Origin: a virus
Length of the DNA stretch: 64,000 nt
Reading direction: 5' to 3' (one strand)
IMG/VR virus record: IMGVR_UViG_3300001460_000004
Location: 162,483-226,482 of that record
Part shown: positions 1-64,000 of the stretch, piece after piece
Layout: each line of letters starts with the position of its first letter
How positions within the stretch are numbered: the first letter of the stretch is position 1
Made by a program: the position numbers and the translations under genes
The notes under the pieces: generated by a model
What the model was told of the DNA's origin: nothing
The model's database searches: none
The model's input: only the letters and a program-made list of their open reading frames with translations

Positions 1-102
1 GCAGGCACAGTTTTACCTCAAGGGTGTAATGTAATGATATTTCACGGATCGCCTAAACCACATCAAGTAAACGATCCTATAATAAATGGTTATTGGGTAT
101 GA
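1..102 (+). CDS. C-terminal end of a gene cut by the window edge, possibly a glycosyltransferase
   Basis: The first frame is open from base 1 to a TGA at 100-102 and gives 33 residues containing VMIFHGSPKPHQV. An FHG-x-P-x-P-H-x-V ending is, from memory, typical of some phage and bacterial glycosyltransferase-like proteins, so this is a weak assignment. The TGA overlaps the ATG of the next gene (ATGA), as in many translationally coupled pairs in this genome. Confidence 0.5.
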   Translation, partial: AGTVLPQGCNVMIFHGSPKPHQVNDPIINGYWV

Positions 103-884
103 TTATAATAAACTTTATGCCAGGAGCAATGGGACATTTTCTATTAGGGCAAATTTATAGATGCTTTCCCAGTTACTATGAAGATAAAGTAGTGCAAATG
201 AACCAACGATATTCATACATGCAACAAAAATCTACCAATCATCATGCAGAGCCTGATTTACGTTTACCGCGTCACGACATAATTGAACCACATCATTTGA
301 GTTGGTTATTTGATAATCATGGATCGTTACATAAAACTGTTTTGTTACACAATTATAATATATTACCCAAACGTGAGTTACGCTACAACAGTATAATTAA
401 TATAACTTGTAATGGATTAGCAACACAGCATACTTGTGCTTTTTTAAGCTGGATTAAGAACGGTAAATGGCATATAAAAAGTATCCAAGAGTCAGTTGCG
501 TTAGGAAACAATCTTTATCAAGAGACATGTGAGGAAATGCATCGATATACAAAAATGTACATGCCGTATCCAGAATCACATTGCAACATTGAATTTTGGG
601 ATATGAAAAATCCTGATAACTTATTGGGTGTGTTAGGATCAGTTGCCCGGCATATAAATACTAATCGTATTACACCAATTAATAGAGTACAATATACACA
701 GACTTATGCAAACACATTACAACCAATACATAAACACGAAGAACTGTATCAAAACATGATGTGGGTATACAGTTGTTTACAACAGTATGCAAAAGATCCA
801 GTTCCGCAGTATCAAGATGCATTTAAAAATGATACAAAAAGGTTTAAATATACAGTTGAACAATTATTCAAGGTGTTTGAATAA
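99..884 (+). CDS. Conserved phage protein with a sulfotransferase-like N-terminal loop
   Basis: Function not recognised. I chose the ATG at 99, which overlaps the upstream TGA, over an in-frame TTG at 93. The protein starts with a hydrophobic strand and a Gly-rich turn (MIIINFMPGAMGHF), resembling the nucleotide-binding loop at the start of sulfotransferases. A later segment, NIEFWDMKN, matches a similar segment (NFEFWEFDENN) in the gene at 9431-10417. The two, and possibly 51509-52078, look like distant paralogues. A surface-modification role is inference only. Confidence 0.75.
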   Translation: MIIINFMPGAMGHFLLGQIYRCFPSYYEDKVVQMNQRYSYMQQKSTNHHAEPDLRLPRHDIIEPHHLSWLFDNHGSLHKTVLLHNYNILPKRELRYNSIINITCNGLATQHTCAFLSWIKNGKWHIKSIQESVALGNNLYQETCEEMHRYTKMYMPYPESHCNIEFWDMKNPDNLLGVLGSVARHINTNRITPINRVQYTQTYANTLQPIHKHEELYQNMMWVYSCLQQYAKDPVPQYQDAFKNDTKRFKYTVEQLFKVFE

Positions 885-891
885 AACATCA

Positions 892-897
892 TAAATA
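892..897 (+). promoter_or_regulatory. T4-type late promoter (TAAATA)
   Basis: CATAAATAG lies 35 bases before the ATG of the virion-like gene at 932. The leader between them contains an AGGAG ribosome-binding site. The TAAATA core matches the T4 late promoter box. Confidence 0.6.
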
Positions 898-931
898 GTA
901 GAGACAGAATTTCAATAGGAGCTTCATAGCA

Positions 932-1741
932 ATGGCAAAAACATTACGAATTATTGGTTTGGGATTTCACGCATCACAAGCAACAGTAACAATCAAACTT
1001 GACGGGGCAACAGTTTATACCGGAAATGTACCAACAGATACAGTGAATCCGTATACTGTAGATATGACAAATGCACAATTGTCAACAGCTTTTGCAACAC
1101 CAGTACATACATGGGATGTTGCAGTTGATTCAGCTGGCACAAACAGTTTAGAAATTGAAGCAACACAAGGAGACTTTGTTTTCTTAAGAGCTGACAGTAA
1201 TTATATGCCAATTAGCTACATTGCATCTCCAAGTGATATGTTTAGTTCCGGTGAGTTTGGATATATTAACTGCTATTATACAACTACTTCAGATGGCGTT
1301 TATAGAGATCCCAACAGTAGTGTACAAATTGATAGCGTTGCTCTTACTCCTTCGCGTAGTGCCGGTCAACTTTTAGGACAATGGAACTGGGGAATTGAAA
1401 GTGGCCAAGTGTTTACTAGTACGTTAAATGTAAGTGCTGGGCTTGAAACACCTGATCCACTTGATGAAGCAACACTAATTAAATCAACTCTAAGTTACAC
1501 CGGTGATGGTACAACAAACTCTTTTGCAATCCCAACTGATGCAGGTGGTGCAGTACGTACAACAACAACTGGACTAGTCAATGGTGCTGATCAGCTTACA
1601 AACTGGGTAGTTGATCAAGCTAGTAATCCAAAAGTTGGCGCATTTAATGTAGTTCCAGCTAGTGGTACAGCTATTGTTATTAATCGTGTTGAGAGATTTG
1701 ATGACAGCTTAACAAGCTATGCTAATTTTGAACTAGTATAA
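932..1741 (+). CDS. Putative virion or tail-associated protein
   Basis: The 269-residue product is rich in Thr, Ser, Val and Gly, with no transmembrane segment, which suits a beta-rich structural protein. The N-terminal part (LRIIGLGFHASQATVTIKLD) resembles a small beta-sandwich domain. The second half has a tail-fibre-like TLSYTGDGTTNSFAIP segment. It stands alone between a late-type promoter and an intrinsic terminator, so it is probably a highly expressed single-gene unit made late in infection. No family was recognised. Confidence 0.75.
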   Translation: MAKTLRIIGLGFHASQATVTIKLDGATVYTGNVPTDTVNPYTVDMTNAQLSTAFATPVHTWDVAVDSAGTNSLEIEATQGDFVFLRADSNYMPISYIASPSDMFSSGEFGYINCYYTTTSDGVYRDPNSSVQIDSVALTPSRSAGQLLGQWNWGIESGQVFTSTLNVSAGLETPDPLDEATLIKSTLSYTGDGTTNSFAIPTDAGGAVRTTTTGLVNGADQLTNWVVDQASNPKVGAFNVVPASGTAIVINRVERFDDSLTSYANFELV

Positions 1742-1753
1742 TATACCAAAATA

Positions 1754-1780
1754 AAGGCACTTTTGGGTGCCTTTTTTCTT
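1754..1780 (+). terminator. Intrinsic terminator
   Basis: GGCAC at 1756-1760 pairs with GTGCC at 1767-1771, and a run of six T follows at 1772-1777. It lies just after the virion-like gene ending at 1741. Confidence 0.85.
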
Positions 1781-1832
1781 GACTTTTTTTCCAATTCCTT
1801 ATTAATCAACGACTTAGTTGCCCAAGAAAAGG

Positions 1833-1861
1833 TTGCTCAAACGAGCATTGTGTCATATAAT
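1833..1861 (+). promoter_or_regulatory. Sigma-70-type early promoter
   Basis: TTGCTC (1833-1838), a 17-base spacer and TATAAT (1856-1861). It would drive the CHCC zinc-finger gene at 1898. Confidence 0.75.
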
Positions 1862-1897
1862 ATATGTAACAGTTAAAAAACAAAAAAGAAAAAAAAG

Positions 1898-2083
1898 ATG
1901 ACAGAAGAGCATAGTCCAAGGGTAGACGGATTCAATGAAGTTGTTGTATACTGTGATACTAATAGAACTTGGTGTATGGGCGAACAAATGGATCATCCTA
2001 AAGTATACTACACAATACCAGATGGCGGAGAAGCTATATGTGGTTACTGTGATATAAAGTTTAGATTAAAAAAACCATTATAG
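1898..2083 (+). CDS. CHCC-type zinc-finger protein
   Basis: The 61-residue protein ends with DHPKVYYTIPDGG-x(4)-CGYC, the pattern of the zf-CHCC family (a Cys upstream, a His in DHP, then CxxC). Cellular members include small bacterial zinc-finger proteins and the NDUFS6 subunit of respiratory complex I. The zinc ligands are probably C25 (or C19), the His of DHPKV and the two Cys of CGYC. It has its own sigma-70-type promoter, so it is probably an early gene. Its role in infection is unknown. Confidence 0.75.
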   Translation: MTEEHSPRVDGFNEVVVYCDTNRTWCMGEQMDHPKVYYTIPDGGEAICGYCDIKFRLKKPL

Positions 2084-2094
2084 CAATATAAAGG

Positions 2095-2123
2095 TTGACA
2101 TAGTAATAAAACTGTGTTACTGT
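2095..2123 (+). promoter_or_regulatory. Sigma-70-type early promoter
   Basis: TTGACA (2095-2100), a 17-base spacer and TACTGT (2118-2123). It lies upstream of the AAA ATPase gene. The -10 box is weak, and a nearby alternative TATTAATAT may be used instead. Confidence 0.6.
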
Positions 2124-2178
2124 ATTAATATAAGTTGACAAAGAGCAACAAACAAATCGTGTTAATTAGGAGCAATAA

Positions 2179-3186
2179 ATGAATAAAGTTGAAATTAAAA
2201 ACGGTACGTATCGCGGCGTTGAAGTTAACGGTGTGTTTTCATTAGTCAAACCTGTACAAACAGGAACAAAAGGAATGTTTCTCACCGTGCAAGGGCAAGG
2301 TCAATTTGAAGGTCGAGATAAAATTCGAGTGTTAGTTGATAACAAAGACTCGTTTGAATACATTGGTGGTAACCCAGTAACTGATGTCAAACAAGATGTT
2401 GAGACAGATGAACAAATAATCAAGCGTATTGAAGAGCGTTTTCAAATACTTGAAGATATGACCAAAGCTACAATTAACAGTGATGTACGTGCTATGATTG
2501 TCACAGGACCTCCAGGTGTTGGTAAAAGTTTTGGTGTTGAAACTGAACTTGAAAAAGCAAGTTTGTTTGAACAGATTGCAGGCAAAGGACTCAAGTACGA
2601 GGTTGTTAAGGGTGCAATGACTCCAATTGGATTGTATGCAACACTTTACAAACATGCAGATAAAAATCATGTACTAGTGTTTGATGATTGTGATAGTATT
2701 TTGTTAGATGATTTGAGTTTAAACATTCTCAAAGCCGCACTTGACAGCGGTAAACGTAGACGTATTCATTGGAATGCAGACAGCAGTAAATTGCGTAATG
2801 AAGGTATTCCAAATAGTTTTGATTTTAAAGGCGGAGTAATTTTTATTACTAACTTAAACTTTGAAACACTAAAAAGCAAACGTCTTAAAGATCATTTGGA
2901 TGCATTGCAATCACGTTGTCACTATTTGGATCTTACATTAAACACCATGCGTGATAAGATCTTGCGTATTAAACAGATCTTTAACAAAGGCGACTTGTTT
3001 GTTGACTATGATTTTGATGCAGAAACAGGTGATGAAATTATTGCCTTTATGGGCGAAAATAAAGATCGTTTGCGTGAAGTTAGTTTGCGTATGGCACTTA
3101 AAATTGCAGACTTAACTAAAGTTAGCAAAACAAATTGGAGAAATTTAGCTAAGTCAACTTGCATGCGAAATGCATACGCAAAATAA
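2179..3186 (+). CDS. AAA-family ATPase
   Basis: A Walker A motif, GPPGVGKS, lies near residues 110-117 and a Walker B-like VLVFDDCDS near 165-173. A sensor-1-like FITNLN segment follows. The first 80 residues form a small basic, beta-rich domain. An AGGAGC ribosome-binding site precedes the ATG. The layout resembles single-gene AAA ATPases of marine T4-like phages, whose substrate is unknown to me. It is not a clear match to the T4 clamp loader gp44. An early promoter precedes it and a strong terminator follows. Confidence 0.85.
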   Translation: MNKVEIKNGTYRGVEVNGVFSLVKPVQTGTKGMFLTVQGQGQFEGRDKIRVLVDNKDSFEYIGGNPVTDVKQDVETDEQIIKRIEERFQILEDMTKATINSDVRAMIVTGPPGVGKSFGVETELEKASLFEQIAGKGLKYEVVKGAMTPIGLYATLYKHADKNHVLVFDDCDSILLDDLSLNILKAALDSGKRRRIHWNADSSKLRNEGIPNSFDFKGGVIFITNLNFETLKSKRLKDHLDALQSRCHYLDLTLNTMRDKILRIKQIFNKGDLFVDYDFDAETGDEIIAFMGENKDRLREVSLRMALKIADLTKVSKTNWRNLAKSTCMRNAYAK

Positions 3187-3191
3187 GAACA

Positions 3192-3258
3192 ACCGGGATG
3201 ATACTTACACGTTTCTAGCTCCTGAGTCATCCCGGTAACCTTGGAGTGAAATACTCCA
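3192..3258 (+). other. Structured 3' region: two hairpins before the terminator
   Basis: A 10-bp stem pairs 3192-3201 (ACCGGGATGA) with 3227-3236 (TCATCCCGGT), enclosing a 25-base loop. A 6-bp stem pairs TGGAGT (3242-3247) with ACTCCA (3253-3258). With the terminator that follows they form three stems in a row. They could be mRNA 3' protection, a processed small RNA or a protein-binding site. Confidence 0.6.
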
Positions 3259-3260
3259 CA

Positions 3261-3296
3261 AGGGGTACTAGTTTAATACTAGTACCTCTTTTTTTG
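3261..3296 (+). terminator. Strong intrinsic terminator
   Basis: AGGGGTACTAGT (3261-3272) pairs with ACTAGTACCTCT (3278-3289) with one G-T pair, around a TTAAT loop. Seven T follow the stem. It closes the AAA ATPase unit. Confidence 0.9.
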
Positions 3297-3298
3297 AT

Positions 3299-3304
3299 TA
3301 AATA
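3299..3304 (+). promoter_or_regulatory. Late promoter-like TAAATA, leaderless arrangement
   Basis: TAAATA ends exactly five bases before the ATG at 3310, and no ribosome-binding site is visible. Transcription from a T4-type late promoter here would start at or next to the A of the ATG. Confidence 0.6.
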
Positions 3305-3309
3305 ATGAT

Positions 3310-4455
3310 ATGATCTTCTGTCATGCTCCCTGGACAAATATTGATATTAACCAACAAGGCACAATAGCACCTTGTTGTAAGTTTCGTCATGTTCATTACA
3401 ATGAATCTGAATACAATATTTTTGATCATTCTGTGGAACAGTATATTGAAAGCGATACATTAACTTCAGTTAAAGAAGATTTCAAACAAGGTAATTGGCC
3501 AATTGGGTGTATACGTTGTAAAACAGAAGAAGAAAACAGGATACCAAGCAAAAGGCAAATGGATTATAAACGTTGGCAATCGGTGTTAGACTCTCGTGAC
3601 TTAATCAAAAAAGAATTTATAACTAGTAGTATTGCATTTGGAAATACATGCAATCTTAAATGTATTACATGCAGCAGCTGGGCTAGTAGTCGGTGGCACA
3701 AAGAATATAAAGACTTAACTGGTATGGATATTAAACCAGTACACTTTCGTAAAAATAAATTTGTAGAAGAGTTTGTTAAATGGGCACCTGATATGTTGCA
3801 CATTGACATTCCAGGCGGTGAACCATTTTTAAGTGGTGTACCAGCACAACATCAATTATTAGACTACTATATTACAACAGGCAAAGCTCAACACATGACA
3901 TTGCACTATACAACAAATGTTACAATTTGGCCTAATGACGAATGGTGGACTAGATGGCAACATTTTAAAAACGTAGAAATACAATTGAGTTTGGATGGTA
4001 TTGATCAACAGTTTGAATACATTAGACATCCGGCAAACTGGAATACAGTATTACAACACATCAAACAATACCAAACCAAACAGATAAAATACATTAACGT
4101 TGAGCTAAGTGTTGCCCACACTGTAAGTGCATACAATGTTTATTACCTTGACAAGTTTTATGCATGGTGCGAAAGCGTTGGGTTACCAAAACCTTGGTGC
4201 GGCAGAGTACATGATCCAAATGAAATGCGTCCAACTGTTTGGCATGGTAAAGCCAAGCAAGCTATAATAAAAAGATTATATAAAAGTAAATTTATTGATG
4301 TAAGGAAATGGGCTCAACTGATGTTAGAAAATGATGACAGTGAGCATTATGATGCATTTGTAAAACGTACGGCATGGCATGACCAATACCGCGGCACAAA
4401 CTTTTCAAAAATTTTTCCTGAAATGTCTGAATATCTGTTGACACATGCGTCCTAA
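3310..4455 (+). CDS. Radical SAM protein with a Cys-rich (twitch-type) region
   Basis: The radical SAM cluster motif CNLKCITC (CxxxCxxC) lies near residues 114-121. It is followed by a GGEP motif (IPGGEPFLSG) that binds S-adenosylmethionine. The N-terminal region has more cysteines (APCCKF, GCIRCKTEE), as in phage radical SAM proteins with an N-terminal auxiliary cluster domain. Substrate unknown. The gene at 17505 is a related protein, and both would need the iron-sulfur supply suggested by the IscU and IscA-like genes in this window. Confidence 0.85.
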   Translation: MIFCHAPWTNIDINQQGTIAPCCKFRHVHYNESEYNIFDHSVEQYIESDTLTSVKEDFKQGNWPIGCIRCKTEEENRIPSKRQMDYKRWQSVLDSRDLIKKEFITSSIAFGNTCNLKCITCSSWASSRWHKEYKDLTGMDIKPVHFRKNKFVEEFVKWAPDMLHIDIPGGEPFLSGVPAQHQLLDYYITTGKAQHMTLHYTTNVTIWPNDEWWTRWQHFKNVEIQLSLDGIDQQFEYIRHPANWNTVLQHIKQYQTKQIKYINVELSVAHTVSAYNVYYLDKFYAWCESVGLPKPWCGRVHDPNEMRPTVWHGKAKQAIIKRLYKSKFIDVRKWAQLMLENDDSEHYDAFVKRTAWHDQYRGTNFSKIFPEMSEYLLTHAS

Positions 4456-4466
4456 TAACGTATAAT
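4438..4466 (+). promoter_or_regulatory. Sigma-70-type early promoter, leaderless arrangement
   Basis: Perfect TTGACA (4438-4443), a 17-base spacer and perfect TATAAT (4461-4466). The ATG of the next gene begins only six bases after the -10 box, with no ribosome-binding site between, so the predicted transcript starts at or near the ATG. Confidence 0.85.
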
Positions 4467-4472
4467 AATTAT

Positions 4473-5255
4473 ATGTCAAAAAAAGTATTAGTAACTGGCT
4501 GTAGTATGACCCGAGGGCATGGATTACGCAATGAACAAGACGATAAATGTCTATGGGTCAATGCATTGTTACCTAACTGTATAATTAACAATTATGCAGT
4601 TGATGGTGCAAACAACTATAGTATTTTTATGCAAACTCTTGCACACTTACGACAAAACTATTATGATGTAGTATTAGTTGGCTGGAGTGCAATACCTCGT
4701 TGGTGTTTTAATGTTGGACTTGAATTGTATCAAACACACACTGTACTTAGAGATGACGGACACAGTATAAACACAAACGACGGTGGACATTTTACTAGCA
4801 AATGGTTAGGCGAAACTGGTGACCGACTACGTAAAATACAAAACGATCACTGGGATCTATTAGACTTAGTTGCATTTGTGAATGTAATACGTGACATTCA
4901 AGTTACAATGAGAGGTGGTAAACTTGTATTTGTTAACACCCTTGGGCCATGGCCCAGTGAATACTTTGAAAGAAAAAACATTTCATTACCAGACGAACTA
5001 GACGAATTTGAAAAAGTCATGTATAATATAAACAATAGAGATGATGAAGAAATATTAACCTTGTACAATAAAGTTCACGACGACTACAAATACAATGGCG
5101 GAATTCGTAGTGAATTGTGGTTGAACTTGTACAACAGTTTAGCATCTCTACAACAAGACACGGTAAGTGCAGAAGATTTACATCCTGGGTATGCTAGCCA
5201 AGCACATTATACTGATGCTTTTAAAAATAAAATTGATCGGATGATTGCAGAATGA
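4473..5255 (+). CDS. SGNH/GDSL-type hydrolase-like protein
   Basis: The nucleophile block appears as VTGCSMTRGHGL at residues 7-18, with Ser in place within GCSM. A DxxH-type block (DLHPGYASQAHY) lies near the C-terminus. SGNH enzymes usually remove or move acyl groups on sugars or lipids. The N-terminal GCS instead of GDS is a variant block I. It has the best early promoter in the window and appears to be leaderless. Its last bases overlap the start of the helicase gene, so the two are probably cotranscribed. Confidence 0.75.
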   Translation: MSKKVLVTGCSMTRGHGLRNEQDDKCLWVNALLPNCIINNYAVDGANNYSIFMQTLAHLRQNYYDVVLVGWSAIPRWCFNVGLELYQTHTVLRDDGHSINTNDGGHFTSKWLGETGDRLRKIQNDHWDLLDLVAFVNVIRDIQVTMRGGKLVFVNTLGPWPSEYFERKNISLPDELDEFEKVMYNINNRDDEEILTLYNKVHDDYKYNGGIRSELWLNLYNSLASLQQDTVSAEDLHPGYASQAHYTDAFKNKIDRMIAE

Positions 5256-6718
5256 AACAAGCAACTCTCATAGTACGAGACGAAGTTAATATTAAATTTG
5301 AAGGCTTAGATTTAGATACTCGCAAAAAACTGCATGCTAAATTTAAATTTCCTGTACCTTATGCAAGATATTTACCAGCAGTTAAACTTGGACGATGGGA
5401 TGGCAAGATTGCATTTTTTCAAATGGGAGGTAGTAGCTATGTAAACTTATTGCCACAAATACTTCCGATGGTAGTTGACGAAGGATATGACATAGAATTA
5501 AGTGACCTGCGTGAATATACAACCACATTTGATTTTGACAAAGTAACGAGTAATTCATTTGCACATATCAAATGGCCAGAAAAACATCCAGCTGCTGGCG
5601 AAAGTATAACATTACGTGATTATCAAGTTGAAATAGTTAATAAGTTTTTAGAAAACCCACAATGTTTACAGGAAATTGCAACCGGCGCAGGTAAAACTAT
5701 TATGACTGCGGCACTGAGTCAACGCATTGAATCATATGGACGTAGTATTGTTATTGTTCCCAATAAAAGTTTAGTAACACAAACTGAAAAAGATTACATC
5801 AACATGGGATTGGATGTGGGTGTATTTTTTGGTGACAGAAAAGAATTTGGTAAAACACATACAATTTGTACTTGGCAAAGTTTGAATATACTGTTAAAGA
5901 ATACAAAAAGTTTTGAAGCCGAAGTTACAATACAAGATTTTTTAGAAGATGTTGTTTGTGTTATAGTTGATGAAGTACATATGGCTAAAGCAGACGCACT
6001 AAAAACACTATTAACTGGTGTAATGAGTCAAATACCTATACGTTGGGGATTAACAGGAACAATACCCAAGGAAGCATTTGAATTTGAAGCATTACATGTA
6101 AGTATAGGCCCAGTTGAAAGTCAACTGAGTGCTAGTGAATTACAAGAGAGAGGTGTATTGGCAAATTGCCATGTGAATATTGTACAATTAATTGACCAGG
6201 TAGAATATAATAATTATCAAAGTGAATTAAAATACTTATTGGAAGAAACAGGTAGACTGGATACTATAAGCGAACTTGTTAGTCGAGTTAACTTAACTGG
6301 AAATACATTAGTATTAGTTGATAGAATTAGTGCAGGCACAGCATTACAACAAAGATTGCCTGACAGTGTTTTTATTAGTGGTGGTACTAAATCAGGTGAA
6401 AGGCAAGATGAGTATGATGAAGTGGCTACTGCCCAAGGTAAAATTATTATTGCCACTTATGGGGTGGCTGCTGTGGGGATTAATATTCCCCGTATCTTTA
6501 ATTTGGTTTTGTTGGAACCTGGAAAAAGTTTTGTTCGAGTTATCCAAAGTATCGGGCGTGGGATAAGAAAAGCAGAGGACAAAGATCATGTGCAAATATG
6601 GGATATCACTAGTACATGTAAATACGCCAAACGACATTTAACAAAAAGAAAAACATTTTACAAAGAGGCAAATTATCCCTTTAGTATTGAAAAATTAGAT
6701 TGGATGAAAATTAAATGA
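5252..6718 (+). CDS. uvsW: UvsW-type superfamily 2 DNA/RNA helicase
   Basis: The protein is 488 residues, close to T4 UvsW. It has an N-terminal domain of about 110 residues, then Q-motif-like LRDYQ. Walker A ATGAGKT lies at residues 143-149, the DEVH box at 240-243, LTGTIP (motif III) near 268-273, and a C-terminal motif VI, IQSIGRGIR. In T4, UvsW unwinds branched DNA and R-loops and helps switch from origin to recombination-dependent replication. The start overlaps the upstream stop as ATGA. Confidence 0.93.
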   Translation: MKQATLIVRDEVNIKFEGLDLDTRKKLHAKFKFPVPYARYLPAVKLGRWDGKIAFFQMGGSSYVNLLPQILPMVVDEGYDIELSDLREYTTTFDFDKVTSNSFAHIKWPEKHPAAGESITLRDYQVEIVNKFLENPQCLQEIATGAGKTIMTAALSQRIESYGRSIVIVPNKSLVTQTEKDYINMGLDVGVFFGDRKEFGKTHTICTWQSLNILLKNTKSFEAEVTIQDFLEDVVCVIVDEVHMAKADALKTLLTGVMSQIPIRWGLTGTIPKEAFEFEALHVSIGPVESQLSASELQERGVLANCHVNIVQLIDQVEYNNYQSELKYLLEETGRLDTISELVSRVNLTGNTLVLVDRISAGTALQQRLPDSVFISGGTKSGERQDEYDEVATAQGKIIIATYGVAAVGINIPRIFNLVLLEPGKSFVRVIQSIGRGIRKAEDKDHVQIWDITSTCKYAKRHLTKRKTFYKEANYPFSIEKLDWMKIK

Positions 6719-6731
6719 TAAGAGACTTAAA

Positions 6732-7235
6732 ATGAAAATACTACAACTTGATACAAATAGATCATACAACTTAGAAACACTGCCAGATGAAATTGGTGAT
6801 TTACGTTTTGCAATATTTGACAATAGTGATCCTACTAATCCAGATTATTTCTTTATACCTTTAATTTACTTAGAGTCTTTTAGTAGCCCTGCATTGGTGT
6901 TACGCATTGGAGAACATACAGTAAAAATGCCAATGGATTGGCAACTTTTAATTGGTGAACATGATACTGGAGATCTTGAAGTATTGCCATTGACCAGTTT
7001 AAACGATCGAGGATTTAGTGCATTTAAATTTAATCCATTAACTGATTTTCGACCCGAGTTTTACCCTGTAGAAGTAATTGATGTCTATCAAGATGTTACA
7101 TGGTATGCGCCTAAACTTAAAAACGGACAATTACTTTGTGTGCCACTTAGTGACGACCCAAAGCCAGAATGTGTATACTTTGTTAAGGATGTAAACCGCA
7201 ACAGTGAAATTGTTGATTATAACAAGGCTTGGTAA
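6732..7235 (+). CDS. Conserved phage protein of unknown function
   Basis: No family recognised. The 167-residue acidic protein has no signal peptide or membrane segment. It sits 13 bases after the helicase gene and abuts the lipoprotein gene, so it is probably part of the same operon. Its mid-part (ALVLRIGEHTVKMPMDW) looks like a beta-rich fold. Confidence 0.75.
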   Translation: MKILQLDTNRSYNLETLPDEIGDLRFAIFDNSDPTNPDYFFIPLIYLESFSSPALVLRIGEHTVKMPMDWQLLIGEHDTGDLEVLPLTSLNDRGFSAFKFNPLTDFRPEFYPVEVIDVYQDVTWYAPKLKNGQLLCVPLSDDPKPECVYFVKDVNRNSEIVDYNKAW

Positions 7236-7559
7236 ATGGGAAAATATTTAATTGTCTTTGTGACACTGTTTGTTGGTGCTTGCAGTAATTTACCTCAACC
7301 GCCTATAAGTTTTAATAAAAAAACAGTTATTATACCAAGAATCACTCCAGTTAAATTAAGAGAGGTTGACTGGATGACAATAAGCATGTATAATATAGAT
7401 GAAACAATTACAACCCTGCAATCTAAAGGACAGCCTGCTACAGTGTTTGGTCTCAGCGGTCAAGACTATGAGGACATAAGCGTAAACTTTGAAGCAATGC
7501 GGGACTATATAAAAGCACAACAACGTATTATTGATGCATATGAGGAATATCTCAAGTGA
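7236..7559 (+). CDS. Small lipoprotein
   Basis: A short positively charged start (MGK), a hydrophobic stretch and a lipobox (FVGAC, Cys 16) mark a lipoprotein signal. The mature part is about 90 residues. Host lipoprotein processing would anchor it in an envelope membrane. An outer-membrane spanin-like role in lysis is possible, but no inner-membrane partner is obvious beside it. It overlaps the next gene by four bases. Confidence 0.75.
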   Translation: MGKYLIVFVTLFVGACSNLPQPPISFNKKTVIIPRITPVKLREVDWMTISMYNIDETITTLQSKGQPATVFGLSGQDYEDISVNFEAMRDYIKAQQRIIDAYEEYLK

Positions 7560-8011
7560 GTGAAAAACTAAACATAGCAAATGAAATGCGATGTGTGGAT
7601 CAAAAAGATCGAGCCTTCTATGACAGTTTGACTGACGAAGAAAGAAAAAAGTTTTCAAACTTTCTTATGATACGGTGGAGTAGTTGTGTTAGCGGTGGTC
7701 GAGAAATGCAAGAGTACTATGTACAAAGTTGCAATCATTTTTTAAACAAACATTTTTTTACTATTAACAAACATCCTAAACTACAATGGTTATGTGCTAC
7801 AGCTATTAGTCCAGGAATGGGAACGCATCGACACAATTGGATAAGCCCTAAAAAGAAAAATAAAGGAACTGATGCAAAGGTTCGCAAAATACTTTTACAA
7901 GAATTTCCTAATACAAAGTCTGATGACTTAGATGTACTATTAAAAATAAACAATTTAAAAGATGTACGAGCGTTTTTAAAAGAACGAGGGCATGATTCTA
8001 AAAGTCAGTAA
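7556..8011 (+). CDS. Conserved phage protein, possibly a clamp-loader gp62-like subunit
   Basis: Starts with GTG overlapping the upstream TGA (GTGA). The sequence has a DRAFYDSLTDEERKKFSNFL block and a C-terminal helical segment (NTKSDDLDVLLKI). Short helical proteins like this next to replication genes in marine T4-like phages are sometimes called gp62-like, but I cannot confirm this without a profile search. The final 14 bases overlap the 3' end of the minus-strand gene that follows. Confidence 0.7.
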   Translation: MSEKLNIANEMRCVDQKDRAFYDSLTDEERKKFSNFLMIRWSSCVSGGREMQEYYVQSCNHFLNKHFFTINKHPKLQWLCATAISPGMGTHRHNWISPKKKNKGTDAKVRKILLQEFPNTKSDDLDVLLKINNLKDVRAFLKERGHDSKSQ

Positions 8012-8738
8012 TATTGTATTCAAACCCTTTATTACGTATGCGTTCTAATACAGTATCAAATACAGTACCATCATCCCCAATAGATATTAGTATTACATTA
8101 GGAGATTGGTAAGTTAATCCGGTTAAACGCCCGTCCTTTAAGGCACAATTTATTAATTGATGATCATGTGGACCAAACCAAAATTGATTTTGTATTTCTT
8201 CTTCAGAATTGGCTATTATCTCTAACCGTTTTCCACTAGTTGCATGTGGTAAAAGTGATCGGCAGTGCAAGTGTATCCGACTTTCAGTTCCATAATTTTG
8301 TGCAGTATGTGTTAAGCCAGTGTCCATTAAACTCCAAACACCGTTAACAGGCATATGGTGTATAGTTTGATTATCAAAGTCCATCATAACAGCTAGTGGA
8401 TTTGTAGTAATAGCTAAGTGATACCGATCATCTTGATCACTGTGGGCACCGTAATACCTACGTGGATCTAGTTTTCTTAAATAGGCACCACCAACTGGTC
8501 CTAATAAATTTAATGCATCTCCAACAGGAGTATTTTCAAATTCTGGTAACAACACATATGGATCGTTTACATTTAAATTGGCTCCTGGTTTGACAACTGC
8601 ATCGCTACCATCTGGGGCAGTGTTTACTTTGTATGCCCATCCATTGTCTTTACCATTTGCCCATGGCATATTTAACACTTGCTCTATGAGCAAAGCTGTG
8701 TTAATATTAGCTAAGTGTGTTAGAGGTGTGAGTAGCAT
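7998..8738 (-). CDS. Aspartyl/asparaginyl beta-hydroxylase-like dioxygenase
   Basis: The core YYGAHSDQDDRYHLAI followed by HHMPVNGVWSLMD and GLTHTAQNYG matches the Asp/Asn hydroxylase fold: an iron-binding His in AHSD, a second His in THTAQN, and Arg near SRIHLH. Such enzymes use Fe(II) and 2-oxoglutarate. I chose the ATG at 8736-8738, giving 246 residues, because the upstream extension runs into the divergent gene. The target is unknown: a protein, or an amino-acid-like group on a glycan. Confidence 0.75.
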   Translation of the reverse strand: MLLTPLTHLANINTALLIEQVLNMPWANGKDNGWAYKVNTAPDGSDAVVKPGANLNVNDPYVLLPEFENTPVGDALNLLGPVGGAYLRKLDPRRYYGAHSDQDDRYHLAITTNPLAVMMDFDNQTIHHMPVNGVWSLMDTGLTHTAQNYGTESRIHLHCRSLLPHATSGKRLEIIANSEEEIQNQFWFGPHDHQLINCALKDGRLTGLTYQSPNVILISIGDDGTVFDTVLERIRNKGFEYNITDF

Positions 8739-8756
8739 GTTAGTACTTATTAAGAA

Positions 8757-9431
8757 ATGAAATACAAGTGTAAATATTGCAAAAAAGAATTTCAAAGGGA
8801 GAATACTCTTGCAGTGCATGTGTGCGAAAAGAAACGTAGATATTTAAATCGTAACGAACCTGGGGTATTAATTGGCTACAAGGCATATCTACGTTTCTAT
8901 GAAATAACACAGGGCAGTAAAAAAACAAAAACATATGAAGAATTTAGTAACACTGCATATTACAGAGCATTTGTAAAGTTTGGTTATTCTTGCAGAGACA
9001 TTAGATGTGTTAACATTGTACAGTTTACAGAATGGCTAATCAAACATAATAAAAAATTAGACAATTGGTGCAGTGACCGATTGTATACTGAATTTCTTGA
9101 GGTGTACTTAACAGTAGAAAGTGTAAACGATGCACTCACTCGAGCAATTGAAGAAAGCATACGCTGGAATGAAAAAACTGGTAATCCAACACATGATTAT
9201 TTGCGTTATGGAAATATAAATGAATTGTGTTATGCAGTTACAACAGGTAGAATAAGTGGATGGGTGTTGTATAACTGTAATAGCGGCCAGGAGTTGTTGA
9301 CTAAGTTAAATAAAGAACAAATTGAAATGCTTTGGCCATGGATTACTAGTGATATTTGGGCTAAAAAGTTTAAAGAGTATCCAGAAGATATGAAATATGC
9401 AAAACACATACTTAAAACAGCAGGTTGGTAA
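8757..9431 (+). CDS. C2H2-type zinc-finger phage protein
   Basis: The first 22 residues hold a zinc finger: CKYCKKEF, a spacer, then HVC. The other 200 residues form a globular domain of unknown fold with many Trp and Tyr. Similar proteins with one N-terminal finger are common in marine T4-like phages; the function there is unknown to me. It starts 18 bases from the divergent hydroxylase-like gene, and its stop overlaps the next ATG (TAATG). Confidence 0.8.
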   Translation: MKYKCKYCKKEFQRENTLAVHVCEKKRRYLNRNEPGVLIGYKAYLRFYEITQGSKKTKTYEEFSNTAYYRAFVKFGYSCRDIRCVNIVQFTEWLIKHNKKLDNWCSDRLYTEFLEVYLTVESVNDALTRAIEESIRWNEKTGNPTHDYLRYGNINELCYAVTTGRISGWVLYNCNSGQELLTKLNKEQIEMLWPWITSDIWAKKFKEYPEDMKYAKHILKTAGW

Positions 9432-10417
9432 TGATACTAATTGATTTTCCAGGTGGTGCACACGGCAACTATGTTGAATACATTTGCAATAGATTTCTAG
9501 CCGGAGTAAAAACCAATCCTAGTCCTTTTAAAAGCAGTGGTGTGAGTCATGCCAAAGAATACTATAGTCCAATTAAATTTGAGGCTAAACATTATTTTCA
9601 ATTTGAACCCAAAAGTGTGCTAGGTAGTACCCTAATTTCAATACAAGTAAAACAGCAACATTTGATGCAATTAATAGCGATCAATTTTTTACGTGCAGGC
9701 GAAGGAAATATTGATGTAAGAAAATTAGAAGATACACTGTATGATAGGTTAAAAGTTACCAACACTGGAATGATTGATAGCATACGCAAGAATTATATCA
9801 ACCAAAGTATACTTGGATACAAAGATATCAAGGATCCTAAGTGGCCCAATTGTGATAGTATAGAAGAATATCATCAATTACCACAGTACATTAAAAAAGA
9901 ATTAACTGAACTACACAACTTTGAATTTTGGGAGTTTGATGAAAACAACCCTTATTGTCCACGATGGATAATGAGAGATTATTTTTATCAAGGATTTATG
10001 GCCGAAGAAAACAGCGGTTTTTGGCAGTTTTGTTTAACACAAGAACGTGTGCGTCAAACAGCCCAACAAAGTTTGAGCATTGATTTTATGGATTTGTATA
10101 ATATAGATAGTTTCACAAATATTGTACAGCAAATTGCTAACTTTACTGGGTATACATTTGAAGAGACACAAGAGTTTAGAAACATACATCAAACATTTTT
10201 AAATAACCAACCTTTTAAAAACAGCTACAATTTTTGTAGTATGTTAATTACCGATATTATTAATAACCAAATTGATAAATTACCAGAACTTGATGTCTTG
10301 CAAGAAGGTTATATCTGTGCTAAACTATGTAAACATTATGACACCACTGTAGATTTAAGCGATGCCAGAGACTGGTTTAAAACATCAATATTACTTAAAG
10401 GATTTGTAAATGATTAA
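9431..10417 (+). CDS. Conserved phage protein with a sulfotransferase-like N-terminal loop
   Basis: Start set at ATG 9431, overlapping the upstream TAA, not the in-frame TTG at 9425. The N-terminus MILIDFPGGAHGNYVEY combines a beta strand with a GG-x-HGN loop, as in the gene at 99-884. NFEFWEFDENN in the middle also matches that gene. Family and function unknown. A sulfotransferase-type nucleotide-binding fold is a reasonable hypothesis. Confidence 0.75.
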   Translation: MILIDFPGGAHGNYVEYICNRFLAGVKTNPSPFKSSGVSHAKEYYSPIKFEAKHYFQFEPKSVLGSTLISIQVKQQHLMQLIAINFLRAGEGNIDVRKLEDTLYDRLKVTNTGMIDSIRKNYINQSILGYKDIKDPKWPNCDSIEEYHQLPQYIKKELTELHNFEFWEFDENNPYCPRWIMRDYFYQGFMAEENSGFWQFCLTQERVRQTAQQSLSIDFMDLYNIDSFTNIVQQIANFTGYTFEETQEFRNIHQTFLNNQPFKNSYNFCSMLITDIINNQIDKLPELDVLQEGYICAKLCKHYDTTVDLSDARDWFKTSILLKGFVND

Positions 10418-10691
10418 GCCAGTGATACAGTTTTTTAAAGAAAGCTATAGGCTTTCACCGCTTGCATATTATTGCGAATTAGCAGAAACTATATTATTAG
10501 TTTCTGCAAGTGCAATTCTTACATTAACAGTACTGGATCCTGCAACAAAGATTTTTATTCCGTTGTACCTGGCAGGCAGTATACTTGGAGTAGTTAGCAC
10601 AGTAATTCGCAAAGCAGGCTTTGCTATTGTATTGTGTGGGTGGTTTGTTGTAATGAATAGTATTGCAATGGTACAACTTTTTATACTATAG
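10410..10691 (+). CDS. Small membrane protein, three predicted helices
   Basis: Hydrophobic segments lie near residues 24-43, 50-66 and 70-91, so it is an integral membrane protein. Holin-like size, but no holin family is recognised. It overlaps the upstream gene by eight bases. Confidence 0.7.
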   Translation: MIKPVIQFFKESYRLSPLAYYCELAETILLVSASAILTLTVLDPATKIFIPLYLAGSILGVVSTVIRKAGFAIVLCGWFVVMNSIAMVQLFIL

Positions 10692-10698
10692 GTGAATA

Positions 10699-11262
10699 AT
10701 GGATATTGATATTGACTTTGCAGATCGTAAACATGTTTTAGATAGTCTAAAACATGTGCCAGCAAGAATGGACACTGTAAAAGGAGTGCGTAATCACAAT
10801 AGTGGTGTGTACTTTACTGAAATTCCATATGATAGTAAACATCAATGTGCTAGTATTGATTATGAAACTGCCGAAGAACGTGGGTATTTTAAAATTGATT
10901 TTTTAAATATGCATGTATACAATTTAATTAAAGATACTAATCATTACACAGCAATGCAAAACGCACAAGTACCGTGGGAACGATTATGGGAAGATGTTGA
11001 ATTTGCTCAACTGTTGGTTCATGTTGGTAATCATACCAACTTGTTGCAATCAATGCGTCCGGACAGTATAACTAGAATGGCTGCATTTATAAGTGTAATA
11101 CGCCCTGGTAAAGCACATTTACAAAATAAACCCTGGGATCAAGTCTTTGACAGTGTATTTGACGGTGACAACAGCAAAGGGTTTATCTTTAAAAAGAGTC
11201 ATGCAATCAGTTATGCAGCTTTGGTAGCATTGCATATGAATTTAATCCACTTTGCGGACTAG
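10699..11262 (+). CDS. DnaE-like mini-protein (DNA polymerase III alpha motifs)
   Basis: The protein opens with MDIDIDFADR, which matches the PDIDIDF-x-D catalytic motif of bacterial replicative polymerase DnaE. It later has SVIRPGKAH and FKKSHAISYAALVALHMN, which match the RPG and KSHA-x-AY segments of the same family. At 187 residues against more than 1,100 for DnaE, it is a greatly reduced derivative. I recall similar proteins in T4-like cyanophages. Whether it can polymerise DNA is unknown. It overlaps the converging gene by 21 bases. Confidence 0.75.
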   Translation: MDIDIDFADRKHVLDSLKHVPARMDTVKGVRNHNSGVYFTEIPYDSKHQCASIDYETAEERGYFKIDFLNMHVYNLIKDTNHYTAMQNAQVPWERLWEDVEFAQLLVHVGNHTNLLQSMRPDSITRMAAFISVIRPGKAHLQNKPWDQVFDSVFDGDNSKGFIFKKSHAISYAALVALHMNLIHFAD

Positions 11263-11619
11263 CATAATACTACGGCGCCTACCTTTGTTACGTTGTATAT
11301 TCTTTAAACTACACACAGGACCATGAATTATTTGTAGATGTTTGTTGCTAAAAGTTTTTAAACAAAACTTAAATGGTTCCCAATCCTTCTTTAAAAACAA
11401 GTTTATTGGTATACTTCGATTGCTCTCCCACCACCATTGATGTGCTAATTCTAAGTATTCTTCCTTGAGTCCTCTTTCGATTACATCACCAAAGTCATAT
11501 ATGCTTGTTAGCGTATCGCCTCGATTTTGTATTACGCCTATGTGTTCATTTCCCACATAGTCGACAAGGCTCAAGAAGGGGTAATTTTGGTTTAGTTTGT
11601 TAAAGACATTGTTTACCAT
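11242..11619 (-). CDS. Conserved phage protein of unknown function
   Basis: A 125-residue, basic protein with an HQWWWESNRSIPINLF block; no family recognised. On the minus strand a TATAAT sits four bases before its ATG without a clear -35 box, so its promoter is uncertain. Its 3' end overlaps the DnaE-like gene by 21 bases. Confidence 0.65.
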   Translation of the reverse strand: MVNNVFNKLNQNYPFLSLVDYVGNEHIGVIQNRGDTLTSIYDFGDVIERGLKEEYLELAHQWWWESNRSIPINLFLKKDWEPFKFCLKTFSNKHLQIIHGPVCSLKNIQRNKGRRRSIMLVRKVD

Positions 11620-11624
11620 AAATA
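11619..11624 (+). promoter_or_regulatory. T4-type late promoter (TAAATA)
   Basis: CATAAATAT precedes a short leader with an AAGGAG ribosome-binding site and the ATG of the structural gene at 11642. The box also overlaps the start codon of the minus-strand gene. Confidence 0.65.
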
Positions 11625-11641
11625 TTATAAGGAGTTCCTAG

Positions 11642-12421
11642 ATGTATGCAGCTACAGTATATTTATACCAACAAATTCAGAAGGTCTTACTTGTGGACAA
11701 CTCTGATGGAAGTTACTTTGACCGGAGGTGGAGTGAAGTGTATTCAAAAAAATTAAAATTAAATTTAGGAGTCGATAATGTTATTTTGTTTGCATTTGAA
11801 AATCAAGATCAAAAACCAGTAAACATTTCAGGCAGTACATTCACATTTCGTCTCATAAGCCAAAATGGTGAACAGTTACTATTAGCCAAAGAGTTAGTTA
11901 GTCTCAATAATGCCAAAGGACGTGCTAAAGTTACCATTACCAGTGCTGACATAAACACATTATTTGAGCAACCTGCTAGTTGGAGTATTGAGCAAGCAAG
12001 TGGTAATCTTGAAACCGCAGTATTAGTAGATGCATACAGTGGTGCTCGCGGAGACATTGAAGTTAATAACAGTGTGTATCCTGCATTTGTGCCCAGCAAA
12101 ACATTAACTATTCCTGCACAAGCGCCAGACAGTACAATTTATTATACTAGCACAGTAACAACAGAAGGTGTAGACCAAACAACATTTGTAGTAACTCCTA
12201 ATGGATTCACAGGAGAGATAAGAGTTAATGGTGCAGTTGATACTAGCGGTGATTGGTATGATATTACTTTTGTAGACTTTTCAACACAAGCAACTGTTGA
12301 CGAAGTGCAACTTGTCAATAGCAGTGATTTAATTGGACTCAACGTCCCAGGATATCATCCCTATTTGCGTTTAGAATTTGTTATAAGTGCAGGAAGCATT
12401 AGCAACATACTTTATCGATAA
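11642..12421 (+). CDS. Putative tail or baseplate structural protein
   Basis: A late-type promoter with a strong ribosome-binding site and a beta-rich, Thr/Ser/Val-rich sequence of 259 residues suggest a virion protein. The C-terminal part (VPGYHPYLRLEF) looks like a carbohydrate-binding or collar domain, but no family is recognised. It is followed at once by an SGNH gene whose ATG shares its last base. Confidence 0.7.
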   Translation: MYAATVYLYQQIQKVLLVDNSDGSYFDRRWSEVYSKKLKLNLGVDNVILFAFENQDQKPVNISGSTFTFRLISQNGEQLLLAKELVSLNNAKGRAKVTITSADINTLFEQPASWSIEQASGNLETAVLVDAYSGARGDIEVNNSVYPAFVPSKTLTIPAQAPDSTIYYTSTVTTEGVDQTTFVVTPNGFTGEIRVNGAVDTSGDWYDITFVDFSTQATVDEVQLVNSSDLIGLNVPGYHPYLRLEFVISAGSISNILYR

Positions 12422-13125
12422 TGAAAAAAATTGTAAGTTTTGGAGATAGCTATGTTTGGGGCGATGAATTAATTGATCCTAAATTAGCAACACAACCTGA
12501 TGCACATCCAGTGTTGATTGAAAATACCAAATACAGAGAACAAAACTGTTATACGGGTTTGTTGGCCAACAGCTATGGTATTCCATACGAAAACTTTGGA
12601 ATACCAGGTGGAAGTTTACAAAGCACAGTTTGGACATATCTTTGGTGGCTTGATAATGAAAAACTACCCATTGAAGATTGTTTAGTTCTAGTTGGACTTA
12701 CTGAACCTGGTAGGCACAGTTTTTATAATCCAAAGCATCGTGTGTATCCAAATGATACAGATTGGAATCGTTTTGTACACAGTAGCTGGATACATAGTAA
12801 CAATAGCAGTGACAATGAACAGTGGCATGAACTTGTTAAGTTACACACAGTATTGACAGATTGTCAAGCGTTAAGAGATCTAACACTACATACCACTCAA
12901 TTGTTTTTTGAAAACACACAACATTCACATCCTGTGGTACAATTTTTTACATTGAATCACACAGCTACTAAACCATACTCCACATTGTGGAATTCTACAC
13001 AAAGCCTACGTGACTTAACCCTGTCACCAAAATTACAAAAACCAAATGGTCATCCCAACGAAATTGGACATAAAATTATAAAAGAAGTCTTGCAAGAATA
13101 CATATACCGTGCTATACTAAGTTAA
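12421..13125 (+). CDS. SGNH-type hydrolase-like protein
   Basis: Block I is near-canonical, VSFGDSYVWGDEL at residues 5-17 (GDS nucleophile). Block III is weak, and the C-terminal block is GHPNEIGH with the catalytic His near its end. This is the clearest of four SGNH-like proteins in the window. It probably acts on O-acyl groups of a surface sugar. It overlaps its neighbours by one base on each side, as a translationally coupled operon member. Confidence 0.8.
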   Translation: MKKIVSFGDSYVWGDELIDPKLATQPDAHPVLIENTKYREQNCYTGLLANSYGIPYENFGIPGGSLQSTVWTYLWWLDNEKLPIEDCLVLVGLTEPGRHSFYNPKHRVYPNDTDWNRFVHSSWIHSNNSSDNEQWHELVKLHTVLTDCQALRDLTLHTTQLFFENTQHSHPVVQFFTLNHTATKPYSTLWNSTQSLRDLTLSPKLQKPNGHPNEIGHKIIKEVLQEYIYRAILS

Positions 13126-14078
13126 TGTTAAATGCAATTGAATTATTTCCAACTGGTAAACAAACCAGTAGTGGCTGGTACAGCTACAATGCTCCTTGTT
13201 GTGTACACAATGGAGAAAATGCCGATCGACGCAAGCGTGGTGGACTAAAGCCACGTGACAATGGTTGGAGTTATCATTGTTTTAATTGTGGATATACTGC
13301 TAGTTTTACAATTGGTAGACAAGTAAGTTTTAAAGCAAGACGCTTACTGTCCTGGTTTGGTGTTGATAGTTCTGATATTGATAGATTAAATTTAGAAAGT
13401 CTACGCCAACGCAGTTTATTGGATGCAATTGATCAACAACCCAAACGTAAAATAACATTTGATTTTGCAGAAAAACAATTGCCAGATGGGTGCTCTAACC
13501 CAACAGAACAAACAAATGAATACATAATTAATCGTGGCATACATCAAGTGGGTTTTCCTTTTTTAAGTTATAAAAGAGGACCAAGACTTGGTATTGTAAC
13601 TCCGTTTACGTACAACGACACGATAGTAGGAAGTAGTATACGTTTCCTAGATGATCGTATACCTAAGTATATTAACGATAAACCACAAGGATATGTTTTT
13701 GGTATAGATTTGCAACGTAATAACTGGGAACATGTATTTGTAGTTGAAGGTGTATTTGATGCGTTGTCAATACAAGGTGTTGCTGTGTTACATGACGATG
13801 TAAATGATGCACAAGCTGAACTCATCAACAATTTAAGACGTAGTGTAACAGTAATACCTGACCAAGACAACGCAGGTGTAAAACTAATAGACCGTGCAGT
13901 TGAACTAGGTTGGGCTGTAAGTATACCAAAGTGGCCCAACAACGATATCAAAGACGTAAATGACGCAGTTGTAAAATATGGAATGACAGCAACAATGATT
14001 TTTATAATGCAAGCACGTAATACAAGTAAAATTAAAATTGAATTAGCAAAAAAAGCATTGGTTAGGAAGTTAAAATGA
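13125..14078 (+). CDS. DNA primase (gp61-type)
   Basis: The zinc-binding part has C25, C26, H28 and C52-x-x-C55 (CFNCG). A Toprim domain follows, with FVVEGVFDAL (Glu near 208), the DQD motif near residues 246-248 and NDIKDVND afterwards. At 317 residues it is close to T4 gp61. In T4 the primase binds the gp41 helicase and makes short RNA primers, and here the helicase gene follows 28 bases downstream. Confidence 0.92.
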   Translation: MLNAIELFPTGKQTSSGWYSYNAPCCVHNGENADRRKRGGLKPRDNGWSYHCFNCGYTASFTIGRQVSFKARRLLSWFGVDSSDIDRLNLESLRQRSLLDAIDQQPKRKITFDFAEKQLPDGCSNPTEQTNEYIINRGIHQVGFPFLSYKRGPRLGIVTPFTYNDTIVGSSIRFLDDRIPKYINDKPQGYVFGIDLQRNNWEHVFVVEGVFDALSIQGVAVLHDDVNDAQAELINNLRRSVTVIPDQDNAGVKLIDRAVELGWAVSIPKWPNNDIKDVNDAVVKYGMTATMIFIMQARNTSKIKIELAKKALVRKLK

Positions 14079-14106
14079 TAAACAACTGTACGCAGGAGAA
14101 CACTTA

Positions 14107-15495
14107 ATGCTTAAAGAATACAATCTCGATGTACAGAAATTGTTTTTAGAAATGATGTTAGAAGATGCACAAAGTTATGTGCGTATTCAAAACATATTCA
14201 ATCCAGAAAACTTTGATCGAAGCTTGATCGAAGTAGCTAAGTTCATTAAAGATCATTGTGATGATTACAAAACAATGCCAGAGATAGCTCAGATAAACTC
14301 CAGCACTGGCGTGACACTAAGTCCAGTACCTGATCTCAACAGTGGACACTTTGAATGGTTTATGACCGAGTTTGAAAACTTTACTAAAAGACAAGAACTT
14401 GAACGAGCAATACTAAAAGCTGCAGACTTATTAGAAAAAGGTACGTATGAGCCAGTTGAAAAACTTATCAAAGATGCAGTACAAATAAGTTTGACACGTG
14501 ATTTAGGAATAAATTATTTTGATGATCCACGTGCCAGGCTAACTGCTTTAAAAAACAACAATGGTCAAAACAGCACAGGCTGGAAAGCACTTGATAAAAT
14601 GTTGTATGGTGGGTTTAACAGAGGCGAACTACAAATATTTGCAGGCGGATCGGGCTCGGGCAAGAGTTTGGTTATGCAAAATTTAGCAGTTAACTGGATA
14701 CAAGCAGGACTCAATGGTGTGTACATTACACTAGAATTAAGTGAAGGCTTAACTGCAATGCGTGTTGATAGCATGTTAACGGGCACCAGTAGCAAAGACA
14801 TTTTTCGAGAGTTAGATAATGTTGAAATGAAAATTAAAATGGCTGGCAAAGCAAGTGGGCAACTACAAGTCAAGTACATGCCAGCACAAAGCAATGTAAA
14901 TGACATTAGGGCGTATTTAAAAGAATTAGAAATACAAAGTGGTTACAAAACAGACTTTTTGTTAGTTGACTATCTAGACTTATTGATGCCGGTTAGTGCA
15001 AAAGTTAGCCCAAATGATCAATTTATTAAAGACAAGTATGTAAGCGAAGAACTACGCAATTTAGCAAAAGAGTTAAATGTATTGTTTGTAACAGCATCGC
15101 AATTAAATCGTAGTGCAGTTGAAGAAATTGAATTCGACCACAGTCATATTGCTGGTGGTATTAGTAAAATTAATACAGCAGATAATGTGTTTGGTATATT
15201 TACTAGCAGGGCAATGCGTGAACGTGGGCGATATCAGATACAAGCAATGAAAACACGTAGTAGTAGTGGAGTTGGACAAAAAATTGATTTAGATTTTGAT
15301 ATAGCTAGTTTAAGAATTATGGATTGCGATGAAGATGCACAGCAAAGCAGTAGCGGGCATGGTAACATATACGAAAGCATTAAAGCAACAACAAATGTTA
15401 ACGACACAAGTAGTCCAGTTACCGAAACTCGAAAAGTTGAAGCAGATGTGCAAAGTAGTAAACTTAAAGGCTTGCTAGCATCAATGAAATCATGA
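14107..15495 (+). CDS. Replicative DNA helicase (gp41/DnaB-type)
   Basis: 462 residues with an N-terminal helical domain and a RecA-like core. Walker A GGSGSGKS lies at residues 180-187, and Walker B is in FLLVDYLDLL. A conserved ASQLNRSAVEE segment (sensor) and an Arg-rich end follow, as in DnaB-type hexameric helicases. A GGAG ribosome-binding site precedes the ATG. It travels 5'-3' on the lagging strand with the primase encoded just upstream. Confidence 0.93.
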   Translation: MLKEYNLDVQKLFLEMMLEDAQSYVRIQNIFNPENFDRSLIEVAKFIKDHCDDYKTMPEIAQINSSTGVTLSPVPDLNSGHFEWFMTEFENFTKRQELERAILKAADLLEKGTYEPVEKLIKDAVQISLTRDLGINYFDDPRARLTALKNNNGQNSTGWKALDKMLYGGFNRGELQIFAGGSGSGKSLVMQNLAVNWIQAGLNGVYITLELSEGLTAMRVDSMLTGTSSKDIFRELDNVEMKIKMAGKASGQLQVKYMPAQSNVNDIRAYLKELEIQSGYKTDFLLVDYLDLLMPVSAKVSPNDQFIKDKYVSEELRNLAKELNVLFVTASQLNRSAVEEIEFDHSHIAGGISKINTADNVFGIFTSRAMRERGRYQIQAMKTRSSSGVGQKIDLDFDIASLRIMDCDEDAQQSSSGHGNIYESIKATTNVNDTSSPVTETRKVEADVQSSKLKGLLASMKS

Positions 15496-16349
15496 TATTA
15501 CCTAAGTTAGTTATTCCCAGTAGAATTAATCAACATTGGATAGAGAGTGGAATGGACTCGTACGATCTCTGTGTTGACAAAAAACATTTTAAAAAATACC
15601 CACACACTGTAAAATATTATTACAACAGCCGTGGTTTTCGTGACCGTGAATGGCCTAACTCAGTAGATGATTGCATATGGTGTGTTGGTGATAGTTTTAC
15701 AGTAGGGTTAGGGGTACCACATGAACACAGCTGGAGTTATATACTAGGGGAACGTTTGAATAAACGCACAATAAATGTTAGCATGGATGGTGCTAGCAAC
15801 ACATGGATACGCAGGCAAGCTGTACAAATACTAGAACTACAACCCAAGTTACTAATACTACAATGGAGTTACATCACTAGACGAGAAGCAACTATGGATC
15901 AATTGTGGCAAAAGTTCTACGATAGTGTGAGAGATCCAAGTTGGCCAGAATGTAAAACCTATGCACAAATTTCAGAGTTACCCGAGTGGATAAGAACTGA
16001 ACTTGAAACAGTGCATAACTGTAGCAATGTTATGGAAAACATCGACGATACTAATAAGCGTCTACGTTATACTCATACCAGCGACGAACAAGACAAAGAA
16101 CATTTATACGATCAAATTACACAAGTTGAAAGTGCAGTAGATTCAACTTTATTAATACATAGTTTTGTGCCTCATTTTAGTCCAAATGGATATGCTGTTC
16201 CCATTCCTAAAAGTATACAACCAAGACATATACCTGAAATAACTAAATTAGATCTTGCTCGGGACGGTCATCACTATGATCGGTTAACTGCTGAACATTT
16301 TGTTGATCAGTTGGAGAATTTAATAACTGAGAACAGTGCCATTTCCTAA
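15492..16349 (+). CDS. SGNH-type hydrolase-like protein
   Basis: Block I reads CVGDSFTVGLGV (GDS near residue 61-63), block II includes NVSMDGASNTW, and the catalytic DxxH-type block is DGHHYD near the C-terminus. These mark the SGNH esterase fold. The start overlaps the helicase stop by four bases. The last 107 bases, which hold the catalytic His, are also coding on the other strand for the sulfotransferase-like gene. Confidence 0.78.
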   Translation: MILPKLVIPSRINQHWIESGMDSYDLCVDKKHFKKYPHTVKYYYNSRGFRDREWPNSVDDCIWCVGDSFTVGLGVPHEHSWSYILGERLNKRTINVSMDGASNTWIRRQAVQILELQPKLLILQWSYITRREATMDQLWQKFYDSVRDPSWPECKTYAQISELPEWIRTELETVHNCSNVMENIDDTNKRLRYTHTSDEQDKEHLYDQITQVESAVDSTLLIHSFVPHFSPNGYAVPIPKSIQPRHIPEITKLDLARDGHHYDRLTAEHFVDQLENLITENSAIS

Positions 16350-17454
16350 GTTCTTCGGATTCTTTTACAGCACTATCATCGCTGTTGTATGGCTTACCTA
16401 TCCCGTTTTCTGCAACCCATTCGTTATACCAACCAGCAACTTCATCAAAGTTTTTAATCATTAATTTTTTTTCAGCCATAGTTTGTAATTTTATAGGCAT
16501 TCCGGTTACTAATGCACCACGATCGGTTAGCTCTTTGATTGCTAGAAAACTTTTGGTGTATGCTTTGCTATTGTTTAACAAGTACTGTTGATCAGTATTG
16601 CTTAAACTTTGAATAATACCATTACGAGTGCTAGTATCATCTGGCACACTTAATTGAAAGTTTGGTTTGTTACTTTTATCTTCTAACAGCAATGTTGGTT
16701 CTACTTGTTTACTAAGTCCACTTATATCTCCCAGCAAGTAATGACATCGATTCCAGTCTTCAAATTCAATGCCAAATATATCATTCCAGTTACGTTTTTC
16801 TTGATGATTAAAGCAAGGTAATTCTAAACAAAATTCTTCAGCTCGAGGCATGTCTTGCTCGTAAACAAAGTAACTACCAACAGTAAAATATTGATCTACC
16901 CACTCTAAGTATTTTGCATAGTCTTGAAGATATTTTATTAAACTCATGCGAGGAACTTTAATTTTTATACTGTAAAGGTCTTCGTAGTAATCTGCTTTAT
17001 CTAATGGGTTGTAAACATTAAGTTTGTCACTGCGGGTTACAATAACCCAACTTAGTGCATGTTCAAACAAATTTTCTCTTTGGGCACTAATAATATAAAA
17101 ATGTTCATTTAGATATTTGTAAAATTCAACTTGTTGTGCAATTGGGTCATTGCGATTGCGAATATGATATTGTGCTAATCTGCTAGTTTTATAATGATCT
17201 ACACTGCTTAGTAAATCTGTTATTTCGCTAAGTGTTTGATGATATCCTCTAGGTTGGTCAATTCTTTCTGGCTTTCCAAGAATTTCACTATTGTATTCTG
17301 GGCTAAAGTATCGTATAATACCATTAGTAAGTTCGTGTAAGTTTATTACTGGACGATCGTATTTGTGTGCATTCATTAAAATAGTCAGTAATCTTTGCAA
17401 AAAAGTACTGCCAACTCGATCTGGAGTTAATATTAATACATTGTTATGGTTCAT
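16243..17454 (-). CDS. Sulfotransferase-like protein
   Basis: The N-terminal LILTPDRVGSTFLQRLLT is the 5'-phosphosulfate-binding loop pattern of sulfotransferases (GS/T after a strand). The 403-residue length is longer than the usual 250-300, with an extra C-terminal domain. The family transfers sulfate from PAPS to sugars or lipids. A TAAATA box lies five bases upstream of its ATG. Its 3' end overlaps the converging SGNH gene by 107 bases. Confidence 0.72.
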   Translation of the reverse strand: MNHNNVLILTPDRVGSTFLQRLLTILMNAHKYDRPVINLHELTNGIIRYFSPEYNSEILGKPERIDQPRGYHQTLSEITDLLSSVDHYKTSRLAQYHIRNRNDPIAQQVEFYKYLNEHFYIISAQRENLFEHALSWVIVTRSDKLNVYNPLDKADYYEDLYSIKIKVPRMSLIKYLQDYAKYLEWVDQYFTVGSYFVYEQDMPRAEEFCLELPCFNHQEKRNWNDIFGIEFEDWNRCHYLLGDISGLSKQVEPTLLLEDKSNKPNFQLSVPDDTSTRNGIIQSLSNTDQQYLLNNSKAYTKSFLAIKELTDRGALVTGMPIKLQTMAEKKLMIKNFDEVAGWYNEWVAENGIGKPYNSDDSAVKESEELRKWHCSQLLNSPTDQQNVQQLTDHSDDRPEQDLI

Positions 17455-17459
17455 GATAA

Positions 17460-17465
17460 TATTTA
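17460..17465 (-). promoter_or_regulatory. Late promoter-like TAAATA, leaderless arrangement
   Basis: Read on the minus strand, TAAATA ends five bases before the ATG at 17452-17454, and there is no ribosome-binding site. Confidence 0.6.
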
Positions 17466-17504
17466 TAACTACCCTAACTGCCCCAGGCTATAAGTAACAC
17501 TGCA

Positions 17505-18767
17505 ATGAGCAAACTATTCCCTGGAAAAGAAATATTCCCTGTTAACTCGCCAACTGCTTGTATGTTAAAATGGAGTTGGAGTACAATAAACCTGCAGGAT
17601 GCATACACTAGTAGTTGTCACCGGGTAGAAGGTGAATATTTTGATATTGAACAATTTGATAATTTTCATAACTTACCTGAGAAAATCCTTGCAAGAGAAA
17701 AAATGCAACAAGGTATTTGGCCAGGCAAAGGATGCGAGTATTGCGAACGTGTTGAATGTGCCGGCGGCATCAGTGACAGGACAATGACACTAGAAAGGCA
17801 ACACACCCGAGATAAAATACCACCTGAGTTGCATGACAACCCCAATGCCACACATGTAACACCTACAATACTCGAAGTGTACTTTAATAATACGTGTAAT
17901 ATGAGTTGTGTGTATTGTGCACCAAGTGTAAGTAGTCAAATAAATGCAGAAGTTACAAAGAATGGTGGTTTCAGTGTAGGTAACATGCATGTTGAACCTT
18001 TTGTTACTAACAACACAAGGCAAAAACTATTAGTAGAAAAACTTTGGAAGTATCTAAGTACTAACAATCGATATCAACACATACGGCACTTTAATATATT
18101 GGGTGGTGAACCATTATTACAACAAGAGTTTGATCAGTGCATACAATTTTGGAATGACCATCCCAATCCTAGTTTAACTATTAATTTAGTGAGCAATTTA
18201 AACTTTGATCCTAAATTTTTTAAAAACAGAATAAACCAACTGCGCCAGTTAGTTGATGAATATAAAATATTTCAAGTTGAAATTACTGCAAGTTTAGATT
18301 GTTTAGGACCAGAGCAAGAATATGTTCGCCGTGGACTAAAACTACAAGACTATTGGGTACCAAACTTTGAATTTTTATTACAACAAGATTGGATCAAACC
18401 CAGTGTACACAGTTGTATAAGTAGTCTCACAATTAAAACATTTGATCAATTAGTCAACAAACTTAACAGTTGGAACCACCAATACAATACTACAATAGAT
18501 CATTCGTTTGATGTAGTAGTGGGGAAAAGTTGGCAAGAAATTGCTATGCATCCTATGTTTTTTGGACCTGGCGTATTTGACGAAGATTTTGATCGAATAA
18601 TTCAAGCTATGCCACAAGGACACAGTCGACAACACATGCAAGGAATTGCTGATAGTATTCAAGCCGCCCAACGTGATGAAGTTAAAATAAACCAGTTAAA
18701 ACAGTATTTACGGATACTAGACACTAGAAGAAATACAGATTATACAGAATTATTTCCTTGGCTTTAG
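17505..18767 (+). CDS. Radical SAM protein (twitch-type)
   Basis: The SAM cluster motif CNMSCVYC (CxxxCxxC) lies near residues 132-139. GGEP follows in ILGGEPLLQQEF. N-terminal cysteines (SSCHRVE, GCEYCERVEC) look like an auxiliary cluster-binding region. It is about the size of the gene at 3310 and shares its domain order, so the two are probably paralogues. Both lack a neighbouring precursor peptide, so a RiPP role is not supported. Substrate unknown. Confidence 0.85.
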   Translation: MSKLFPGKEIFPVNSPTACMLKWSWSTINLQDAYTSSCHRVEGEYFDIEQFDNFHNLPEKILAREKMQQGIWPGKGCEYCERVECAGGISDRTMTLERQHTRDKIPPELHDNPNATHVTPTILEVYFNNTCNMSCVYCAPSVSSQINAEVTKNGGFSVGNMHVEPFVTNNTRQKLLVEKLWKYLSTNNRYQHIRHFNILGGEPLLQQEFDQCIQFWNDHPNPSLTINLVSNLNFDPKFFKNRINQLRQLVDEYKIFQVEITASLDCLGPEQEYVRRGLKLQDYWVPNFEFLLQQDWIKPSVHSCISSLTIKTFDQLVNKLNSWNHQYNTTIDHSFDVVVGKSWQEIAMHPMFFGPGVFDEDFDRIIQAMPQGHSRQHMQGIADSIQAAQRDEVKINQLKQYLRILDTRRNTDYTELFPWL

Positions 18768-18781
18768 AAGTCATATTACAA

Positions 18782-18787
18782 TAAATA
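18782..18787 (+). promoter_or_regulatory. T4-type late promoter (TAAATA)
   Basis: ATAAATACAT lies 24 bases before the ATG at 18812, with an AGAGGT ribosome-binding site in the leader. Confidence 0.6.
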
Positions 18788-18811
18788 CATTTAGACAAAA
18801 GAGGTAGTGAC

Positions 18812-19069
18812 ATGCAGAGAAAGACTAAAAGCATACTTGAAGAATTAGATAGTATCTATAAAGATAAGTATGCCAATATTGACCGCCAACAAACTATTAA
18901 CAATAGGGCAAATCATGTTATTGCTAGTGCAATTCGTCTTTTAGAAGATTTTGAAACTCATTATAATGATGAAGATGCTCAAAAATTGCAACGCAAATTG
19001 CTCAATGCTATTCGGACCAAAGAACAAACTAAATTTACAAACACAATGAGACGAGTAAATGTCAAGTAA
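18812..19069 (+). CDS. Small helical conserved phage protein
   Basis: An 85-residue, Lys/Arg/Glu-rich protein predicted to be almost all helix, with no membrane segment. Function unknown. It is preceded by a late-type promoter and a good ribosome-binding site, and its end overlaps the nucleotidyltransferase gene by 11 bases. Confidence 0.7.
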   Translation: MQRKTKSILEELDSIYKDKYANIDRQQTINNRANHVIASAIRLLEDFETHYNDEDAQKLQRKLLNAIRTKEQTKFTNTMRRVNVK

Positions 19070-20972
19070 TATTCTTTTAACTGAAGGCGGTAATGTTTTT
19101 AAAGACCCTGAGGGCAATATTAAAACTCAGCGTATACAGCTTGCCGACATTGCCCCCACCATTAAATGGTTAGAAAACTTAACTGGATTACCATTAAGTG
19201 TTAACATGTTGGGAAGTACCGGGCAAAAACCTTCTAGTGGTGATTTAGATTTAGCAGTTGATATTAACAAAGTCAGCAAAGAAGAACTTGACAAGACTCT
19301 TACAGATTGGCTTGTAAAGTCTGGCGTTGCTCCAGAAGATGTACATAAAAAACCCAATGGCTGGGTTATAAAGACTGGCATTAACGTACACTTCCTCACA
19401 CCTATAGCCGGTAATCCTAAAAATGGTTATGTTCAAACTGATTTTATGTTTTTGCGTAAACCTGACTGGAGTAAGTTTATACTAACACAGGATCCCAACA
19501 GCGAATACAAAGGCGCAAGTCGTAATGTATTGTTAAACAGTATGGCTAAGAGCATGGGGTTGAAACTAAATCAAAATGATGGAATTATGTCACGTGAAGA
19601 TAATAGACTTATTAGTGATGATCCAGATGTTGTTGCAGAACTGTTACTAGGTAAGCCATACACTGCTCAAGACTTGATGAGTGTTGAAAAAATAATGAAA
19701 GCTCTCCAGAGTAATGGTAATCGAGACGCACTTATTGCTGATTGGCTAGCACATATGGAACGTCAAGGTACTCCATATCAAGGTGAAGTAAACGAAGATA
19801 ACGAAGTAAGTTTAATGGCTAGGTTGCGTGATAGAATTATCAATCAAGGCATGAGTGTTATTACCGAAAACCCATATAATTTATATGTATTAAAAGAAGG
19901 AGCACGTATTGCACATCCTGAGGATCTAATATTTGACTTAGGTGCTGCAGGAGCAAACGATGCAATGCGGCAATTACAAGCTACTAGCGATAGTCCTACT
20001 AGTGCTACAGTTAAATGGGACGGAAAACCTGCAATTATTTTTGGTAGAGACGAAACTGGGCAGTTTATACTCACTGATAAGAGTGCATTTGTGGCAACTA
20101 AATATGATGGTATAGCAAAATCACCCAAACAGTTAGCACAAATAATGAATATGAGAAAAGGTGACAGGACTGATTTAAATAAAATGTATGCTAGTATATG
20201 GCCAAAAGTAGAAGCTAGTTTACCTCAAAACTTTAGAGGATTTGTAATGGCTGACTTGCTATACAGTAATACACCTCCTTTAAAAAATGGAAATTATATT
20301 TTTAAACCCAATACTGTAACTTACAGTGTAAATGCAAATAGCGAATTGGGCAAACGTATTGCTGACAGTAGTGTAGGATTAGCAGTACACACTTACAAAA
20401 AAGGACCAGGTGACAGCGGAAGTCCTATACAAAGTTTAGATATAAATCCAGGTACAGGTGTTACCATATTTGGTAGCAAAGATGAAGGTATACAAAGTGC
20501 AAAATTAAATAGTGCATTATACAAACAAACAGCCGGCATGATAAAACAACATACTTCTGGTATCAACACACTGTTTGCACCAGAGAATTTGAGAAGTAAT
20601 AAAATAAGCAACTTACCCGAGCTTATGAAACAGTATGTTAATCACAGAGTACGCAGTGGGGGATTTAAAAACTTGCTCACAGATTTTGCCCCTTGGGTGC
20701 GAGCTAAAGCACCGACTAAAAGCGAACGTATACTTAAATGGGCAAATGAAAACGAAGCTGCATTCGTAGCCGTATTTGAGATATTTTTAAAGATAACCCA
20801 ACTCAAAAATGATTTAGTTGCACAGTTTGATAAACAAACAAAAGACGTACAAGCAAGCTATGATACTGGTGATCGTGGCCATGAAGGGTATGTAGCAAAC
20901 GATTTAAAATTTGTAGATCGTTTTAAATTTAGTAGAGCAAACTTTGCACAAAATAATCCTGACTTAACATGA
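19059..20972 (+). CDS. Two-centre nucleotidyltransferase: pol-beta-type plus ligase-like domain
   Basis: Residues about 40-140 resemble the pol-beta/CCA-type fold: GS at 52-53 in LGSTGQKPSSGDLDLAVDI, the DLD pair at 62-64 and a third acidic residue in VQTDFM (D128). A second centre has KWDGKPA at 319-325, the lysine-DG motif of nucleic-acid ligases and capping enzymes, followed by VMADLLY and YIFKPN. The linker carries no known motif. A full-length ligase would need motifs III to V, which I see only weakly. It may be a tRNA or RNA end-healing enzyme, but that is inference. Confidence 0.72.
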   Translation: MSSNILLTEGGNVFKDPEGNIKTQRIQLADIAPTIKWLENLTGLPLSVNMLGSTGQKPSSGDLDLAVDINKVSKEELDKTLTDWLVKSGVAPEDVHKKPNGWVIKTGINVHFLTPIAGNPKNGYVQTDFMFLRKPDWSKFILTQDPNSEYKGASRNVLLNSMAKSMGLKLNQNDGIMSREDNRLISDDPDVVAELLLGKPYTAQDLMSVEKIMKALQSNGNRDALIADWLAHMERQGTPYQGEVNEDNEVSLMARLRDRIINQGMSVITENPYNLYVLKEGARIAHPEDLIFDLGAAGANDAMRQLQATSDSPTSATVKWDGKPAIIFGRDETGQFILTDKSAFVATKYDGIAKSPKQLAQIMNMRKGDRTDLNKMYASIWPKVEASLPQNFRGFVMADLLYSNTPPLKNGNYIFKPNTVTYSVNANSELGKRIADSSVGLAVHTYKKGPGDSGSPIQSLDINPGTGVTIFGSKDEGIQSAKLNSALYKQTAGMIKQHTSGINTLFAPENLRSNKISNLPELMKQYVNHRVRSGGFKNLLTDFAPWVRAKAPTKSERILKWANENEAAFVAVFEIFLKITQLKNDLVAQFDKQTKDVQASYDTGDRGHEGYVANDLKFVDRFKFSRANFAQNNPDLT

Positions 20973-21583
20973 TACAATTAGACCGTAGCAGTCTTATTTT
21001 AACAACATATCGTACTGGAAGTACAGCCCTGTGTTCGCAACTGCAAGATAGTGGATACCACAATCACGACGAAGCATTTACGTGGGGTAAAAATGCATTT
21101 GATTTTACAGAAGCTGTTAGGAATATTGATTACAAATTTGTTGTTAAAGTTATGCCTGATCAACTCAACGATAGCATTATTGCATATCTTAATAGGTTAA
21201 TTAAAACAAATCATGTACAAGTAATTAGACTATATCGACGAGATATTGTTGCACAAATTGCTAGCATTTATATTGCAAAAAAAACAAAAAATTGGCATGT
21301 TACTGATAGAGAAGATACAACTCAACAACAGATTGCAATTGATGATCGATTCTTAGCAGAAACAGTACACAACATGTTATCAATGTCATATAACTTAACA
21401 CAATTGCCTATAGGTATTGATACACAATTAGTTTATGAAGATTTAGATTTATCTAACAGTCAGTACAAAGTAAATCCAAAACCCAATAACTACAATACAA
21501 TATTAGATAAAATTCAAACAATTATACATAATAATACAGATTTAACCAATCAATACAGTACATTTTACAGTTGGTATGAATAA
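20969..21583 (+). CDS. Sulfotransferase-like protein
   Basis: The N-terminal SLILTTYRTGSTALCSQLQ matches the 5'-phosphosulfate loop (RTGST). VIRLYRRDIVAQIAS further on matches the 3'-phosphate-binding region (R then S). At 204 residues it is slightly short for the family. The ATG overlaps the stop of the upstream nucleotidyltransferase. It presumably uses the host's PAPS to sulfate a glycan or other surface molecule. Confidence 0.78.
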   Translation: MIQLDRSSLILTTYRTGSTALCSQLQDSGYHNHDEAFTWGKNAFDFTEAVRNIDYKFVVKVMPDQLNDSIIAYLNRLIKTNHVQVIRLYRRDIVAQIASIYIAKKTKNWHVTDREDTTQQQIAIDDRFLAETVHNMLSMSYNLTQLPIGIDTQLVYEDLDLSNSQYKVNPKPNNYNTILDKIQTIIHNNTDLTNQYSTFYSWYE

Positions 21584-21600
21584 GTTTTGCTCAACTGGGC

Positions 21601-21606
21601 TAAATA
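21601..21606 (+). promoter_or_regulatory. T4-type late promoter (TAAATA)
   Basis: CTAAATAAAAG starts a leader that ends with TAGGAGAA just before the ATG at 21653. The downstream gene has its own terminator, as expected of a monocistronic late gene. Confidence 0.6.
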
Positions 21607-21652
21607 AAAGTAGGACTTAAATTAAAGAGTCCACAAACTTAGGAGAAATACA

Positions 21653-22120
21653 ATGGCAGTTTTTAACCCGTTTAACGGTGATGCACAACCGGTAATGAAC
21701 ACAGACGTTCATAACGGATCACAATCAGGTGCAATTTCATCAGCAGCATTGGTCCAAATGGACGGACCAAATCTAGACTTTTTTGGACTAACAGTTCAAA
21801 ACAGTGGTAACACAGACCAAGACCTACGCAGTGAGCTAGGACTTTACAGTAGTGCAGTGTTTGATCCAGGCATTTTTGTACAAATTTTGCAAGCAATTCA
21901 AACTAAAGGCACAGTTGCTAAGTACCAAGTTGAAGCATCAGCTGGTGGAGAAGCATCTTTTGCTGTATATCCACAAGGCGCATGGACACAAGCTACACTA
22001 CAAGCAGCTATCCAGGCACTGGGTACAGTTACAGTAACTAAATCAGATGGCACAACACGTACAGTTGACGTATCTGGTTCAGACGTAACTGACACAGGAT
22101 TTAAACTAGCAGCAGCATAA
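21653..22120 (+). CDS. Probable virion protein, late monocistronic gene
   Basis: 155 residues with no membrane segment, low charge and many Ala, Gln, Thr, Val and Gly. An unusually strong ribosome-binding site (TAGGAGA), an upstream TAAATA box and a downstream terminator all point to a highly made late protein. Sequence family not recognised. Confidence 0.75.
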   Translation: MAVFNPFNGDAQPVMNTDVHNGSQSGAISSAALVQMDGPNLDFFGLTVQNSGNTDQDLRSELGLYSSAVFDPGIFVQILQAIQTKGTVAKYQVEASAGGEASFAVYPQGAWTQATLQAAIQALGTVTVTKSDGTTRTVDVSGSDVTDTGFKLAAA

Positions 22121-22144
22121 GCTAGTAATTAACTAAACTTTAAA

Positions 22145-22172
22145 GGCTCAGTTTTTACTGGGCCTTTTTTTT
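22145..22172 (+). terminator. Intrinsic terminator
   Basis: GGCTCAG (22145-22151) pairs with CTGGGCC (22158-22164) with one T-G pair and a six-base loop. Eight T follow. Confidence 0.9.
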
Positions 22173-22178
22173 GTGCGT

Positions 22179-22184
22179 TAAATA
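22179..22184 (+). promoter_or_regulatory. Late promoter-like TAAATA, leaderless arrangement
   Basis: TAAATA sits immediately after the terminator tail. It ends exactly five bases before the ATG at 22190, and no ribosome-binding site is present. Confidence 0.65.
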
Positions 22185-22189
22185 CTGTT

Positions 22190-22600
22190 ATGCATACTAT
22201 CACACTTTATACACGTTTTGACATCACGTATACTGGAATCAGACAACATCATAGTAAACTGATACCGACTACAGATCGCAGCGGTTATGAAATTTCTACA
22301 CTGTTACAATTTAATGTTAGTCGTAGTCAACAAAGTAATTGGGAAACAATTAATCAACTTATAAGTTTACGTACATTACCGGATAACATCAAAGATCCAG
22401 TAGTGGACACAGTTGATGGTAAAAAAGTGTGGAGATTTAGCTTTGATGTATCAAATCTTGATGCAATTGGCTCAGAAGACACTCCACTTAGTATGTTAAT
22501 TGGCGATTGTAAAGGTACACCATTTATAACGGGACTTACAGAAGAGACTTCTGATATTACTATCTCAGATAAAAACACTTGGTTTAAGATAAGTAATTGA
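22190..22600 (+). CDS. Conserved phage protein, leaderless late-gene candidate
   Basis: 136 residues starting MHTITLYTRFDITYTGI and rich in Thr, Ile and Asp. No family recognised. There is no visible ribosome-binding site, and the TAAATA box is five bases before the ATG, right after a terminator, so translation probably starts from a leaderless mRNA. Confidence 0.7.
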   Translation: MHTITLYTRFDITYTGIRQHHSKLIPTTDRSGYEISTLLQFNVSRSQQSNWETINQLISLRTLPDNIKDPVVDTVDGKKVWRFSFDVSNLDAIGSEDTPLSMLIGDCKGTPFITGLTEETSDITISDKNTWFKISN

Positions 22601-22618
22601 ATACTATGGAGCTATAAA

Positions 22619-22888
22619 ATGGTACAAATACAATCAACTGATTTAGAAAAGAAAAACCTGGAGGCTCATGTTGATTTATGTGCCGAGAGATACAAGTACT
22701 TGGAACAAGCATTAGCTCAAACTAATGCAGACATGCAAGAATTAAAAGTTATGATGCAACAACTACATGAGTTGCAAATAGCTAGTAATTCAAAAAGCCT
22801 GGCTCGCATATGGCAAATTGGTGGTGGAACTATTGGTACATTACTAATTATAGTTGGATATCTTTTAACAACATACGTATTGGTATAA
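22619..22888 (+). CDS. Small membrane protein, coiled coil plus C-terminal helix
   Basis: Residues about 10-55 form a charged helix with heptad-like pattern. A single membrane segment (IGTLLIIVGYLLTTYVLV) ends the protein. The layout resembles XhlA-type hemolysin/holin accessory proteins, so a lysis role is possible. A GGAG ribosome-binding site precedes the ATG. Confidence 0.75.
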   Translation: MVQIQSTDLEKKNLEAHVDLCAERYKYLEQALAQTNADMQELKVMMQQLHELQIASNSKSLARIWQIGGGTIGTLLIIVGYLLTTYVLV

Positions 22889-22893
22889 AACAC

Positions 22894-23328
22894 ATGAATA
22901 AACCTAAAGCGTTAGAAACTTTTTTTAGCAAACATCTGGGCTCAGTGATGCATAAAATTATCCTTCCTTTGGATGATAATTGCTATCGTGTGTATAAAGA
23001 ATATATTTTAACAAAAGCCGGAGCTTCAAAGGTCACTATACGCAAATCTGGGCATGATGTTCAAACATTTATTGATGCAAAAACTGCTATATCGTGGTGT
23101 GCATATGATAAGAAAAATAATTTTGTAGATGCAAGAATGGTACTACGACTTGATAAAGATCGCCGACGTATACGAGATGATGTGTTTTTTAGTAACCAAC
23201 AACTTAGAGTGTGCCCAAGCGAAGACCGCAAGTACACATTAGAACTAAAAACACAACATAAGCAACGTCTATTGGATGGTGTAGAAAACCAGATAAATAA
23301 ATTCGTAGATAAAGCTAAATACGTATAA
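22894..23328 (+). CDS. Conserved phage protein of unknown function
   Basis: I used the ATG at 22894, giving 144 residues. The frame is open further upstream, but that part overlaps the membrane segment of the preceding gene. Basic, Lys/Arg-rich, no membrane segment and no family recognised. Confidence 0.7.
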   Translation: MNKPKALETFFSKHLGSVMHKIILPLDDNCYRVYKEYILTKAGASKVTIRKSGHDVQTFIDAKTAISWCAYDKKNNFVDARMVLRLDKDRRRIRDDVFFSNQQLRVCPSEDRKYTLELKTQHKQRLLDGVENQINKFVDKAKYV

Positions 23329-23348
23329 TATATACAAAGGAATCGATT

Positions 23349-24215
23349 ATGAAATTACACGAGTTAGATAACCCATCGCGTGTTGCAAACATTTCAAAAG
23401 TATTTGAATCACAGTATGGTGTGCCATTCAATGCAGAAAAACTTTCAACAAACAGCGCCAGGGCGTTACTTAAAAAAGTTCGTAAAACATTAGGTGAGCA
23501 ACGTTCGCTAACTTCGTTTTACACTAGTCAAAACAATCCTAGTTATCTTAAACTAGTAATAATGGAACAAGCATTAGAACAGCACATTGACGAGGACGAA
23601 GGTCTTCCAATTGACATGAATGATCCAAAATTAAAACAAACCATGGACAAAGCCAAGCGTGGTTCCCAACTTAGTCCCGAAGAACAAAAAACTATGACAG
23701 CCGTTGCACTTGCACAAGGTGTTAAGAAAGAAAGTTCACATAGACAAAAACGCATGGTTAAAGAAGGTGAAATGCAAGAAGCCCAGGTGGTACTTGCAGC
23801 ACAGGATTTTGTTGATCGTATCCAAGACATGATTGAAGATGTTAGCTCAATGCAATATAAAGATTTACCTGCATTAGTTGATACTATACGTGCTGATATT
23901 GGTGCTGATCAAGCTGCGGCATTTAACACTGCCTCCATTAACGGTCTTACAAGTTTGCTAGATTGTTTGCAAACCAGTAAAGTTGACCTTGAAGCTGCAC
24001 AGTCTACTCTAACTGGTGATGATGTTATTATCCCAGGTGCCGAAGATGTTGCACCAGATGTAGATGCTGAAGTAGATGCACTTGACATTGATGCAGAAGA
24101 AATTGATGTTGACGTTGATACTGACGGAGATGTTGCAGATATGGATGACACCGAAACAGTTGATGTTGATATTGACATTGACGATGTACAAGACGTTGGT
24201 AGAGAACGGAGGTAA
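23349..24215 (+). CDS. Acidic-tailed phage protein, possible virion or scaffold-like
   Basis: 288 residues. The first 200 are helical and Gln/Glu/Lys-rich. The last 65 carry a very acidic run of alternating Asp with Val, Ile, Ala or Glu (for example DVDTDGDVADMDD). Low-complexity acidic tails occur in scaffolds, DNA mimics and calcium-binding proteins, so the role is open. An AAGGAAT ribosome-binding site precedes the ATG, and the next gene starts six bases downstream. Confidence 0.75.
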   Translation: MKLHELDNPSRVANISKVFESQYGVPFNAEKLSTNSARALLKKVRKTLGEQRSLTSFYTSQNNPSYLKLVIMEQALEQHIDEDEGLPIDMNDPKLKQTMDKAKRGSQLSPEEQKTMTAVALAQGVKKESSHRQKRMVKEGEMQEAQVVLAAQDFVDRIQDMIEDVSSMQYKDLPALVDTIRADIGADQAAAFNTASINGLTSLLDCLQTSKVDLEAAQSTLTGDDVIIPGAEDVAPDVDAEVDALDIDAEEIDVDVDTDGDVADMDDTETVDVDIDIDDVQDVGRERR

Positions 24216-24221
24216 ACTTCA

Positions 24222-24554
24222 GTGTTTGCTCGTGAGATACTTGAAACTACATCAACAGAAGTAGAACAGTTAGCAGCTATCACTCGATTCCTGATAGGTA
24301 GAGCTGACGATGAAATGGCTGAGAAAAAAATCTCAGTTGACGTATTGATTTCACTAGCAAATGATTTTGGACTTCCTATAAACAAAAGACAATTGCGTGA
24401 CTTATCCCAAAAACCTCCAATGGATAGCTTTATTCAAAAAATCACCAATGATGAAATTTTCTTTACTGGAGCAACACAAGATATGGATGATAACATGGAT
24501 ATTGATAAAGCTAGAGATACTGTAAAGAAGATGGCCAAACGTGCAGCAAAGTAA
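24222..24554 (+). CDS. Small conserved phage protein, GTG start
   Basis: Starts with GTG, supported by GGAGG ten bases upstream. The 110-residue protein is helical with an acidic middle and a basic end. No family recognised. The tight spacing suggests it is made with the acidic-tailed protein. Confidence 0.7.
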   Translation: MFAREILETTSTEVEQLAAITRFLIGRADDEMAEKKISVDVLISLANDFGLPINKRQLRDLSQKPPMDSFIQKITNDEIFFTGATQDMDDNMDIDKARDTVKKMAKRAAK

Positions 24555-24565
24555 TATTTGCAAAA

Positions 24566-25183
24566 ATGTTTCAAAAATATCAGCTTACCCCAACTAACTT
24601 AGAACACGATTATCTTTGGTATAATAACAATTGCGGATGGGTAAGTGTTCCTAAAAATGCAAATATGATGATTCGTAATATTTGCGAACATTTCAACATG
24701 GATTATAAATTAAAATCTGTAGCAGAACGTCCTGTTGAAATGTTTTGTGTTGTACGCAATCCATGGCTGCGTTTTGTAAGTGGCATGGCGGAGTGCTTGT
24801 ATCGACGGCACAACGGAACTACTCGCACAAGTATGAATGAGTTGCTGTTAGCAATAGATCAATTTTACGAAGAGCCACATTTGTTTGATGAACATTTAGA
24901 ACCGCAAATTGCATATGTACACGGGTATACTTTTACTAAAATTGTAAAATTTGAAAACTTACTAAATGACTTATTAAAAGTTGAGTATTTAAACAAGGAC
25001 AAATACTTAGTAGCAAGATATACAAACCCTAGTTTAACACAAGTGAGTAAATACTTTAACAGTATACATCAAGTTGTCAAACAACATGAATTATTAATTA
25101 ATAAAGTAATTGAAAAGTATTATGCACGTGATTATGAAATATGGCTTTGCCCGCCAGAATACGAAAACAAACTTATAACTTAA
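24566..25183 (+). CDS. Sulfotransferase-like protein (type 2 family-like)
   Basis: The binding-loop region reads WVSVPKNANMMIRNI, and the 3'-phosphate region reads FCVVRNPWLRFVSGMAE. Both match the carbohydrate sulfotransferase (type 2) layout of P-K-x-x-x and R-x-P-x-x-R-x-x-S. The length of 205 residues is short but plausible. This is a different subfamily from the two other sulfotransferase-like proteins in the window. Its substrate is probably a glycan. Confidence 0.8.
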   Translation: MFQKYQLTPTNLEHDYLWYNNNCGWVSVPKNANMMIRNICEHFNMDYKLKSVAERPVEMFCVVRNPWLRFVSGMAECLYRRHNGTTRTSMNELLLAIDQFYEEPHLFDEHLEPQIAYVHGYTFTKIVKFENLLNDLLKVEYLNKDKYLVARYTNPSLTQVSKYFNSIHQVVKQHELLINKVIEKYYARDYEIWLCPPEYENKLIT

Positions 25184-25193
25184 AGGAGCACAC

Positions 25194-25526
25194 ATGTTTA
25201 AATTTACTAAGCCAGCATTATCGAGAATAGTTAATGCTATTGAAGGCACTGACTACAAAGGTATTTTTGTAGATATTAAAAAAAGTGGTTGCACTGGATA
25301 TAGATATGTGTTACAATATGTAGATACAGTTGATGCAGAATGGAGTAAAAGCACTTCGGATGGCATTGACATTTATTGTGATAAAACACAATATTTTATT
25401 AATACTACTATTGACTATAAAAGTGATATCTTTAAGGAAGGTTTTGAATTTGTTAATCCTAATGAAAGTGCCCAATGTGGCTGTGGGGAGAGTGTAAACT
25501 TTGATATCCCATCGCTACGAGTATAA
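25194..25526 (+). CDS. A-type iron-sulfur carrier protein (IscA/HesB/SufA family)
   Basis: The three cysteines of the family are in place: SGCTGY near residue 33 and CGCGES near residues 95-99 (Cys-Gly-Cys). Length is 110 residues, typical of the family. These proteins carry Fe-S clusters to target enzymes. A strong AAGGAG site precedes the ATG. Together with IscU at 60361 and two radical SAM enzymes, it suggests that the virus supports Fe-S cluster supply during infection. Confidence 0.88.
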   Translation: MFKFTKPALSRIVNAIEGTDYKGIFVDIKKSGCTGYRYVLQYVDTVDAEWSKSTSDGIDIYCDKTQYFINTTIDYKSDIFKEGFEFVNPNESAQCGCGESVNFDIPSLRV

Positions 25527-26214
25527 AAATTTAACTAGAAAAAACGTTAACGGACAAAGATTGTACAGTACACCAGACGGTGAAGCACTACCTAGTGTTA
25601 CAACTATCCTTGATCGTACTAAACCTGAAGCTGCTAGGCAAGCACTAGCCAATTGGAAAAAACGTGTTGGTACAGTTAAAGCACAAGCAATTACAACTGA
25701 AGCTGCAAACCGCGGCACACGTATGCACACTTATCTTGAAAACTACGTTAAAGACGACACACTCGGAGAACGTGGTACCAATCCATTTAGTTGGAGTAGC
25801 CATGCCATGGCACAGCAAGTGGTTGAAAAAGGGTTGCCCAAGGCAGATGAATATTGGGGAGTAGAAGTACCTTTGTACTATCCCGGTGTATATGCAGGGA
25901 CTACAGATCTAGTAGGAGTTCATCAAGGCAGTGATGCCATTATGGATTTTAAACAAAGTAATAAACCTAAAAAAGAAGAATGGGTTGACGATTATAAACT
26001 ACAACTTTGTGCTTATGCTGAGGCTCACAATCAAGTATACGGTACTAATATACGCAAAGGTGTAATACTAATGTGTGTAAAACCAGAAGTTGACGACAAT
26101 ATGAACATGATAACTGCTCCTGTTTATCAAGAATTTATTATTGAAGGTGAAGAGTTTGAACTGTGGCGTCAGCAATGGTGGAAGCGTGTTGAGAAGTACT
26201 ATTTGGCTAAATAG
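25501..26214 (+). CDS. PD-(D/E)XK-type exonuclease
   Basis: Core motifs are GTTDLVG (catalytic Asp), MDFKQS (D-x-K) and KLQLCAYAEAHN (a QxxxY motif), typical of Exo VIII/RecB-like phage nucleases. The start is a TTG at 25501, overlapping the upstream gene by 26 bases, with a GGGGAGAG site nine bases before it. Such nucleases in T4-like marine phages probably act in recombination or host DNA breakdown. 237 residues, close to the family's usual length. Confidence 0.82.
   Translation: MISHRYEYKNLTRKNVNGQRLYSTPDGEALPSVTTILDRTKPEAARQALANWKKRVGTVKAQAITTEAANRGTRMHTYLENYVKDDTLGERGTNPFSWSSHAMAQQVVEKGLPKADEYWGVEVPLYYPGVYAGTTDLVGVHQGSDAIMDFKQSNKPKKEEWVDDYKLQLCAYAEAHNQVYGTNIRKGVILMCVKPEVDDNMNMITAPVYQEFIIEGEEFELWRQQWWKRVEKYYLAK
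26208..26213 (+). promoter_or_regulatory. T4-type late promoter (TAAATA)
   Basis: CTAAATAG overlaps the stop codon of the exonuclease gene. It is followed by a leader with an AGGTG site before the tailspike ATG at 26246. Confidence 0.55.
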
Positions 26215-26245
26215 TATATAAGCATATGATTCAGGTGAAAAGACA

Positions 26246-27823
26246 ATGGCAATAATTCAAATTAGTAAAATTACCAACCGTAAAGGGTTATACGAAAACC
26301 TACCACAACTTGGTGGGGCTGAATTTGGATGGGCAGTTGATTCACAACGCTTGTTTATAGGTAACGGCACACTAACTGAAGGTGCACCTGCTATAGGCAA
26401 CACTGAAATACTTACTGAAGAAAGCGATATAACTGTATTAAGCAATTATGATTATCGCGATATTGCAGTTGGTTACACTGCACAAACAGGCACAACAGCT
26501 AGTAGCCCAACTATACGAACGCTACAAGCTAAACTAGATGATCATGCAAGTGTTAGAGACTTTGGTGCTGTAGGTGACGGTGTTACTGACGATACTGCAG
26601 CAATTAACAGAGCATTGTACCAGTTATACTGTAGAGAAGCAACAAGCCAAGTTCGGCGTACATTGTTTTTTCCAGCTGGAACTTATCTTATTAGTGAAAG
26701 TTTATTAATTCCAACTTACGCAAGTTTGTTAGGAGAAGGCCTCAATCACAGTATTATTTACATGGCTACTGATGCAACTCCTAGTTCAGTTAATGCATAT
26801 GTTGCAAAGTTTGCAGACAGTTTGCAGCAAACAGGAGCAAATATTGGATCTAATAGTGCAACAGCACCTACTAATATTGAAATTAGTAGTATGTCGTTTC
26901 AATCTACTGAAGCTAATGATGTATTTTTAATTGATCGTGCTACTAAATGTTGGTTCAACAGTGTTGAATTTAAAGGACCAGTTACGTTAACTCAAGTAAC
27001 AGACAGCGGATCAACTGCACTAGATACCAAGCAAGCCGTTGTGTTTGATAGCAATGCAAGCTATCCAATTGAAGATATTACTTTTGACAAATGTGTTTTT
27101 AGTAATATTAAAACAGGATTTGGAACCAGTGTACTAGCAAAGGCTGTTACTGTAAGCAATAGTAAATTTGAAACACTTGAATTAGGTGCAGTGCTTGGCG
27201 GCAGTGCAACTGGATTTAGATTTGTACACAATGCATTTAATAACGTTTACTCACAAGGTATTAATTTTGGCGCTGCTAACTTAAATGTCAGTGCATACAA
27301 CTTGTTTTTAAATGTCGGCGAAGCTATATCAAGTGGTAACCCGCAAACATCAATTGTAGAATGGTCCAATGACAACAATCTAAGTTTAGGTGACTTGTTT
27401 GAACGCACAATTGCAGAAAGTGCCACACATCCTACTGTGTTAGCATCAGGTGCTGATGCTAGTACTGGACAAACTGCATTACACTTAGGACGTTTTACGC
27501 AAGAAAATGGTAAAACTTTTACCTTGACAGATAATACTAGTAATGCTACAATATTTACAGTAGACACAACGTTTACTAAAGCATTTACTATGGCATACAC
27601 TATTACTAGAAGCACAGACGTTAGACACGGTACAATGAGAGTTGTTGCTGGACCTGACGATAGTACTAACCCAGTTGTGTATGTTGACGACTACAGTGAA
27701 AATACCAATACTGGTGTAACACTATTTGCTTCACAAGCAAGTGATGTTATCACTATAAAATACACAACCAATAGTAACACGTTTAACGGCACTTTAACTT
27801 ATTCAATATCTAAATTACAGTAA
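26246..27823 (+). CDS. Tailspike or tail fibre with pectate-lyase-type beta-helix
   Basis: The first 60 residues form a virion-attachment-like region (FIGNGTLTEGAPAIGNTEI). SVRDFGAVGDGVTDDTAAIN near residue 105 is the signature start of the pectate-lyase-3 beta-helix domain, common in phage receptor-degrading tailspikes. The beta-helix body continues for some 200 residues and is followed by a beta-rich end. A late-type promoter precedes it. The predicted role is to bind or cut a host surface polysaccharide. Confidence 0.88.
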   Translation: MAIIQISKITNRKGLYENLPQLGGAEFGWAVDSQRLFIGNGTLTEGAPAIGNTEILTEESDITVLSNYDYRDIAVGYTAQTGTTASSPTIRTLQAKLDDHASVRDFGAVGDGVTDDTAAINRALYQLYCREATSQVRRTLFFPAGTYLISESLLIPTYASLLGEGLNHSIIYMATDATPSSVNAYVAKFADSLQQTGANIGSNSATAPTNIEISSMSFQSTEANDVFLIDRATKCWFNSVEFKGPVTLTQVTDSGSTALDTKQAVVFDSNASYPIEDITFDKCVFSNIKTGFGTSVLAKAVTVSNSKFETLELGAVLGGSATGFRFVHNAFNNVYSQGINFGAANLNVSAYNLFLNVGEAISSGNPQTSIVEWSNDNNLSLGDLFERTIAESATHPTVLASGADASTGQTALHLGRFTQENGKTFTLTDNTSNATIFTVDTTFTKAFTMAYTITRSTDVRHGTMRVVAGPDDSTNPVVYVDDYSENTNTGVTLFASQASDVITIKYTTNSNTFNGTLTYSISKLQ

Positions 27824-27835
27824 AAAGTAGTAAAA

Positions 27836-28258
27836 ATGATTTGGCAACAGTCATATGAAAAGCGTGTAGCTGCTTGGCAAGCTATGCGTTCAGAAATTCA
27901 AACTCTACCTTTTGAACAAATGCTTCAAACATGCAACGATTGGTGGTATACTGCGCCTTTGTATAGCAGATGGTTGTGGTATGAAGATTATAGCAATTGG
28001 CCAAATCCTTGGGAGTTGTTAGAAGAAAATAAAATATGCGAGTTATCTCGTGCTTTGGGAATGGTGTACACGTTGTTGCTTATTGACGAACAACTGGTGC
28101 ACCAAATTTCAATTGATTATACCGGAAATGAATTTATTGTAAACGTAGAAAATGGGAAATATATATTGAATTGGTCTGACGAAAAGATAGTAAGTATTAC
28201 ATCGCTCGAAACAAACATACTACGTTCAATTAAAGCAACGTCCATTAAAAAAATATAA
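27836..28258 (+). CDS. Trp-rich conserved phage protein
   Basis: 140 residues with an unusually large number of Trp in the first 60 (for example WWYTAPLYSRWLWYED). No family recognised. Similar small Trp-rich proteins occur in marine T4-like phages. It lies between the tailspike and ribonucleotide reductase genes, with 20 bases to nrdA. Confidence 0.7.
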   Translation: MIWQQSYEKRVAAWQAMRSEIQTLPFEQMLQTCNDWWYTAPLYSRWLWYEDYSNWPNPWELLEENKICELSRALGMVYTLLLIDEQLVHQISIDYTGNEFIVNVENGKYILNWSDEKIVSITSLETNILRSIKATSIKKI

Positions 28259-28278
28259 AGAAGAAGTGGGAAGAGAAA

Positions 28279-30591
28279 ATGCAAAAATCACAAGTGTTAG
28301 TACAAAAACGTAATGGTGAAAAAGAAGAATTAGATATTGAAAAATTGCATAAAGTTGTGTTTTTTGCTTGTAATGGAATTACTGGGGTTAGTGCAAGCGA
28401 AGTTGAACTAAAAAGTCAAATTCAATTTTTTAATGGTATAAAAACTGCTGAAGTACAAGAGACACTTATTAAAAGTGCTGCAGATCTTATTAGTGAAGAA
28501 ACTCCTAACTATCAATATGTTGGAGGGCGTCTTGTTAATTATGCATTGCGTAAAGAAGTATATGGTGGATTTGAACCTTCTCATATTTTTCCATTGGTAC
28601 AAAAAAATGTTTTGGACGGATATTACACACAAGACTTATTGGAAAAATACACTGAGAGTGATTGGGAGAAAATTAACAGCTATATCAAACACGATCGTGA
28701 TGAAAATTTAACCTATGTTGCAATGGAGCAATTTAGAGGTAAGTACCTAGCACAGAATCGAGTTACAAAAGAAATACGTGAAACACCTCAAGTAACTTAT
28801 ATGTTGATTGCAGCTACATTGTTTGCTGACTACCCAGAAGAGACCCGCTTATCGTGGGTTAAAGATTATTATGATACTATTAGTTTACATCAAATTAGTT
28901 TGCCAACTCCTGTTATGGCCGGTGTGCGTACTCCACAAAAACAATTCAGCAGTTGCGTCCTTATTGAAACTGGCGATAGCCTTGATAGTATTAACGCTAC
29001 TACTAGTAGCATCGTTAAGTACGTCAGTCAAAAAGCAGGAATTGGAATCGGAGCTGGTAGTATACGAGCTCTTGGAAGTCCCATACGTAAAGGTGACGCC
29101 TATCATACAGGAGTCATCCCATTTTATAAAATGTTCCAAAGTGCAACAAGGAGTTGTAGCCAAGGTGGTGTGCGAAACGGAGCAGCCACCTTATATTATC
29201 CCATATGGCATCTCGAAATAGAAGATTTGCTAGTACTTAAAAACAACAAAGGTACAGAAGAAAATCGTGTACGGCACATGGACTATGGTGTACAGTTTAA
29301 CAAACTAATGTATGAACGACTGTTAACTGGTGGAAACATTACACTGTTTAGTCCTCATGATACACCTGGATTATATGATGCATTTTTTGCTGATACTGAG
29401 GAATTTAAAAGGTTATACGAACAGTACGAACGGGCATACAGTATTAAAAAGAAAAGTGTACCCGCTATTGATTTGTTTACTTCGTTTATGCAAGAACGCA
29501 AAGATACCGGCCGCATATATTTGATGAATGTTGATCATGCAAATGATCACGGAAGTTTTATTAAAAAAGTAGCACCAATTAAACAAAGTAATTTGTGCTG
29601 TGAAATTAACTTACCAACCAAGCCTCTAAACGATATTAATGATGAGGATGGTGAGATTGCATTATGTACGTTGAGTGCAGTTAATTGGGGTGCTTTTAAA
29701 TCACCAGAAGATATGGAAAAAGCATGCCGGATGGCAGTATATGGACTTGATGCATTGTTATCGTATCAAGATTACCCAGTTAAGGCTGCACGTAACAGCA
29801 CTAAAAAACGCCGTCCTCTTGGGGTTGGGATTATTAACTTAGCATATTGGCTTGCAAAACACGATTTAAATTATAGCAATAGTGCAAGTCTCAAAGAAGT
29901 AGATCGCTGGGCTCAGCACTGGAGTTATTATTTGATACAAGCAAGTGTTGAGTTGGCCGAGCGTGACGGTGCATGTTCTGGGAGTAATGAAACCAAGTAT
30001 CACAGTGGTATTTTACCTGTGGACACGTATAAACCAGAAGTTGATAACTTATTACCACACAAAGATGTAGTTGACTGGGAATCACTGAGACAACGATTGC
30101 GTAAAACTGGAATACGCAACAGCACGTTAATGGCACTTATGCCAGCTGAAACAAGTGCCCAAATTGCAAACGCAACCAATGGTATTGAGCCGCCACGTAG
30201 TTTTGTTAGTATTAAACAAAGTAAAGATGGTGTGCTTAAACAAGTTGTGCCTGAATATCGTCGTTTAAAAAACAAATACGAATTGCTTTGGGATCACAGT
30301 AGTCCAGAAGGATATATGAATATTTGTGCTATACTACAAAAATACATTGACCAAGGTATATCAGTAAACACAAGTTACAATCCAGTGAACTATGAAGATG
30401 AAAAAATACCAACCAGTGTAATGCTAAAGCATATTATTGATTTTTACAAATATGGTGGCAAGCAACTTTATTATTTTCAAACTTTTGACGGACAAGGTGA
30501 AATAGATGTTGACAAAATGAATCAAATGCAGTATACTGAGTTAGAAGTAAACAATCAAGATGAAGAGAATTGCGACAGTTGCGTTCTATGA
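28279..30591 (+). CDS. nrdA: Class Ia ribonucleoside-diphosphate reductase alpha subunit
   Basis: 770 residues, the usual length. Residues about 1-90 form an ATP-cone regulatory domain (VQKRNGEKEELDIEKLHKVV). The catalytic core includes FSSCVLIE and SNLCCEINLP, and the C-terminus ends with a redox pair, CDSCVL. It makes deoxyribonucleotides with NrdB. A GGGAAGAG site precedes the ATG. The ATP cone suggests ATP/dATP control is retained. The gene is followed by nrdB and a glutaredoxin that could reduce the enzyme. Confidence 0.96.
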   Translation: MQKSQVLVQKRNGEKEELDIEKLHKVVFFACNGITGVSASEVELKSQIQFFNGIKTAEVQETLIKSAADLISEETPNYQYVGGRLVNYALRKEVYGGFEPSHIFPLVQKNVLDGYYTQDLLEKYTESDWEKINSYIKHDRDENLTYVAMEQFRGKYLAQNRVTKEIRETPQVTYMLIAATLFADYPEETRLSWVKDYYDTISLHQISLPTPVMAGVRTPQKQFSSCVLIETGDSLDSINATTSSIVKYVSQKAGIGIGAGSIRALGSPIRKGDAYHTGVIPFYKMFQSATRSCSQGGVRNGAATLYYPIWHLEIEDLLVLKNNKGTEENRVRHMDYGVQFNKLMYERLLTGGNITLFSPHDTPGLYDAFFADTEEFKRLYEQYERAYSIKKKSVPAIDLFTSFMQERKDTGRIYLMNVDHANDHGSFIKKVAPIKQSNLCCEINLPTKPLNDINDEDGEIALCTLSAVNWGAFKSPEDMEKACRMAVYGLDALLSYQDYPVKAARNSTKKRRPLGVGIINLAYWLAKHDLNYSNSASLKEVDRWAQHWSYYLIQASVELAERDGACSGSNETKYHSGILPVDTYKPEVDNLLPHKDVVDWESLRQRLRKTGIRNSTLMALMPAETSAQIANATNGIEPPRSFVSIKQSKDGVLKQVVPEYRRLKNKYELLWDHSSPEGYMNICAILQKYIDQGISVNTSYNPVNYEDEKIPTSVMLKHIIDFYKYGGKQLYYFQTFDGQGEIDVDKMNQMQYTELEVNNQDEENCDSCVL

Positions 30592-30605
30592 AAGCAGGAT
30601 AAAAG

Positions 30606-31733
30606 ATGGCAGTATTAAATCTAAATAAAGGAAATGATCATACCCAAGCAAAAGCATTTCTTGATAGCAGTGGTAGTTTGGGATTTCAACGTTATGATAC
30701 GTTGAAGTATCGTCAGTTTGATAAGTTAACTGACAAGCAATTAGGTTTCTTTTGGAGACCAGAAGAAATAGATGTAGGCAAGGATTCTAAAGACTTTAGG
30801 GATTTAACTGACCACGAGCAACACATTTTTACTAGTAATTTGAAACGTCAAATTGTATTAGACAGTGTACAAGGCCGCAGTCCTAATTTAGCATTTCTTC
30901 CAGTGTGTACACTACCTGAATTAGAAACATGGATTGAAACATGGGCATTTAGTGAAACAATTCATTCACGTAGCTATACACATATTATTCGTAATGTCTA
31001 TACTGATCCTAGCAAAGTTTTTGATAATATGCTTGACATTGATCAAATTGTAGAGTGTGGTGAAGATATTAGTCAACACTATGACGATCTCATTGAAGCC
31101 ACACAATGGTATCAATTGCTCGGTGAAGGCACACACAAAGTAAACGGTAAAAAAGTTGAAGTTGATTTGTATGACATTAAGAAAAAACTATGGCTTGCTA
31201 TTAACAGTGTAAATGTTCTTGAAGGTATTCGTTTTTATGTGAGCTTTGCATGCAGTTGGGCATTTGCTGAACTCAAAAAGATGGAAGGAAATGCTAAAAT
31301 TATTAAATTAATTGCACGTGATGAAAACTTACATTTAGCAAGTACACAACAATTAATGAAAGTACTTCCAACAGATGATCCAGACTTTGCTAAAATTGAA
31401 AACGAATTAAAAGATCAATGTACTAAATTGTATGTTGATGCGGTGGAACAAGAAAAAGAATGGGCCGATTATTTGTTTAAAGATGGCTCAATGATTGGGC
31501 TCAATGCGGAACTTCTCAATCAGTATATTGAATGGATTGCTCATAAACGTATGACCGCTGTTGGACTTGAATCACCGTTTAAAGGGAGTAGTAATCCTTT
31601 ACCTTGGACACAAAAATGGATTAGTGGTGGTGAAGTACAAGTAGCACCACAAGAAACTGAAATCACAAGCTACGTTATTGGCGGCACTAAACAAGATGTT
31701 ACATCAGAAACACTTGCAGGATTAAGTTTATGA
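30606..31733 (+). CDS. nrdB: Class Ia ribonucleoside-diphosphate reductase beta subunit
   Basis: 375 residues, the usual length. The di-iron ligand regions FSETIHSRSYTHI (Glu, His and the radical Tyr) and ARDENLHLASTQ are present, plus DHEQHIF upstream. It holds the tyrosyl radical that starts catalysis in NrdA. It sits 14 bases after nrdA and overlaps the glutaredoxin gene as ATGA. Confidence 0.95.
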   Translation: MAVLNLNKGNDHTQAKAFLDSSGSLGFQRYDTLKYRQFDKLTDKQLGFFWRPEEIDVGKDSKDFRDLTDHEQHIFTSNLKRQIVLDSVQGRSPNLAFLPVCTLPELETWIETWAFSETIHSRSYTHIIRNVYTDPSKVFDNMLDIDQIVECGEDISQHYDDLIEATQWYQLLGEGTHKVNGKKVEVDLYDIKKKLWLAINSVNVLEGIRFYVSFACSWAFAELKKMEGNAKIIKLIARDENLHLASTQQLMKVLPTDDPDFAKIENELKDQCTKLYVDAVEQEKEWADYLFKDGSMIGLNAELLNQYIEWIAHKRMTAVGLESPFKGSSNPLPWTQKWISGGEVQVAPQETEITSYVIGGTKQDVTSETLAGLSL

Positions 31734-32011
31734 CACTAATTGTCTATACTAAACCACGTTGTGGATACTGTGATGCATCAAAAACATTACTCGATTCCCA
31801 TGACATTGAATACTCTACTATTGATATAACTGAATATCCACAAGCAATGAATATGCTGATGGAAGCAGGGCATCGAACTATGCCGCAAATTTACTGGAAC
31901 GATCAAGTATTTGTTGAGGGTGGCTACAATGGGTTAAGTAAGTATACAGGCGCAGAATTACATGACAAAATTAATTTATTATCTGGAAACATTAACTTAG
32001 GATCATTATGA
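31730..32011 (+). CDS. Glutaredoxin
   Basis: The active site CGYC lies at residues 11-14 in TKPRCGYCDASK, followed by a TMPQIYW cis-proline turn and EGGYN. The length of 93 residues is normal. It probably supplies electrons to the NrdAB pair encoded just upstream, since it overlaps nrdB by four bases. Confidence 0.93.
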   Translation: MTLIVYTKPRCGYCDASKTLLDSHDIEYSTIDITEYPQAMNMLMEAGHRTMPQIYWNDQVFVEGGYNGLSKYTGAELHDKINLLSGNINLGSL

Positions 32012-32334
32012 AACTTCCAATAGAAAAAAACAACATTTATACATTTAAGAGTACTACTGGCGAAGAGTTTATAGCTCGTGTCAAAAGCACAGGAAATGAT
32101 TATATTGTTATTGATCAACCTATACAAACTGTACTCAATCAAGCAGGCTTACAGATGGTGCCTAGTTTGTTTAGTAGCGATGCTGACAAACCTGTTACCA
32201 TAAATACTAGTACCATCTCAATGGTAGCAACTGCAAGGCAAGATGTTGAATTAAGTTATATTGAAGCAACATCAGGTGTGGCAACTGCAAAAACAATAGA
32301 AACTGGACAAAAGAGCCCAATCTTACACGGTTAA
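32008..32334 (+). CDS. Small conserved phage protein, possible LSm-like fold
   Basis: 108 residues. The first part (YTFKSTTGEEFIARVKS) resembles an Sm-type beta strand pair, and similar small phage proteins have been described as LSm-like, but I cannot confirm this. It overlaps the glutaredoxin gene as ATGA and abuts the next gene. It probably belongs to the nrd operon or to a small virion set. Confidence 0.65.
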   Translation: MKLPIEKNNIYTFKSTTGEEFIARVKSTGNDYIVIDQPIQTVLNQAGLQMVPSLFSSDADKPVTINTSTISMVATARQDVELSYIEATSGVATAKTIETGQKSPILHG

Positions 32335-32556
32335 ATGGCACATAGGTTTGAAATAGTAGTTAACGGATCAACCGTTGTTTATGACAATTATGATGATATA
32401 CCTGAACAAATAGAAAGAGTAATATCATTTGATCCTGACATACCACCTGAACCTCACAGTGATGCACAACACCATGAAATTGACAAGTGGCCCGCTCGAT
32501 TCCAGCGTTTAATGGAGAAAGAATATGCCTTCTGGCGCAAGTTTTATAACAGCTAA
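32335..32556 (+). CDS. Small conserved phage protein
   Basis: 73 residues, acidic with many His and Pro (for example PDIPPEPHSDAQHHE). No family recognised. It abuts the stop of the upstream gene and overlaps the PAAR gene by 32 bases, so the three are probably expressed together. Confidence 0.6.
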   Translation: MAHRFEIVVNGSTVVYDNYDDIPEQIERVISFDPDIPPEPHSDAQHHEIDKWPARFQRLMEKEYAFWRKFYNS

Positions 32557-32824
32557 GTGCGTTCCACATTGTAGTCCACTCACCGTTGCAGGGCCAGGCG
32601 CTAGCAGCGTACTTGTAAATGGAAAACCAGCTGCACGGGCAGGTGATAAGGTCACTCCACATTTAAAACCAGCAGGCAGGAAGTGTAAACCACATGCTCC
32701 TGCTATTTCTAAAGGCAGTACATCTGTTATAGTTGAAGGTAAACCGTTTGCTAGGATTGGCGATACTATTGCCGGTTGTACAGCAATTGCCCAAGGCTCT
32801 CCTGATGTTATTGTAGGTGGATAA
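32525..32824 (+). CDS. PAAR-motif tail-tip protein
   Basis: The 99-residue protein has the PAAR pattern: short repeats GKPAARAGDKV and GKPFARIGDTI, plus VNG and VEG turns and a conserved HLKP. In T4-like phages a PAAR protein caps the baseplate spike and helps pierce the outer membrane. It lies next to two long structural genes. The Cys and His residues (KCVPHC, HAPA) may bind metal, as in other PAAR tips. Confidence 0.9.
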   Translation: MPSGASFITAKCVPHCSPLTVAGPGASSVLVNGKPAARAGDKVTPHLKPAGRKCKPHAPAISKGSTSVIVEGKPFARIGDTIAGCTAIAQGSPDVIVGG

Positions 32825-32826
32825 CC

Positions 32827-34854
32827 GTGTCTTATAGTAGTGTAATGGCAATAGCGGGTGCAGGATTTTTTAAACCTCCTCCAGGTGATGTGGGTACAAG
32901 TATTCATATTCCAACAACGTTAACTACGGCACTCAATAGTTACACTGGTCTTACAACTATTACTAATGTACTGTCTGCAAAAACCAAAGCAAGTACCGCG
33001 GCTATTGCAACAAATATAAGTTTTAGTAACTATATTAAGATATTAAATTTAGGCAATACTACTCTAAGTCCATTAACAAATACTATACCTAGTGCTTATT
33101 CGGTTGATGATATATTACCAGCTAGTACGGTGTTACCATGGGACAGTGCATTGGTGTACGGTATTAATACAGTAGTTAGTTACCAAGGAAATTATTATAT
33201 ATCCTTGCAAGACAACAACCAAAGCAAAGTACCTACTACTGAAGCTACATTTTGGAAAATAGATTTTACACTTTACTCTTTTAGTAATGCACTATCGTTT
33301 AATGTAAATGCATTGCTGTTTGGAAACACCAGTGATCCAAGTATTTTTTGTCAAGTTTATGGCACCGCTGATGCTTACTTGACTCAAAGTAATGTTCTTA
33401 TTAATAGTACTACTAGTACAGAAATAACAAGTCTTACTTTTAGTAACCTCACCGGGGGTATGAATAATTTAACAACCGGCAGTCTAAATCAATTTACTAG
33501 TAACTTTGCTGAAGTTGCAAAGGATATGAAAAATTTAGGATTTTTAATTGCACTTGATAGAACACAACAATTTGGATTACCAAGTGAGTTGGTGCGTAGG
33601 GTTGCTGATGTAACAGGAATTACAATTCCCTCATTGAATGATGCATTACTATTAAACGGTTTTGAGCAAGCAGAAATTGATGCAATAAATAGCGGATTGA
33701 CAACTGCATTAACTGCCACCCAAGAAAAGTTACTATATGAAGTATTAACAACTATTACCGATGATGATTTTAAAACAGTTTTATCATTGTTGCAAATAAA
33801 AGATAATCCTCAGATTGTACGTATGAGCGATTTACTTAACGTTGTTAAACTATTTCCTAACAGTTATCAATACCTTTTGACTCCACTTCCAAGTGGTCTA
33901 GAAAATCTTTTTATTAATGGAACTACAATTAATAACAATCTAGTTCTTAATCTTGAAGACAATCCAATTGTAACCTATATTGGACAGCCAAACTTATACG
34001 ATTACCCAACTCTTAAATTAATATTACCAGCAGACCAAGCTGCGGCTGTTAAGGGAATAACCAAAGCATTAGAACAGATTCAAGACATAGCAAATTCAAC
34101 ATTACCTGGATTAGCAAAAGCACTAACCACAGTACAAGACAACACAGGGCTAGACAAGGTAATAGCATTAACAACACCAGTTCCGGCTAATATAATCACA
34201 TTTTATCAACAATCGCTTGGTAATGGGTCAGGTGCTGGAAATACACTTGTATTAAGTGATTTTTTAGGCACATTGAGTTTAAGTTTATTTCCAACAAATG
34301 TTAATACTGTTACAACTAACCTGACTGCAATTGATAATGCAAATGGATTAGACACTTACAACAATGGGATCACCAACCTAATTAATTTGTTAGATGGTGA
34401 TTATGGTCTTCCACTTGAAACAAACATTATTCCTAGTGGGCCCGGTGCAGGGACTTATACTAGTTGGAACAATGCTCTTGATACATTAATCCCTGCAATT
34501 GAAACAGCTATTACTGGAGTAACAAGTGCATATCCTGCACAGTCCACGGCAATGAATAATGCATGGGCTTCTATGGTTGCTGAAATTGCTAGAGAAACAG
34601 CAAATCAAAAACTAGCTCAAATTGATTTAACAAACACAACACCAATGGATCAAAGTTTAATTTTAGCATGGGTGCAAGGTTTGCATGATTATGCGTTGGA
34701 CACTAATACAAATGCACTATTAACAAATGTTGCTAATACAAGTACACTTGGCGGGCAATGCGTAATTGCAAGTTTACGTGAGGGAGTAAACATAGACACA
34801 CTTGAAAATGATGCTGGAGTGTCAGTTCCAACAAATTTGCCTGAAAATCTATAA
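32827..34854 (+). CDS. Large virion structural protein, probably baseplate or tail
   Basis: Begins with a GTG at 32827, three bases after the PAAR stop; an ATG at 32845 is the alternative. The 675-residue protein is rich in Asn, Thr, Leu and Ser, with no membrane segment or signal peptide. Its position directly after the PAAR tip points to a tail or baseplate component. No domain is recognised. Confidence 0.8.
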   Translation: MSYSSVMAIAGAGFFKPPPGDVGTSIHIPTTLTTALNSYTGLTTITNVLSAKTKASTAAIATNISFSNYIKILNLGNTTLSPLTNTIPSAYSVDDILPASTVLPWDSALVYGINTVVSYQGNYYISLQDNNQSKVPTTEATFWKIDFTLYSFSNALSFNVNALLFGNTSDPSIFCQVYGTADAYLTQSNVLINSTTSTEITSLTFSNLTGGMNNLTTGSLNQFTSNFAEVAKDMKNLGFLIALDRTQQFGLPSELVRRVADVTGITIPSLNDALLLNGFEQAEIDAINSGLTTALTATQEKLLYEVLTTITDDDFKTVLSLLQIKDNPQIVRMSDLLNVVKLFPNSYQYLLTPLPSGLENLFINGTTINNNLVLNLEDNPIVTYIGQPNLYDYPTLKLILPADQAAAVKGITKALEQIQDIANSTLPGLAKALTTVQDNTGLDKVIALTTPVPANIITFYQQSLGNGSGAGNTLVLSDFLGTLSLSLFPTNVNTVTTNLTAIDNANGLDTYNNGITNLINLLDGDYGLPLETNIIPSGPGAGTYTSWNNALDTLIPAIETAITGVTSAYPAQSTAMNNAWASMVAEIARETANQKLAQIDLTNTTPMDQSLILAWVQGLHDYALDTNTNALLTNVANTSTLGGQCVIASLREGVNIDTLENDAGVSVPTNLPENL

Positions 34855-34871
34855 TACACACTAACGGTATA

Positions 34872-34877
34872 TAAATA
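34872..34877 (+). promoter_or_regulatory. T4-type late promoter (TATAAATA-like)
   Basis: TATATAAATAAAT is the closest match to the T4 late consensus TATAAATA here. It lies about 45 bases upstream of the coiled-coil membrane protein, which has a second TAAATA next to its ATG. Confidence 0.6.
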
Positions 34878-34906
34878 AATTCTCCTTATATACACCAAAA
34901 ACTAGG

Positions 34907-34912
34907 TAAATA
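34907..34912 (+). promoter_or_regulatory. Late promoter-like TAAATA, leaderless arrangement
   Basis: GGTAAATA ends five bases before the ATG at 34918. A full TATAAATA-like box 35 bases further upstream could give a leadered alternative transcript. Confidence 0.55.
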
Positions 34913-34917
34913 TTGTC

Positions 34918-37467
34918 ATGATATTAATATTCTTAACTTTAATTACTGCATTAGCTTTAAGTGCAGTTGCAGCATTCTATAGTATAGTAGGTTTAACAAC
35001 TATATTTGCAGCCAGTATACTGCCTGTTATTATTATGGCAAGTATACTCGAAGTTGGGAAACTTGTAACAACAGTTTGGCTACACGAAAACTGGCATCGT
35101 GTAAGATTTTTCATGCGTGTGTATTTGTGTATAGCAGTTGTCATATTAATGATCATTACTTCAATGGGTATATTTGGGTTTCTAAGTAAAGCACACATTG
35201 AACAAGCAAGTAATGCAGCTCAAGGACAAGCACAAATTGAAAGAGTTGTCAGTGAAATTGAGCTTCAAGAAAACGTAATTGTACGAGCTAACAACCAAAT
35301 TGAAAAACTTGAAGGACAAAGCACTAATACTAATATCAGCATACAAGAACAAATTGCAGACGAACAAGCAAGAATTGACACCCAATACTCACGCATACAA
35401 CCAGCAATTGATGAACAAAACAATATTATTGCAGACACTAGAGTTGATGATCTAGCACGTACTAACCCATACGAACAACAATTGGTTAGTTTATCAGATG
35501 AATTAAAAACTTTTAATGAACAAATACAAACATACGAAAGCAGTCTCAAAGAAGTTGGCAAAGACACCGCTAGCATTGATGCCAGCGTAAAGCCATATGA
35601 AGATACATTAAATAGTACTGCTGATGATGCAATACGTCCATATGTGGATCAAATTGCTAGTATTAATAGAGATATTGAAAGTTTACAAAATTTAACAGCT
35701 AGTGGTAACAGAGAAGATATTAAACGAGCACAACAGTTAGTTGGTATAAGTGCAGATGGTATTTTTGGTACCGGCAGTGCTAGAGCAACTGATGAATGGA
35801 AAGACAAACAAGCACAGCGTATTGCTGAACTAAGTGCAACTATAACTGATTTACGCCAACAACACCAATCTAAAATTGCTCAAGCAAGTAGTACTATTAC
35901 CCAACTACGCAAAGAATTTGAAGATGGGGTAAGAAACGAGCGATCTCGTATAACTGGTTTAATTAATGATATACAAAACGTACAAATACCTGCACTTAAA
36001 ACTAGAGAGCTAGAAGTACTAGCAACCATTGACAATGTTAGAAGTACAGAATCACCTATTATTATCCAAGCACGTGAAGAGATTGTTCGTATTAGATATG
36101 CAGCCAATCAAAACATAGAAGCCAGTCAAAAAATAATTGAACAACTACGAGATAAAATACAGATTGGTAGTACTGCAGAACAAGATGAATTAATTGATGC
36201 ACAACGTTTGCGTATTACTACAGCAAACACACTAGTTGAACAACTAACTGACGAAAAATTTGCACTTGAGACCGAAGCAAGGGCATTTGAGGCTGAAGTA
36301 GGACCAGTTAAGTACATAGCAGCTTTGATATACGAAGACGGCGGCACTACTGAATCTTTAGAAGATGCAGTGCGTTGGGTTATTATTATGTTGGTATTTG
36401 TATTTGATCCATTGGCAATTATGTTACTATTAGCTGCAACTGAAACAATATCTTGGCGTAGAAAAGAAAAACAACAGCAATTAGTAGATACACCACTTGA
36501 GACTAAACTAGAATCTAAAGAAGAAATAGTGTTTGAAGATGTTGACCAAGACACATTAGCCAAAGAAGCTGCCAATGAGGCCCAGCTTATTGAAGATGAT
36601 ATAGCCGAAGAAAAAAAACGTGAACAAGCTAGAGCCCAGGCTATAATTGATAACCCTGGTTATCCCCCAAAAGAAAAGGATAATGACGATGTACCACAGG
36701 TTCACGTTAGCCGCAATGATGATCCAGTACCTTTTACTGAAACAACTGGAAGAGAACCCGACGGAGAAGGAGAAATAGATGGAACAGTGGTGGAACCTAC
36801 AGACAGCAATATACAAGATGGTGATGTGGAACTTGATGAACGAGATCGAGAAGCCGATGATGCGGAAGGTCTATCAGGACGGAGCGATGTGGAACCTGCA
36901 GAAGAACAAGTACCTGACAGTGACCAAACCGAAGAAAGAACTAGTACCGAGCAGGACACCGGAGGAAGTGCTACAGCATCTGAACAGGTAGAAGGAGATA
37001 TTACAGAAGAAAAAGATTGGGAAACATTAGCTAATGAAGCCGAAGCTATTGAAGGAAGTAACAATGTTCTTAAACAAGCAAAGCAGTTATGGAAACAGGA
37101 TAACCCAGCCGAAACGTTAAAATTTGAACGTATAAAATTTATGCAAGGATTAATTACAGACTTACCCTGGATGGAGTATATTGACGATCCACGTATTAAT
37201 CGAGAAGTAAAATATGGTTCTGAATATCCAGCTGATGCATTACGAGGTGACTTGTTTATTAATACAAAACAAATACCAAGTAGTTTACACAAATTTAATG
37301 GTGAAAAGTGGATAAGTGTAAATAAACTTACTACAGACCAGTATGCATATAACAGTCAATACATTCAGTATTTGATTGGCCAAATAAGCGCCGGTGTGTA
37401 CGACCCCGAACTGCTAACTGATAGCGAACGATCAATGATTGAGACACAATTGCAAAAAGATATGTAA
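34918..37467 (+). CDS. Large membrane and coiled-coil virion-associated protein
   Basis: 849 residues. The first 90 hold three membrane helices. A long coiled coil follows (residues about 95-430), broken by QQLVGISADGIFGTGSAR, which resembles a peptidoglycan-binding repeat. Another membrane segment near 450-475 (WVIIMLVFVFDPLAIMLLL) precedes an acidic tail and a folded end. The layout suits a protein spanning the cell envelope, for example an ejected or tail-associated factor or an infection-time membrane scaffold. A TAAATA box lies five bases before its ATG. Confidence 0.78.
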   Translation: MILIFLTLITALALSAVAAFYSIVGLTTIFAASILPVIIMASILEVGKLVTTVWLHENWHRVRFFMRVYLCIAVVILMIITSMGIFGFLSKAHIEQASNAAQGQAQIERVVSEIELQENVIVRANNQIEKLEGQSTNTNISIQEQIADEQARIDTQYSRIQPAIDEQNNIIADTRVDDLARTNPYEQQLVSLSDELKTFNEQIQTYESSLKEVGKDTASIDASVKPYEDTLNSTADDAIRPYVDQIASINRDIESLQNLTASGNREDIKRAQQLVGISADGIFGTGSARATDEWKDKQAQRIAELSATITDLRQQHQSKIAQASSTITQLRKEFEDGVRNERSRITGLINDIQNVQIPALKTRELEVLATIDNVRSTESPIIIQAREEIVRIRYAANQNIEASQKIIEQLRDKIQIGSTAEQDELIDAQRLRITTANTLVEQLTDEKFALETEARAFEAEVGPVKYIAALIYEDGGTTESLEDAVRWVIIMLVFVFDPLAIMLLLAATETISWRRKEKQQQLVDTPLETKLESKEEIVFEDVDQDTLAKEAANEAQLIEDDIAEEKKREQARAQAIIDNPGYPPKEKDNDDVPQVHVSRNDDPVPFTETTGREPDGEGEIDGTVVEPTDSNIQDGDVELDERDREADDAEGLSGRSDVEPAEEQVPDSDQTEERTSTEQDTGGSATASEQVEGDITEEKDWETLANEAEAIEGSNNVLKQAKQLWKQDNPAETLKFERIKFMQGLITDLPWMEYIDDPRINREVKYGSEYPADALRGDLFINTKQIPSSLHKFNGEKWISVNKLTTDQYAYNSQYIQYLIGQISAGVYDPELLTDSERSMIETQLQKDM

Positions 37468-37474
37468 AAACTTC

Positions 37475-37503
37475 TTGCTTTTTGTGTTGCACTAGTATAT
37501 AAT
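37475..37503 (+). promoter_or_regulatory. Sigma-70-type early promoter
   Basis: TTGCTT (37475-37480), a 17-base spacer and TATAAT (37498-37503). It drives the GMP reductase and aldolase pair. Confidence 0.85.
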
Positions 37504-37533
37504 AAAACAATAAAAGCAAAGATAGGTTATAAC

Positions 37534-38712
37534 ATGCGTATAGATCAAGAAATCAAACTTGATTATAAGGACGTTTTAATTCGTCCAAAGCGTAGTACAC
37601 TACAATCACGCAAAGAAGTAGATGTATCACGTAAATTTGAATATAGACACTATAAACCATACGTAGATACATCTGTTCTTCCCAATGGCTATCCTGCAGG
37701 ACCTTATCCCGAAGACTCGCACTATCATGCAATTCCATTAATGGCAAGTAATATGGATGGTGTTGGCACATTTCAAATGGCTGACAGTCTAGCTAATTTA
37801 GATTTTTTTACATGTCTTGTAAAAACATATCCTGTTGATAAACTAATTGGATATTTTAATACAGATTGTGGTATTCGCCGTACAGAAAATGTTGCTATGA
37901 GTATTGGTACAAGCGATGCTGACTTTTTAAAGTTAGTTGAAGTTCAAGCACAAGTTGGTAGCAACTTAAAATATGTATGTATGGATATTGCAAATGGGTA
38001 TAGTGAACACTTTGCGGCAAAAGTACGTAAAGTACGTGACCAGTTTCCAAACTTGGTTATTATTGCTGGGAACGTAGTAACAAGAGAAATGACGGAGGAA
38101 CTTATTCTTGCAGGAGCTGATATTGTTAAAGTGGGTATTGGTCCCGGCTCTGTTTGCACTACTAGGATTCAAACTGGTGTTGGATACCCGCAGTTATCTG
38201 CGGTTATCGAATGTGCAGACGCCGCCCATGGACTTGGCGGTCACATTATTGCTGACGGTGGGTGTACTTGCCCTGGAGATGTCGCTAAAGCCTTTGCAGC
38301 TGGAGCAGATTTTGTTATGCTCGGTGGTATGCTTGCTGGGCATGATGAAGGCGGTGGCGAAGTAATCACTAAAACTTATGAAACCAACGAAGTTATTGTA
38401 GATGCTGACGGTTTCTACGATTCGGTCTATTCTGAAAAACAGTTTGTACAGTTCTACGGAATGAGTAGTGAAAGTGCAAATGACAAACATTTTGGCGGAC
38501 TAAAAGATTATCGTTCATCAGAAGGTAGGACTGTAATGGTACCCTACAGAGGCCAAGTAAAACACACAGTACAAGAAATACTTGGTGGTGTACGTAGTGC
38601 TATGACATACACCGGAGCAAAAAAACTAAAACAATTAGCTAAATGTACAACATTTGTTCGTTGCAGTCAAACACACAACGGGGTGTACGAAAGCTCAACT
38701 ATAGGGAAATAA
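37534..38712 (+). CDS. guaC: GMP reductase (IMP dehydrogenase/GMP reductase family)
   Basis: The catalytic loop [11 protein letters not shown] holds the active-site Cys near residue 208. [21 protein letters not shown] and FYGMSSESA with [15 protein letters not shown] match GMP reductase rather than IMP dehydrogenase (no CBS domains). At 392 residues it is slightly longer than the E. coli enzyme, mainly through an insertion near the first third. It converts GMP to IMP and would recycle guanine nucleotides during phage growth. The early promoter suggests expression early in infection. Confidence 0.9.
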
Positions 38713-38713
38713 A

Positions 38714-39511
38714 ATGAGTAACAGATTTATTGCAGCAATGGATCACAGCGGTGGTTCAACAGGTGGCGTACTAGAACGATACGGACAAGCGTACACAGAA
38801 GACGACAAGATGGATAAAGTACATAACATGCGTTTACGTATGGTAAATTCCCCAATGTTTACTAAAGAAAATATTTGGGGTGCTATTTTATATAAAGACA
38901 CTCTCGAGCGAGGTATGTGTAAAGTCTTAAACAGTAAGGGGATTGAAACATTTTTAAAAATTGACAGCGGCTGCGAAGATGACGGTACACTGAAAGATTT
39001 TGACATCGAGCACATGATTGATTTGGCCGTAAATAATTTTTGTTTTGGTACAAAAATGCGATCTGTAGTTAAGACAGAAAATATTATCCAACCCTTAGTT
39101 AGGCAGCAGTTTAAGTTTGCTAAAAAGATTTCTAACAGAGGACTAATCCCTATTGTAGAACCTGAAGTTCCCATTGATCATCTTGATAAAAATAATATTG
39201 AAATAACTTTAGAAGCTTACCTTAAAAATAAGTTAGACAAATTTCATGGAAAAATGATTTTAAAACTTACCTTGCCAGAGCAGGATAATTTATACTATGA
39301 CTTATCGCAACATAAGAACGTGCATAAGTTAGTTGGACTAAGCGGTGGATATAATACATCAGAAGCGTGTGAAAGATTAAAAAAGAATAAAAATATGTCT
39401 GCTAGCTTTAGTAGAGCATTAAGTGAAGGATTGCTTGTAACACAAAGTAATGATGAATTCAATAAAAAAATTAATCAAAATATTGAGCAAATTGTAAAAT
39501 CATCAGACTAA
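38714..39511 (+). CDS. Class I fructose-bisphosphate aldolase
   Basis: The sequence resembles bacterial class I aldolases. The start has AAMDHSGGSTGGVLE, the Schiff-base lysine is probably in MILKLTLPEQD, and PIVEPEVPID supplies acidic residues. At 265 residues it is somewhat shorter than the usual 295. It splits fructose-1,6-bisphosphate or acts on related sugar phosphates. It starts one base after the GMP reductase stop, so the two are probably one early operon feeding nucleotide and sugar metabolism. Confidence 0.85.
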   Translation: MSNRFIAAMDHSGGSTGGVLERYGQAYTEDDKMDKVHNMRLRMVNSPMFTKENIWGAILYKDTLERGMCKVLNSKGIETFLKIDSGCEDDGTLKDFDIEHMIDLAVNNFCFGTKMRSVVKTENIIQPLVRQQFKFAKKISNRGLIPIVEPEVPIDHLDKNNIEITLEAYLKNKLDKFHGKMILKLTLPEQDNLYYDLSQHKNVHKLVGLSGGYNTSEACERLKKNKNMSASFSRALSEGLLVTQSNDEFNKKINQNIEQIVKSSD

Positions 39512-39516
39512 TTTGC

Positions 39517-39522
39517 TAAATA
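39517..39522 (+). promoter_or_regulatory. Possible late promoter (TAAATA) before hsp20
   Basis: GCTAAATATAC lies just upstream of the sigma-70-type box for the same gene. The hsp20 gene may be transcribed both early and late. Confidence 0.45.
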
Positions 39523-39525
39523 TAC

Positions 39526-39554
39526 TTGACAATATAGTAACAAGATGTTATTAT
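39526..39554 (+). promoter_or_regulatory. Sigma-70-type promoter for hsp20
   Basis: TTGACA (39526-39531), a 17-base spacer and TATTAT (39549-39554); a perfect TATAAT follows three bases later. Confidence 0.7.
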
Positions 39555-39613
39555 AATGTAGTAGTGCCGAAAGGGCTACAAATTTAATCTTGCTTTTTTA
39601 AAGGAGAAACAAA

Positions 39614-40066
39614 ATGACAAGACTTACAACCCTAAATCTACCTCAATTTACTCAAGCCACAATTGGTTTTGATAGACTATTTAATGAAATGGAACGCAAG
39701 TTCGCTAATAGTCCAAATGGCAACGGGTATCCCCCTTATAACATTGCACAAATTAACGACGACGAATATATGATTTCTGTTGCAGTTGCAGGATTTGGTA
39801 TGGATAATTTAGAAATTACCAAAGATGGCAATGTTTTATCTATTGAAGGAACTAGTCCCAAAGGTGACGAAGATGTTAATTACTTGCACAAAGGTATTGG
39901 TGCTCGTAACTTTCGCAGAGAGTTTACAATTGCTGACTATGTGGAAGTAACACATGCTGGACTTGAATTAGGTATGCTTAATGTACATCTAAAACGTGAG
40001 GTTCCAGAGGAAATGCAACCTAAAAAGATTAAAATTAGTTCTACACAAACATTAGAAGCTAATTAA
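39614..40066 (+). CDS. Small heat shock protein (Hsp20/IbpA-like)
   Basis: 150 residues with an alpha-crystallin domain: NIAQINDDEYMISVAVAGF and LEITKDGNVLSIEG are the strands, and FRREFTIADYVEV and GMLNVHLKREVPE complete it. Hsp20 homologues are common in T4-like cyanophages and may protect proteins during assembly. An AAAGGAG site precedes the ATG. The gene has its own promoter region with a leader of about 50 bases. Confidence 0.93.
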   Translation: MTRLTTLNLPQFTQATIGFDRLFNEMERKFANSPNGNGYPPYNIAQINDDEYMISVAVAGFGMDNLEITKDGNVLSIEGTSPKGDEDVNYLHKGIGARNFRREFTIADYVEVTHAGLELGMLNVHLKREVPEEMQPKKIKISSTQTLEAN

Positions 40067-40072
40067 TTGAAA

Positions 40073-40078
40073 TAAATA
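40073..40078 (+). promoter_or_regulatory. T4-type late promoter (TAAATA) with a GAAA-loop hairpin in the leader
   Basis: AATAAATACAT is followed by a perfect AGGGGA-GAAA-TCCCCT hairpin (40084-40099) and a GAAGGA site before the clpS ATG at 40122. Confidence 0.55.
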
Positions 40079-40121
40079 CATGGTAGGGGAGAAATCCCCT
40101 ATCATTAATTGAAGGATAACT

Positions 40122-40433
40122 ATGTCAAACGAATCACAAACATATATAAAAGTCGATGAGAGTTTACATCAACCTCCGATGTATCGTATTATATTTGTAA
40201 ACGATGATCGAACTCCATTTGAATATGTTACTTCGTCAATAATGGGGCATTTCAAATATACGGCTATAACAGCAAGTAATATTGCACAAGAAATCCATAA
40301 CAAAGGCGAAGAAACAGTTGCTATTTTACCGTTTGAAATTGCAGAACAAAAGGGTGTTGAAATAACAACTGAAGCCCGAGGACATGGATTTCCATTGCGT
40401 GTTAGACTAGCACCCGACGAGCCAATACTTTAA
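40122..40433 (+). CDS. clpS: ClpS adaptor protein
   Basis: The fold-defining segments are MYRIIFVNDDRTPFEYV, AQEIHNKGEE and ARGHGFPLRVRL. The asparagine and aspartate of NDD and the His-containing segments match the pocket that binds N-degron residues. In bacteria ClpS delivers N-degron proteins to ClpAP. A phage copy could redirect host protein breakdown. Length is 103 residues, normal for the family. Its last four bases overlap the converging gene. Confidence 0.9.
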   Translation: MSNESQTYIKVDESLHQPPMYRIIFVNDDRTPFEYVTSSIMGHFKYTAITASNIAQEIHNKGEETVAILPFEIAEQKGVEITTEARGHGFPLRVRLAPDEPIL

Positions 40434-41212
40434 TCAATCTCAACTCTCAGAGGATTATAAGGATCTTGTAACCATTTACTTCCAGTACGACCACGTGGGT
40501 TAGAAAAAAAGTTAGTATATGCTACTTGGTCAACAACTTTGTTATGATAATGACCAAAGCACCAAGTTTTAATTTTTTGTTCAGTATCAACTTGAAACAC
40601 CAAAGGCATATGATTGTTAACACTTGTATTAATGCGATAATGTTGATTCATATCCGGATCATCTTTAATAAATCTTCCCATTGGTAAAAAATGTGTAACA
40701 CAAACTATATGTTTAACATCAGGCATTTTTTGAAGTTTACTTATACTTCTTTCCATATACTGTGCATCGCTCCAGGCTCTAGCTTGTATTTCAGTAGTAA
40801 CATCACGTGATATATCATAATTTTTTTCCATACCCAGCATACATTCCTCAGTTGAAAATCGTTGATCATAATCCATACTGTACCAACCGTTAGTACCAAC
40901 AAAAGCAACACCTTCAAGAGTAGTTACGTTGTTGTGCATATTAACAACATTAGGTATTTTTCTAATTAGGTTGTCTAATTCGTGATAACTACTGATGAGA
41001 TCATTGTAAGTATAACGATGTTCTTCATTACCATCAATGTAGAGTACCAAATGATATTGCTCACTGATGTGTTTTAGTGTATTATATAGTTTAGTGCGAT
41101 CAAGAGAAACATCGCCTGCTATAACACAAAGACGAGAGGTAGCTTTGTTAGACCAATTAAAATCCCAATCGTCTACGTGTAAGTCACTTATTAAATCGAA
41201 TGAATCAAGCAT
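40430..41212 (-). CDS. Calcineurin-like metallophosphoesterase
   Basis: The metal-binding motifs are visible in order: DLISDLHVDD (D-x-H), VIAGDVSLD (GD), YIDGNEEHR (GN-x-x-H variant), VCVTHFLP (H) and CFGHYHNK (GHxH). The substrate is unknown. It is on the minus strand and has a TAAATA box five bases before the ATG. It overlaps the end of clpS by four bases. Confidence 0.88.
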   Translation of the reverse strand: MLDSFDLISDLHVDDWDFNWSNKATSRLCVIAGDVSLDRTKLYNTLKHISEQYHLVLYIDGNEEHRYTYNDLISSYHELDNLIRKIPNVVNMHNNVTTLEGVAFVGTNGWYSMDYDQRFSTEECMLGMEKNYDISRDVTTEIQARAWSDAQYMERSISKLQKMPDVKHIVCVTHFLPMGRFIKDDPDMNQHYRINTSVNNHMPLVFQVDTEQKIKTWCFGHYHNKVVDQVAYTNFFSNPRGRTGSKWLQDPYNPLRVEID

Positions 41213-41217
41213 AATAC

Positions 41218-41223
41218 TATTTA
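41218..41223 (-). promoter_or_regulatory. Late promoter-like TAAATA, leaderless arrangement
   Basis: On the minus strand, CCTTAAATA ends five bases before the ATG at 41210-41212. No ribosome-binding site lies between. Confidence 0.6.
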
Positions 41224-41238
41224 AGGAAAGTTAATCAC

Positions 41239-41592
41239 ATGCAAATAATTATGGGAACAGAAAACGCTCAAGCCGCTGATACAAAGTATACCACGCTTCC
41301 AGTAGACACGTTTAAATTCCATAACTTGGAAGAACCAGTAACAGCATATGCACTTGTTGAAAGCAATCCATATGAGGAAATGAGTCAAGTTGAGGAATAT
41401 AAAGCTCTGCATTATAAACTTATGGAAAATTTCTACAAACAAAATTGGGATTTTTGTCAACAAGCAATTGAAAATTTAACAGGGCGTTGGGGCAACGAGC
41501 TAGATACTTTTTACATAGATTTACTAGAACGTGTAGTTGATCACAAAGAAACTGCACCAGGTGAAGATTGGACTGGCTGGTTAGATCGTTGA
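41239..41592 (+). CDS. Conserved phage protein
   Basis: 117 residues beginning MQIIMGTENAQAADTKY and later PVDTFKFHN, with no membrane segment. I recall this start pattern from hypothetical proteins of marine T4-like phages. An AAGGAAAG site precedes the ATG. Its 3' end overlaps the converging glycosyltransferase-like gene by 52 bases. Confidence 0.75.
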   Translation: MQIIMGTENAQAADTKYTTLPVDTFKFHNLEEPVTAYALVESNPYEEMSQVEEYKALHYKLMENFYKQNWDFCQQAIENLTGRWGNELDTFYIDLLERVVDHKETAPGEDWTGWLDR

Positions 41593-42887
41593 AGTCCACG
41601 CACTTCTCGTAATTGATTAGCTAATTGTTGTCTTGTGCGATATTCATTTGTTTGGACCAACTCTAATCGACACATAGGATCTTTGCTTGCAGTTTTCCAA
41701 AAGTTATACCAATTTTTTCCAGTTGCATTGATTTCACATTTATCTAATGCTGTTTGATAGTTTAACTTGAATTCATCAATTATTATGTTAAAAAAATTAT
41801 CGCTAAAGAAATGTTTTTGATTGTATTCAGCAATTTCTGCTAATGGCCCAGCAATGTTATCATAGTTGTTTTGAGCTTGTTTTAAACTATACACTACACG
41901 TTGCAATCTTTTAACAGGATCAGTTTCGGTGTCATAGCTTTCATCTAAGTAAGGAGCAAATGTTTTAAATCCATAACTACGTAAAAATTGTAAACTATTA
42001 GGAGTAGCTGCCAACACAAAAGGTTTACCACATGCAATTGGTCTAAGTGTTTTTTCAGTTAAGTGTATACGTTGATCATCAAACAGTGTTTCACCAACAA
42101 CGTCTAACCAAGTATCAGTATAGTCACTAGCACAATATGTAGCACTACTATTACTTGAAGCAGTATTATTTGATAATACTTCTAAATTGTTACGAGGAAT
42201 AAACGCTGGGTTTTTAAAGATATGGTTTTTATAATGTATATTGTCGTCAATTGGATTAAAACAAATATTACTGTGTTCGCATAGACCGGTTTGGATTAAT
42301 AAATCTGTTAATTTAAGTCTATATTCTCTACTACCACTCCATGCACGATTATAAATATTAAAGTAAAGTTTAGAAGAGTTATCTTTTTTTAATTGGGGGT
42401 CAATCTCTGCATATCTATACCAATCTCTAGCAATCACAGCATGTGACCACCAATATACTGTATTAAATCCATGCTGTTCATAAAAATCAACCTCTAGGCT
42501 ATTCTTTTCACTATGACACAACAACTGAGTATCATATAATACTATGCTATCAAACAATGCACAAAGATTTAAATCATTACGATGCTTTCGTATTATACTA
42601 TTGTTATTATAAAAATACTCCCAACCAGGAAATGTATCTGCATACCATGAACTTAAATTTTTATCCATGTATTCACTATCGTACAATTTGTGATTTAAAG
42701 GTTCTTGATCATGCATCAACATTGCAATGGTGTGTACAAATGTTTCGTGTGTGTTTTGTGTTCTTGGCCGTAACAGTTTTACATCAGCAAGATTTCTACT
42801 ACCAGCTGGAAAAAACTGATAAATTAAAGTATGGTCTGTTACAAGATTATCTAAAAAATTGTACAACTTATCAAAAGGAATGTTCAT
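41541..42887 (-). CDS. GT10-like glycosyltransferase, copy 1
   Basis: The C-terminal half carries LTEKTLRPIACGKPFVLAA and YGFKTFAPYLDESYD, the TEK-x-x-x-P and GFKTF-x(n)-ESYD pattern shared with three other genes in this window (49274, 53662, 54594). This resembles the sugar-nucleotide-binding half of GT10 (fucosyltransferase-type) enzymes. The start is uncertain: I used ATG at 42885-42887, with an upstream alternative at 42923. The start codon overlaps that of the divergent dehydrogenase gene. The 5' half, about 200 residues, is unique. Confidence 0.7.
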   Translation of the reverse strand: MNIPFDKLYNFLDNLVTDHTLIYQFFPAGSRNLADVKLLRPRTQNTHETFVHTIAMLMHDQEPLNHKLYDSEYMDKNLSSWYADTFPGWEYFYNNNSIIRKHRNDLNLCALFDSIVLYDTQLLCHSEKNSLEVDFYEQHGFNTVYWWSHAVIARDWYRYAEIDPQLKKDNSSKLYFNIYNRAWSGSREYRLKLTDLLIQTGLCEHSNICFNPIDDNIHYKNHIFKNPAFIPRNNLEVLSNNTASSNSSATYCASDYTDTWLDVVGETLFDDQRIHLTEKTLRPIACGKPFVLAATPNSLQFLRSYGFKTFAPYLDESYDTETDPVKRLQRVVYSLKQAQNNYDNIAGPLAEIAEYNQKHFFSDNFFNIIIDEFKLNYQTALDKCEINATGKNWYNFWKTASKDPMCRLELVQTNEYRTRQQLANQLREVRGLQRSNQPVQSSPGAVSL

Positions 42888-44133
42888 GAATAATACTACT
42901 ATTGGCTTTATCGGTTTAGGCAAATTAGGCCTAGATTGTGCTGAAGTCTTTGCTACTTACTACAACACAGTGGGCTATGATATTTACCCGCGATCCAGTG
43001 ACAGTGTAAAAGTTTTAGAAAGCATTGATGCTGTTGTTCAATTTGCTGACTGGATTTTTATTGCAGTACCAACACCACATGATGAAGGATATGACGGAAG
43101 CGTACCAAGTTCACACAAAAAACCTAGAGATTTTGGGCATGATGCAGTTGAAAATTGTTTAAAAGAAATCAATCGTGCGGCTATAACGCCAAAAAATATT
43201 GTGTTGATTAGCACAGTTCTTCCAGGTACTACAGCTCGCAAATTTAAACCTTTGCTTAGTGATCAACATAACTTTTTATATAATCCATATTTAATTGCTA
43301 TGGGCAGTGTTAAGTGGGATATGGTAAATCCAGAAATGGTTATGATGGGTAGTGAAACTGGTGATGAAACTGAACTGAACAAACTAATTGATATCTATAC
43401 ACCAATTATGGAAAATCATCCACGTTATATTACAGGAACATGGGAAGAATGCGAAGCTATTAAAATCTTTTATAATACTTTTATCAGTGCCAAAGTTGGG
43501 TTAGCAAATATGATTCAAGACTTTGCACTAAAAATTGGAAATATTAATGTTGACGTTGTAACAGATGCACTAGCAAAAAGTGATATGCGTATTATGGGTC
43601 CAAAGTATATGACAGCAGGGATGGGAGATGCAGGAGCATGTCATCCACGTGATAACATTGCATTGCGTTGGCTAGCTGATGAACATGAGATTGGGTATGA
43701 TATGTTTGATACAATTATGCATGCCCGAGAGAAACAAGCTGAAAATCTTGCTAAGTTTTTAATTGACCAAAAATCTACAGATGCAACACCTATTGTAATA
43801 CATGGTAAAGCATACAAACCAGATGTTGAATACTGTATTGGAAGTTATAGTACATTAATTGGACATTACATTAAACAAGCTGGGCATACTGTTTTCTACG
43901 TAGATCCATTAGCAGACAATCATGATGATTTGGTTACAGATGTTGACGAGCCTGCAGTTGTACTAATGGCGCACAATCGTTTTGTTACGTATGGATACAC
44001 AGGTGAAGTGGAAGAAGATCCATTTTACTATAAAATAAAAGCAGGTTCAGTTATTGTAGATCCATGGAGAACATATCCTAAAGACAGTAATATATACACA
44101 GTAGTACACTATGGCAACACGAGAAAACACTAA
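42886..44133 (+). CDS. UDP-glucose/GDP-mannose dehydrogenase family protein
   Basis: The N-terminal NAD-binding motif GFIGLGKLG (residues 7-15) is followed by AVPTPHDEGY, STVLPGTT and NPYLIAMGS. The catalytic Cys lies in DAGACHPRDN. Enzymes of this family make UDP-glucuronate or similar sugar acids for capsule or exopolysaccharide. The start at 42886 overlaps the ATG of the minus-strand glycosyltransferase (CATG). An AAAAGGA ribosome-binding site at 42874-42879 supports 42886. Confidence 0.9.
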   Translation: MNNTTIGFIGLGKLGLDCAEVFATYYNTVGYDIYPRSSDSVKVLESIDAVVQFADWIFIAVPTPHDEGYDGSVPSSHKKPRDFGHDAVENCLKEINRAAITPKNIVLISTVLPGTTARKFKPLLSDQHNFLYNPYLIAMGSVKWDMVNPEMVMMGSETGDETELNKLIDIYTPIMENHPRYITGTWEECEAIKIFYNTFISAKVGLANMIQDFALKIGNINVDVVTDALAKSDMRIMGPKYMTAGMGDAGACHPRDNIALRWLADEHEIGYDMFDTIMHAREKQAENLAKFLIDQKSTDATPIVIHGKAYKPDVEYCIGSYSTLIGHYIKQAGHTVFYVDPLADNHDDLVTDVDEPAVVLMAHNRFVTYGYTGEVEEDPFYYKIKAGSVIVDPWRTYPKDSNIYTVVHYGNTRKH

Positions 44134-44632
44134 CTGGAAACAATACTCTATTGAACCAAGTTGGTTTGCACATAGGGATATTGACTATCAAAATTCACCA
44201 TTTAATGATGCTGTAAGTTTAAACTATTGGCAACAAGTAGGCTTTGCTAATACAAAATTTACAGGGGATATGTATGACATGAAACGTACTGCCCCGGAAT
44301 GGATGGACAGTGTACTACTTCATTTTGCACATTGGAAACATGCTAGTTGGAGTATATATAGAATGAGTCCTGGGACATGTTTGCCTAGGCATAGCGACAA
44401 ATATGTAAAATTTAAAAAAATACATAACTTGAGTGAAAAAGATACAATCACAAGAGCTATTATATTTTTAGAAGATTGGGCAAGTGGACATTACTTTGAA
44501 ATTGGTACTACACCTATAGTAAACTGGCAAGCCGGAGATGTTGTAGAATGGACAAACACTGTACCCCACCTGGCTAGTAATATGGGATACACAAACAGGT
44601 ATACATTGCAAATAACAGGACTACAAGATTGA
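44111..44632 (+). CDS. 2-oxoglutarate/Fe(II) oxygenase-like protein
   Basis: The iron ligands are H and D in LPRHSDKYVKF and H in VPHLASNMG, spaced as in the cupin-type Fe(II)/2OG fold. AIIFLEDWASGHYFEI and WQAGDVVEW fit the strands between. 173 residues. Overlapping ends with the dehydrogenase and amidinotransferase genes suggest an operon that makes a modified sugar, with this enzyme hydroxylating an intermediate. Confidence 0.8.
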   Translation: MATRENTNWKQYSIEPSWFAHRDIDYQNSPFNDAVSLNYWQQVGFANTKFTGDMYDMKRTAPEWMDSVLLHFAHWKHASWSIYRMSPGTCLPRHSDKYVKFKKIHNLSEKDTITRAIIFLEDWASGHYFEIGTTPIVNWQAGDVVEWTNTVPHLASNMGYTNRYTLQITGLQD

Positions 44633-45555
44633 CACTAAATTCACACAATGAATGGGATCCACTTGAAAAAATCATAGTAGGAGATGCCACAGGTGCTAAT
44701 TGGCCATGGCACGATCCTAATTATAGAATTGAAGAAGTTAGAACACTGTGGAAAGAAACGCCTCTGCCACAAGGTAGAGTTGCACAGCATGTAATTGACG
44801 AAAGTAATGAAGATTTACAAATACTAGCCAACACATTGGAGAAATTGGGTATAGAAGTTTTACGTCCTATACCAAACGACTTTGCCAAAAGCATGGGTAT
44901 GTACAATTATTGTCCACGTGATCGAGTATTAATTGCCGGTGATACTTGGATTGATCCTGCTATGATGTATAGTAGTAGAGAACAAGAAACACAGTATTTG
45001 CAACATCATTTTGGAACAACAGCACCACACATAAAAATGCCACGTGATCAACGCATGACATTAGATGCAGCAAATATCTCACGTTTTGGAGATACATGGT
45101 TATATTTGATAAGCAACAGCGGAAACAAGCTAGCATTAGAATGGTTACAACAACAAGTTCCGCACATTAATATCATACCTGTTAATTTTTACGCAGGAGT
45201 ACACATTGACAGCACTATATGTCCAATAAGTGAGGACACTGTTATACTAAATGCTCATAGAGTAAACAACGAGAACATGCCTGAGTTTTTAAGAGACTGG
45301 AATAAAATTTGGGTTGAAGATTGTGTACCGCAAAGTTTTTATGAATATCCCTATGCTAGTAAATGGATAGGAATGAATGTACTTAGTGTTGATCCCAAAA
45401 CTGTAATTGTAGACCGTGAACAAAAACAACTAATAAATAATTTAGAGAAGCAAAACTTTACAGTGATTCCGTTAGCGTTACGTCATAGCAGAACATTAGG
45501 TGGTGGTTTTCATTGTGTCACATTGGATCTAAGGAGAACACATGTTAAAAGTTGA
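44629..45555 (+). CDS. Amidinotransferase (glycine/inosamine amidinotransferase family)
   Basis: The start SHNEWDPLEKIIVGDA and the catalytic sites MTLDAANISRF (Asp), GVHIDSTICPI (His) and GGGFHCVTLDL (Cys) match the pentein fold of amidinotransferases. They move an amidino group from arginine to an amine. The start is a TTG overlapping the upstream TGA. The setting with dehydrogenase, oxygenase and glycosyltransferase genes suggests a guanidino-sugar, as in streptomycin-type inosamine modification, but the acceptor is unknown. Confidence 0.85.
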   Translation: MTLNSHNEWDPLEKIIVGDATGANWPWHDPNYRIEEVRTLWKETPLPQGRVAQHVIDESNEDLQILANTLEKLGIEVLRPIPNDFAKSMGMYNYCPRDRVLIAGDTWIDPAMMYSSREQETQYLQHHFGTTAPHIKMPRDQRMTLDAANISRFGDTWLYLISNSGNKLALEWLQQQVPHINIIPVNFYAGVHIDSTICPISEDTVILNAHRVNNENMPEFLRDWNKIWVEDCVPQSFYEYPYASKWIGMNVLSVDPKTVIVDREQKQLINNLEKQNFTVIPLALRHSRTLGGGFHCVTLDLRRTHVKS

Positions 45556-46822
45556 AACAGGTGCAATTGAAGAATTAATTCAAGACGAAGTTTCGTTACA
45601 AGTCCAAGAAGCGTTGGCTGACGGTAAGTGGTTAGTCAGCTTAGAACAACGCATTACTGACTTTGTGCAAGGTAGAATTACTAAACGTTTTGCTAATATT
45701 GATACTGTGCCCGACTTAGTTAAAAGTGTTGAAACAAGTGTAGAGAAATTGTTTAATGATGGATTTATTCCAGACTTACATCACTTAGTGAACACAAGTG
45801 TTTTAACAAATGCAGTTGATACTGCTATCCAACAACAAATAGCCACCACCATTGATCAATTAATAATCAATGATGAATGGATTAAAAAAATTGAAACACT
45901 AGTAAACAATAACTTTGCACGTAAAATACAAAACAAAATTAATGAAGTCGATTTTAATCTATTAATAGTAGAACAAATTGATAAAGGTGTAACACGTTGG
46001 CAAGATAAACTACTTGACCAACTAAACACACAAGGTATTGATGACCAAGCATCAAAAAATGTTCTTAGACTCAATGATTTGGGTGTTGACATTACAGGTG
46101 AACTTATTGCAGACAGTGCAGATATTTCTGATGTGACTGTAAGTAACGCACTAGTAGTTAATGATTTAGTAGTTAAAAATAGTGTAAATACTGACAGTCC
46201 TAAATGGGATGAACTAAAACGCAGCATTACTGACAAAACATTAGAAAGTCTTAACTTTGAATGGCGTGATAGTTTGGTTAAACAAGTACTAAGCGATGCT
46301 GAAACTAGTGGCATTGAGTTTGATCATGTGTTAGTTGATGGACAACCATTAGTAGCTAACCACACATTAGGACACCAAGTTAGTAAAAGTTCACTACAAA
46401 GTGTTGGTGTATTAAATGCTTTACAAGTTGCAGGTGAAGCTGAAATAAACAATACCATGTATGTGCTTAGTGGTCGTGTAGGTATTAATACTACATCACC
46501 CGACAGAGCTCTTAGCATATGGGATGAAGAAGTAGCAATTAGTATTGGTAAAGGCAGTGCTGAAACTGCTTTAATTGGAACAACTCGAAACCATAAACTA
46601 AGTTTTGGAGTCAACCGAAAAAGTAATATTAGTATTGACCTTGATGGTACTACATGGTTAGATAAACTTAAAGTTGATAGATGGGAAATTGGAACACACA
46701 AAGGTGTACCAGGTCACAGCGGAACACGTGGTGACATCTTATTCAATAATGATCCCAAAGAAGGTGAAGCATTTTGTTGGCAATGCCTAGGCGGATATAA
46801 ATGGAAAGAAGTCCGGTTATGA
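45542..46822 (+). CDS. Tail fibre protein
   Basis: The 426-residue protein starts with a long helical, coiled-coil-like region (EELIQDEVSLQVQEALADG) and ends with RVGINTTSPDRALSIWD, a motif common in phage tail fibre trimers. AGGAG precedes the ATG at 45542, which lies inside the end of the amidinotransferase gene. Its location next to glycan genes is unusual for a structural gene. The C-terminus may be the receptor-binding tip. Confidence 0.82.
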   Translation: MLKVETGAIEELIQDEVSLQVQEALADGKWLVSLEQRITDFVQGRITKRFANIDTVPDLVKSVETSVEKLFNDGFIPDLHHLVNTSVLTNAVDTAIQQQIATTIDQLIINDEWIKKIETLVNNNFARKIQNKINEVDFNLLIVEQIDKGVTRWQDKLLDQLNTQGIDDQASKNVLRLNDLGVDITGELIADSADISDVTVSNALVVNDLVVKNSVNTDSPKWDELKRSITDKTLESLNFEWRDSLVKQVLSDAETSGIEFDHVLVDGQPLVANHTLGHQVSKSSLQSVGVLNALQVAGEAEINNTMYVLSGRVGINTTSPDRALSIWDEEVAISIGKGSAETALIGTTRNHKLSFGVNRKSNISIDLDGTTWLDKLKVDRWEIGTHKGVPGHSGTRGDILFNNDPKEGEAFCWQCLGGYKWKEVRL

Positions 46823-47376
46823 AAATAGCATGGTGCTTTGCTAGTGGCACTCAAATTGATCCTGCAATTGAAATAGAACAGATAAAGAAAATTGGATCCA
46901 GCTGGGGAAGTTGGAACACATGGCGCGGCTGTGAGACAGAAAATATTGTGTGTTACGATTTACAAAAGGCTGTTGAGCTAAACAAGAGAGCATTACAAGC
47001 TGTTACTAATTTGTATGTTCCTGAAAACTTTTATCAAAAAATGAATCAACCAGTAGGATTTAAATATTATTCTGGCGAATTTAATGAAAATGTTGACAAC
47101 ATTGAAGATATAGTTTCAATGCATTTAGCTGCTAGTAGCGGCAATCCTGTTGTGTTGTTGTTGGGATATAAATTTAAAATTAGTGGAGTTACTGACAATC
47201 CTTTAGCTCTACACAAGCAAAAAAACTATCACGGAATGTTACGTAGTGTCTTAAACGAGTATAAAGATGTTCAGTGGGTTGCAGTAGATATAGCTGAAGA
47301 TGATTTAGATAATGCATATAGTGAATTAACAAATTTTACTTGCGATACTATGGAAACTGTGCTAAACTTGCTGTAA
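46819..47376 (+). CDS. Conserved phage protein
   Basis: I chose the ATG at 46819, overlapping the fibre stop (ATGA), over an in-frame 46801. MKIAWCFASGTQIDP begins 185 residues with no membrane segment. Not recognised; possibly a fibre-assembly chaperone or a metabolic protein, based only on position. Confidence 0.7.
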   Translation: MKIAWCFASGTQIDPAIEIEQIKKIGSSWGSWNTWRGCETENIVCYDLQKAVELNKRALQAVTNLYVPENFYQKMNQPVGFKYYSGEFNENVDNIEDIVSMHLAASSGNPVVLLLGYKFKISGVTDNPLALHKQKNYHGMLRSVLNEYKDVQWVAVDIAEDDLDNAYSELTNFTCDTMETVLNLL

Positions 47377-47395
47377 CAAAAAGAGGAAACAGGCA

Positions 47396-47839
47396 TTGTT
47401 ACGTGAATTAAGTAAAGAAGAAATAAAAAAAATTGTTCATGATGATCCAGTACGTCCACATATAAGTGCAGCTTGGCGTTGTCGTAGTGGCAGAGAAGTA
47501 TATGGATTATTCAATGACGTTACAGGAGATATTAGGGCAGTTATTTGTGTAGCATACACAGATGAAGTACCATCATGCGAACGTGATATGGGGTGGGTTG
47601 GTACTAATGTAGCAGTTTTTTATACAGTGTGGAGTTACGACAAGGGTGCTGGTAAAGAGATTGTACTGAGTGTAGCTGATCATATAAATTGCAAAAATCA
47701 TTATGTAAAAAGATTTGTAACACTTAGCCCGTTAACTAATATGGCTGAAAGATTCCATATAAAGAATGGTGCTAGTTTCTTGAATCGACATATTAAATGT
47801 CAAAACTTTGAATATTTTTTGCAACCTGTTGAGCTGTAA
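47396..47839 (+). CDS. GNAT-like acetyltransferase fold protein
   Basis: 147 residues with a TTG start supported by AGAGGA eight bases upstream. GREVYGLFNDVTGDIRAVICVAY and RFVTLSPLTNMAERFHIKNGASFL resemble the strand and final helix of GNAT folds. I have seen similar proteins in marine T4-like phages. The acetyl-CoA loop (R/Q-x-x-G-x-G/A) is not obvious, so catalysis is uncertain. Confidence 0.7.
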   Translation: MLRELSKEEIKKIVHDDPVRPHISAAWRCRSGREVYGLFNDVTGDIRAVICVAYTDEVPSCERDMGWVGTNVAVFYTVWSYDKGAGKEIVLSVADHINCKNHYVKRFVTLSPLTNMAERFHIKNGASFLNRHIKCQNFEYFLQPVEL

Positions 47840-47852
47840 ACAAATTTTTTTC

Positions 47853-47881
47853 TTGACCTTTTGAACAACATATGTTAATAT
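47853..47881 (+). promoter_or_regulatory. Sigma-70-type early promoter
   Basis: TTGACC (47853-47858), a 17-base spacer and TAATAT (47876-47881), upstream of the small gene at 47911 and probably the UV endonuclease gene. Confidence 0.75.
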
Positions 47882-47910
47882 ACATGTATAGCTAATAGAA
47901 AGGTTCACTG

Positions 47911-48108
47911 ATGTTACGTATTTTCAACTCAGCTTATTATGCTCAAACTGGCGACGAGCGTTTTATTGATTTAAGTGAAGTTAATATCGTAGAACAAAAA
48001 ATTGACTGGAATGGTCGTCCTTACATTTTGTTTGAACATACAGACTTTCCTCTTGGTTGCTTAAAAGCAACATATGACGGTACCTATTGGGGTTGTGATT
48101 TAGATTGA
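47911..48108 (+). CDS. Small conserved phage protein
   Basis: 65 residues beginning MLRIFNSAYYAQTGDERF, with no membrane segment. It has a good promoter and an AAAGG site. The stop overlaps the start of a small downstream frame. Function unknown. Confidence 0.65.
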   Translation: MLRIFNSAYYAQTGDERFIDLSEVNIVEQKIDWNGRPYILFEHTDFPLGCLKATYDGTYWGCDLD

Positions 48109-48242
48109 AGCGTGTTAAACTATACAGACAATGGTACAAGCAATTAAGGCAGAATCCAAACTATGCATGGTACAACTGTATAGTATGGGCAATTTACAAT
48201 TCAGGCACACACGAACTAGACGGTTCGTACAGGAAGTTCTAA
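48105..48242 (+). CDS. Small protein with TTG start
   Basis: A 45-residue basic, Tyr/Trp/Gln-rich frame begins with TTG, overlapping the upstream TGA (TTGA). It runs to a TAA two bases before the next ATG, fitting the coupled style of this genome. No ribosome-binding site was checked beyond this coupling. Confidence 0.5.
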   Translation: MKRVKLYRQWYKQLRQNPNYAWYNCIVWAIYNSGTHELDGSYRKF

Positions 48243-48243
48243 T

Positions 48244-49416
48244 ATGCAAGATCTTAAATTTACAACATGTGGAGATTATATGAATCAATCAAAACGGCGT
48301 ATTGGCTTTGCATGCAAGTATCTACATGAAGATCAATCACAAAAACCTAAGTTACTCGAAGAACTACAGCGACCTTTAACAGAAAAGAGTACTACTGTAA
48401 CTTGGCTAAATAATCAAAGCAGAGATGTTGCTGAACAACGTTTGTGGGACATCATGGTACACAATGCAGCAGCTGCAGAAAGGTTGGTAAAGTATGTGGG
48501 AAGCCTTGATCCTGAGCTTAGAATGGTCCGACTGGGTAGCAATCAGCTTCCTTGTGCTACCCACCCTGATTGGATGTATTTTTGGAGTAAGCCTGATGTT
48601 ATTGCCTACTGTGAAAAACACTATGCCAAAGTCGGTGAAGCGGCAAGAGCCCTCGATGTCCGATTATCGATGCATCCCGGTCAATTTGTCGTACTGGCCA
48701 GTGACAACGATGACATTGTCAAACGATCAATAGAGGAGTTTGAATACCATGCTAATCTCATCAGGTGGATGGGCTTCGGCCGAGAATTTCAAGACTTTAA
48801 ATGTAACATCCACATATCGGGTCGTAAAGGCCCGGCAGGCATCAAAGCAGTTCTCCCAAGACTCTCGCAAGAAGCGAGAAACACTATTACAATCGAAAAC
48901 GACGAAAACAAGTGGGGAATTAACGACAGCCTCGAACTTGCAGACGACCTCGCACTCGTACTTGACATACACCACCACTGGTGCCGTGAAGGTGAATACT
49001 TCAGCCCCACCGACGATAGATATCAACGCATAATTGATAGTTGGCGTGGTGTGCGGCCTGTGATACATTACAGTTACAGCAGGACTGAGCAATTGCCCCA
49101 AGGCTATGCACACAATACACTACCTGATATGCCAGCACTATTAGAAGCAGGCTACAAAAAAGGTAAGCTACGTGGACACAGTGACTACTATCCTAATCAG
49201 CTTGTAAATGACTATGCACTAAGTTTTTGGGACTATGCAGATATTATGTGCGAGGCTAAAATGAAAAACTTGGCTAGTTTTCAATTGTATCAACAATATC
49301 AGACACAATTAGAGCAACCCAATCAGTCTCAAACATTAATTGAAAATTGTGCTCCACAATTGGTTTACATTGCGCCAGGTAATGATCAACATCAAGTTGA
49401 TTTACAGCCAGTATAG
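48244..49416 (+). CDS. UV damage endonuclease (UVDE/UvsE type)
   Basis: The TIM-barrel metal-site motifs are present: LSMHPGQFVVL, HISGRKG, TIENDENKWG, LVLDIHHHW and VIHYSYSR. Members nick DNA 5' to UV photoproducts and other distortions. The first 280 residues match the family. The last 48 or so (after FQLYQQYQ) overlap the 3' end of the converging glycosyltransferase gene by 143 bases and may be an acquired extension. The stretch about 48,840-49,020 is clearly richer in GC (about 42 to 53% by count) than its surroundings. Confidence 0.88.
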   Translation: MQDLKFTTCGDYMNQSKRRIGFACKYLHEDQSQKPKLLEELQRPLTEKSTTVTWLNNQSRDVAEQRLWDIMVHNAAAAERLVKYVGSLDPELRMVRLGSNQLPCATHPDWMYFWSKPDVIAYCEKHYAKVGEAARALDVRLSMHPGQFVVLASDNDDIVKRSIEEFEYHANLIRWMGFGREFQDFKCNIHISGRKGPAGIKAVLPRLSQEARNTITIENDENKWGINDSLELADDLALVLDIHHHWCREGEYFSPTDDRYQRIIDSWRGVRPVIHYSYSRTEQLPQGYAHNTLPDMPALLEAGYKKGKLRGHSDYYPNQLVNDYALSFWDYADIMCEAKMKNLASFQLYQQYQTQLEQPNQSQTLIENCAPQLVYIAPGNDQHQVDLQPV

Positions 49417-50260
49417 AACTAGCAACATCACTCATACGATTTACTAGAAATGGTTGCTGGTCATAACTTTCATTAATAATTCCATCAAATGTTTTAAAAC
49501 CTAACTTTCTCAAATTTTTTAAATAATGTTGGCCACTAGCAACAACAAACGGACGTTTAGCCAATATAGGTTTTACTATTTTTTCTGTAAAAAAACTAAA
49601 TTCATTATCGCTTTGTGTTTCGGCAACAACTGTACTATGAGTAAGAGCATAGATGTCGTGCGGTAATATTTGACTTAAACTTACAATAACACCATCTACT
49701 GTTACTTCATCAACTGTTTGGTATATGTTGGATTGTTGGGGGAGAATACTAGGCCAAACAAATTCTTTATCTGAAAGTTGTGCAATATCGTTGTTGTTAT
49801 ATTCTTTAAAATATTTTACAATGTTTTGTGATGTACCCATGTAATGTTTTAAAAGATCTCTGTGATATTTTTTTCTTCCTAGTAGTGCATCAAATCCGTT
49901 GGTACCATGTTTGGTTTCTAAGTGGCGTGGAAACTGTTTGTAAAAAGCTATAGTGCTATCAAAAAAATACATATAAGTTTTTACAACAGCATCCCGGGTT
50001 TGGTAGTTTAAATAACCAGGAATAAAAATAGTAACATTAGGCAAGTCAAATTTATCAATTAATGCAGTTGATGTTAATTCTTGTAAAAACAACAACACAG
50101 GTTTACCGGTGTTAACAAATGGCATTATATTTGCAAAATCATTGTCTTGATATTCAATAATCTCAATTATTGCAACATCCCAAATGTTGTCCTCAGTGAT
50201 AGTATAAGTGGTTTGATTAAGCCACCATTTTACTTGTTCTGATTGCGTATATACTAACAT
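49274..50260 (-). CDS. GT10-like glycosyltransferase, copy 2
   Basis: The shared pattern is FFTEKIVKPILAKRPFVVAS and LGFKTFDGIINESYD. The 328-residue protein is close in length to the copies at 53662 and 54594. A TAAATA box lies five bases before the ATG. It converges on the UVDE gene with a 143-base overlap. It probably adds a sugar to a glycan; donor and acceptor unknown. Confidence 0.75.
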   Translation of the reverse strand: MLVYTQSEQVKWWLNQTTYTITEDNIWDVAIIEIIEYQDNDFANIMPFVNTGKPVLLFLQELTSTALIDKFDLPNVTIFIPGYLNYQTRDAVVKTYMYFFDSTIAFYKQFPRHLETKHGTNGFDALLGRKKYHRDLLKHYMGTSQNIVKYFKEYNNNDIAQLSDKEFVWPSILPQQSNIYQTVDEVTVDGVIVSLSQILPHDIYALTHSTVVAETQSDNEFSFFTEKIVKPILAKRPFVVASGQHYLKNLRKLGFKTFDGIINESYDQQPFLVNRMSDVASSILAVNQLDVDHYLAQCKPIVEHNFQLMFETDWVALIVSDIVDTIEN

Positions 50261-50265
50261 ATTGA

Positions 50266-50271
50266 TATTTA
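50266..50271 (-). promoter_or_regulatory. Late promoter-like TAAATA, leaderless arrangement
   Basis: On the minus strand, CCTTAAATA ends five bases before the ATG at 50258-50260. No ribosome-binding site is present. Confidence 0.6.
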
Positions 50272-50329
50272 AGGATAAAAAAACTTTCAGAAAAATTATA
50301 AGTCATTGAAATCATTGAAAACGTTTTGG

Positions 50330-50358
50330 TTGACCATTTGAACTTTATGTCGTATAGT
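50330..50358 (+). promoter_or_regulatory. Sigma-70-type early promoter
   Basis: TTGACC (50330-50335), a 17-base spacer and TATAGT (50353-50358). It starts the operon of small genes at 50390-52239. Confidence 0.8.
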
Positions 50359-50389
50359 GTATATATAAGTTAAGCAAAACGGAGACAAT

Positions 50390-50788
50390 ATGTTAGACCA
50401 AACAGTACAATTTGAAGATGTAGACACTTACACACTATGCGTTGAACACTTTGACAATATGAAAGACCAGTTGGGTATGTCAACTGTTTGGAGCATGTGG
50501 GACGGCGGAACAATGTCCGCAGAGCAAGCTATCTTTAGCGATAAGATGCGTAAAGTTACATATAATTTTGTACGTCATGATGCAACAATCGAAGAGCTTG
50601 ATGCAGACTTGGATAATGGCACTAACAATACAATGGCTCAAGTTAGTTCGTTTGCAGTAAACGGAACAGTCAAAGCACTTTGGGCGGCTGCTGAAAGTTG
50701 CATTAAACAAAGCGGAACACATCATTCTTTCATTGAAGACTTTGAAATGCAAGATGATGGATCGCTTGCACTAGTAACAGGATCTTAA
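50390..50788 (+). CDS. Conserved phage protein, probable early gene
   Basis: 132 residues, acidic, Asp/Glu/Met-rich, with no membrane segment. Its start has a GGAG site, and it follows a good early promoter. It leads a run of small genes of unknown function. Early location suggests host takeover or DNA metabolism, but nothing in the sequence shows which. Confidence 0.7.
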   Translation: MLDQTVQFEDVDTYTLCVEHFDNMKDQLGMSTVWSMWDGGTMSAEQAIFSDKMRKVTYNFVRHDATIEELDADLDNGTNNTMAQVSSFAVNGTVKALWAAAESCIKQSGTHHSFIEDFEMQDDGSLALVTGS

Positions 50789-50812
50789 AAGATAGAAACA
50801 AAGGAATGTTTT

Positions 50813-51070
50813 ATGCGTATTAAAGGTGCAATGACTGTTTTAGAAAGACGTGCTAAGTTTTATGGTAAAACTGTCGACTGGCTAATTGATGCTATGGATA
50901 ATCATATGGATGAAAATATGACTGTTACACAAGCATATGAGGTTTACAAAATGGATCAAGGTCTAGTTTGGTGCGGTGTAAATGGTGTTGGTTTTACTAC
51001 ACCTGAAAAATCCTCAAACGAATGGAAAATATTCCGAGGTGAAGGTGTACAGTTGGAGATGGCAATATAA
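50813..51070 (+). CDS. Small conserved phage protein
   Basis: 85 residues with a helical, charged first half. An AAGGAA site precedes the ATG. Its stop overlaps the next ATG by one base. Function unknown. Confidence 0.65.
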   Translation: MRIKGAMTVLERRAKFYGKTVDWLIDAMDNHMDENMTVTQAYEVYKMDQGLVWCGVNGVGFTTPEKSSNEWKIFRGEGVQLEMAI

Positions 51071-51216
51071 TGTATACAGTTGAATATGGTTACTATAATT
51101 ACCCTACTAAAATACGTGAGTTTAAAACTTACCAAAGTGCAAAGAAGTTCTTCTACTACATCACTAAACAAAAAGGTGTAAAGAAGACCGAACTTATAGT
51201 CCCAGGAGGTTACTAA
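51070..51216 (+). CDS. Small basic protein in a coupled operon
   Basis: A 48-residue, Tyr/Lys-rich frame that starts at ATG 51070 and stops at TAA 51214-51216, each overlapping a neighbour by one base. An AGGAGG site lies inside its end and probably serves the next gene. Confidence 0.6.
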   Translation: MYTVEYGYYNYPTKIREFKTYQSAKKFFYYITKQKGVKKTELIVPGGY

Positions 51217-51512
51217 TGAATAAATTACAAAATGCAATGGATGCAATTCGTGCAATTGAAACACAAGCTGATTTAAATGAATTAGCAGATGTTTGGAAAC
51301 AACAAATGACCTATATTGGTCGTAATGCAACACGTGGTATGAAACGAGGCGATACTGTTACTTGGGAGTCACGTGGATTTGTGCGTACTGGTGTTATTAG
51401 CAAAATGAATCGCAAGACTACTGAAATTACAGCTAGTGGCGCTACACCGTTTGGACGTACCACAACACGAGTTCCAAATAGTATGATAACAGGAATAGTA
51501 GAAACTGCATGA
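51216..51512 (+). CDS. Small conserved phage protein
   Basis: 98 residues: a helical first half, then a basic, beta-like second half (RGDTVTWESRGFVRTGVI) that resembles a small SH3- or KOW-like barrel. The strong AGGAGG site lies eight bases before the ATG. Function unknown; nucleic-acid binding is possible. Confidence 0.65.
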   Translation: MNKLQNAMDAIRAIETQADLNELADVWKQQMTYIGRNATRGMKRGDTVTWESRGFVRTGVISKMNRKTTEITASGATPFGRTTTRVPNSMITGIVETA

Positions 51513-52078
51513 TAATATCTAGTGCTTGGGGTGGCTGTGGAAATCTTGTTAGTAACATAATACACAGCTCATCTGATTATAAAAATATTATAAATTATTA
51601 CAAAAGTATTAATTTACGCAGGAGTTGGACTGATCAAGAATGGACAATGGGGCCACGCTATATTTACGATGATATAAAACATACATATATACCAGATAGT
51701 ATCATGGTAGGATGGAAAAATAGTAGCGATACATGTTTTCACTATGCTATAAAAAATCCTAAAATAAATCATTTAATTGGTAACAGTATTGAAAGACATC
51801 GTGCATTGTTGGATAATAATCGATCGTTAGAAAACAAATTTAAGAGAACAGAATACTGGCAAATGGATCATTTGCTTATAGATTATGATGCATTTTATAA
51901 TAAATGTATTGGTGTAAATAAAGATGTGCAACGAGAACACATGGAAGAAATCATTAACTTATGGAAAGAAAAAACTTTGAAGTTTTATAATAAAAATAAA
52001 GATTCTGTACTTGAGGACTTGGTGAAACTAGTACCAGATTACAATACAACAAATTTTGAATCAAAGTTAGTAGGATGA
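51509..52078 (+). CDS. Conserved protein with sulfotransferase-like N-terminal loop
   Basis: 189 residues. MIISSAWGGCGNLVSNII has a strand and a GG-x-GN loop similar to the genes at 99 and 9431. Rich in Asn, Lys and Tyr. It starts within the last codon of the upstream gene. A nucleotide-dependent transferase fold is possible but not proven. Confidence 0.65.
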   Translation: MIISSAWGGCGNLVSNIIHSSSDYKNIINYYKSINLRRSWTDQEWTMGPRYIYDDIKHTYIPDSIMVGWKNSSDTCFHYAIKNPKINHLIGNSIERHRALLDNNRSLENKFKRTEYWQMDHLLIDYDAFYNKCIGVNKDVQREHMEEIINLWKEKTLKFYNKNKDSVLEDLVKLVPDYNTTNFESKLVG

Positions 52079-52239
52079 TACGTTGGTATGACTATCCTGC
52101 TAGTTTTTTGTTTGCTTACATGATGCTAGCATTGTTTTTTAATTATGCAATGCTAGGAGGTATTCTAGCATATGGTGTTTATAAATTATGGATTGACATG
52201 TATTGTGATTGGCGCCACAAACAAGAACATGGATATTAG
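52075..52239 (+). CDS. Small membrane protein
   Basis: 54 residues with two adjoining hydrophobic segments (FLFAYMMLALFF and AMLGGILAYGVYKLWI) and a polar, basic end. It starts with ATGA overlap and overlaps the converging gene by four bases. Confidence 0.65.
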   Translation: MIRWYDYPASFLFAYMMLALFFNYAMLGGILAYGVYKLWIDMYCDWRHKQEHGY

Positions 52240-53600
52240 TCACTTACTTGATAACTAATTTTACCTTTATCTGCACCGGCGCTGCTTTTGCTTCTTAATG
52301 CTACTTTACCGTCAACTTTTGCTGGCCAAAATGCTTTAACACTAAGCTGACCTTTTTTAATGTTACTGTAAATTTGCACAAAGTTAAATCCTAAGCTGGT
52401 TAAAATACATTCTCTAAAGTTTGGAATTGCTCCAGCGTTTACTACTTTCATAACATCACTAATAACACTCCAGAAAACTTTACCACCGTCGGTTGCATTG
52501 CCTTCTTTGACTTTAGGACTTAATCTTGCCATTGCAGCTTGCATTATATCATCAGGTATGTTAGCATCTTTGCCTTTCATACTTGTTTGTATAGCTTGCA
52601 TGTCGCTTTCACTAAACGGAACTACGTTACGCCATGCTTCTGGTAATACATCAGGTTCGTTTTGTGCTATCCAGTTCATTAAATACATAGGTTGTGTAAT
52701 ACCAGTACCTTTTGTTTGTGCTACACGTATAAATTGATATGCTTCTGGATATTTACGTGATAAGAAATCAGGCATCTTCAAACTAGTTAATGCAGGAGGC
52801 GCACCTTTGCCAGCTGCTTTACTACTAATAGCTAATGCATTACCAGTTTGGTTGTTTAGCAAACTGTAGCTGTCTGCAATTGGATTGTTTGATGCTTTAG
52901 GAAAGTATAACAACAAGCTACCAAGATCGGTTCCAACCCATTGTAAAAAAGCATCTCGTTTATCAAAATCAGCAACACCTTTGATTACTGCTAGCACACC
53001 TAAAAATTCTGTAGCATAAAGTTCAATTGCTTTTATCTCTTCGTCACTCAACCCATCTGGTAGTGTAGCTGTTTGCCCTTGATCCAATTGTTTGGCCATA
53101 CTAATTATTGCTTCACCAACTTTACCAAGACTTTTCAACTGTTGATTACTTGCAAGTTTTTTGTACATATCATTGGCTCGAAACGCACCAGCCTGAAGCA
53201 TAGTATCAACATTTCCGCCAACTTTATCAACATCAACATCAACTGTATCTGAAAATACGTCACTAGGTTTAACTGCAATTTTTTGACGATCTAGACTACC
53301 AAATTCACTAGTCTTTTGCAACTGCGTATTAGTAACTATACCACCGTCATTTGTTTTTAATCGAATTATGCCAGTAGGTCCACTTTGTAACCATTTTTTT
53401 ACATTTTCGGCTTCGCCAGGATCAACAATAACATCATTTCCATCAACATGTTTAAATGGTGCATTGTTAAGTACCTTAAACAGAAATAATTCTTGCCGAG
53501 TCAAGGGCTTTTTAGTCTTTGGATTAAACACAGCACTTAACTTATTTGACGGTATTTGATTTGAAGCCAGATTAGCTTCTTTAAGATGTCTTATCTTCAT
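52236..53600 (-). CDS. Large minus-strand phage protein, possible virion protein
   Basis: 454 residues, no signal peptide or membrane segment, with long Lys/Asp/Ala-rich helical stretches. AGGAT lies before the ATG, and a minus-strand TAAATA (53641-53646) about 40 bases upstream suggests late expression. No family recognised. Confidence 0.7.
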   Translation of the reverse strand: MKIRHLKEANLASNQIPSNKLSAVFNPKTKKPLTRQELFLFKVLNNAPFKHVDGNDVIVDPGEAENVKKWLQSGPTGIIRLKTNDGGIVTNTQLQKTSEFGSLDRQKIAVKPSDVFSDTVDVDVDKVGGNVDTMLQAGAFRANDMYKKLASNQQLKSLGKVGEAIISMAKQLDQGQTATLPDGLSDEEIKAIELYATEFLGVLAVIKGVADFDKRDAFLQWVGTDLGSLLLYFPKASNNPIADSYSLLNNQTGNALAISSKAAGKGAPPALTSLKMPDFLSRKYPEAYQFIRVAQTKGTGITQPMYLMNWIAQNEPDVLPEAWRNVVPFSESDMQAIQTSMKGKDANIPDDIMQAAMARLSPKVKEGNATDGGKVFWSVISDVMKVVNAGAIPNFRECILTSLGFNFVQIYSNIKKGQLSVKAFWPAKVDGKVALRSKSSAGADKGKISYQVSD

Positions 53601-53640
53601 TTGTTATATCCTAGTATGCTTCAAATTACTTTGATGTACA

Positions 53641-53656
53641 TATTTACCAATAAATA
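53641..53656. promoter_or_regulatory. Divergent late-promoter pair
   Basis: TATTTA at 53641-53646 reads TAAATA on the minus strand towards the gene ending at 52236. TAAATA at 53651-53656 ends five bases before the plus-strand ATG at 53662. Two late boxes thus lie back to back within 16 bases. Confidence 0.6.
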
Positions 53657-53661
53657 TCTGT

Positions 53662-54597
53662 ATGCATAGATTTGAAATTAAAGCATCTGGTGATAGATTT
53701 ACTAATCCAACAGAGTTTACTAAATGGCTAAGTGAAGTTCCAGATGATGCCCGATTAGTATTGGACATGCAAAGTGAGGCACCATGTTTAGAAATATTAG
53801 GTATTGTTGCACAAATAAAAGATAGAGATTTTATTGTGCTGAATTACCCCAATGCACATCGAGATTGTACATATCCTACTGTAGGAGAACACCATGTAAG
53901 TCATTTTTGGTGGCTTAGTGAAAGATATGATCGCGGTACATTTTCTTGGAACAAAAATTATGTATTTGGTTGTTTTATAGGTAGGAAAACACTAGCAAGA
54001 TGTGTTATACTATATGAGATGCAAAATTATAGATGCATATCAAGTTTAATGGACAAAGAACCTGGGCCCTGGATTGTTAAGCCAACAGGCACAGATTATG
54101 AAACTGTTGATGAATGGGATGCAAACTTAGATCAATTCTTTTACGGATTTGATTTTGATAGTATTAAAAGCATCGATGACCACGAAGTTCGAGACCAATA
54201 TAATAGTAAATACAATACAAACAGAGATATACTTAATTGGTACCATGATTTTTTAGTTGAAGTGAGTGCGGAAACATACACTTTGGGTAAAACTTTTTTT
54301 GTTACTGAAAAAACAGTTAGACCATTATTGAGTGGCAAAGGTTTAATAATGTATGCACCAATTGGGTATATGCAACATCTAAGAGATTTAGGATTGAAAA
54401 CATTTGATACACTTTGGAACGAAGATTACGACAATTACCAAGGATCAGAAAGATGGCATCGTATGCAACACTCGATAAATCAACTTGGAATGATGAGTCA
54501 CAATCAATTGCATGATTTAGATGTTGAAATACAAAAAATAACTCAACATAACAGGACTGTAATTGCTAACATAATTGAAAAGAATAAACCACAATGA
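53662..54597 (+). CDS. GT10-like glycosyltransferase, copy 3
   Basis: Contains FVTEKTVRPLLSGKGLI and LGLKTFDTLWNEDYD, the shared pattern of the four-member family in this window. 311 residues. It has a leaderless arrangement (TAAATA, five bases, ATG) and overlaps the next family member by four bases, so the two are probably cotranslated and may act in sequence on one glycan. Confidence 0.75.
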   Translation: MHRFEIKASGDRFTNPTEFTKWLSEVPDDARLVLDMQSEAPCLEILGIVAQIKDRDFIVLNYPNAHRDCTYPTVGEHHVSHFWWLSERYDRGTFSWNKNYVFGCFIGRKTLARCVILYEMQNYRCISSLMDKEPGPWIVKPTGTDYETVDEWDANLDQFFYGFDFDSIKSIDDHEVRDQYNSKYNTNRDILNWYHDFLVEVSAETYTLGKTFFVTEKTVRPLLSGKGLIMYAPIGYMQHLRDLGLKTFDTLWNEDYDNYQGSERWHRMQHSINQLGMMSHNQLHDLDVEIQKITQHNRTVIANIIEKNKPQ

Positions 54598-55556
54598 TAC
54601 AACATGAATATAATGCTGGTTGGGGGAATGAATGGGCCACCAAACAGTTTGAAAATGAATTGCTTGATAAATTGTATGTTCATCATAATGACGTAGCAGT
54701 TGTCAACAGTGTTTGGTACAACAAAGAGTATCATAAATCAGTGCTAGCTGATATAAAACAAAAAAACTATAGTATGGTTGCTGTTAGTGCTATGTTAGAT
54801 TACAGTATACCAGACCTAGACTGGTTTGACAGTTTAGATATACCTGTACATTTTGTAGGATATTATCCTGGTAAGCATATGATTGATTACTGGGCATTAT
54901 TTATTAATCAATACTTTACAGAATATACTCGAGAAGATATAGTATCACCAATTATTGACAGAGCGTTCATGTGCATGAACCGTAAACCACATTGGCATCG
55001 AAAACAACTTTTTGGTTGGTTACAACATTATGGCATAGTTGATGGTCAACTTGTTAGCATGGGAACAGATAACGGAGTTGCATTACATACATTACCTGAT
55101 GACGATAATCAAAGTAACTTAGCACCCAATGGTGGAAAACAACAAAATGGAATTGGAAATGATATTGCAAGTTTAGGTAACTTGCACAACTGGCGTAGAC
55201 ACCTAGTTAATATTGTTTCTGAAACTGTTTACGATATTGAAAAACATCAGTTTGTAAGTGAAAAGATATACAAACCTATTATAGGATGTAAACCATTTTT
55301 GATTTATGCCAACGGTGCTAATAAATGGCTACACGACAGAGGGTTTGAAACATATGAAAACGACTTTAAAGACTTGACTGATATAGATTTAAATGTAACT
55401 GCTAACATACCACCGTTCTTAAAAATACTTGATGCAGCAGGTCCAAATTATTGGCAAATGAAACACAAACAATTGCGAGAAAAAACTTTTCGCAATCAAC
55501 AAAACTTCACTAACTATATACAACAACAGAAAATTATTTTAAACTCGGGATTTTAA
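54594..55556 (+). CDS. GT10-like glycosyltransferase, copy 4
   Basis: Contains FVSEKIYKPIIGCKPFLIY and RGFETYENDFKD, a variant of the family pattern. 320 residues, similar in size to copies 2 and 3. It is coupled to copy 3 by ATGA overlap and is followed directly by the asparagine-synthetase-like gene. Confidence 0.72.
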   Translation: MIQHEYNAGWGNEWATKQFENELLDKLYVHHNDVAVVNSVWYNKEYHKSVLADIKQKNYSMVAVSAMLDYSIPDLDWFDSLDIPVHFVGYYPGKHMIDYWALFINQYFTEYTREDIVSPIIDRAFMCMNRKPHWHRKQLFGWLQHYGIVDGQLVSMGTDNGVALHTLPDDDNQSNLAPNGGKQQNGIGNDIASLGNLHNWRRHLVNIVSETVYDIEKHQFVSEKIYKPIIGCKPFLIYANGANKWLHDRGFETYENDFKDLTDIDLNVTANIPPFLKILDAAGPNYWQMKHKQLREKTFRNQQNFTNYIQQQKIILNSGF

Positions 55557-56699
55557 ATGTTTTTTAGCATTAGCAGAGTACATGATCAACGTTTTCCATA
55601 CCACACACCTTTAGGAGATACTCGTTGGATATGTTCACATGATGAAGGCTGGCAAGTTTATAACTCTCCCTCTGCACCGCTGCGGAAAGGCTATGTTGTT
55701 GGCAATCACAAAAATGCTAATAGTTTAACAATTACTATACATAAAGATAAAGTTATACTACAACATGAAAACATGCGTAGTTTTCCACTGTGGTGGTATC
55801 CTAAACGTGCAGTATTAACCAATTTAAGTATACTTGATGAATTTAATGTTGAAACAATATTTGTTGATCAACAAGTAACCTTGCAAGGACTTAGTTTAAA
55901 ATTACACAAAATAGATCCACTTGGTGATATAACTCATATTAAACCTAACAGCAAAACCATTACCCAGGTTGTTAATGAAACAAAGTCAATACTAACAGAA
56001 ACATGCATTGATTTCTTTACACAATACAAAAACGTTAATTTATTTGTTACTGGTGGCATTGACACAATGTTATTGCAAAGTATAATTGATTCTTCAGGGT
56101 TGCATTGTAACACAATTGATCGTGAACATTTTGAGTATGACTTGTTTACTAACAAAAACATAGAACAGCTACAAGAACTTCACTGGGCATACAAGCAAAT
56201 ACATCATTGGCGTGGTCCAAACATATTAATGACTGGGGGGTGCGGAGATGAGTTTATGATGCGTGGCCCAAACATGGTTGGGTTGTATTGTGCATGGCAT
56301 AACATTGACATACTTGATATTTTACGATTAACTAAAAACCAGTATCATAGTGTTTATTATCTTAAAGATAAAAATGTTCGTGTGTTTGATGATCTTTGGA
56401 AAAATCGATGGGAATGGCAAGATCGACTCCCTACATATAAAGACTTAGTTGAGTATATTCTCAATTATAATGCTAACGATCACCAGCATTGGCACCTTGG
56501 TAATACCCTTACATTTACGCCGTTTAAAAATATTGATCTTACTAAATTATTGTTGCAACTGAGTCCAGAGCAGCTAACAACACAATTTACTGATGCAAAT
56601 GTAAACAAACAAATAATATATAACTTATCACCTAATAGACTTAAAGAAGTAAGCGAGTTTAAAAATATTATGACCCGGGGCAATCTTGTGGTTAAATAA
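55557..56699 (+). CDS. Asparagine-synthetase-like ATP-dependent amidase/cyclase, no glutaminase site
   Basis: The PP-loop reads LFVTGGIDTMLL (SGGxDS-like) near residues 165-176. ILMTGGCGDEFMM near 224 matches the second ATP-binding motif of the asparagine synthetase B family. The N-terminus lacks the Cys that follows Met in glutamine-hydrolysing members (here MFFSIS), so it may use ammonia or catalyse another amide or lactam formation, like beta-lactam or lasso cyclases. 380 residues. It follows two glycosyltransferases and precedes a tRNA-like gene and an SGNH gene. Confidence 0.75.
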   Translation: MFFSISRVHDQRFPYHTPLGDTRWICSHDEGWQVYNSPSAPLRKGYVVGNHKNANSLTITIHKDKVILQHENMRSFPLWWYPKRAVLTNLSILDEFNVETIFVDQQVTLQGLSLKLHKIDPLGDITHIKPNSKTITQVVNETKSILTETCIDFFTQYKNVNLFVTGGIDTMLLQSIIDSSGLHCNTIDREHFEYDLFTNKNIEQLQELHWAYKQIHHWRGPNILMTGGCGDEFMMRGPNMVGLYCAWHNIDILDILRLTKNQYHSVYYLKDKNVRVFDDLWKNRWEWQDRLPTYKDLVEYILNYNANDHQHWHLGNTLTFTPFKNIDLTKLLLQLSPEQLTTQFTDANVNKQIIYNLSPNRLKEVSEFKNIMTRGNLVVK

Positions 56700-56702
56700 T
56701 TA

Positions 56703-56778
56703 TCTGAAGCGTGGCAGAGTGGTTATGCACTTCTCTAGGGGAGAAGACTACGGAGGTTCGAATCCCCCCTTCAGACCA
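56703..56778 (+). tRNA. tRNA-like gene, irregular structure, anticodon probably AGG
   Basis: A 7-bp acceptor stem pairs TCTGAAG (56703-56709) with CTTCAGA (56769-56775), and CCA follows at 56776-56778. A 5-bp anticodon stem, CTTCT/AGAAG, encloses CTAGGGG, giving anticodon AGG (Pro) with U33. The T arm GGAGG-TTCGAAT-CCCCC has a central A-C mismatch. The D-arm and the junction to the acceptor are off by one base in every register I tried, and the discriminator base is not separate from CCA. It may be a degenerate tRNA, or one that needs unusual folding. Confidence 0.55.
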
Positions 56779-56792
56779 AACAGAGGAAAATA

Positions 56793-57497
56793 ATGAAACG
56801 TATTGGCTTTTATGGACACAGTGCTGCATGTTGGGCAAACTTCCCTATATATGACCAAACTAGCTTTATTGATATGACTATTGAAAAAACTGGCTATAAA
56901 CTGGTCAATAAAGGTGTTCCGCAAGGTTCACAAGAACGTATACTATTTGAATTAAAAAAAACTAAAAAGCTAGACTTTGCAATAATATTTCATAGTATCC
57001 CAAAGTTTGTTTTCTTGCCCACAGCAGATCGTGATGTAGACATAAATGATATTGATCAACGAAAATGTACATACATGTGGAAAGAAAAACAAGAACGCAA
57101 CGAACTTGAATCAATGCGAGATGATTATTTTAACTACGGTGGAATAAAGGAAGCATTTGGAGATATCAAAAACTTTATTACTACGTTTGCAAGTTACAGG
57201 GAATATTTGCATCATCCAGATTTACAAATGAATAGATTTTTTGGTGCATTAGTGCAAATCGATCAGTACGTAACACATATGAAAATACCCACTATACACA
57301 TTTACGGCACAAAGCATATACCAAATTGGTTTGAATTTAATAAAACAAGTTTGCAACGACCAGACATACACGAGCTATGTGAGCAACACTACCAAGGGGG
57401 TTATCCAAATAACATAAGTGCCGAAGGACAACATATTATTGCTGAAGAGTTGATTAATCAACTTTACATACTTGACGAAGATCATCATTTAGATTAG
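56793..57497 (+). CDS. SGNH-like hydrolase protein, variant block I
   Basis: The start MKRIGFYGHSAACWANFP has a GHS nucleophile block instead of GDS. The C-terminal block SAEGQHIIAEEL ends with a His as in DxxH blocks, preceded by GYPNNI. This is the fourth SGNH-type protein in the window, but the weakest in motif. It lies just after the tRNA-like gene. Confidence 0.65.
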   Translation: MKRIGFYGHSAACWANFPIYDQTSFIDMTIEKTGYKLVNKGVPQGSQERILFELKKTKKLDFAIIFHSIPKFVFLPTADRDVDINDIDQRKCTYMWKEKQERNELESMRDDYFNYGGIKEAFGDIKNFITTFASYREYLHHPDLQMNRFFGALVQIDQYVTHMKIPTIHIYGTKHIPNWFEFNKTSLQRPDIHELCEQHYQGGYPNNISAEGQHIIAEELINQLYILDEDHHLD

Positions 57498-57507
57498 GAG
57501 AAATTAA

Positions 57508-57861
57508 ATGGGAATTAAAGCAGGCAAAGTATGGGGAAACACAGAGTTAATCCATGCTAATGGTGTATTAGAGTTTCACCGTATTGAGTTTAATGCAGGA
57601 TATAAATGCAGTGAACATGAACATAAGTTTAAATGGAATGGGTTTTTTGTTGAATCAGGAAAAATGATTGTTCGAGTTTGGCAAGATGATCAAGGATTGT
57701 TAGATGAAACTATTCTTGAAGCCGGAGACTTTACACAAGTAAAGCCTGGAAAAATTCACCAGTTTGAAGGTTTAGAGGATGGTGTCGCTTTTGAACTATA
57801 TTGGGCAGAATTTAATCACGATGACATTGTTCGTCGGACTAGCGGCACAGAGGTAAAATAA
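57508..57861 (+). CDS. Cupin-fold protein
   Basis: Cupin motif 1 is visible as CSEHEHKFKWNGFFVESG (H-x-H with a later Glu), and motif 2 as KPGKIHQFE (His). 117 residues, a single cupin domain. Such proteins may be sugar epimerases, isomerases or metal-dependent enzymes, and the setting suggests sugar metabolism. A TAGGAGAA site precedes the ATG. Confidence 0.8.
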   Translation: MGIKAGKVWGNTELIHANGVLEFHRIEFNAGYKCSEHEHKFKWNGFFVESGKMIVRVWQDDQGLLDETILEAGDFTQVKPGKIHQFEGLEDGVAFELYWAEFNHDDIVRRTSGTEVK

Positions 57862-58196
57862 TGGGAGATCTTTTGCAAGGCGAAGCATTAATATATGAAA
57901 GAGTTGATAGTGTTGTATATGCTCGATATAGAGATCCCCCACATAACAAAATACCTCGATGGATTATTGGTGGTGATGCAGATGGCATAGCACGTACAAA
58001 AGCTAAAGAACCATATCGTAAAATAGGTGATAACAATTGGCTAATAGAAGTGCAAGAAAATGGCAAAACCAAAGAACTGTTTATAGAATTCCCACCTGGG
58101 TGTTTAGATCAAGTTGGTTGGGATGTTGGCGATACTCTTATTTGGGAAGAATTGGATCACGGCGCCTGGAGTATTAAAAAAGCAGGGCAATTGTGA
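57861..58196 (+). CDS. Conserved phage protein with an AbrB-like C-terminal part
   Basis: 111 residues. The second half (ELFIEFPPGCLDQVGWDVGDTLIWEE) resembles a swapped-hairpin AbrB DNA-binding or antitoxin-type fold. The first half has a conserved IIGGDADGIART block that I do not recognise. A transcription-control role is possible. Confidence 0.65.
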   Translation: MGDLLQGEALIYERVDSVVYARYRDPPHNKIPRWIIGGDADGIARTKAKEPYRKIGDNNWLIEVQENGKTKELFIEFPPGCLDQVGWDVGDTLIWEELDHGAWSIKKAGQL

Positions 58197-58459
58197 AACG
58201 TATATTTAAAATCATATTATGGCCATTAATAATGTTTAAAAATATTTTAGATGCAGGTTGGTGGGCAGAAAAGATATGGACTAAAAATAATTTAGAAGAA
58301 AAAGTCCAAGGAAGTAGATTTAATAGATGGCAGAACAGTTTACCTCAACCATGGAGATTTATATTTAAAACATCTATGTTAGTAATATGTGTTTATCTAA
58401 TTGAAATGTATTTTAATCTGGTAGATATGTCAATACTACCGTGGAGATGGGATTGGTAA
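58193..58459 (+). CDS. Small membrane protein
   Basis: Starts with GTG overlapping the upstream TGA. 88 residues, basic at the start, with one membrane segment (FIFKTSMLVICVYLIEMYF) near the end. Function unknown. Confidence 0.6.
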   Translation: MKRIFKIILWPLIMFKNILDAGWWAEKIWTKNNLEEKVQGSRFNRWQNSLPQPWRFIFKTSMLVICVYLIEMYFNLVDMSILPWRWDW

Positions 58460-58557
58460 TGGATCCTCAAAAGCGTATTGTATATTTGATGTTGGGTATT
58501 TGTATTGCTTTACATTTTATTATTATTCCAATATGGATGTGGAGTTTAGGACTGTGA
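58459..58557 (+). CDS. Very small membrane protein
   Basis: A 32-residue frame, MDPQKRIVYLMLG then a hydrophobic stretch (ICIALHFIIIPIWMW), starting at the ATG that overlaps the upstream TAA and ending within the next gene's GTG. A single membrane helix. Confidence 0.5.
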   Translation: MDPQKRIVYLMLGICIALHFIIIPIWMWSLGL

Positions 58558-58727
58558 GTCTTGAACCTAAAGACACATGTAGTATATGCGATAGTCCTTA
58601 TGACGAGGATGCAGGTGGCATACAAGGATATTTTGGTATAATGCCAGTTACATTTTGTGAATGGTGTTACAGTAGTATGTACGATATGATAGCACAAGAT
58701 ATAAAGGACAGTGAAGTCGATGAGTAA
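58554..58727 (+). CDS. Small zinc-ribbon-like protein
   Basis: A GTG at 58554 overlapping the upstream TGA is preferred to an ATG in the upstream part of the frame. The 57-residue protein has two CxxC pairs, TCSICDS and FCEWCYS, about 25 residues apart, as in zinc ribbons. Function unknown. Confidence 0.6.
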   Translation: MSLEPKDTCSICDSPYDEDAGGIQGYFGIMPVTFCEWCYSSMYDMIAQDIKDSEVDE

Positions 58728-58753
58728 GTTAAATATTAAAGAAGAGATGAGAA

Positions 58754-58939
58754 ATGAAATATAAAAAAAATATGTACGATATAATTTATACACCAAGAAT
58801 ACACGACGAGGTTTCTGTTGCACGTTTCCATACTGAAACAGAAGCACAGAAATATTTAGAAAAAATCAAAGAGGTACGCCCAAAGGCATATCTACATCAC
58901 CGCATTGAAGAGGTGATAAACAAAGGAGAAACAGTATGA
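58754..58939 (+). CDS. Small conserved phage protein
   Basis: 61 residues, very basic, with an amphipathic helix (TEAQKYLEKIKEV). AGAGATGAG precedes the ATG. Function unknown. Confidence 0.6.
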   Translation: MKYKKNMYDIIYTPRIHDEVSVARFHTETEAQKYLEKIKEVRPKAYLHHRIEEVINKGETV

Positions 58940-59061
58940 CATTTTTAGTATGGCACTTGCTAGCTATAGGAACAGTAATGGCGTTGTCTTTTTTTGCTGG
59001 TTACAAATTTGCTAGACGTAAAGAAGATAAATACTACTTGAGTAAGATAAATACTATTTAA
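58936..59061 (+). CDS. Small membrane protein
   Basis: 41 residues with one membrane segment (LLAIGTVMALSFFAGY) and a basic end. It starts with an ATGA overlap. Confidence 0.55.
   Translation: MTFLVWHLLAIGTVMALSFFAGYKFARRKEDKYYLSKINTI
59024..59056 (+). repeat. Tandem 13-base repeat containing late-promoter-like boxes
   Basis: AAGATAAATACTA occurs at 59024-59036 and again at 59044-59056, 20 bases apart. Each copy holds a TAAATA box (59028-59033 and 59048-59053). The second is about 55 bases before the ATG of the copper monooxygenase gene. They may be duplicated late promoters. Confidence 0.6.
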
Positions 59062-59105
59062 GTAACAGTGCAGTAATCGTTACTACATTTTCAAGAGGAA
59101 AATTT

Positions 59106-60395
59106 ATGAAATACATTACAGCAGCACTAGCAGCTTTATTCCCACTTGTCCTATCAGCACAAACATACACTAGCGAAGTAGCAGATATCATCAACGATAA
59201 CTGTGTAGTGTGTCATCGTGCAGGCGGCATTGGGCCAATGAGCTTTGAAACATACGAGCAAGTAAGACCTTGGGCACCATTAATATCACTTAAAGTAATG
59301 AAAAGAGAAATGCCACCATATGCGTATGACCATGGCATTGGAATTCAAGACCTTCAAGGTGATTGGCGCTTATCACAAAAAGACATAGACGCAGTAGTTG
59401 AGTGGGTAGATAACGGAGCAAGTTATGGAGATCCAGACAAGGTAGTACAGCCAGCAAATTTACGTGATCCAGAAGCATGGAACTTTGAAGGAGACTTTGG
59501 CGCACCGGACACAATTATTGCAAGCGTAGCAATAGATATTCCTGCAAGCGGCAACGACTTGTGGCATAAGCACAATGTTCCAACAGGACTAAGCGAAGAC
59601 CGTTGCATTAAAGCAGTACAAGTTAAACCACGTGGCGATGCAAAATCAGTAGTACATCATGCCAACTCAAGTATTATAACTGAGGGAGGCAGACAAGGTA
59701 TGCTAACTGAGTATGCTATGGGAAAGTGGGGAGAGATAGTTCCAGAAGGAGTATGCAGAACTATCCCAGCAAACGCAGAAGTAGCATGGGATATTCACAT
59801 GTTCCCAGGTGGACTTGGAGCAATGGCACCAGGATCAGTTATTCGAGACAACGTGGTAGAGATTGGTCTTTGGTTATACACCGAAGAGGAAAGCCAAGAA
59901 CTGAAATACAAACAAGATTTGAGTTTGTATCGCCTGGGCGATCAGGACGATATTACTATCCCACCACACGGCTATTACATGACACAAGGCTTCCACAGTT
60001 TTGATCATCCAGTTAGACTAGATAGTTTTCAACCACACGGACACTTGCGTATGAACGCAGCAAGTTTGGAAATATTCTATCCAGAGACAGGACGCACAGA
60101 ACAGATTAGCCAAGTAAGTAATTGGAGTGCAACATGGCATCACAGTCATTTGTATGACCCGGACGTTGCACCACTCCTACCAGCTGGAGCAGTTATTGTT
60201 CTAAAGCAATGGTATGACAACACAGCAGAAAATCCAAACAATCCAGATCCTGATATGTGGGTAATGGGCGGTTCACGTACAGGTGATGAAATGACCCATG
60301 CATGGCTTGCTATCACACACTTAGACGATGAAGGATACAACAAACTAAAGGAAGAAAGGAATGGCATATTCAAGCAAAGTATTGGATCATTATGA
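59106..60395 (+). CDS. Secreted cytochrome c / copper type II monooxygenase-like protein
   Basis: A signal peptide (MKYITAALAALFPLVLSA) is followed by a heme c site, CVVCH at residues 33-37, with a likely axial Met in KREMPPY (M69). The rest carries His-rich metal-site candidates HHANS, DIHMFPGG, PHGHLRM, WHHSHLYD and MTHAWLAI, in the layout of copper type II (PHM-like) monooxygenases fused to cytochrome c in bacteria. 429 residues. An AGAGGAAA site precedes the ATG. The gene looks less AT-rich than its neighbours, suggesting recent acquisition. It would act in the periplasm. Its substrate is unknown. Confidence 0.8.
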   Translation: MKYITAALAALFPLVLSAQTYTSEVADIINDNCVVCHRAGGIGPMSFETYEQVRPWAPLISLKVMKREMPPYAYDHGIGIQDLQGDWRLSQKDIDAVVEWVDNGASYGDPDKVVQPANLRDPEAWNFEGDFGAPDTIIASVAIDIPASGNDLWHKHNVPTGLSEDRCIKAVQVKPRGDAKSVVHHANSSIITEGGRQGMLTEYAMGKWGEIVPEGVCRTIPANAEVAWDIHMFPGGLGAMAPGSVIRDNVVEIGLWLYTEEESQELKYKQDLSLYRLGDQDDITIPPHGYYMTQGFHSFDHPVRLDSFQPHGHLRMNAASLEIFYPETGRTEQISQVSNWSATWHHSHLYDPDVAPLLPAGAVIVLKQWYDNTAENPNNPDPDMWVMGGSRTGDEMTHAWLAITHLDDEGYNKLKEERNGIFKQSIGSL

Positions 60396-60735
60396 AAATC
60401 CAAGAAACGTAGGAAAATGGGATCCTGCAGATAATATTGGCACAGGTATGGTAGGAGCGCCTGCCTGTGGCGATGTTATGCGTCTACAAATTAAAGTAGA
60501 AGATAACATAATCACTGATGCTAAGTTTAAAACATATGGGTGTGGTAGTGCTATTGCAAGTAGTAGCTTACTCACTGAATGGGTTAAAGGAATGACATTA
60601 GAAACAGCAGGTGAAATAAAGAATATAGATCTTGCAGAAGAACTTGCATTACCTCCAGTTAAGATACATTGCAGTGTATTAGCCGAAGATGCTATTAATG
60701 CTGCAATAAAAGATTATACGGATAAACAACAATAA
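60361..60735 (+). CDS. iscU: IscU-type iron-sulfur cluster scaffold
   Basis: MAYSSKVLDHYENPRNVGKW opens a full-length scaffold (124 residues). The three ligand Cys lie in GAPACGDV, TYGCGSA and KIHCSVL, and the chaperone-binding LPPVK segment is intact. IscU assembles Fe-S clusters with IscS and passes them on. It overlaps the preceding oxidase gene by 35 bases. With the IscA-like gene at 25194, the virus supplies two parts of the Fe-S assembly path, but no cysteine desulfurase is in the window. Confidence 0.92.
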   Translation: MAYSSKVLDHYENPRNVGKWDPADNIGTGMVGAPACGDVMRLQIKVEDNIITDAKFKTYGCGSAIASSSLLTEWVKGMTLETAGEIKNIDLAEELALPPVKIHCSVLAEDAINAAIKDYTDKQQ

Positions 60736-60738
60736 ATA
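60733..60738 (+). promoter_or_regulatory. Possible late promoter (TAAATA)
   Basis: AATAAATAAAG overlaps the end of the iscU gene and lies next to the sigma-70-type box at 60743. Confidence 0.4.
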
Positions 60739-60742
60739 AAGG

Positions 60743-60771
60743 TTGCATGTACACCAATTGTTTGTTATAAT
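60743..60771 (+). promoter_or_regulatory. Sigma-70-type early promoter
   Basis: TTGCAT (60743-60748), a 17-base spacer and a perfect TATAAT (60766-60771). It drives 60806 and the TauD-like gene. Confidence 0.85.
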
Positions 60772-60805
60772 AAAGTATTACAAACTTGCAAACAAGGTGT
60801 ACATT

Positions 60806-61003
60806 ATGAACAATCAACAAAATATAGCACAAACACTTCAAGCCGCCAGTGACATGTGTAAACAAGCTAAAAACAAAGAAGAATTAGAGCGAGTCTTAAG
60901 AGTAACCAATGATCTTATTACTTGGACTGCTAGTCAATTGACCAAAGAAGATACAACTATTGATATTAAATCAATTTGGAGAAAAGTTAACGAAAAAGTG
61001 TAA
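60806..61003 (+). CDS. Small helical conserved phage protein
   Basis: ATG at 60806, about 35 bases after the early promoter's -10 box, with an AAGGTG site. 65 residues, helical, with a C-terminal basic segment. Function unknown. The following GTG gene lies 11 bases downstream. Confidence 0.7.
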   Translation: MNNQQNIAQTLQAASDMCKQAKNKEELERVLRVTNDLITWTASQLTKEDTTIDIKSIWRKVNEKV

Positions 61004-61013
61004 AGGAAAGCAA

Positions 61014-62114
61014 GTGGCATTTAAAATATCCCCTATTAAAGAATTTGGAACATTTGGTGTATATGTAGATAATGTAGATATGGACCATATGACTGATGAT
61101 GATTGGTTAGAACTAGGTCAATTAGCAGTGGAAAAATTAGTAATTGTTTTTAGAAATATTAACATGAGCAAAGGACAATATGCCGATTGGATACCAAAAT
61201 GGGGACCACTTAAAGCTGATCTTAGAGCTAGATTTAGAAGAAAATACGGACAAGACTTTGACGCACTTAAACCTGAAACATGGGAAGGCATTGATGGGGT
61301 TGACCGAACATGGTTAGAAACTAGAGGAAATGCACTAGAAGCAGTTGATGATGGAAGCGGTCGTCACTTAACACGTATATACGGAGGCAAAGACGGACAA
61401 GGTAAAATGATGGGTGCCTTTGCATATGGAGAATTGTACTGGCATAGTAACGAAAGCAGTAGTTTAACTTTTAGCCCAATGGTGAGTTTGTTAGGTTGGG
61501 AAGAAATGCATAATAGTTGCACAGGATTTGTACAAACAATTGATTACTACGAATCACTAAGTGATAGTTTTCGTCGTGAACTTAATGACATGATTGTAGT
61601 ACATGGGTATAAAGCAGGCTTTGTAAACGATAACGAACACACTGATGAAGTTTTTAGTGCCCATGTTAAGATGAGTTTTTGTCCAGATGAAGGTACTGAA
61701 ACACCATTAGTGTGCGTTGCACCAAATGGTCGTAAAGGGTTGCATTACACAGTTAATAGTGCAGTAAAGATAAAAGGTATGAGCGACAACGAAAGTAAAA
61801 AATTGTTTACACGTTTAGATCACGAATTGTTTACAAGTGAAAATATATTTGATCATCATTATGCTGTAGGTTCAAAAGATCTGCTGGTATTTGATAACAG
61901 TGTAACATTACATCGTCGAGTAGGTGGAGAACCAGGGCGTAAAGCATTTAGAATGCAGTTTGATATATCACCATTGATAGATAAACCCTGGAGACCGTTT
62001 TTAGCACATCCTGAATACGATAAAGAATACGTTGAAAAAACACATGATCTTGTTAATTTAGTAGGAGGCGATTTAGGTGAACGCTTTAAATTGCCTTCAA
62101 GGGGTGTGAACTAA
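61014..62114 (+). CDS. TauD-family 2-oxoglutarate oxygenase-like protein with an atypical HxN site
   Basis: GTG start at 61014 with an AAAGGA site. TauD-type sequence from residue about 5 to 320: HSNESSS in LYWHSNESS supplies H144 and N146, the distal His is H300 in VTLHRR, and the 2OG-binding Arg is probably R313 in AFRMQF. The usual metal-binding site is His-x-Asp, but here the second residue is Asn. That could alter iron binding or activity. The role is unknown, and a small-molecule substrate is likely by family. 366 residues. Confidence 0.8.
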   Translation: MAFKISPIKEFGTFGVYVDNVDMDHMTDDDWLELGQLAVEKLVIVFRNINMSKGQYADWIPKWGPLKADLRARFRRKYGQDFDALKPETWEGIDGVDRTWLETRGNALEAVDDGSGRHLTRIYGGKDGQGKMMGAFAYGELYWHSNESSSLTFSPMVSLLGWEEMHNSCTGFVQTIDYYESLSDSFRRELNDMIVVHGYKAGFVNDNEHTDEVFSAHVKMSFCPDEGTETPLVCVAPNGRKGLHYTVNSAVKIKGMSDNESKKLFTRLDHELFTSENIFDHHYAVGSKDLLVFDNSVTLHRRVGGEPGRKAFRMQFDISPLIDKPWRPFLAHPEYDKEYVEKTHDLVNLVGGDLGERFKLPSRGVN

Positions 62115-62117
62115 ATA
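62112..62117 (+). promoter_or_regulatory. Possible late promoter (TAAATA)
   Basis: CTAAATAGATG overlaps the TauD-like stop codon and lies about 110 bases before the lipoprotein gene at 62230. Confidence 0.4.
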
Positions 62118-62229
62118 GATGCAGTAAAACATAGCAACCCAAATTTGGCTCTGTTGGCGATAGTGCTGGCAGAGCCTACTCTTTTTAGAGTTTAAACTAT
62201 AAACGCAAACCATATGAGGAAAGAAAGAA

Positions 62230-62454
62230 ATGCGTATTACAATAATGTTAGTTGGAATGTTAGTGGCCTTAACAGGCTGTAAAAATGTAGATGAAGTAAT
62301 TGATTTTGAAACAATGGAATTTAATTTTGAAAATTTAATCCCAGAACAACCCAAATTTGATTGGGCTCCTGAGCCTGAGGTATTTCAGCAAAATATAAGA
62401 GACTGTCGATCACAGCCTGTTTGTCGTGCCGAAACTCTTTTCCGGGTAAGTTAA
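62230..62454 (+). CDS. Small lipoprotein
   Basis: The N-terminus (MRITIMLVGMLVALTGC) is a lipoprotein signal with lipobox LTGC, Cys 17. The mature part is about 57 residues, acidic, with two more Cys near the end. AGGAAAG precedes the ATG. It is of a size that could act in lysis or superinfection exclusion, but no partner is clear. The 116-base gap before it contains an imperfect hairpin and no gene. Confidence 0.7.
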   Translation: MRITIMLVGMLVALTGCKNVDEVIDFETMEFNFENLIPEQPKFDWAPEPEVFQQNIRDCRSQPVCRAETLFRVS

Positions 62455-62567
62455 TCTTTAAATGCTTCGTGTCCTTCAAAATACATTTGTATCATAACAT
62501 GTATAGCAACATTAATACCTGCTACAATCAACATGTATGTAAAGAACATTGGAGCTCCACCGATCAT
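62451..62567 (-). CDS. Very small membrane protein
   Basis: A 38-residue frame starting at the ATG at 62565-62567 (MIGGAPMFFTYMLIV), with one membrane segment and an acidic end. It overlaps the lipoprotein stop by four bases and starts one base after the stop of the upstream minus-strand gene. An in-frame upstream ATG exists but lies inside that gene. Confidence 0.5.
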   Translation of the reverse strand: MIGGAPMFFTYMLIVAGINVAIHVMIQMYFEGHEAFKD

Positions 62568-62568
62568 A

Positions 62569-62730
62569 TTATTCGGATTTCCAAATGGTCCAAGCACCAT
62601 AGGCAATAGCAAGTCCCGCAGCAATTTTTGCCAATGGTGCAAGGAACAACACCATAAGTCCTAGTACTACTAGTGCAGCACCATCCCAAGACGTGCGTTC
62701 TTTCATGCGTTTATCAATCCAATTTTTCAT
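62569..62730 (-). CDS. Small membrane protein
   Basis: A 53-residue frame, MKNWIDKRMKERTSWDGAA, then a membrane segment (LVVLGLMVLFLAPLAKIAAG). A GGGAGAA site precedes the ATG. The TAAATA on the minus strand at 62758-62763 would drive it with a leader of about 28 bases. I recall similar short phage proteins. Confidence 0.65.
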   Translation of the reverse strand: MKNWIDKRMKERTSWDGAALVVLGLMVLFLAPLAKIAAGLAIAYGAWTIWKSE

Positions 62731-62751
62731 TAAATTTCTCCCTAATTTACC

Positions 62752-62763
62752 ATAAATATTTAT
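62752..62763. promoter_or_regulatory. Palindromic bidirectional late promoter
   Basis: ATAAATATTTAT is a perfect 12-base palindrome and so contains TAAATA on both strands. It lies between the minus-strand membrane gene (62730) and the plus-strand transporter (62786), each of which has its own ribosome-binding site. Confidence 0.65.
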
Positions 62764-62785
62764 CTACAAAAGAAAAGGAAAGACA

Positions 62786-63427
62786 ATGTTAGGAATTTTT
62801 AAAGACGTAGACCGAACTATGATGCTGAAACTAGCGTTATTGCATGTTGCAGTAATCACAGTGTCAAATGCTTTAGTAAGTATTCCAGTAGAATTTTTTG
62901 GAGTTAAACTAACATGGGCAGCATTTACCTTCCCATTGGTTGTTCTTGCAACCGACCTAACAGTACGAATGTTAGGTAAAAACATTGCCCGAGCAACTAT
63001 TGCGGCAGCGTATCCATTGGCTATTATTGGATCTATTGCAGTTGTAATGCTAGAAGGAGCTCCACAAAGTGTTGCATTACGCATTGGTTTTGCAAGTGCT
63101 ACTGCTTACGCAGTTGGTACAATGCTTGATGTATATGTATTTCAATACCTACGTGAGAATTGGGCCAAGCAATGGTGGCTAGCACCAGCAGTGTCAACAG
63201 TAGCCGCAAACATTATTGATACGTACACATTCTTCTGGGTAGCATTTAATAACTCAGCAGACGAGTATATGGCAGCTAACTGGATGGAAATTGCAGGATC
63301 ACAAGTTGTACTTAAAATTGCTGTGGGATTAATTATCTTCCTTCCAGCATATGGCGTACTGTTACGTTATCTAAATGGAGCGTTAAGTGAATCAGTCGTT
63401 AAGAAGAAAAAGACTGCAAAAAAATAA
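62786..63427 (+). CDS. Queuosine-precursor transporter-like protein (YhhQ/VUT family)
   Basis: 213 residues with about six hydrophobic segments. FPLVVLATDLTVRMLGKNIAR matches the family's conserved FP-x(4)-TDL-x-x-R-x-x-G stretch, and NIIDTYTFFWVAF near the end fits too. Members import 7-deazaguanine precursors such as preQ0 or preQ1. Some phages use such compounds to modify their DNA. No 7-deazaguanine biosynthesis gene is in this window, so its purpose here is open. AAAGGAAAG precedes the ATG. Confidence 0.82.
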   Translation: MLGIFKDVDRTMMLKLALLHVAVITVSNALVSIPVEFFGVKLTWAAFTFPLVVLATDLTVRMLGKNIARATIAAAYPLAIIGSIAVVMLEGAPQSVALRIGFASATAYAVGTMLDVYVFQYLRENWAKQWWLAPAVSTVAANIIDTYTFFWVAFNNSADEYMAANWMEIAGSQVVLKIAVGLIIFLPAYGVLLRYLNGALSESVVKKKKTAKK

Positions 63428-63724
63428 CTAACCTTTTTTACTTGTACCAGTGTACAAGCCAAACCAAGCTGCGCCTGCACCAACAACAATACTTACTAAA
63501 CCAGATTGTTCAAGTGTAGGCGTAGGTAATGCCATATACCACTCCACAACCCTATATAGTAAATAAATGTACACAGTTAAAAACAATCTTGGAAAAATTC
63601 GCCAGGCATCAACTGCTTTAGCAAGGTCAATTAAAAATTGAAATCTATTTTTGCTACTATCAGTTACACTAGTGTCAACTTCAAGATCAATGGTTACTTT
63701 TTTAGTTTGTGTATCATCGCTCAT
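63428..63724 (-). CDS. Conserved phage membrane protein
   Basis: 98 residues with a polar N-terminus, KNRFQFLIDLAKAVDAWRIFPR, and two membrane segments near the end. Its last base abuts the converging transporter gene. Similar small proteins occur in marine T4-like phages; a holin role is possible but not shown. Confidence 0.75.
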   Translation of the reverse strand: MSDDTQTKKVTIDLEVDTSVTDSSKNRFQFLIDLAKAVDAWRIFPRLFLTVYIYLLYRVVEWYMALPTPTLEQSGLVSIVVGAGAAWFGLYTGTSKKG

Positions 63725-63983
63725 ACTTTAATCCTTCTAATTTCTTAATACGACCTTCAAGGTCTTCAATCTTTTTTGTTAACTTGGGATTTGCAGATTT
63801 CCATGCATCTGGATTGTGTTTGAACCAAGTCCAGCCCCACCGATTAACCAAAAAGTCTAATGTTGCTTCCCACTTGTTAATTGCCCAAAAAGCAATGTAT
63901 GTATCTTTGATCCAGTAAACAAACAATGCGCCAAATATACTACCTGCTAATGCTGTATAAATCCACAACCGATCTGTGATCAT
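63714..63983 (-). CDS. Conserved phage membrane protein, start near window edge
   Basis: 89 residues with a membrane segment near residues 7-27 (IYTALAGSIFGALFVYWI) and a charged, coiled-coil-like end (KIEDLEGRIKKLEGL). It overlaps the gene at 63724 by 11 bases. No in-frame stop lies upstream within the window, so an earlier start cannot be excluded, but the ATG at 63981-63983 fits. Confidence 0.7.
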   Translation of the reverse strand: MITDRLWIYTALAGSIFGALFVYWIKDTYIAFWAINKWEATLDFLVNRWGWTWFKHNPDAWKSANPKLTKKIEDLEGRIKKLEGLKYER

Positions 63984-64000
63984 TCTTTCAATTATTTCCC

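What the first reader, a model, noticed from the sequence alone, without database searches (positions are those of the whole stretch)
19059..20972. Single protein with two nucleotidyl-transfer centres
A pol-beta-like GS/DLD centre (residues 52-64) and a ligase-type KWDG motif (319-322) occur in one 637-residue protein. Such a combination, nucleotide addition and sealing or adenylylation, would fit repair of RNA ends, for example after tRNA cleavage by host defences, but I do not know a characterised example.
Basis: partly seen in the sequence, partly recalled or inferred. Interest (0 to 1): 0.65.

Follow-up and report, generated by a model that had tools for sequence, protein, structure and literature searches.

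The report
Phage polymerase–ligase fusion, probably head-packaged
A large uncultured phage makes one protein that joins a polymerase-like enzyme to a strand-sealing enzyme, and its first few residues look like the tag that sends proteins into the phage head, so it may be injected with the genome to mend broken strands; I know of no characterised enzyme of this design.

Summary
Window 19059-20972 encodes 637 residues with two catalytic centres. GS52-53, D62/D64 and a third carboxylate, D128, are invariant in 51 aligned homologues, as are K319-W-D-G, D399, E609-G and K617. At least 597 stretches of viral contigs encode relatives, so this is no chance motif.

The N-half is best read as a minimal family X (Pol beta/lambda/AsfvPolX-like) polymerase, palm plus thumb: fold search, profile comparison and a weak Pfam thumb hit agree. 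The C-half is Pfam DUF6267, a ligase-superfamily domain of unsettled DNA or RNA type. In jumbo phages Atu_ph07, Phosso and PA5oct the counterparts of the two halves are separate genes in one cluster, which supports joint function.

All 101 distinct homologues read x-E|GG, with L or I two residues before the E in 100. That is the T4 prohead-protease site, and this phage encodes such a protease. PA5oct's separate NTase gene is annotated as a virion protein by mass spectrometry.

My reading: a head-packaged, injected fill-and-seal enzyme, with DNA slightly favoured over RNA as substrate. RNA repair remains a live rival. No activity has been shown.

The parts
19059..20972 (+). 637-aa PolX-like NTase fused to DUF6267 ligase-like domain
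   Evidence: ORF; Pfam; alignment; models
19059..19085 (+). Residues 1-9, predicted leader (MSSNILLTE), cut predicted between E9 and G10
   Evidence: [LI]xE|GG in 100 of 101 distinct homologues; protein-level selection; disordered in the model
19140..19484 (+). Palm-like region, residues 28-142: G52 S53, D62, D64, D128
   Evidence: Invariant residues; Foldseek PolX hits; hhalign to PolX
19500..19673 (+). Thumb-like region, residues 148-205 (YKGxxRNVLxNSxAKSxGxKLNQ)
   Evidence: PF14791 hit to residues 156-186, E 0.043, below cut-off; hhalign
19788..19904 (+). Linker between the halves, residues 244-282, largely poorly ordered
   Evidence: pLDDT below 50 at 244-250 and 261-282
19908..20951 (+). 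DUF6267 ligase-like domain, residues 284-631
   Evidence: PF19782, 150.5 bits; Foldseek ligase hits
20013..20024 (+). Ligase motif I, K319-W-D-G322
   Evidence: Invariant in 51 homologues and in 42 fused and stand-alone sequences
20253..20255 (+). D399, probable motif III position
   Evidence: Invariant
20877..20921 (+). Motifs IV and V: G607-x-E609-G-x-V612 and K617-x-V-x-R621
   Evidence: Invariant; aligned to the jumbo-phage ligases
18812..19069 (+). Conserved 85-aa gene overlapping the start of the fusion gene
   Evidence: Present in 104 of the related loci; homologous to PA5oct gp259, Phosso_444 and Atu_80
14107..15495 (+). DnaB-like helicase of the syntenic block
   Evidence: PF03796 E 1.4e-19; in 77 related loci
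21653..22120 (+). Conserved downstream gene of unknown function
   Evidence: In 107 related loci, offset +1 to +3
25501..26214 (+). PD-(D/E)XK nuclease of the syntenic block
   Evidence: PF12705 E 3.6e-6; in 35 related loci

Best explanation
It is a bifunctional strand-repair enzyme. The N-half, a minimal family X-type polymerase domain, adds nucleotides to a 3' end or across a short gap. The C-half, a KxDG ligase, takes AMP onto K319 and seals the strand. The protein carries a short leader, goes into the prohead, is trimmed by the phage's T4-type protease between E9 and G10, and is delivered into the host with the genome. I favour breaks, gaps or ends of the incoming DNA as the substrate. Shown here by computation: both centres, their conservation, the two fold assignments, the leader pattern and the protease gene. 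Inferred: catalysis, packaging, ejection and DNA as substrate. Separate estimates: two active transfer centres 0.8, head packaging 0.65, DNA as main substrate 0.45. The confidence given is for enzyme plus packaging, with the substrate left open.
For: Catalytic residues of both halves invariant. Foldseek of the full model against PDB: 15 of the top 17 hits are family X polymerases (Pol lambda, Pol beta, TdT, AsfvPolX). The PF14791 thumb profile picks only this protein in 230 kb, at the expected place, though weakly. Profile-profile match to PolX E 3e-5 with palm and thumb colinear, control comparisons below 1% probability. Plausible C-half PDB matches are all ligases; viral models include the PA5oct gp256 and Atu_ph07 ligases. 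Counterparts of the two halves are separate genes in one cluster in Atu_ph07, Phosso and PA5oct. Leader [LI]xE|GG in 100 of 101, selected at protein level; T4 gp21 cuts after L/I-x-E and short N-terminal leaders target proteins to the head (PMC9026906). The record encodes Peptidase_S77 (E 4e-27) and gp23 (E 9e-99). Phosso and Atu counterparts begin MGG, matching the predicted mature end. PA5oct gp253, the NTase counterpart, is annotated structural by ESI-MS/MS. In cyanophages the gene after DUF6267 begins with a T4-style leader ending in [LI]xE|A in 17 of 17 loci.
Against: No relevant sequence match to any solved structure. PF14792 palm is not hit and the thumb hit is below its cut-off. The GSFRRG and TGS motifs of Pol beta are not kept. 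The ligase half shows no region for a C-terminal OB-fold after motif V, unlike DNA ligases, and its PDB fold scores are weak. PA5oct mass-spectrometry flags also fall on UvsX and RIIB, so some are probably carry-over; PA5oct gp253 has no leader and the ligase gp256 is not flagged. N-terminal [LI]xE[AGS] is not enriched across the window's ORFs (2 of 83; internal background 2.3% per 16-residue stretch).
Confidence: 0.45

Rival explanations
1. RNA repair: the N-half restores nucleotides lost from cleaved tRNA and the C-half, an RNA ligase, seals it; packaging, if real, makes it available before host anticodon nucleases act.
For: Pol-beta-type NTases (RlaP) paired with RNA ligases are an established proposal for jumbo phages (PMC7824862). 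The Atu_ph07 neighbour of the NTase gene scores weakly as RNA_ligase (PF09414, E 0.002, below cut-off) and its model is among the C-half's viral matches. No OB-fold region follows motif V. The record has few tRNAs but also a tmRNA.
Against: N-half is PolX-like, not RlaP. PF09414 finds nothing in the record. Neighbours are DNA replication genes.
Confidence: 0.35
2. It acts in the cytoplasm during replication or recombination and is not packaged; the EGG start is only a structural N-cap and the L/I-x-E is incidental.
For: Sits beside the DnaB-like helicase. Leader motifs are not enriched genome-wide. Counterparts in Phosso, Atu_ph07 and PA5oct have no leader.
Against: P3 is L or I in 100 of 101 while P2 is free, in a stretch that the model leaves disordered; counterparts start at the same GG; PA5oct counterpart flagged in virions.
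Confidence: 0.3
3. One or both centres modify something else (for example protein or small-molecule nucleotidylation) and the protein is a host-takeover effector rather than a repair enzyme.
For: Pol-beta-type and ligase-type folds are used for other transfers; in cyanophages the partner of DUF6267 is a HIGH-type cytidylyltransferase, not a polymerase.
Against: Palm plus thumb is the polymerase arrangement; ligase partner genes in three jumbo phages.
Confidence: 0.15

Closest known systems
African swine fever virus PolX and other family X DNA polymerases
   Same: Palm with GS...DxD and a third Asp, followed by a thumb; little sequence ahead of the palm, as in AsfvPolX
   Different: Very low sequence similarity, no Pfam palm match, GSFRRG and TGS motifs not kept, fused to a ligase-like domain
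DUF6267 proteins of T4-like cyanophages (P-TIM40, S-PM2)
   Same: Same ligase-like domain with KWDG, GD, EGxV and KxVDR
   Different: There it stands alone followed by, or is fused to, a HIGH-type cytidylyltransferase; not to the PolX-like half in the records found
Atu_ph07 AUZ94877/AUZ94878, Phosso 446/447, PA5oct gp253/gp256
   Same: NTase counterpart and KxDG ligase in one gene cluster, with the same small 79-85-aa gene nearby
   Different: Two genes; the ligases are a divergent branch (KLDGS, KIDGY) with an extra region after motif V
RlaP-RNA ligase systems
   Same: A Pol-beta-type NTase working with an ATP-dependent ligase
   Different: No RlaP profile match; fold neighbours are PolX; not known to me as one polypeptide of this kind
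T4 internal proteins (IPI-IPIII, Alt)
   Same: Short N-terminal leader ending in L/I-x-E; T4-type protease in the genome
   Different: Leader is only about 5-9 residues and lacks the T4-style MKTYQEF-type sequence; the cargo is a different kind of enzyme

Membership tests
Family X DNA polymerase | Palm with three carboxylates in GS...DxD and hDh context | tested here: met
   G52 S53 D62 D64 D128 invariant; fold match
Family X DNA polymerase | Pfam DNA_pol_B_palm profile | tested here: not met
   No match in the own record at E 10; the same model also stays below its cut-off in all 14 control genomes
Family X DNA polymerase | Thumb subdomain | tested here: inconclusive
   PF14791 12 bits, E 0.043, below cut-off; colinear profile alignment
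Family X DNA polymerase | dNTP addition to DNA ends or gaps | not testable with these tools
   Needs an assay
RlaP NTase | PF10127 profile | tested here: not met
   No match in the own record at E 10
DUF6267 | PF19782 over its cut-off | tested here: met
   150.5 bits against a cut-off of 27
Covalent-nucleotidyltransferase ligase superfamily | Motif I KxDG with motifs IV (EG) and V (K) | tested here: met
   Invariant in 42 fused and stand-alone sequences
Covalent-nucleotidyltransferase ligase superfamily | Ligase fold | tested here: inconclusive
   Plausible hits are all ligases, but best PDB probability is 0.75 with low TM-scores
ATP-dependent DNA ligase | PF01068 profile and C-terminal OB domain | tested here: not met
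   No PF01068 match in the own record; only a short helix follows motif V in the model
RNA ligase (PF09414) | PF09414 profile | tested here: not met
   No match in the own record at E 10
T4-type head-packaged internal protein | N-terminal leader ending in L/I-x-E, with a T4-type prohead protease in the genome | tested here: met
T4-type head-packaged internal protein | Presence in virions, trimmed | not testable with these tools
   Only indirect: PA5oct counterpart annotated ESI-MS/MS

The most novel reading that the evidence does not exclude
A phage packages inside its head, and injects with its genome, a one-piece polymerase-ligase that fills and seals breaks in the incoming DNA: a virion-borne strand-repair machine in a widespread but uncultured phage group.
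Probability: 0.3. Interest if true: 0.82.

Novelty: new variant of a known kind. Interest (0 to 1): 0.62.

Why it matters
If right, it gives a function to DUF6267, a family found in over a hundred cultured phage records, most of them marine cyanophages, for which the paper library holds no mention. It would add strand repair to the functions that phages are known to inject with their DNA (from my own knowledge: anti-restriction proteins, ADP-ribosyltransferases and RNA polymerases). It makes a simple question testable: do some phages bring their own gap-filling and sealing enzyme in the particle? It would also be a compact polymerase-ligase in a single chain.

Tried and rejected
Sequence search of PDB with the protein and with both half-profiles gave nothing relevant. 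A cellular origin was looked for: the scan of bacterial and archaeal genome contigs found no relative at the sensitivity used. The idea that DUF6267 simply replaces the phage DNA ligase: P-TIM40, three cyanophage-type contigs and the own record lack PF01068, but three contigs with the fusion and the Vibrio phage have it, so replacement is not the rule. The idea that EGG is a ribosome-binding site was rejected because eleven codon combinations occur. Genome-wide enrichment of leader motifs was looked for and not found, so the leader argument rests on conservation within this family. Homology between the genes beside the DUF6267 or ligase genes of P-TIM40 (_181), Vibrio EniLVp02 (_205) and PA5oct (gp255), suspected by eye to be one nuclease family, was not supported. 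A scan of viral contigs with PA5oct gp253 found no relative. Two papers tried by DOI, on RlaP and on the PA5oct proteome, are not held. My automatic clustering chained some upstream leader-type proteins into the target cluster through L012; the residue counts are contaminated by this and I rely instead.

Full report
What was checked. The window lies in a 230,036-base virus record. The ORF at 19059-20972 is exactly as described, 637 aa. Pfam gives DUF6267 over residues 284-631 with 150.5 bits and no accepted family for the N-half. PHROGs gives phrog_455, unknown function.

Conservation. Fifty-one full-length homologues from viral contigs keep 111 columns unchanged; a 29-sequence subset is 46-54% identical to the window protein. 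Across 42 fused and stand-alone DUF6267 sequences the KWDG, D, EG and K residues remain invariant. At least 597 stretches of IMG/VR encode relatives. No cultured phage in the collection carries the fusion: the C-half matches 118 records and the N-half 14. No relative was found in bacterial or archaeal genome contigs.

The N-half. AlphaFold2 on 29 sequences gave mean pLDDT 85.4, with residues 1-10 and parts of 244-282 poorly ordered; pTM 0.55 means the placing of the two halves relative to each other is not reliable. In Foldseek against PDB, family X polymerases (Pol lambda, Pol beta, TdT, AsfvPolX) take 15 of the top 17 places, the other two being an archaeal DNA ligase; the best E-values are only about 1e-3. 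Searching the whole record with the Pfam thumb model gave this protein as the single candidate, at residues 156-186, E 0.043, below the curated cut-off. The palm model did not match. A profile of the NTase against a profile of bacterial, archaeal, phage and human PolX aligned palm and thumb in order, probability 73%, E 3e-5 for a single comparison; three control comparisons gave below 1%. I conclude that the N-half is PolX-like with probability about 0.8.

The C-half. A separate model had pLDDT 89.9 and pTM 0.86. Its plausible PDB matches were archaeal and human DNA ligases, trypanosome RNA editing ligase, LigD and T4 Rnl1, all weak. Among viral models the full protein matched the Atu_ph07 NTase (277 aa, E 1.6e-12), PA5oct gp256 (446 aa, probability 0.97), the Atu_ph07 'RNA ligase' (324 aa, 0.84), and DUF6267 proteins fused to a cytidyltransferase domain, including one of S-PM2 (gene identities assigned by length and phage). 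DUF6267 and the jumbo-phage ligases align over motifs IV and V, probability 29%, E 6e-4. No OB-fold region follows motif V. DNA or RNA as substrate is therefore open.

Gene neighbourhood. The 85-aa gene and the next conserved downstream gene occur in 104 and 107 of about 135 related loci, a DnaB-like helicase in 77 and a PD-(D/E)XK nuclease in 35; many loci are short contigs. PA5oct has the same order with separate genes: helicase, gp259 (homologue of the 85-aa gene), gp256 (KIDG ligase), gp253 (NTase), then the gp244 exonuclease. In Phosso and Atu_ph07 a KLDGS ligase-like gene overlaps the NTase gene. Adjacent genes in one lineage and one gene in another is good evidence that the two work together.

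The leader. Full-length homologues begin with a short stretch ending in x-E-G-G. In 101 distinct sequences P3 is L (67), I (33) or V (1), P2 takes twelve residue types, and E, G, G are invariant. Codons vary, so selection is on the protein. This matches the T4 gp21 cleavage rule, L/I-x-E, and in T4 the first ten residues of IPIII suffice to send it to the head (PMC9026906). The record encodes a Peptidase_S77 protease and gp23. Counterparts without a leader start at the same GG in Phosso and Atu_ph07. In cyanophages the gene after DUF6267 starts with a T4-style leader in 17 of 17 loci. One contig, L012, has an upstream leader-type protein fused in frame to the NTase-ligase; this could be an assembly error. 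I put packaging at about 0.65.

Mechanism. Shown by computation: two conserved centres, fold assignments, leader pattern, protease gene. Inferred: nucleotide addition by the N-half, AMP transfer and sealing by the C-half, trimming, packaging, ejection. DNA is favoured slightly because of the PolX fold, the helicase and nuclease neighbours and co-packaging with DNA. Against it stand the missing OB-fold and the weak RNA-ligase match of the Atu_ph07 neighbour. RNA repair on the RlaP model (PMC7824862) remains a strong rival.

Novelty. Each half is of a known kind. The fusion, its probable place in the head and a functional reading of DUF6267 are new as far as these tools show; the paper library holds no mention of DUF6267. 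I call it a new variant of a known kind.

Noticed in passing
L238:15197-15581 (record 15197-15581, outside the window): ARAGORN predicts a permuted tmRNA gene with tag ANDNYAPAMAIAA in this phage, along with tRNA-Trp and tRNA-Ser there and tRNA-Pro in the window. A phage-borne tmRNA is unusual.
   Followed up: no
L012:5419-7761: 780-aa frame in which an upstream leader-type protein (MQIYEITRQRLDE...) is joined in frame to the NTase-ligase, which lacks its first 30 or so residues; natural fusion or assembly error.
   Followed up: partly
L144, L182, L196 and other cyanophage-type loci, gene after DUF6267: HIGH-type cytidylyltransferase gene that starts M[RKN]F..F[IL]xE|A, a T4-style head-targeting leader; in S-PM2 and others a DUF6267-cytidyltransferase fusion exists.
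   Followed up: partly
L085:6128-7015: Vibrio phage EniLVp02 protein with an N-terminal UvsW.1 domain joined to a region similar to the cyanophage cytidylyltransferase, directly after its DUF6267 gene.
   Followed up: no
Related loci, gene just upstream of the fusion (for example L005, L035, L066): Diverse proteins of about 190-630 aa that start MQIHE[IL]..., MKVNEILTE|AG and the like, resembling head-targeting leaders; function unknown.
   Followed up: partly
window 52236-53600 -: 454-aa protein starting MKIRHLKE|ANLAS, the only other window ORF with an [LI]xE[AGS] start; no Pfam match.
   Followed up: no
window 25194-25526 and neighbours in related loci: Protein that reads like an IscA/HesB-type iron-sulphur carrier, with an IscU-like protein in 28 related loci; judged by eye only.
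   Followed up: no
window 17505-18767: Radical SAM-like protein (phrog_1802, E 1.9e-6) just upstream; related genes occur in about 60 of the related loci.
   Followed up: no

Follow-up and report, generated by a model that had tools for sequence, protein, structure and literature searches.

Does a gene that looks like a secreted, heme c-bearing copper monooxygenase belong to the phage in whose DNA it lies, and what could such an enzyme do there? The gene, here called gene A, is found in a 64,000-nucleotide stretch of viral DNA (the window) that also encodes phage helicases, ribonucleotide reductase, tail fibre and tail spike proteins. A sequence-only reading had described its product as a periplasmic oxidoreductase with a signal peptide, a CVVCH heme site and several His-rich motifs; the open reading frame and its sequence were confirmed, and all three features held (Table 1). 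The hydrophobic leader reads MKYITAALAALFPLVLSA and is followed by QT at the inferred cleavage site. A hydrophobic leader is present in 64/64 viral ORFs checked of gene A type and of its paralogue B, and among relatives of gene A the mature protein is conserved while leader sequences vary. The motifs of gene A comprise HHANS (residues 184–188), DIHM (229–232), PHGHLR (310–315), WHHSH (344–348) and GDEMTH (393–398).

Table 1 Coordinates of gene A, its predicted functional sites and neighboring elements in the window.
Feature	Position	Strand	Remarks
Two exact GATAAATACTA copies	59026-59036 and 59046-59056	+	Resemble T4-type late promoters (TATAAATA)
AGAGGA ribosome-binding site of gene A	59094..59099	+	From sequence
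Gene A	59106..60395	+	ATG start, 429 aa, no internal stop; secreted heme c / PHM-DBH-type copper monooxygenase-like
Predicted Sec signal peptide, residues 1-18	59106..59159	+	Cleavage between VLSA and QT inferred from sequence
CVVCH heme c attachment site, C33-H37	59202..59216	+	CxxCH invariant in 46 and in 38 relatives
M69 in MPP, likely distal heme ligand	59310..59312	+	Invariant in 38/38 family members
H184-H185, predicted CuH ligands	59655..59660	+	Invariant; columns align with HH of DBH ALVHHM (hmmsearch alignment)
H231, predicted CuH ligand	59796..59798	+	Invariant; aligned with DBH LEVHYH
H311-x-H313, predicted CuM ligands	60036..60044	+	At least 90% conserved in 38 members; aligned with DBH QLHTHL
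M396 (DEM), predicted CuM methionine ligand	60291..60293	+	Invariant in 38 members
iscU	60361..60735	+	NifU_N E=1.6e-51; overlaps gene A by exactly 35 nt
sm1, small one-TM protein (HVMIQMYFEGHEAF, EGHEAF)	62454..62642	-	Immediately follows A or A-B, same strand, in 31 other phage loci
sm2, small membrane protein	62569..62730	-	In 29 other phage loci upstream of A, same strand

Ligand conservation was assessed in an alignment of 38 family members with a mean column identity of 27%. Nineteen positions are invariant, among them C33, C36, H37, M69, H184, H185, H231 and M396. The class I cytochrome c pattern, CxxCH with a downstream methionine, is present in gene A (C33, C36, H37 and M69). Pfam gathering scores for class I cytochromes c are not met by gene A (PF13442, 19.8 bits vs 27, E=1e-3; PF00034, 18.9 vs 21.3), and the role of M69 as axial heme ligand, although likely, rests on comparison with this class. 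The copper-ligand order of PHM and dopamine beta-hydroxylase (DBH), namely HH, H, HxH and M, is complete. Five of the six ligands could be aligned with DBH, and four of the six (H184, H185, H231 and M396) are invariant across the 38 relatives. M396 probably corresponds to the ligand methionine of PHM and DBH, an analogy based on ligand order and context, since the alignment to DBH does not extend to this residue. Five extra histidines, H297, H301, H345, H346 and H348, do not vary among A-type proteins, whereas they do across the wider family; they might form a third metal site or serve in a proton relay.

Sequence profiles and structure prediction point in the same direction, at different strength. 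The profile of the 38-member family matched human DBH in the PDB (hmmsearch, E=0.005), with the HH, H and HxH columns in register, whereas a PDB sequence search with an A-only profile gave no match, so that DBH is reached only by the broad family profile. The gene A protein itself did not match PF01082 or PF03712 even at E<=10, and PF03712 (Cu2_monoox_C) is matched weakly by 13 of the 38 relatives. Because the Pfam gathering score is unmet, we term gene A PHM/DBH-like and keep it out of the Pfam family. An AlphaFold2 model of the protein, computed without metals, reached a pLDDT of 82 and a pTM of 0.80. Its 31 best fold matches in the PDB are PHM or DBH exclusively (E 8e-10 to 1.3e-7, the next match following at 2e-5), with target TM-scores of 0.36–0.59; the TM-score to PHM, taken over PHM length, is only 0.52–0.59. 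The predicted structure thereby satisfies the two-domain beta-sandwich fold of PHM and DBH. A BFVD fold search, run with an earlier and weaker model, yielded no convincing match (TM <0.25). Collectively, residue conservation, the DBH profile match and the fold comparison support the heme c and copper monooxygenase-like identity that had been proposed for gene A.

Resemblance to PHM and DBH thus lies in the two-domain fold match, the ligand order HH..H..HxH..M and the His ligands in register with DBH. Unlike those enzymes, with which identity is about 10%, gene A carries a fused N-terminal heme c domain, is of bacterial and phage origin and is presumed not to use ascorbate. The substrate-binding arginine of PHM, which we take to be Arg240, two residues before HxH, is replaced by glutamine in gene A (Q309), and DBH likewise has a glutamine there. 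Gene A consequently lacks the substrate arginine required of PHM proper, which makes peptide amidation unlikely, and no substrate residue has been identified.

Searches of Pfam, NCBIfam, PHROGs, isolated phages and plasmids gave no naming match to gene A beyond sub-threshold cytochrome c, and the literature searched does not describe a phage enzyme of this kind; a viral cbb3 oxidase reported in one 2012 paper is a different protein. The supposition that this enzyme type is known only from bacterial genomes nevertheless failed, as close relatives of gene A were found on at least 215 IMG/VR stretches. Among the 80 relatives kept from the IMG/VR scan identity ranges from 75 to 97%, and other viral contigs carry genes 93–97% identical to gene A. 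These relatives occupy about nine T4-like contexts, including scaffold–major head protein–AB; gp47/gp46-like–A–baseplate hub; Hsp20–AB; A by NrdB; UvdE–c5–A(B)–IscA-like–tail fibre; c81/c82–AB; and A–iscU–TauD of the window. Comparison of gene A with other phages yields a dN/dS of 0.10–0.14, meaning purifying selection. Gene A is intact, under selection and found repeatedly in phage genomes beside viral hallmark genes, and so meets the genomic criterion for a putative phage auxiliary metabolic gene (AMG). It is a real, widespread phage-borne enzyme type that is named in no database searched, and its long residence in phages under purifying selection is very likely. Two observations concern the surroundings of such loci: the window holds a UvdE-type UV endonuclease gene (48244-49416), a homologue of which lies just upstream of A/B in other phages, and on a 217-kb phage contig (L028, 4438-7376) secreted proteins with curli-like repeats, recognized by eye, are encoded upstream of A/B.

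Paralogue B is encoded on 123 IMG/VR stretches and, like gene A, was without a match among the isolated phages searched. The two paralogues are homologous at the profile level (hhalign 100%) yet only ~26% identical. Of the 150 viral loci fetched, 115 have B downstream of A in the same orientation, with spacing from overlap to ~770 b; the 150 loci overlap, since the A and B scans matched many of the same contigs. Both genes are present, by our own count, on about 50 of the 80 A-scan contigs. In 20 loci whose downstream sequence extends for 3 kb or more, A occurs without B. B was not found in the 230,036-base marine phage record holding the window, a record that may be incomplete.

Bacterial relatives of gene A derive mostly from marine Gammaproteobacteria MAGs and are 64–83% identical over the whole protein. 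This cytochrome c-PHM family shares the architecture of gene A and differs from the phage gene by its many paralogues per genome and its dehydrogenase neighbors. Eight bacterial genomes were searched (G001-G008, including L082, L103, L105, L114, L116, L087 and L120); seven contain 13–37 family members and the eighth (G002) contains 2. None of the bacterial paralogues has a Pfam or NCBIfam name. Some possess an N-terminal redoxin domain, and bacterial B has an extra N-terminal redoxin-like domain, its HxH site being lost in close kin. A close A-type copy is present in 32 of 59 genomes of one bacterial family. Genes around the bacterial relatives encode a GMC oxidoreductase with gluconate dehydrogenase subunit 3, PQQ dehydrogenase, GSDH, a TonB receptor, an MFS transporter and a serine hydrolase, neighbors which suggest that an organic compound is imported and oxidized step by step in the periplasm.

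In the A tree, about 50 distinct viral sequences group with a few bacterial ones, and the AU test does not reject one viral clade (p=0.61; long or partial rows were dropped and two misbinned phage contigs were counted as viral). A nesting of the bacterial rows L082, L084, L115 and L085 within the viral clade was considered and discarded as not robust, in view of the same test. Of the two misbinned contigs, L083, a 335-kb contig binned as Neomarinimicrobiota, carries clamp-loader and ThyX-like genes, and L092, binned as Flavobacteriales, carries small phage-like genes; both are probably phage DNA. An ultimately gammaproteobacterial ancestry of gene A is likely. The suggestion of a host-derived gene is therefore supported as far as bacterial ancestry is concerned and not for a fresh capture from the host, against which the large phage clade, a phage-like GC3 and purifying selection speak.

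Gene A had also been noted as less AT-rich than its neighbors, which holds for overall GC (43.7% vs 33–37% in most nearby genes, about 8 points over the flanks). GC3 remains phage-like, at 0.32 in gene A compared with 0.19–0.27 in nearby genes and 0.63 in the bacterial copy L082; with GC3 this low, the GC rise is owed mostly to amino acid composition. The proposed 35-base overlap with iscU was exact. The last ~10 residues of gene A, GIFKQSIGSL, correspond to the iscU start in another frame, unlike relatives, which end in ERNGKVKIANR, KVKIANR, KFNIASK or similar, and the junction therefore has the appearance of a deletion or recombination scar. That iscU was joined to the 3′ end of gene A by such an event is likely, though inferred from sequence alone. 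An independent contig, L219, has an A gene and iscU separated by ~0.67 kb, a space occupied by two small genes (c21- and sm2-like). As iscU has already been described in T4-like marine phages, some of them linked to SAR86 (PMC5332604), its presence beside gene A is ordinary. Like such AMGs of marine T4-like phages, gene A is a host-type metabolic gene, here adjacent to iscU itself; it differs from them as a predicted secreted heme-copper oxygenase.

Two repeats reported upstream of gene A were likewise confirmed. Allowing one mismatch, GATAAATACTA occurs four times in the window where 2.6 matches are expected, hence the motif itself is not rare. Of 44 viral A genes, 16 have ATAAATA in the 160 b before them, compared with 34 among 173 other genes whose upstream gap exceeds 60 b. 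Support for a late promoter is accordingly weak, the enrichment over other genes being only about twofold, and such a promoter is a possibility at most.

We consider it likely that gene A is a functional phage AMG encoding a periplasmic, heme c-fed dicopper hydroxylase of a small molecule, with activity, metal loading and benefit to infection being inferred. Architecture, ligand conservation, fold match, phage residence and purifying selection are shown; metal loading, electron route, monooxygenase activity and infection benefit are drawn by analogy from the chemistry of PHM and DBH, which is established. In the proposed mechanism, the gene A product would be exported by Sec to the host periplasm, where heme c would be attached by the host Ccm maturation system (possession of ccm by the host is not established) and two copper ions from the periplasm would be bound in the C-terminal two-domain PHM/DBH-type beta-sandwich. 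Electrons would pass from a host periplasmic cytochrome or the quinol pool through the fused N-terminal cytochrome c domain to CuH, replacing ascorbate, while CuM would activate O2, leading to hydroxylation of a small organic substrate. Host periplasmic dehydrogenases may then take over the product, from which the infected cell would gain electrons or carbon. That a small molecule is oxidized, as suggested earlier, is plausible at the level of inference. In most relatives B follows A on the same strand, probably within one transcript; in the phage of the window, B has been lost or was never present. A bolder reading, which in our judgment may as well prove wrong as right, takes A and B together as a heme c-coupled dicopper monooxygenase system, the first PHM/DBH-type enzyme seen in viruses. 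Its cassette would move between late clusters of marine T4-like phages and enable infected gammaproteobacteria to oxidize a dissolved organic compound in the periplasm, respiratory electrons replacing ascorbate.

Alternatively, gene A might encode a secreted copper- and heme-binding protein without catabolic function, one that modifies the host envelope or a periplasmic target (superinfection exclusion and lysis timing are examples) or that carries electrons or copper. The location of the cassette within late structural clusters, often beside the major head protein, the late-promoter-like repeats upstream, and the invariant extra histidines of the A type, unexplained by the PHM sites, would fit this view. 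Against it stand the conservation of the full heme and copper ligand sets, as catalysis would predict, and the oxidoreductase neighborhoods of bacterial relatives, and we regard it as unlikely.

The remaining alternatives concern the origin of the gene. Misassembly, in which a bacterial gene was joined to the contig, could be suspected from the elevated GC and from the first known homologues being bacterial. It is all but excluded by the near-identical genes on other viral contigs, the GC3 far below that of the L082 copy, the A gene near iscU on L219, and the dozens of relatives sitting among phage genes. A chimera, or absence of the gene from sister phages, had been named in the sequence-only reading as refuting its proposal; when checked, this objection failed, given the relatives in sister phages, the phage contexts and L219. 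A recent capture from the present host, without an established phage role, draws on bacterial homologues of up to 83% identity. It is very unlikely in the face of about 50 distinct and diverse phage sequences for which one viral clade is not rejected, a dN/dS of about 0.1, and sister phages (97%) that are closer than any bacterial genome seen.

Oxygenase genes known in phages include those for membrane PmoC/AmoC. Cytosolic 2-oxoglutarate oxygenases, like the TauD homologue near gene A, are also among them. A secreted heme-copper enzyme, if confirmed, would extend the reach of phage reprogramming to redox chemistry in the host periplasm. New is an enzyme type unrecorded among the isolated phages searched; host-derived AMGs and the PHM/DBH-like fold were already known. 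The family is large in marine Gammaproteobacteria and yet unnamed in Pfam and NCBIfam. In phages it is pared down to one or two genes that are conserved over hundreds of contigs, and this version therefore offers a compact handle on family function and on the dissolved organic matter targeted.

Two small genes of the window, sm1 and sm2, lie together at 62454-62733 on the minus strand. In the 29 other phage loci with sm2, its distance to A is 130–650 b, mostly about 175 b. A role of sm1 as dedicated partner of A/B was considered and is weakened by its presence at the same sites in phages without A/B; these sites likely reflect gain and loss of the A/B cassette. Next to them, at 62786-63427, the window encodes a Vut_1 family transporter. 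Transporters of this family possibly take up queuosine precursors. The same phage has, at 3310-4455, a radical SAM gene that shows weak QueE-like similarity.
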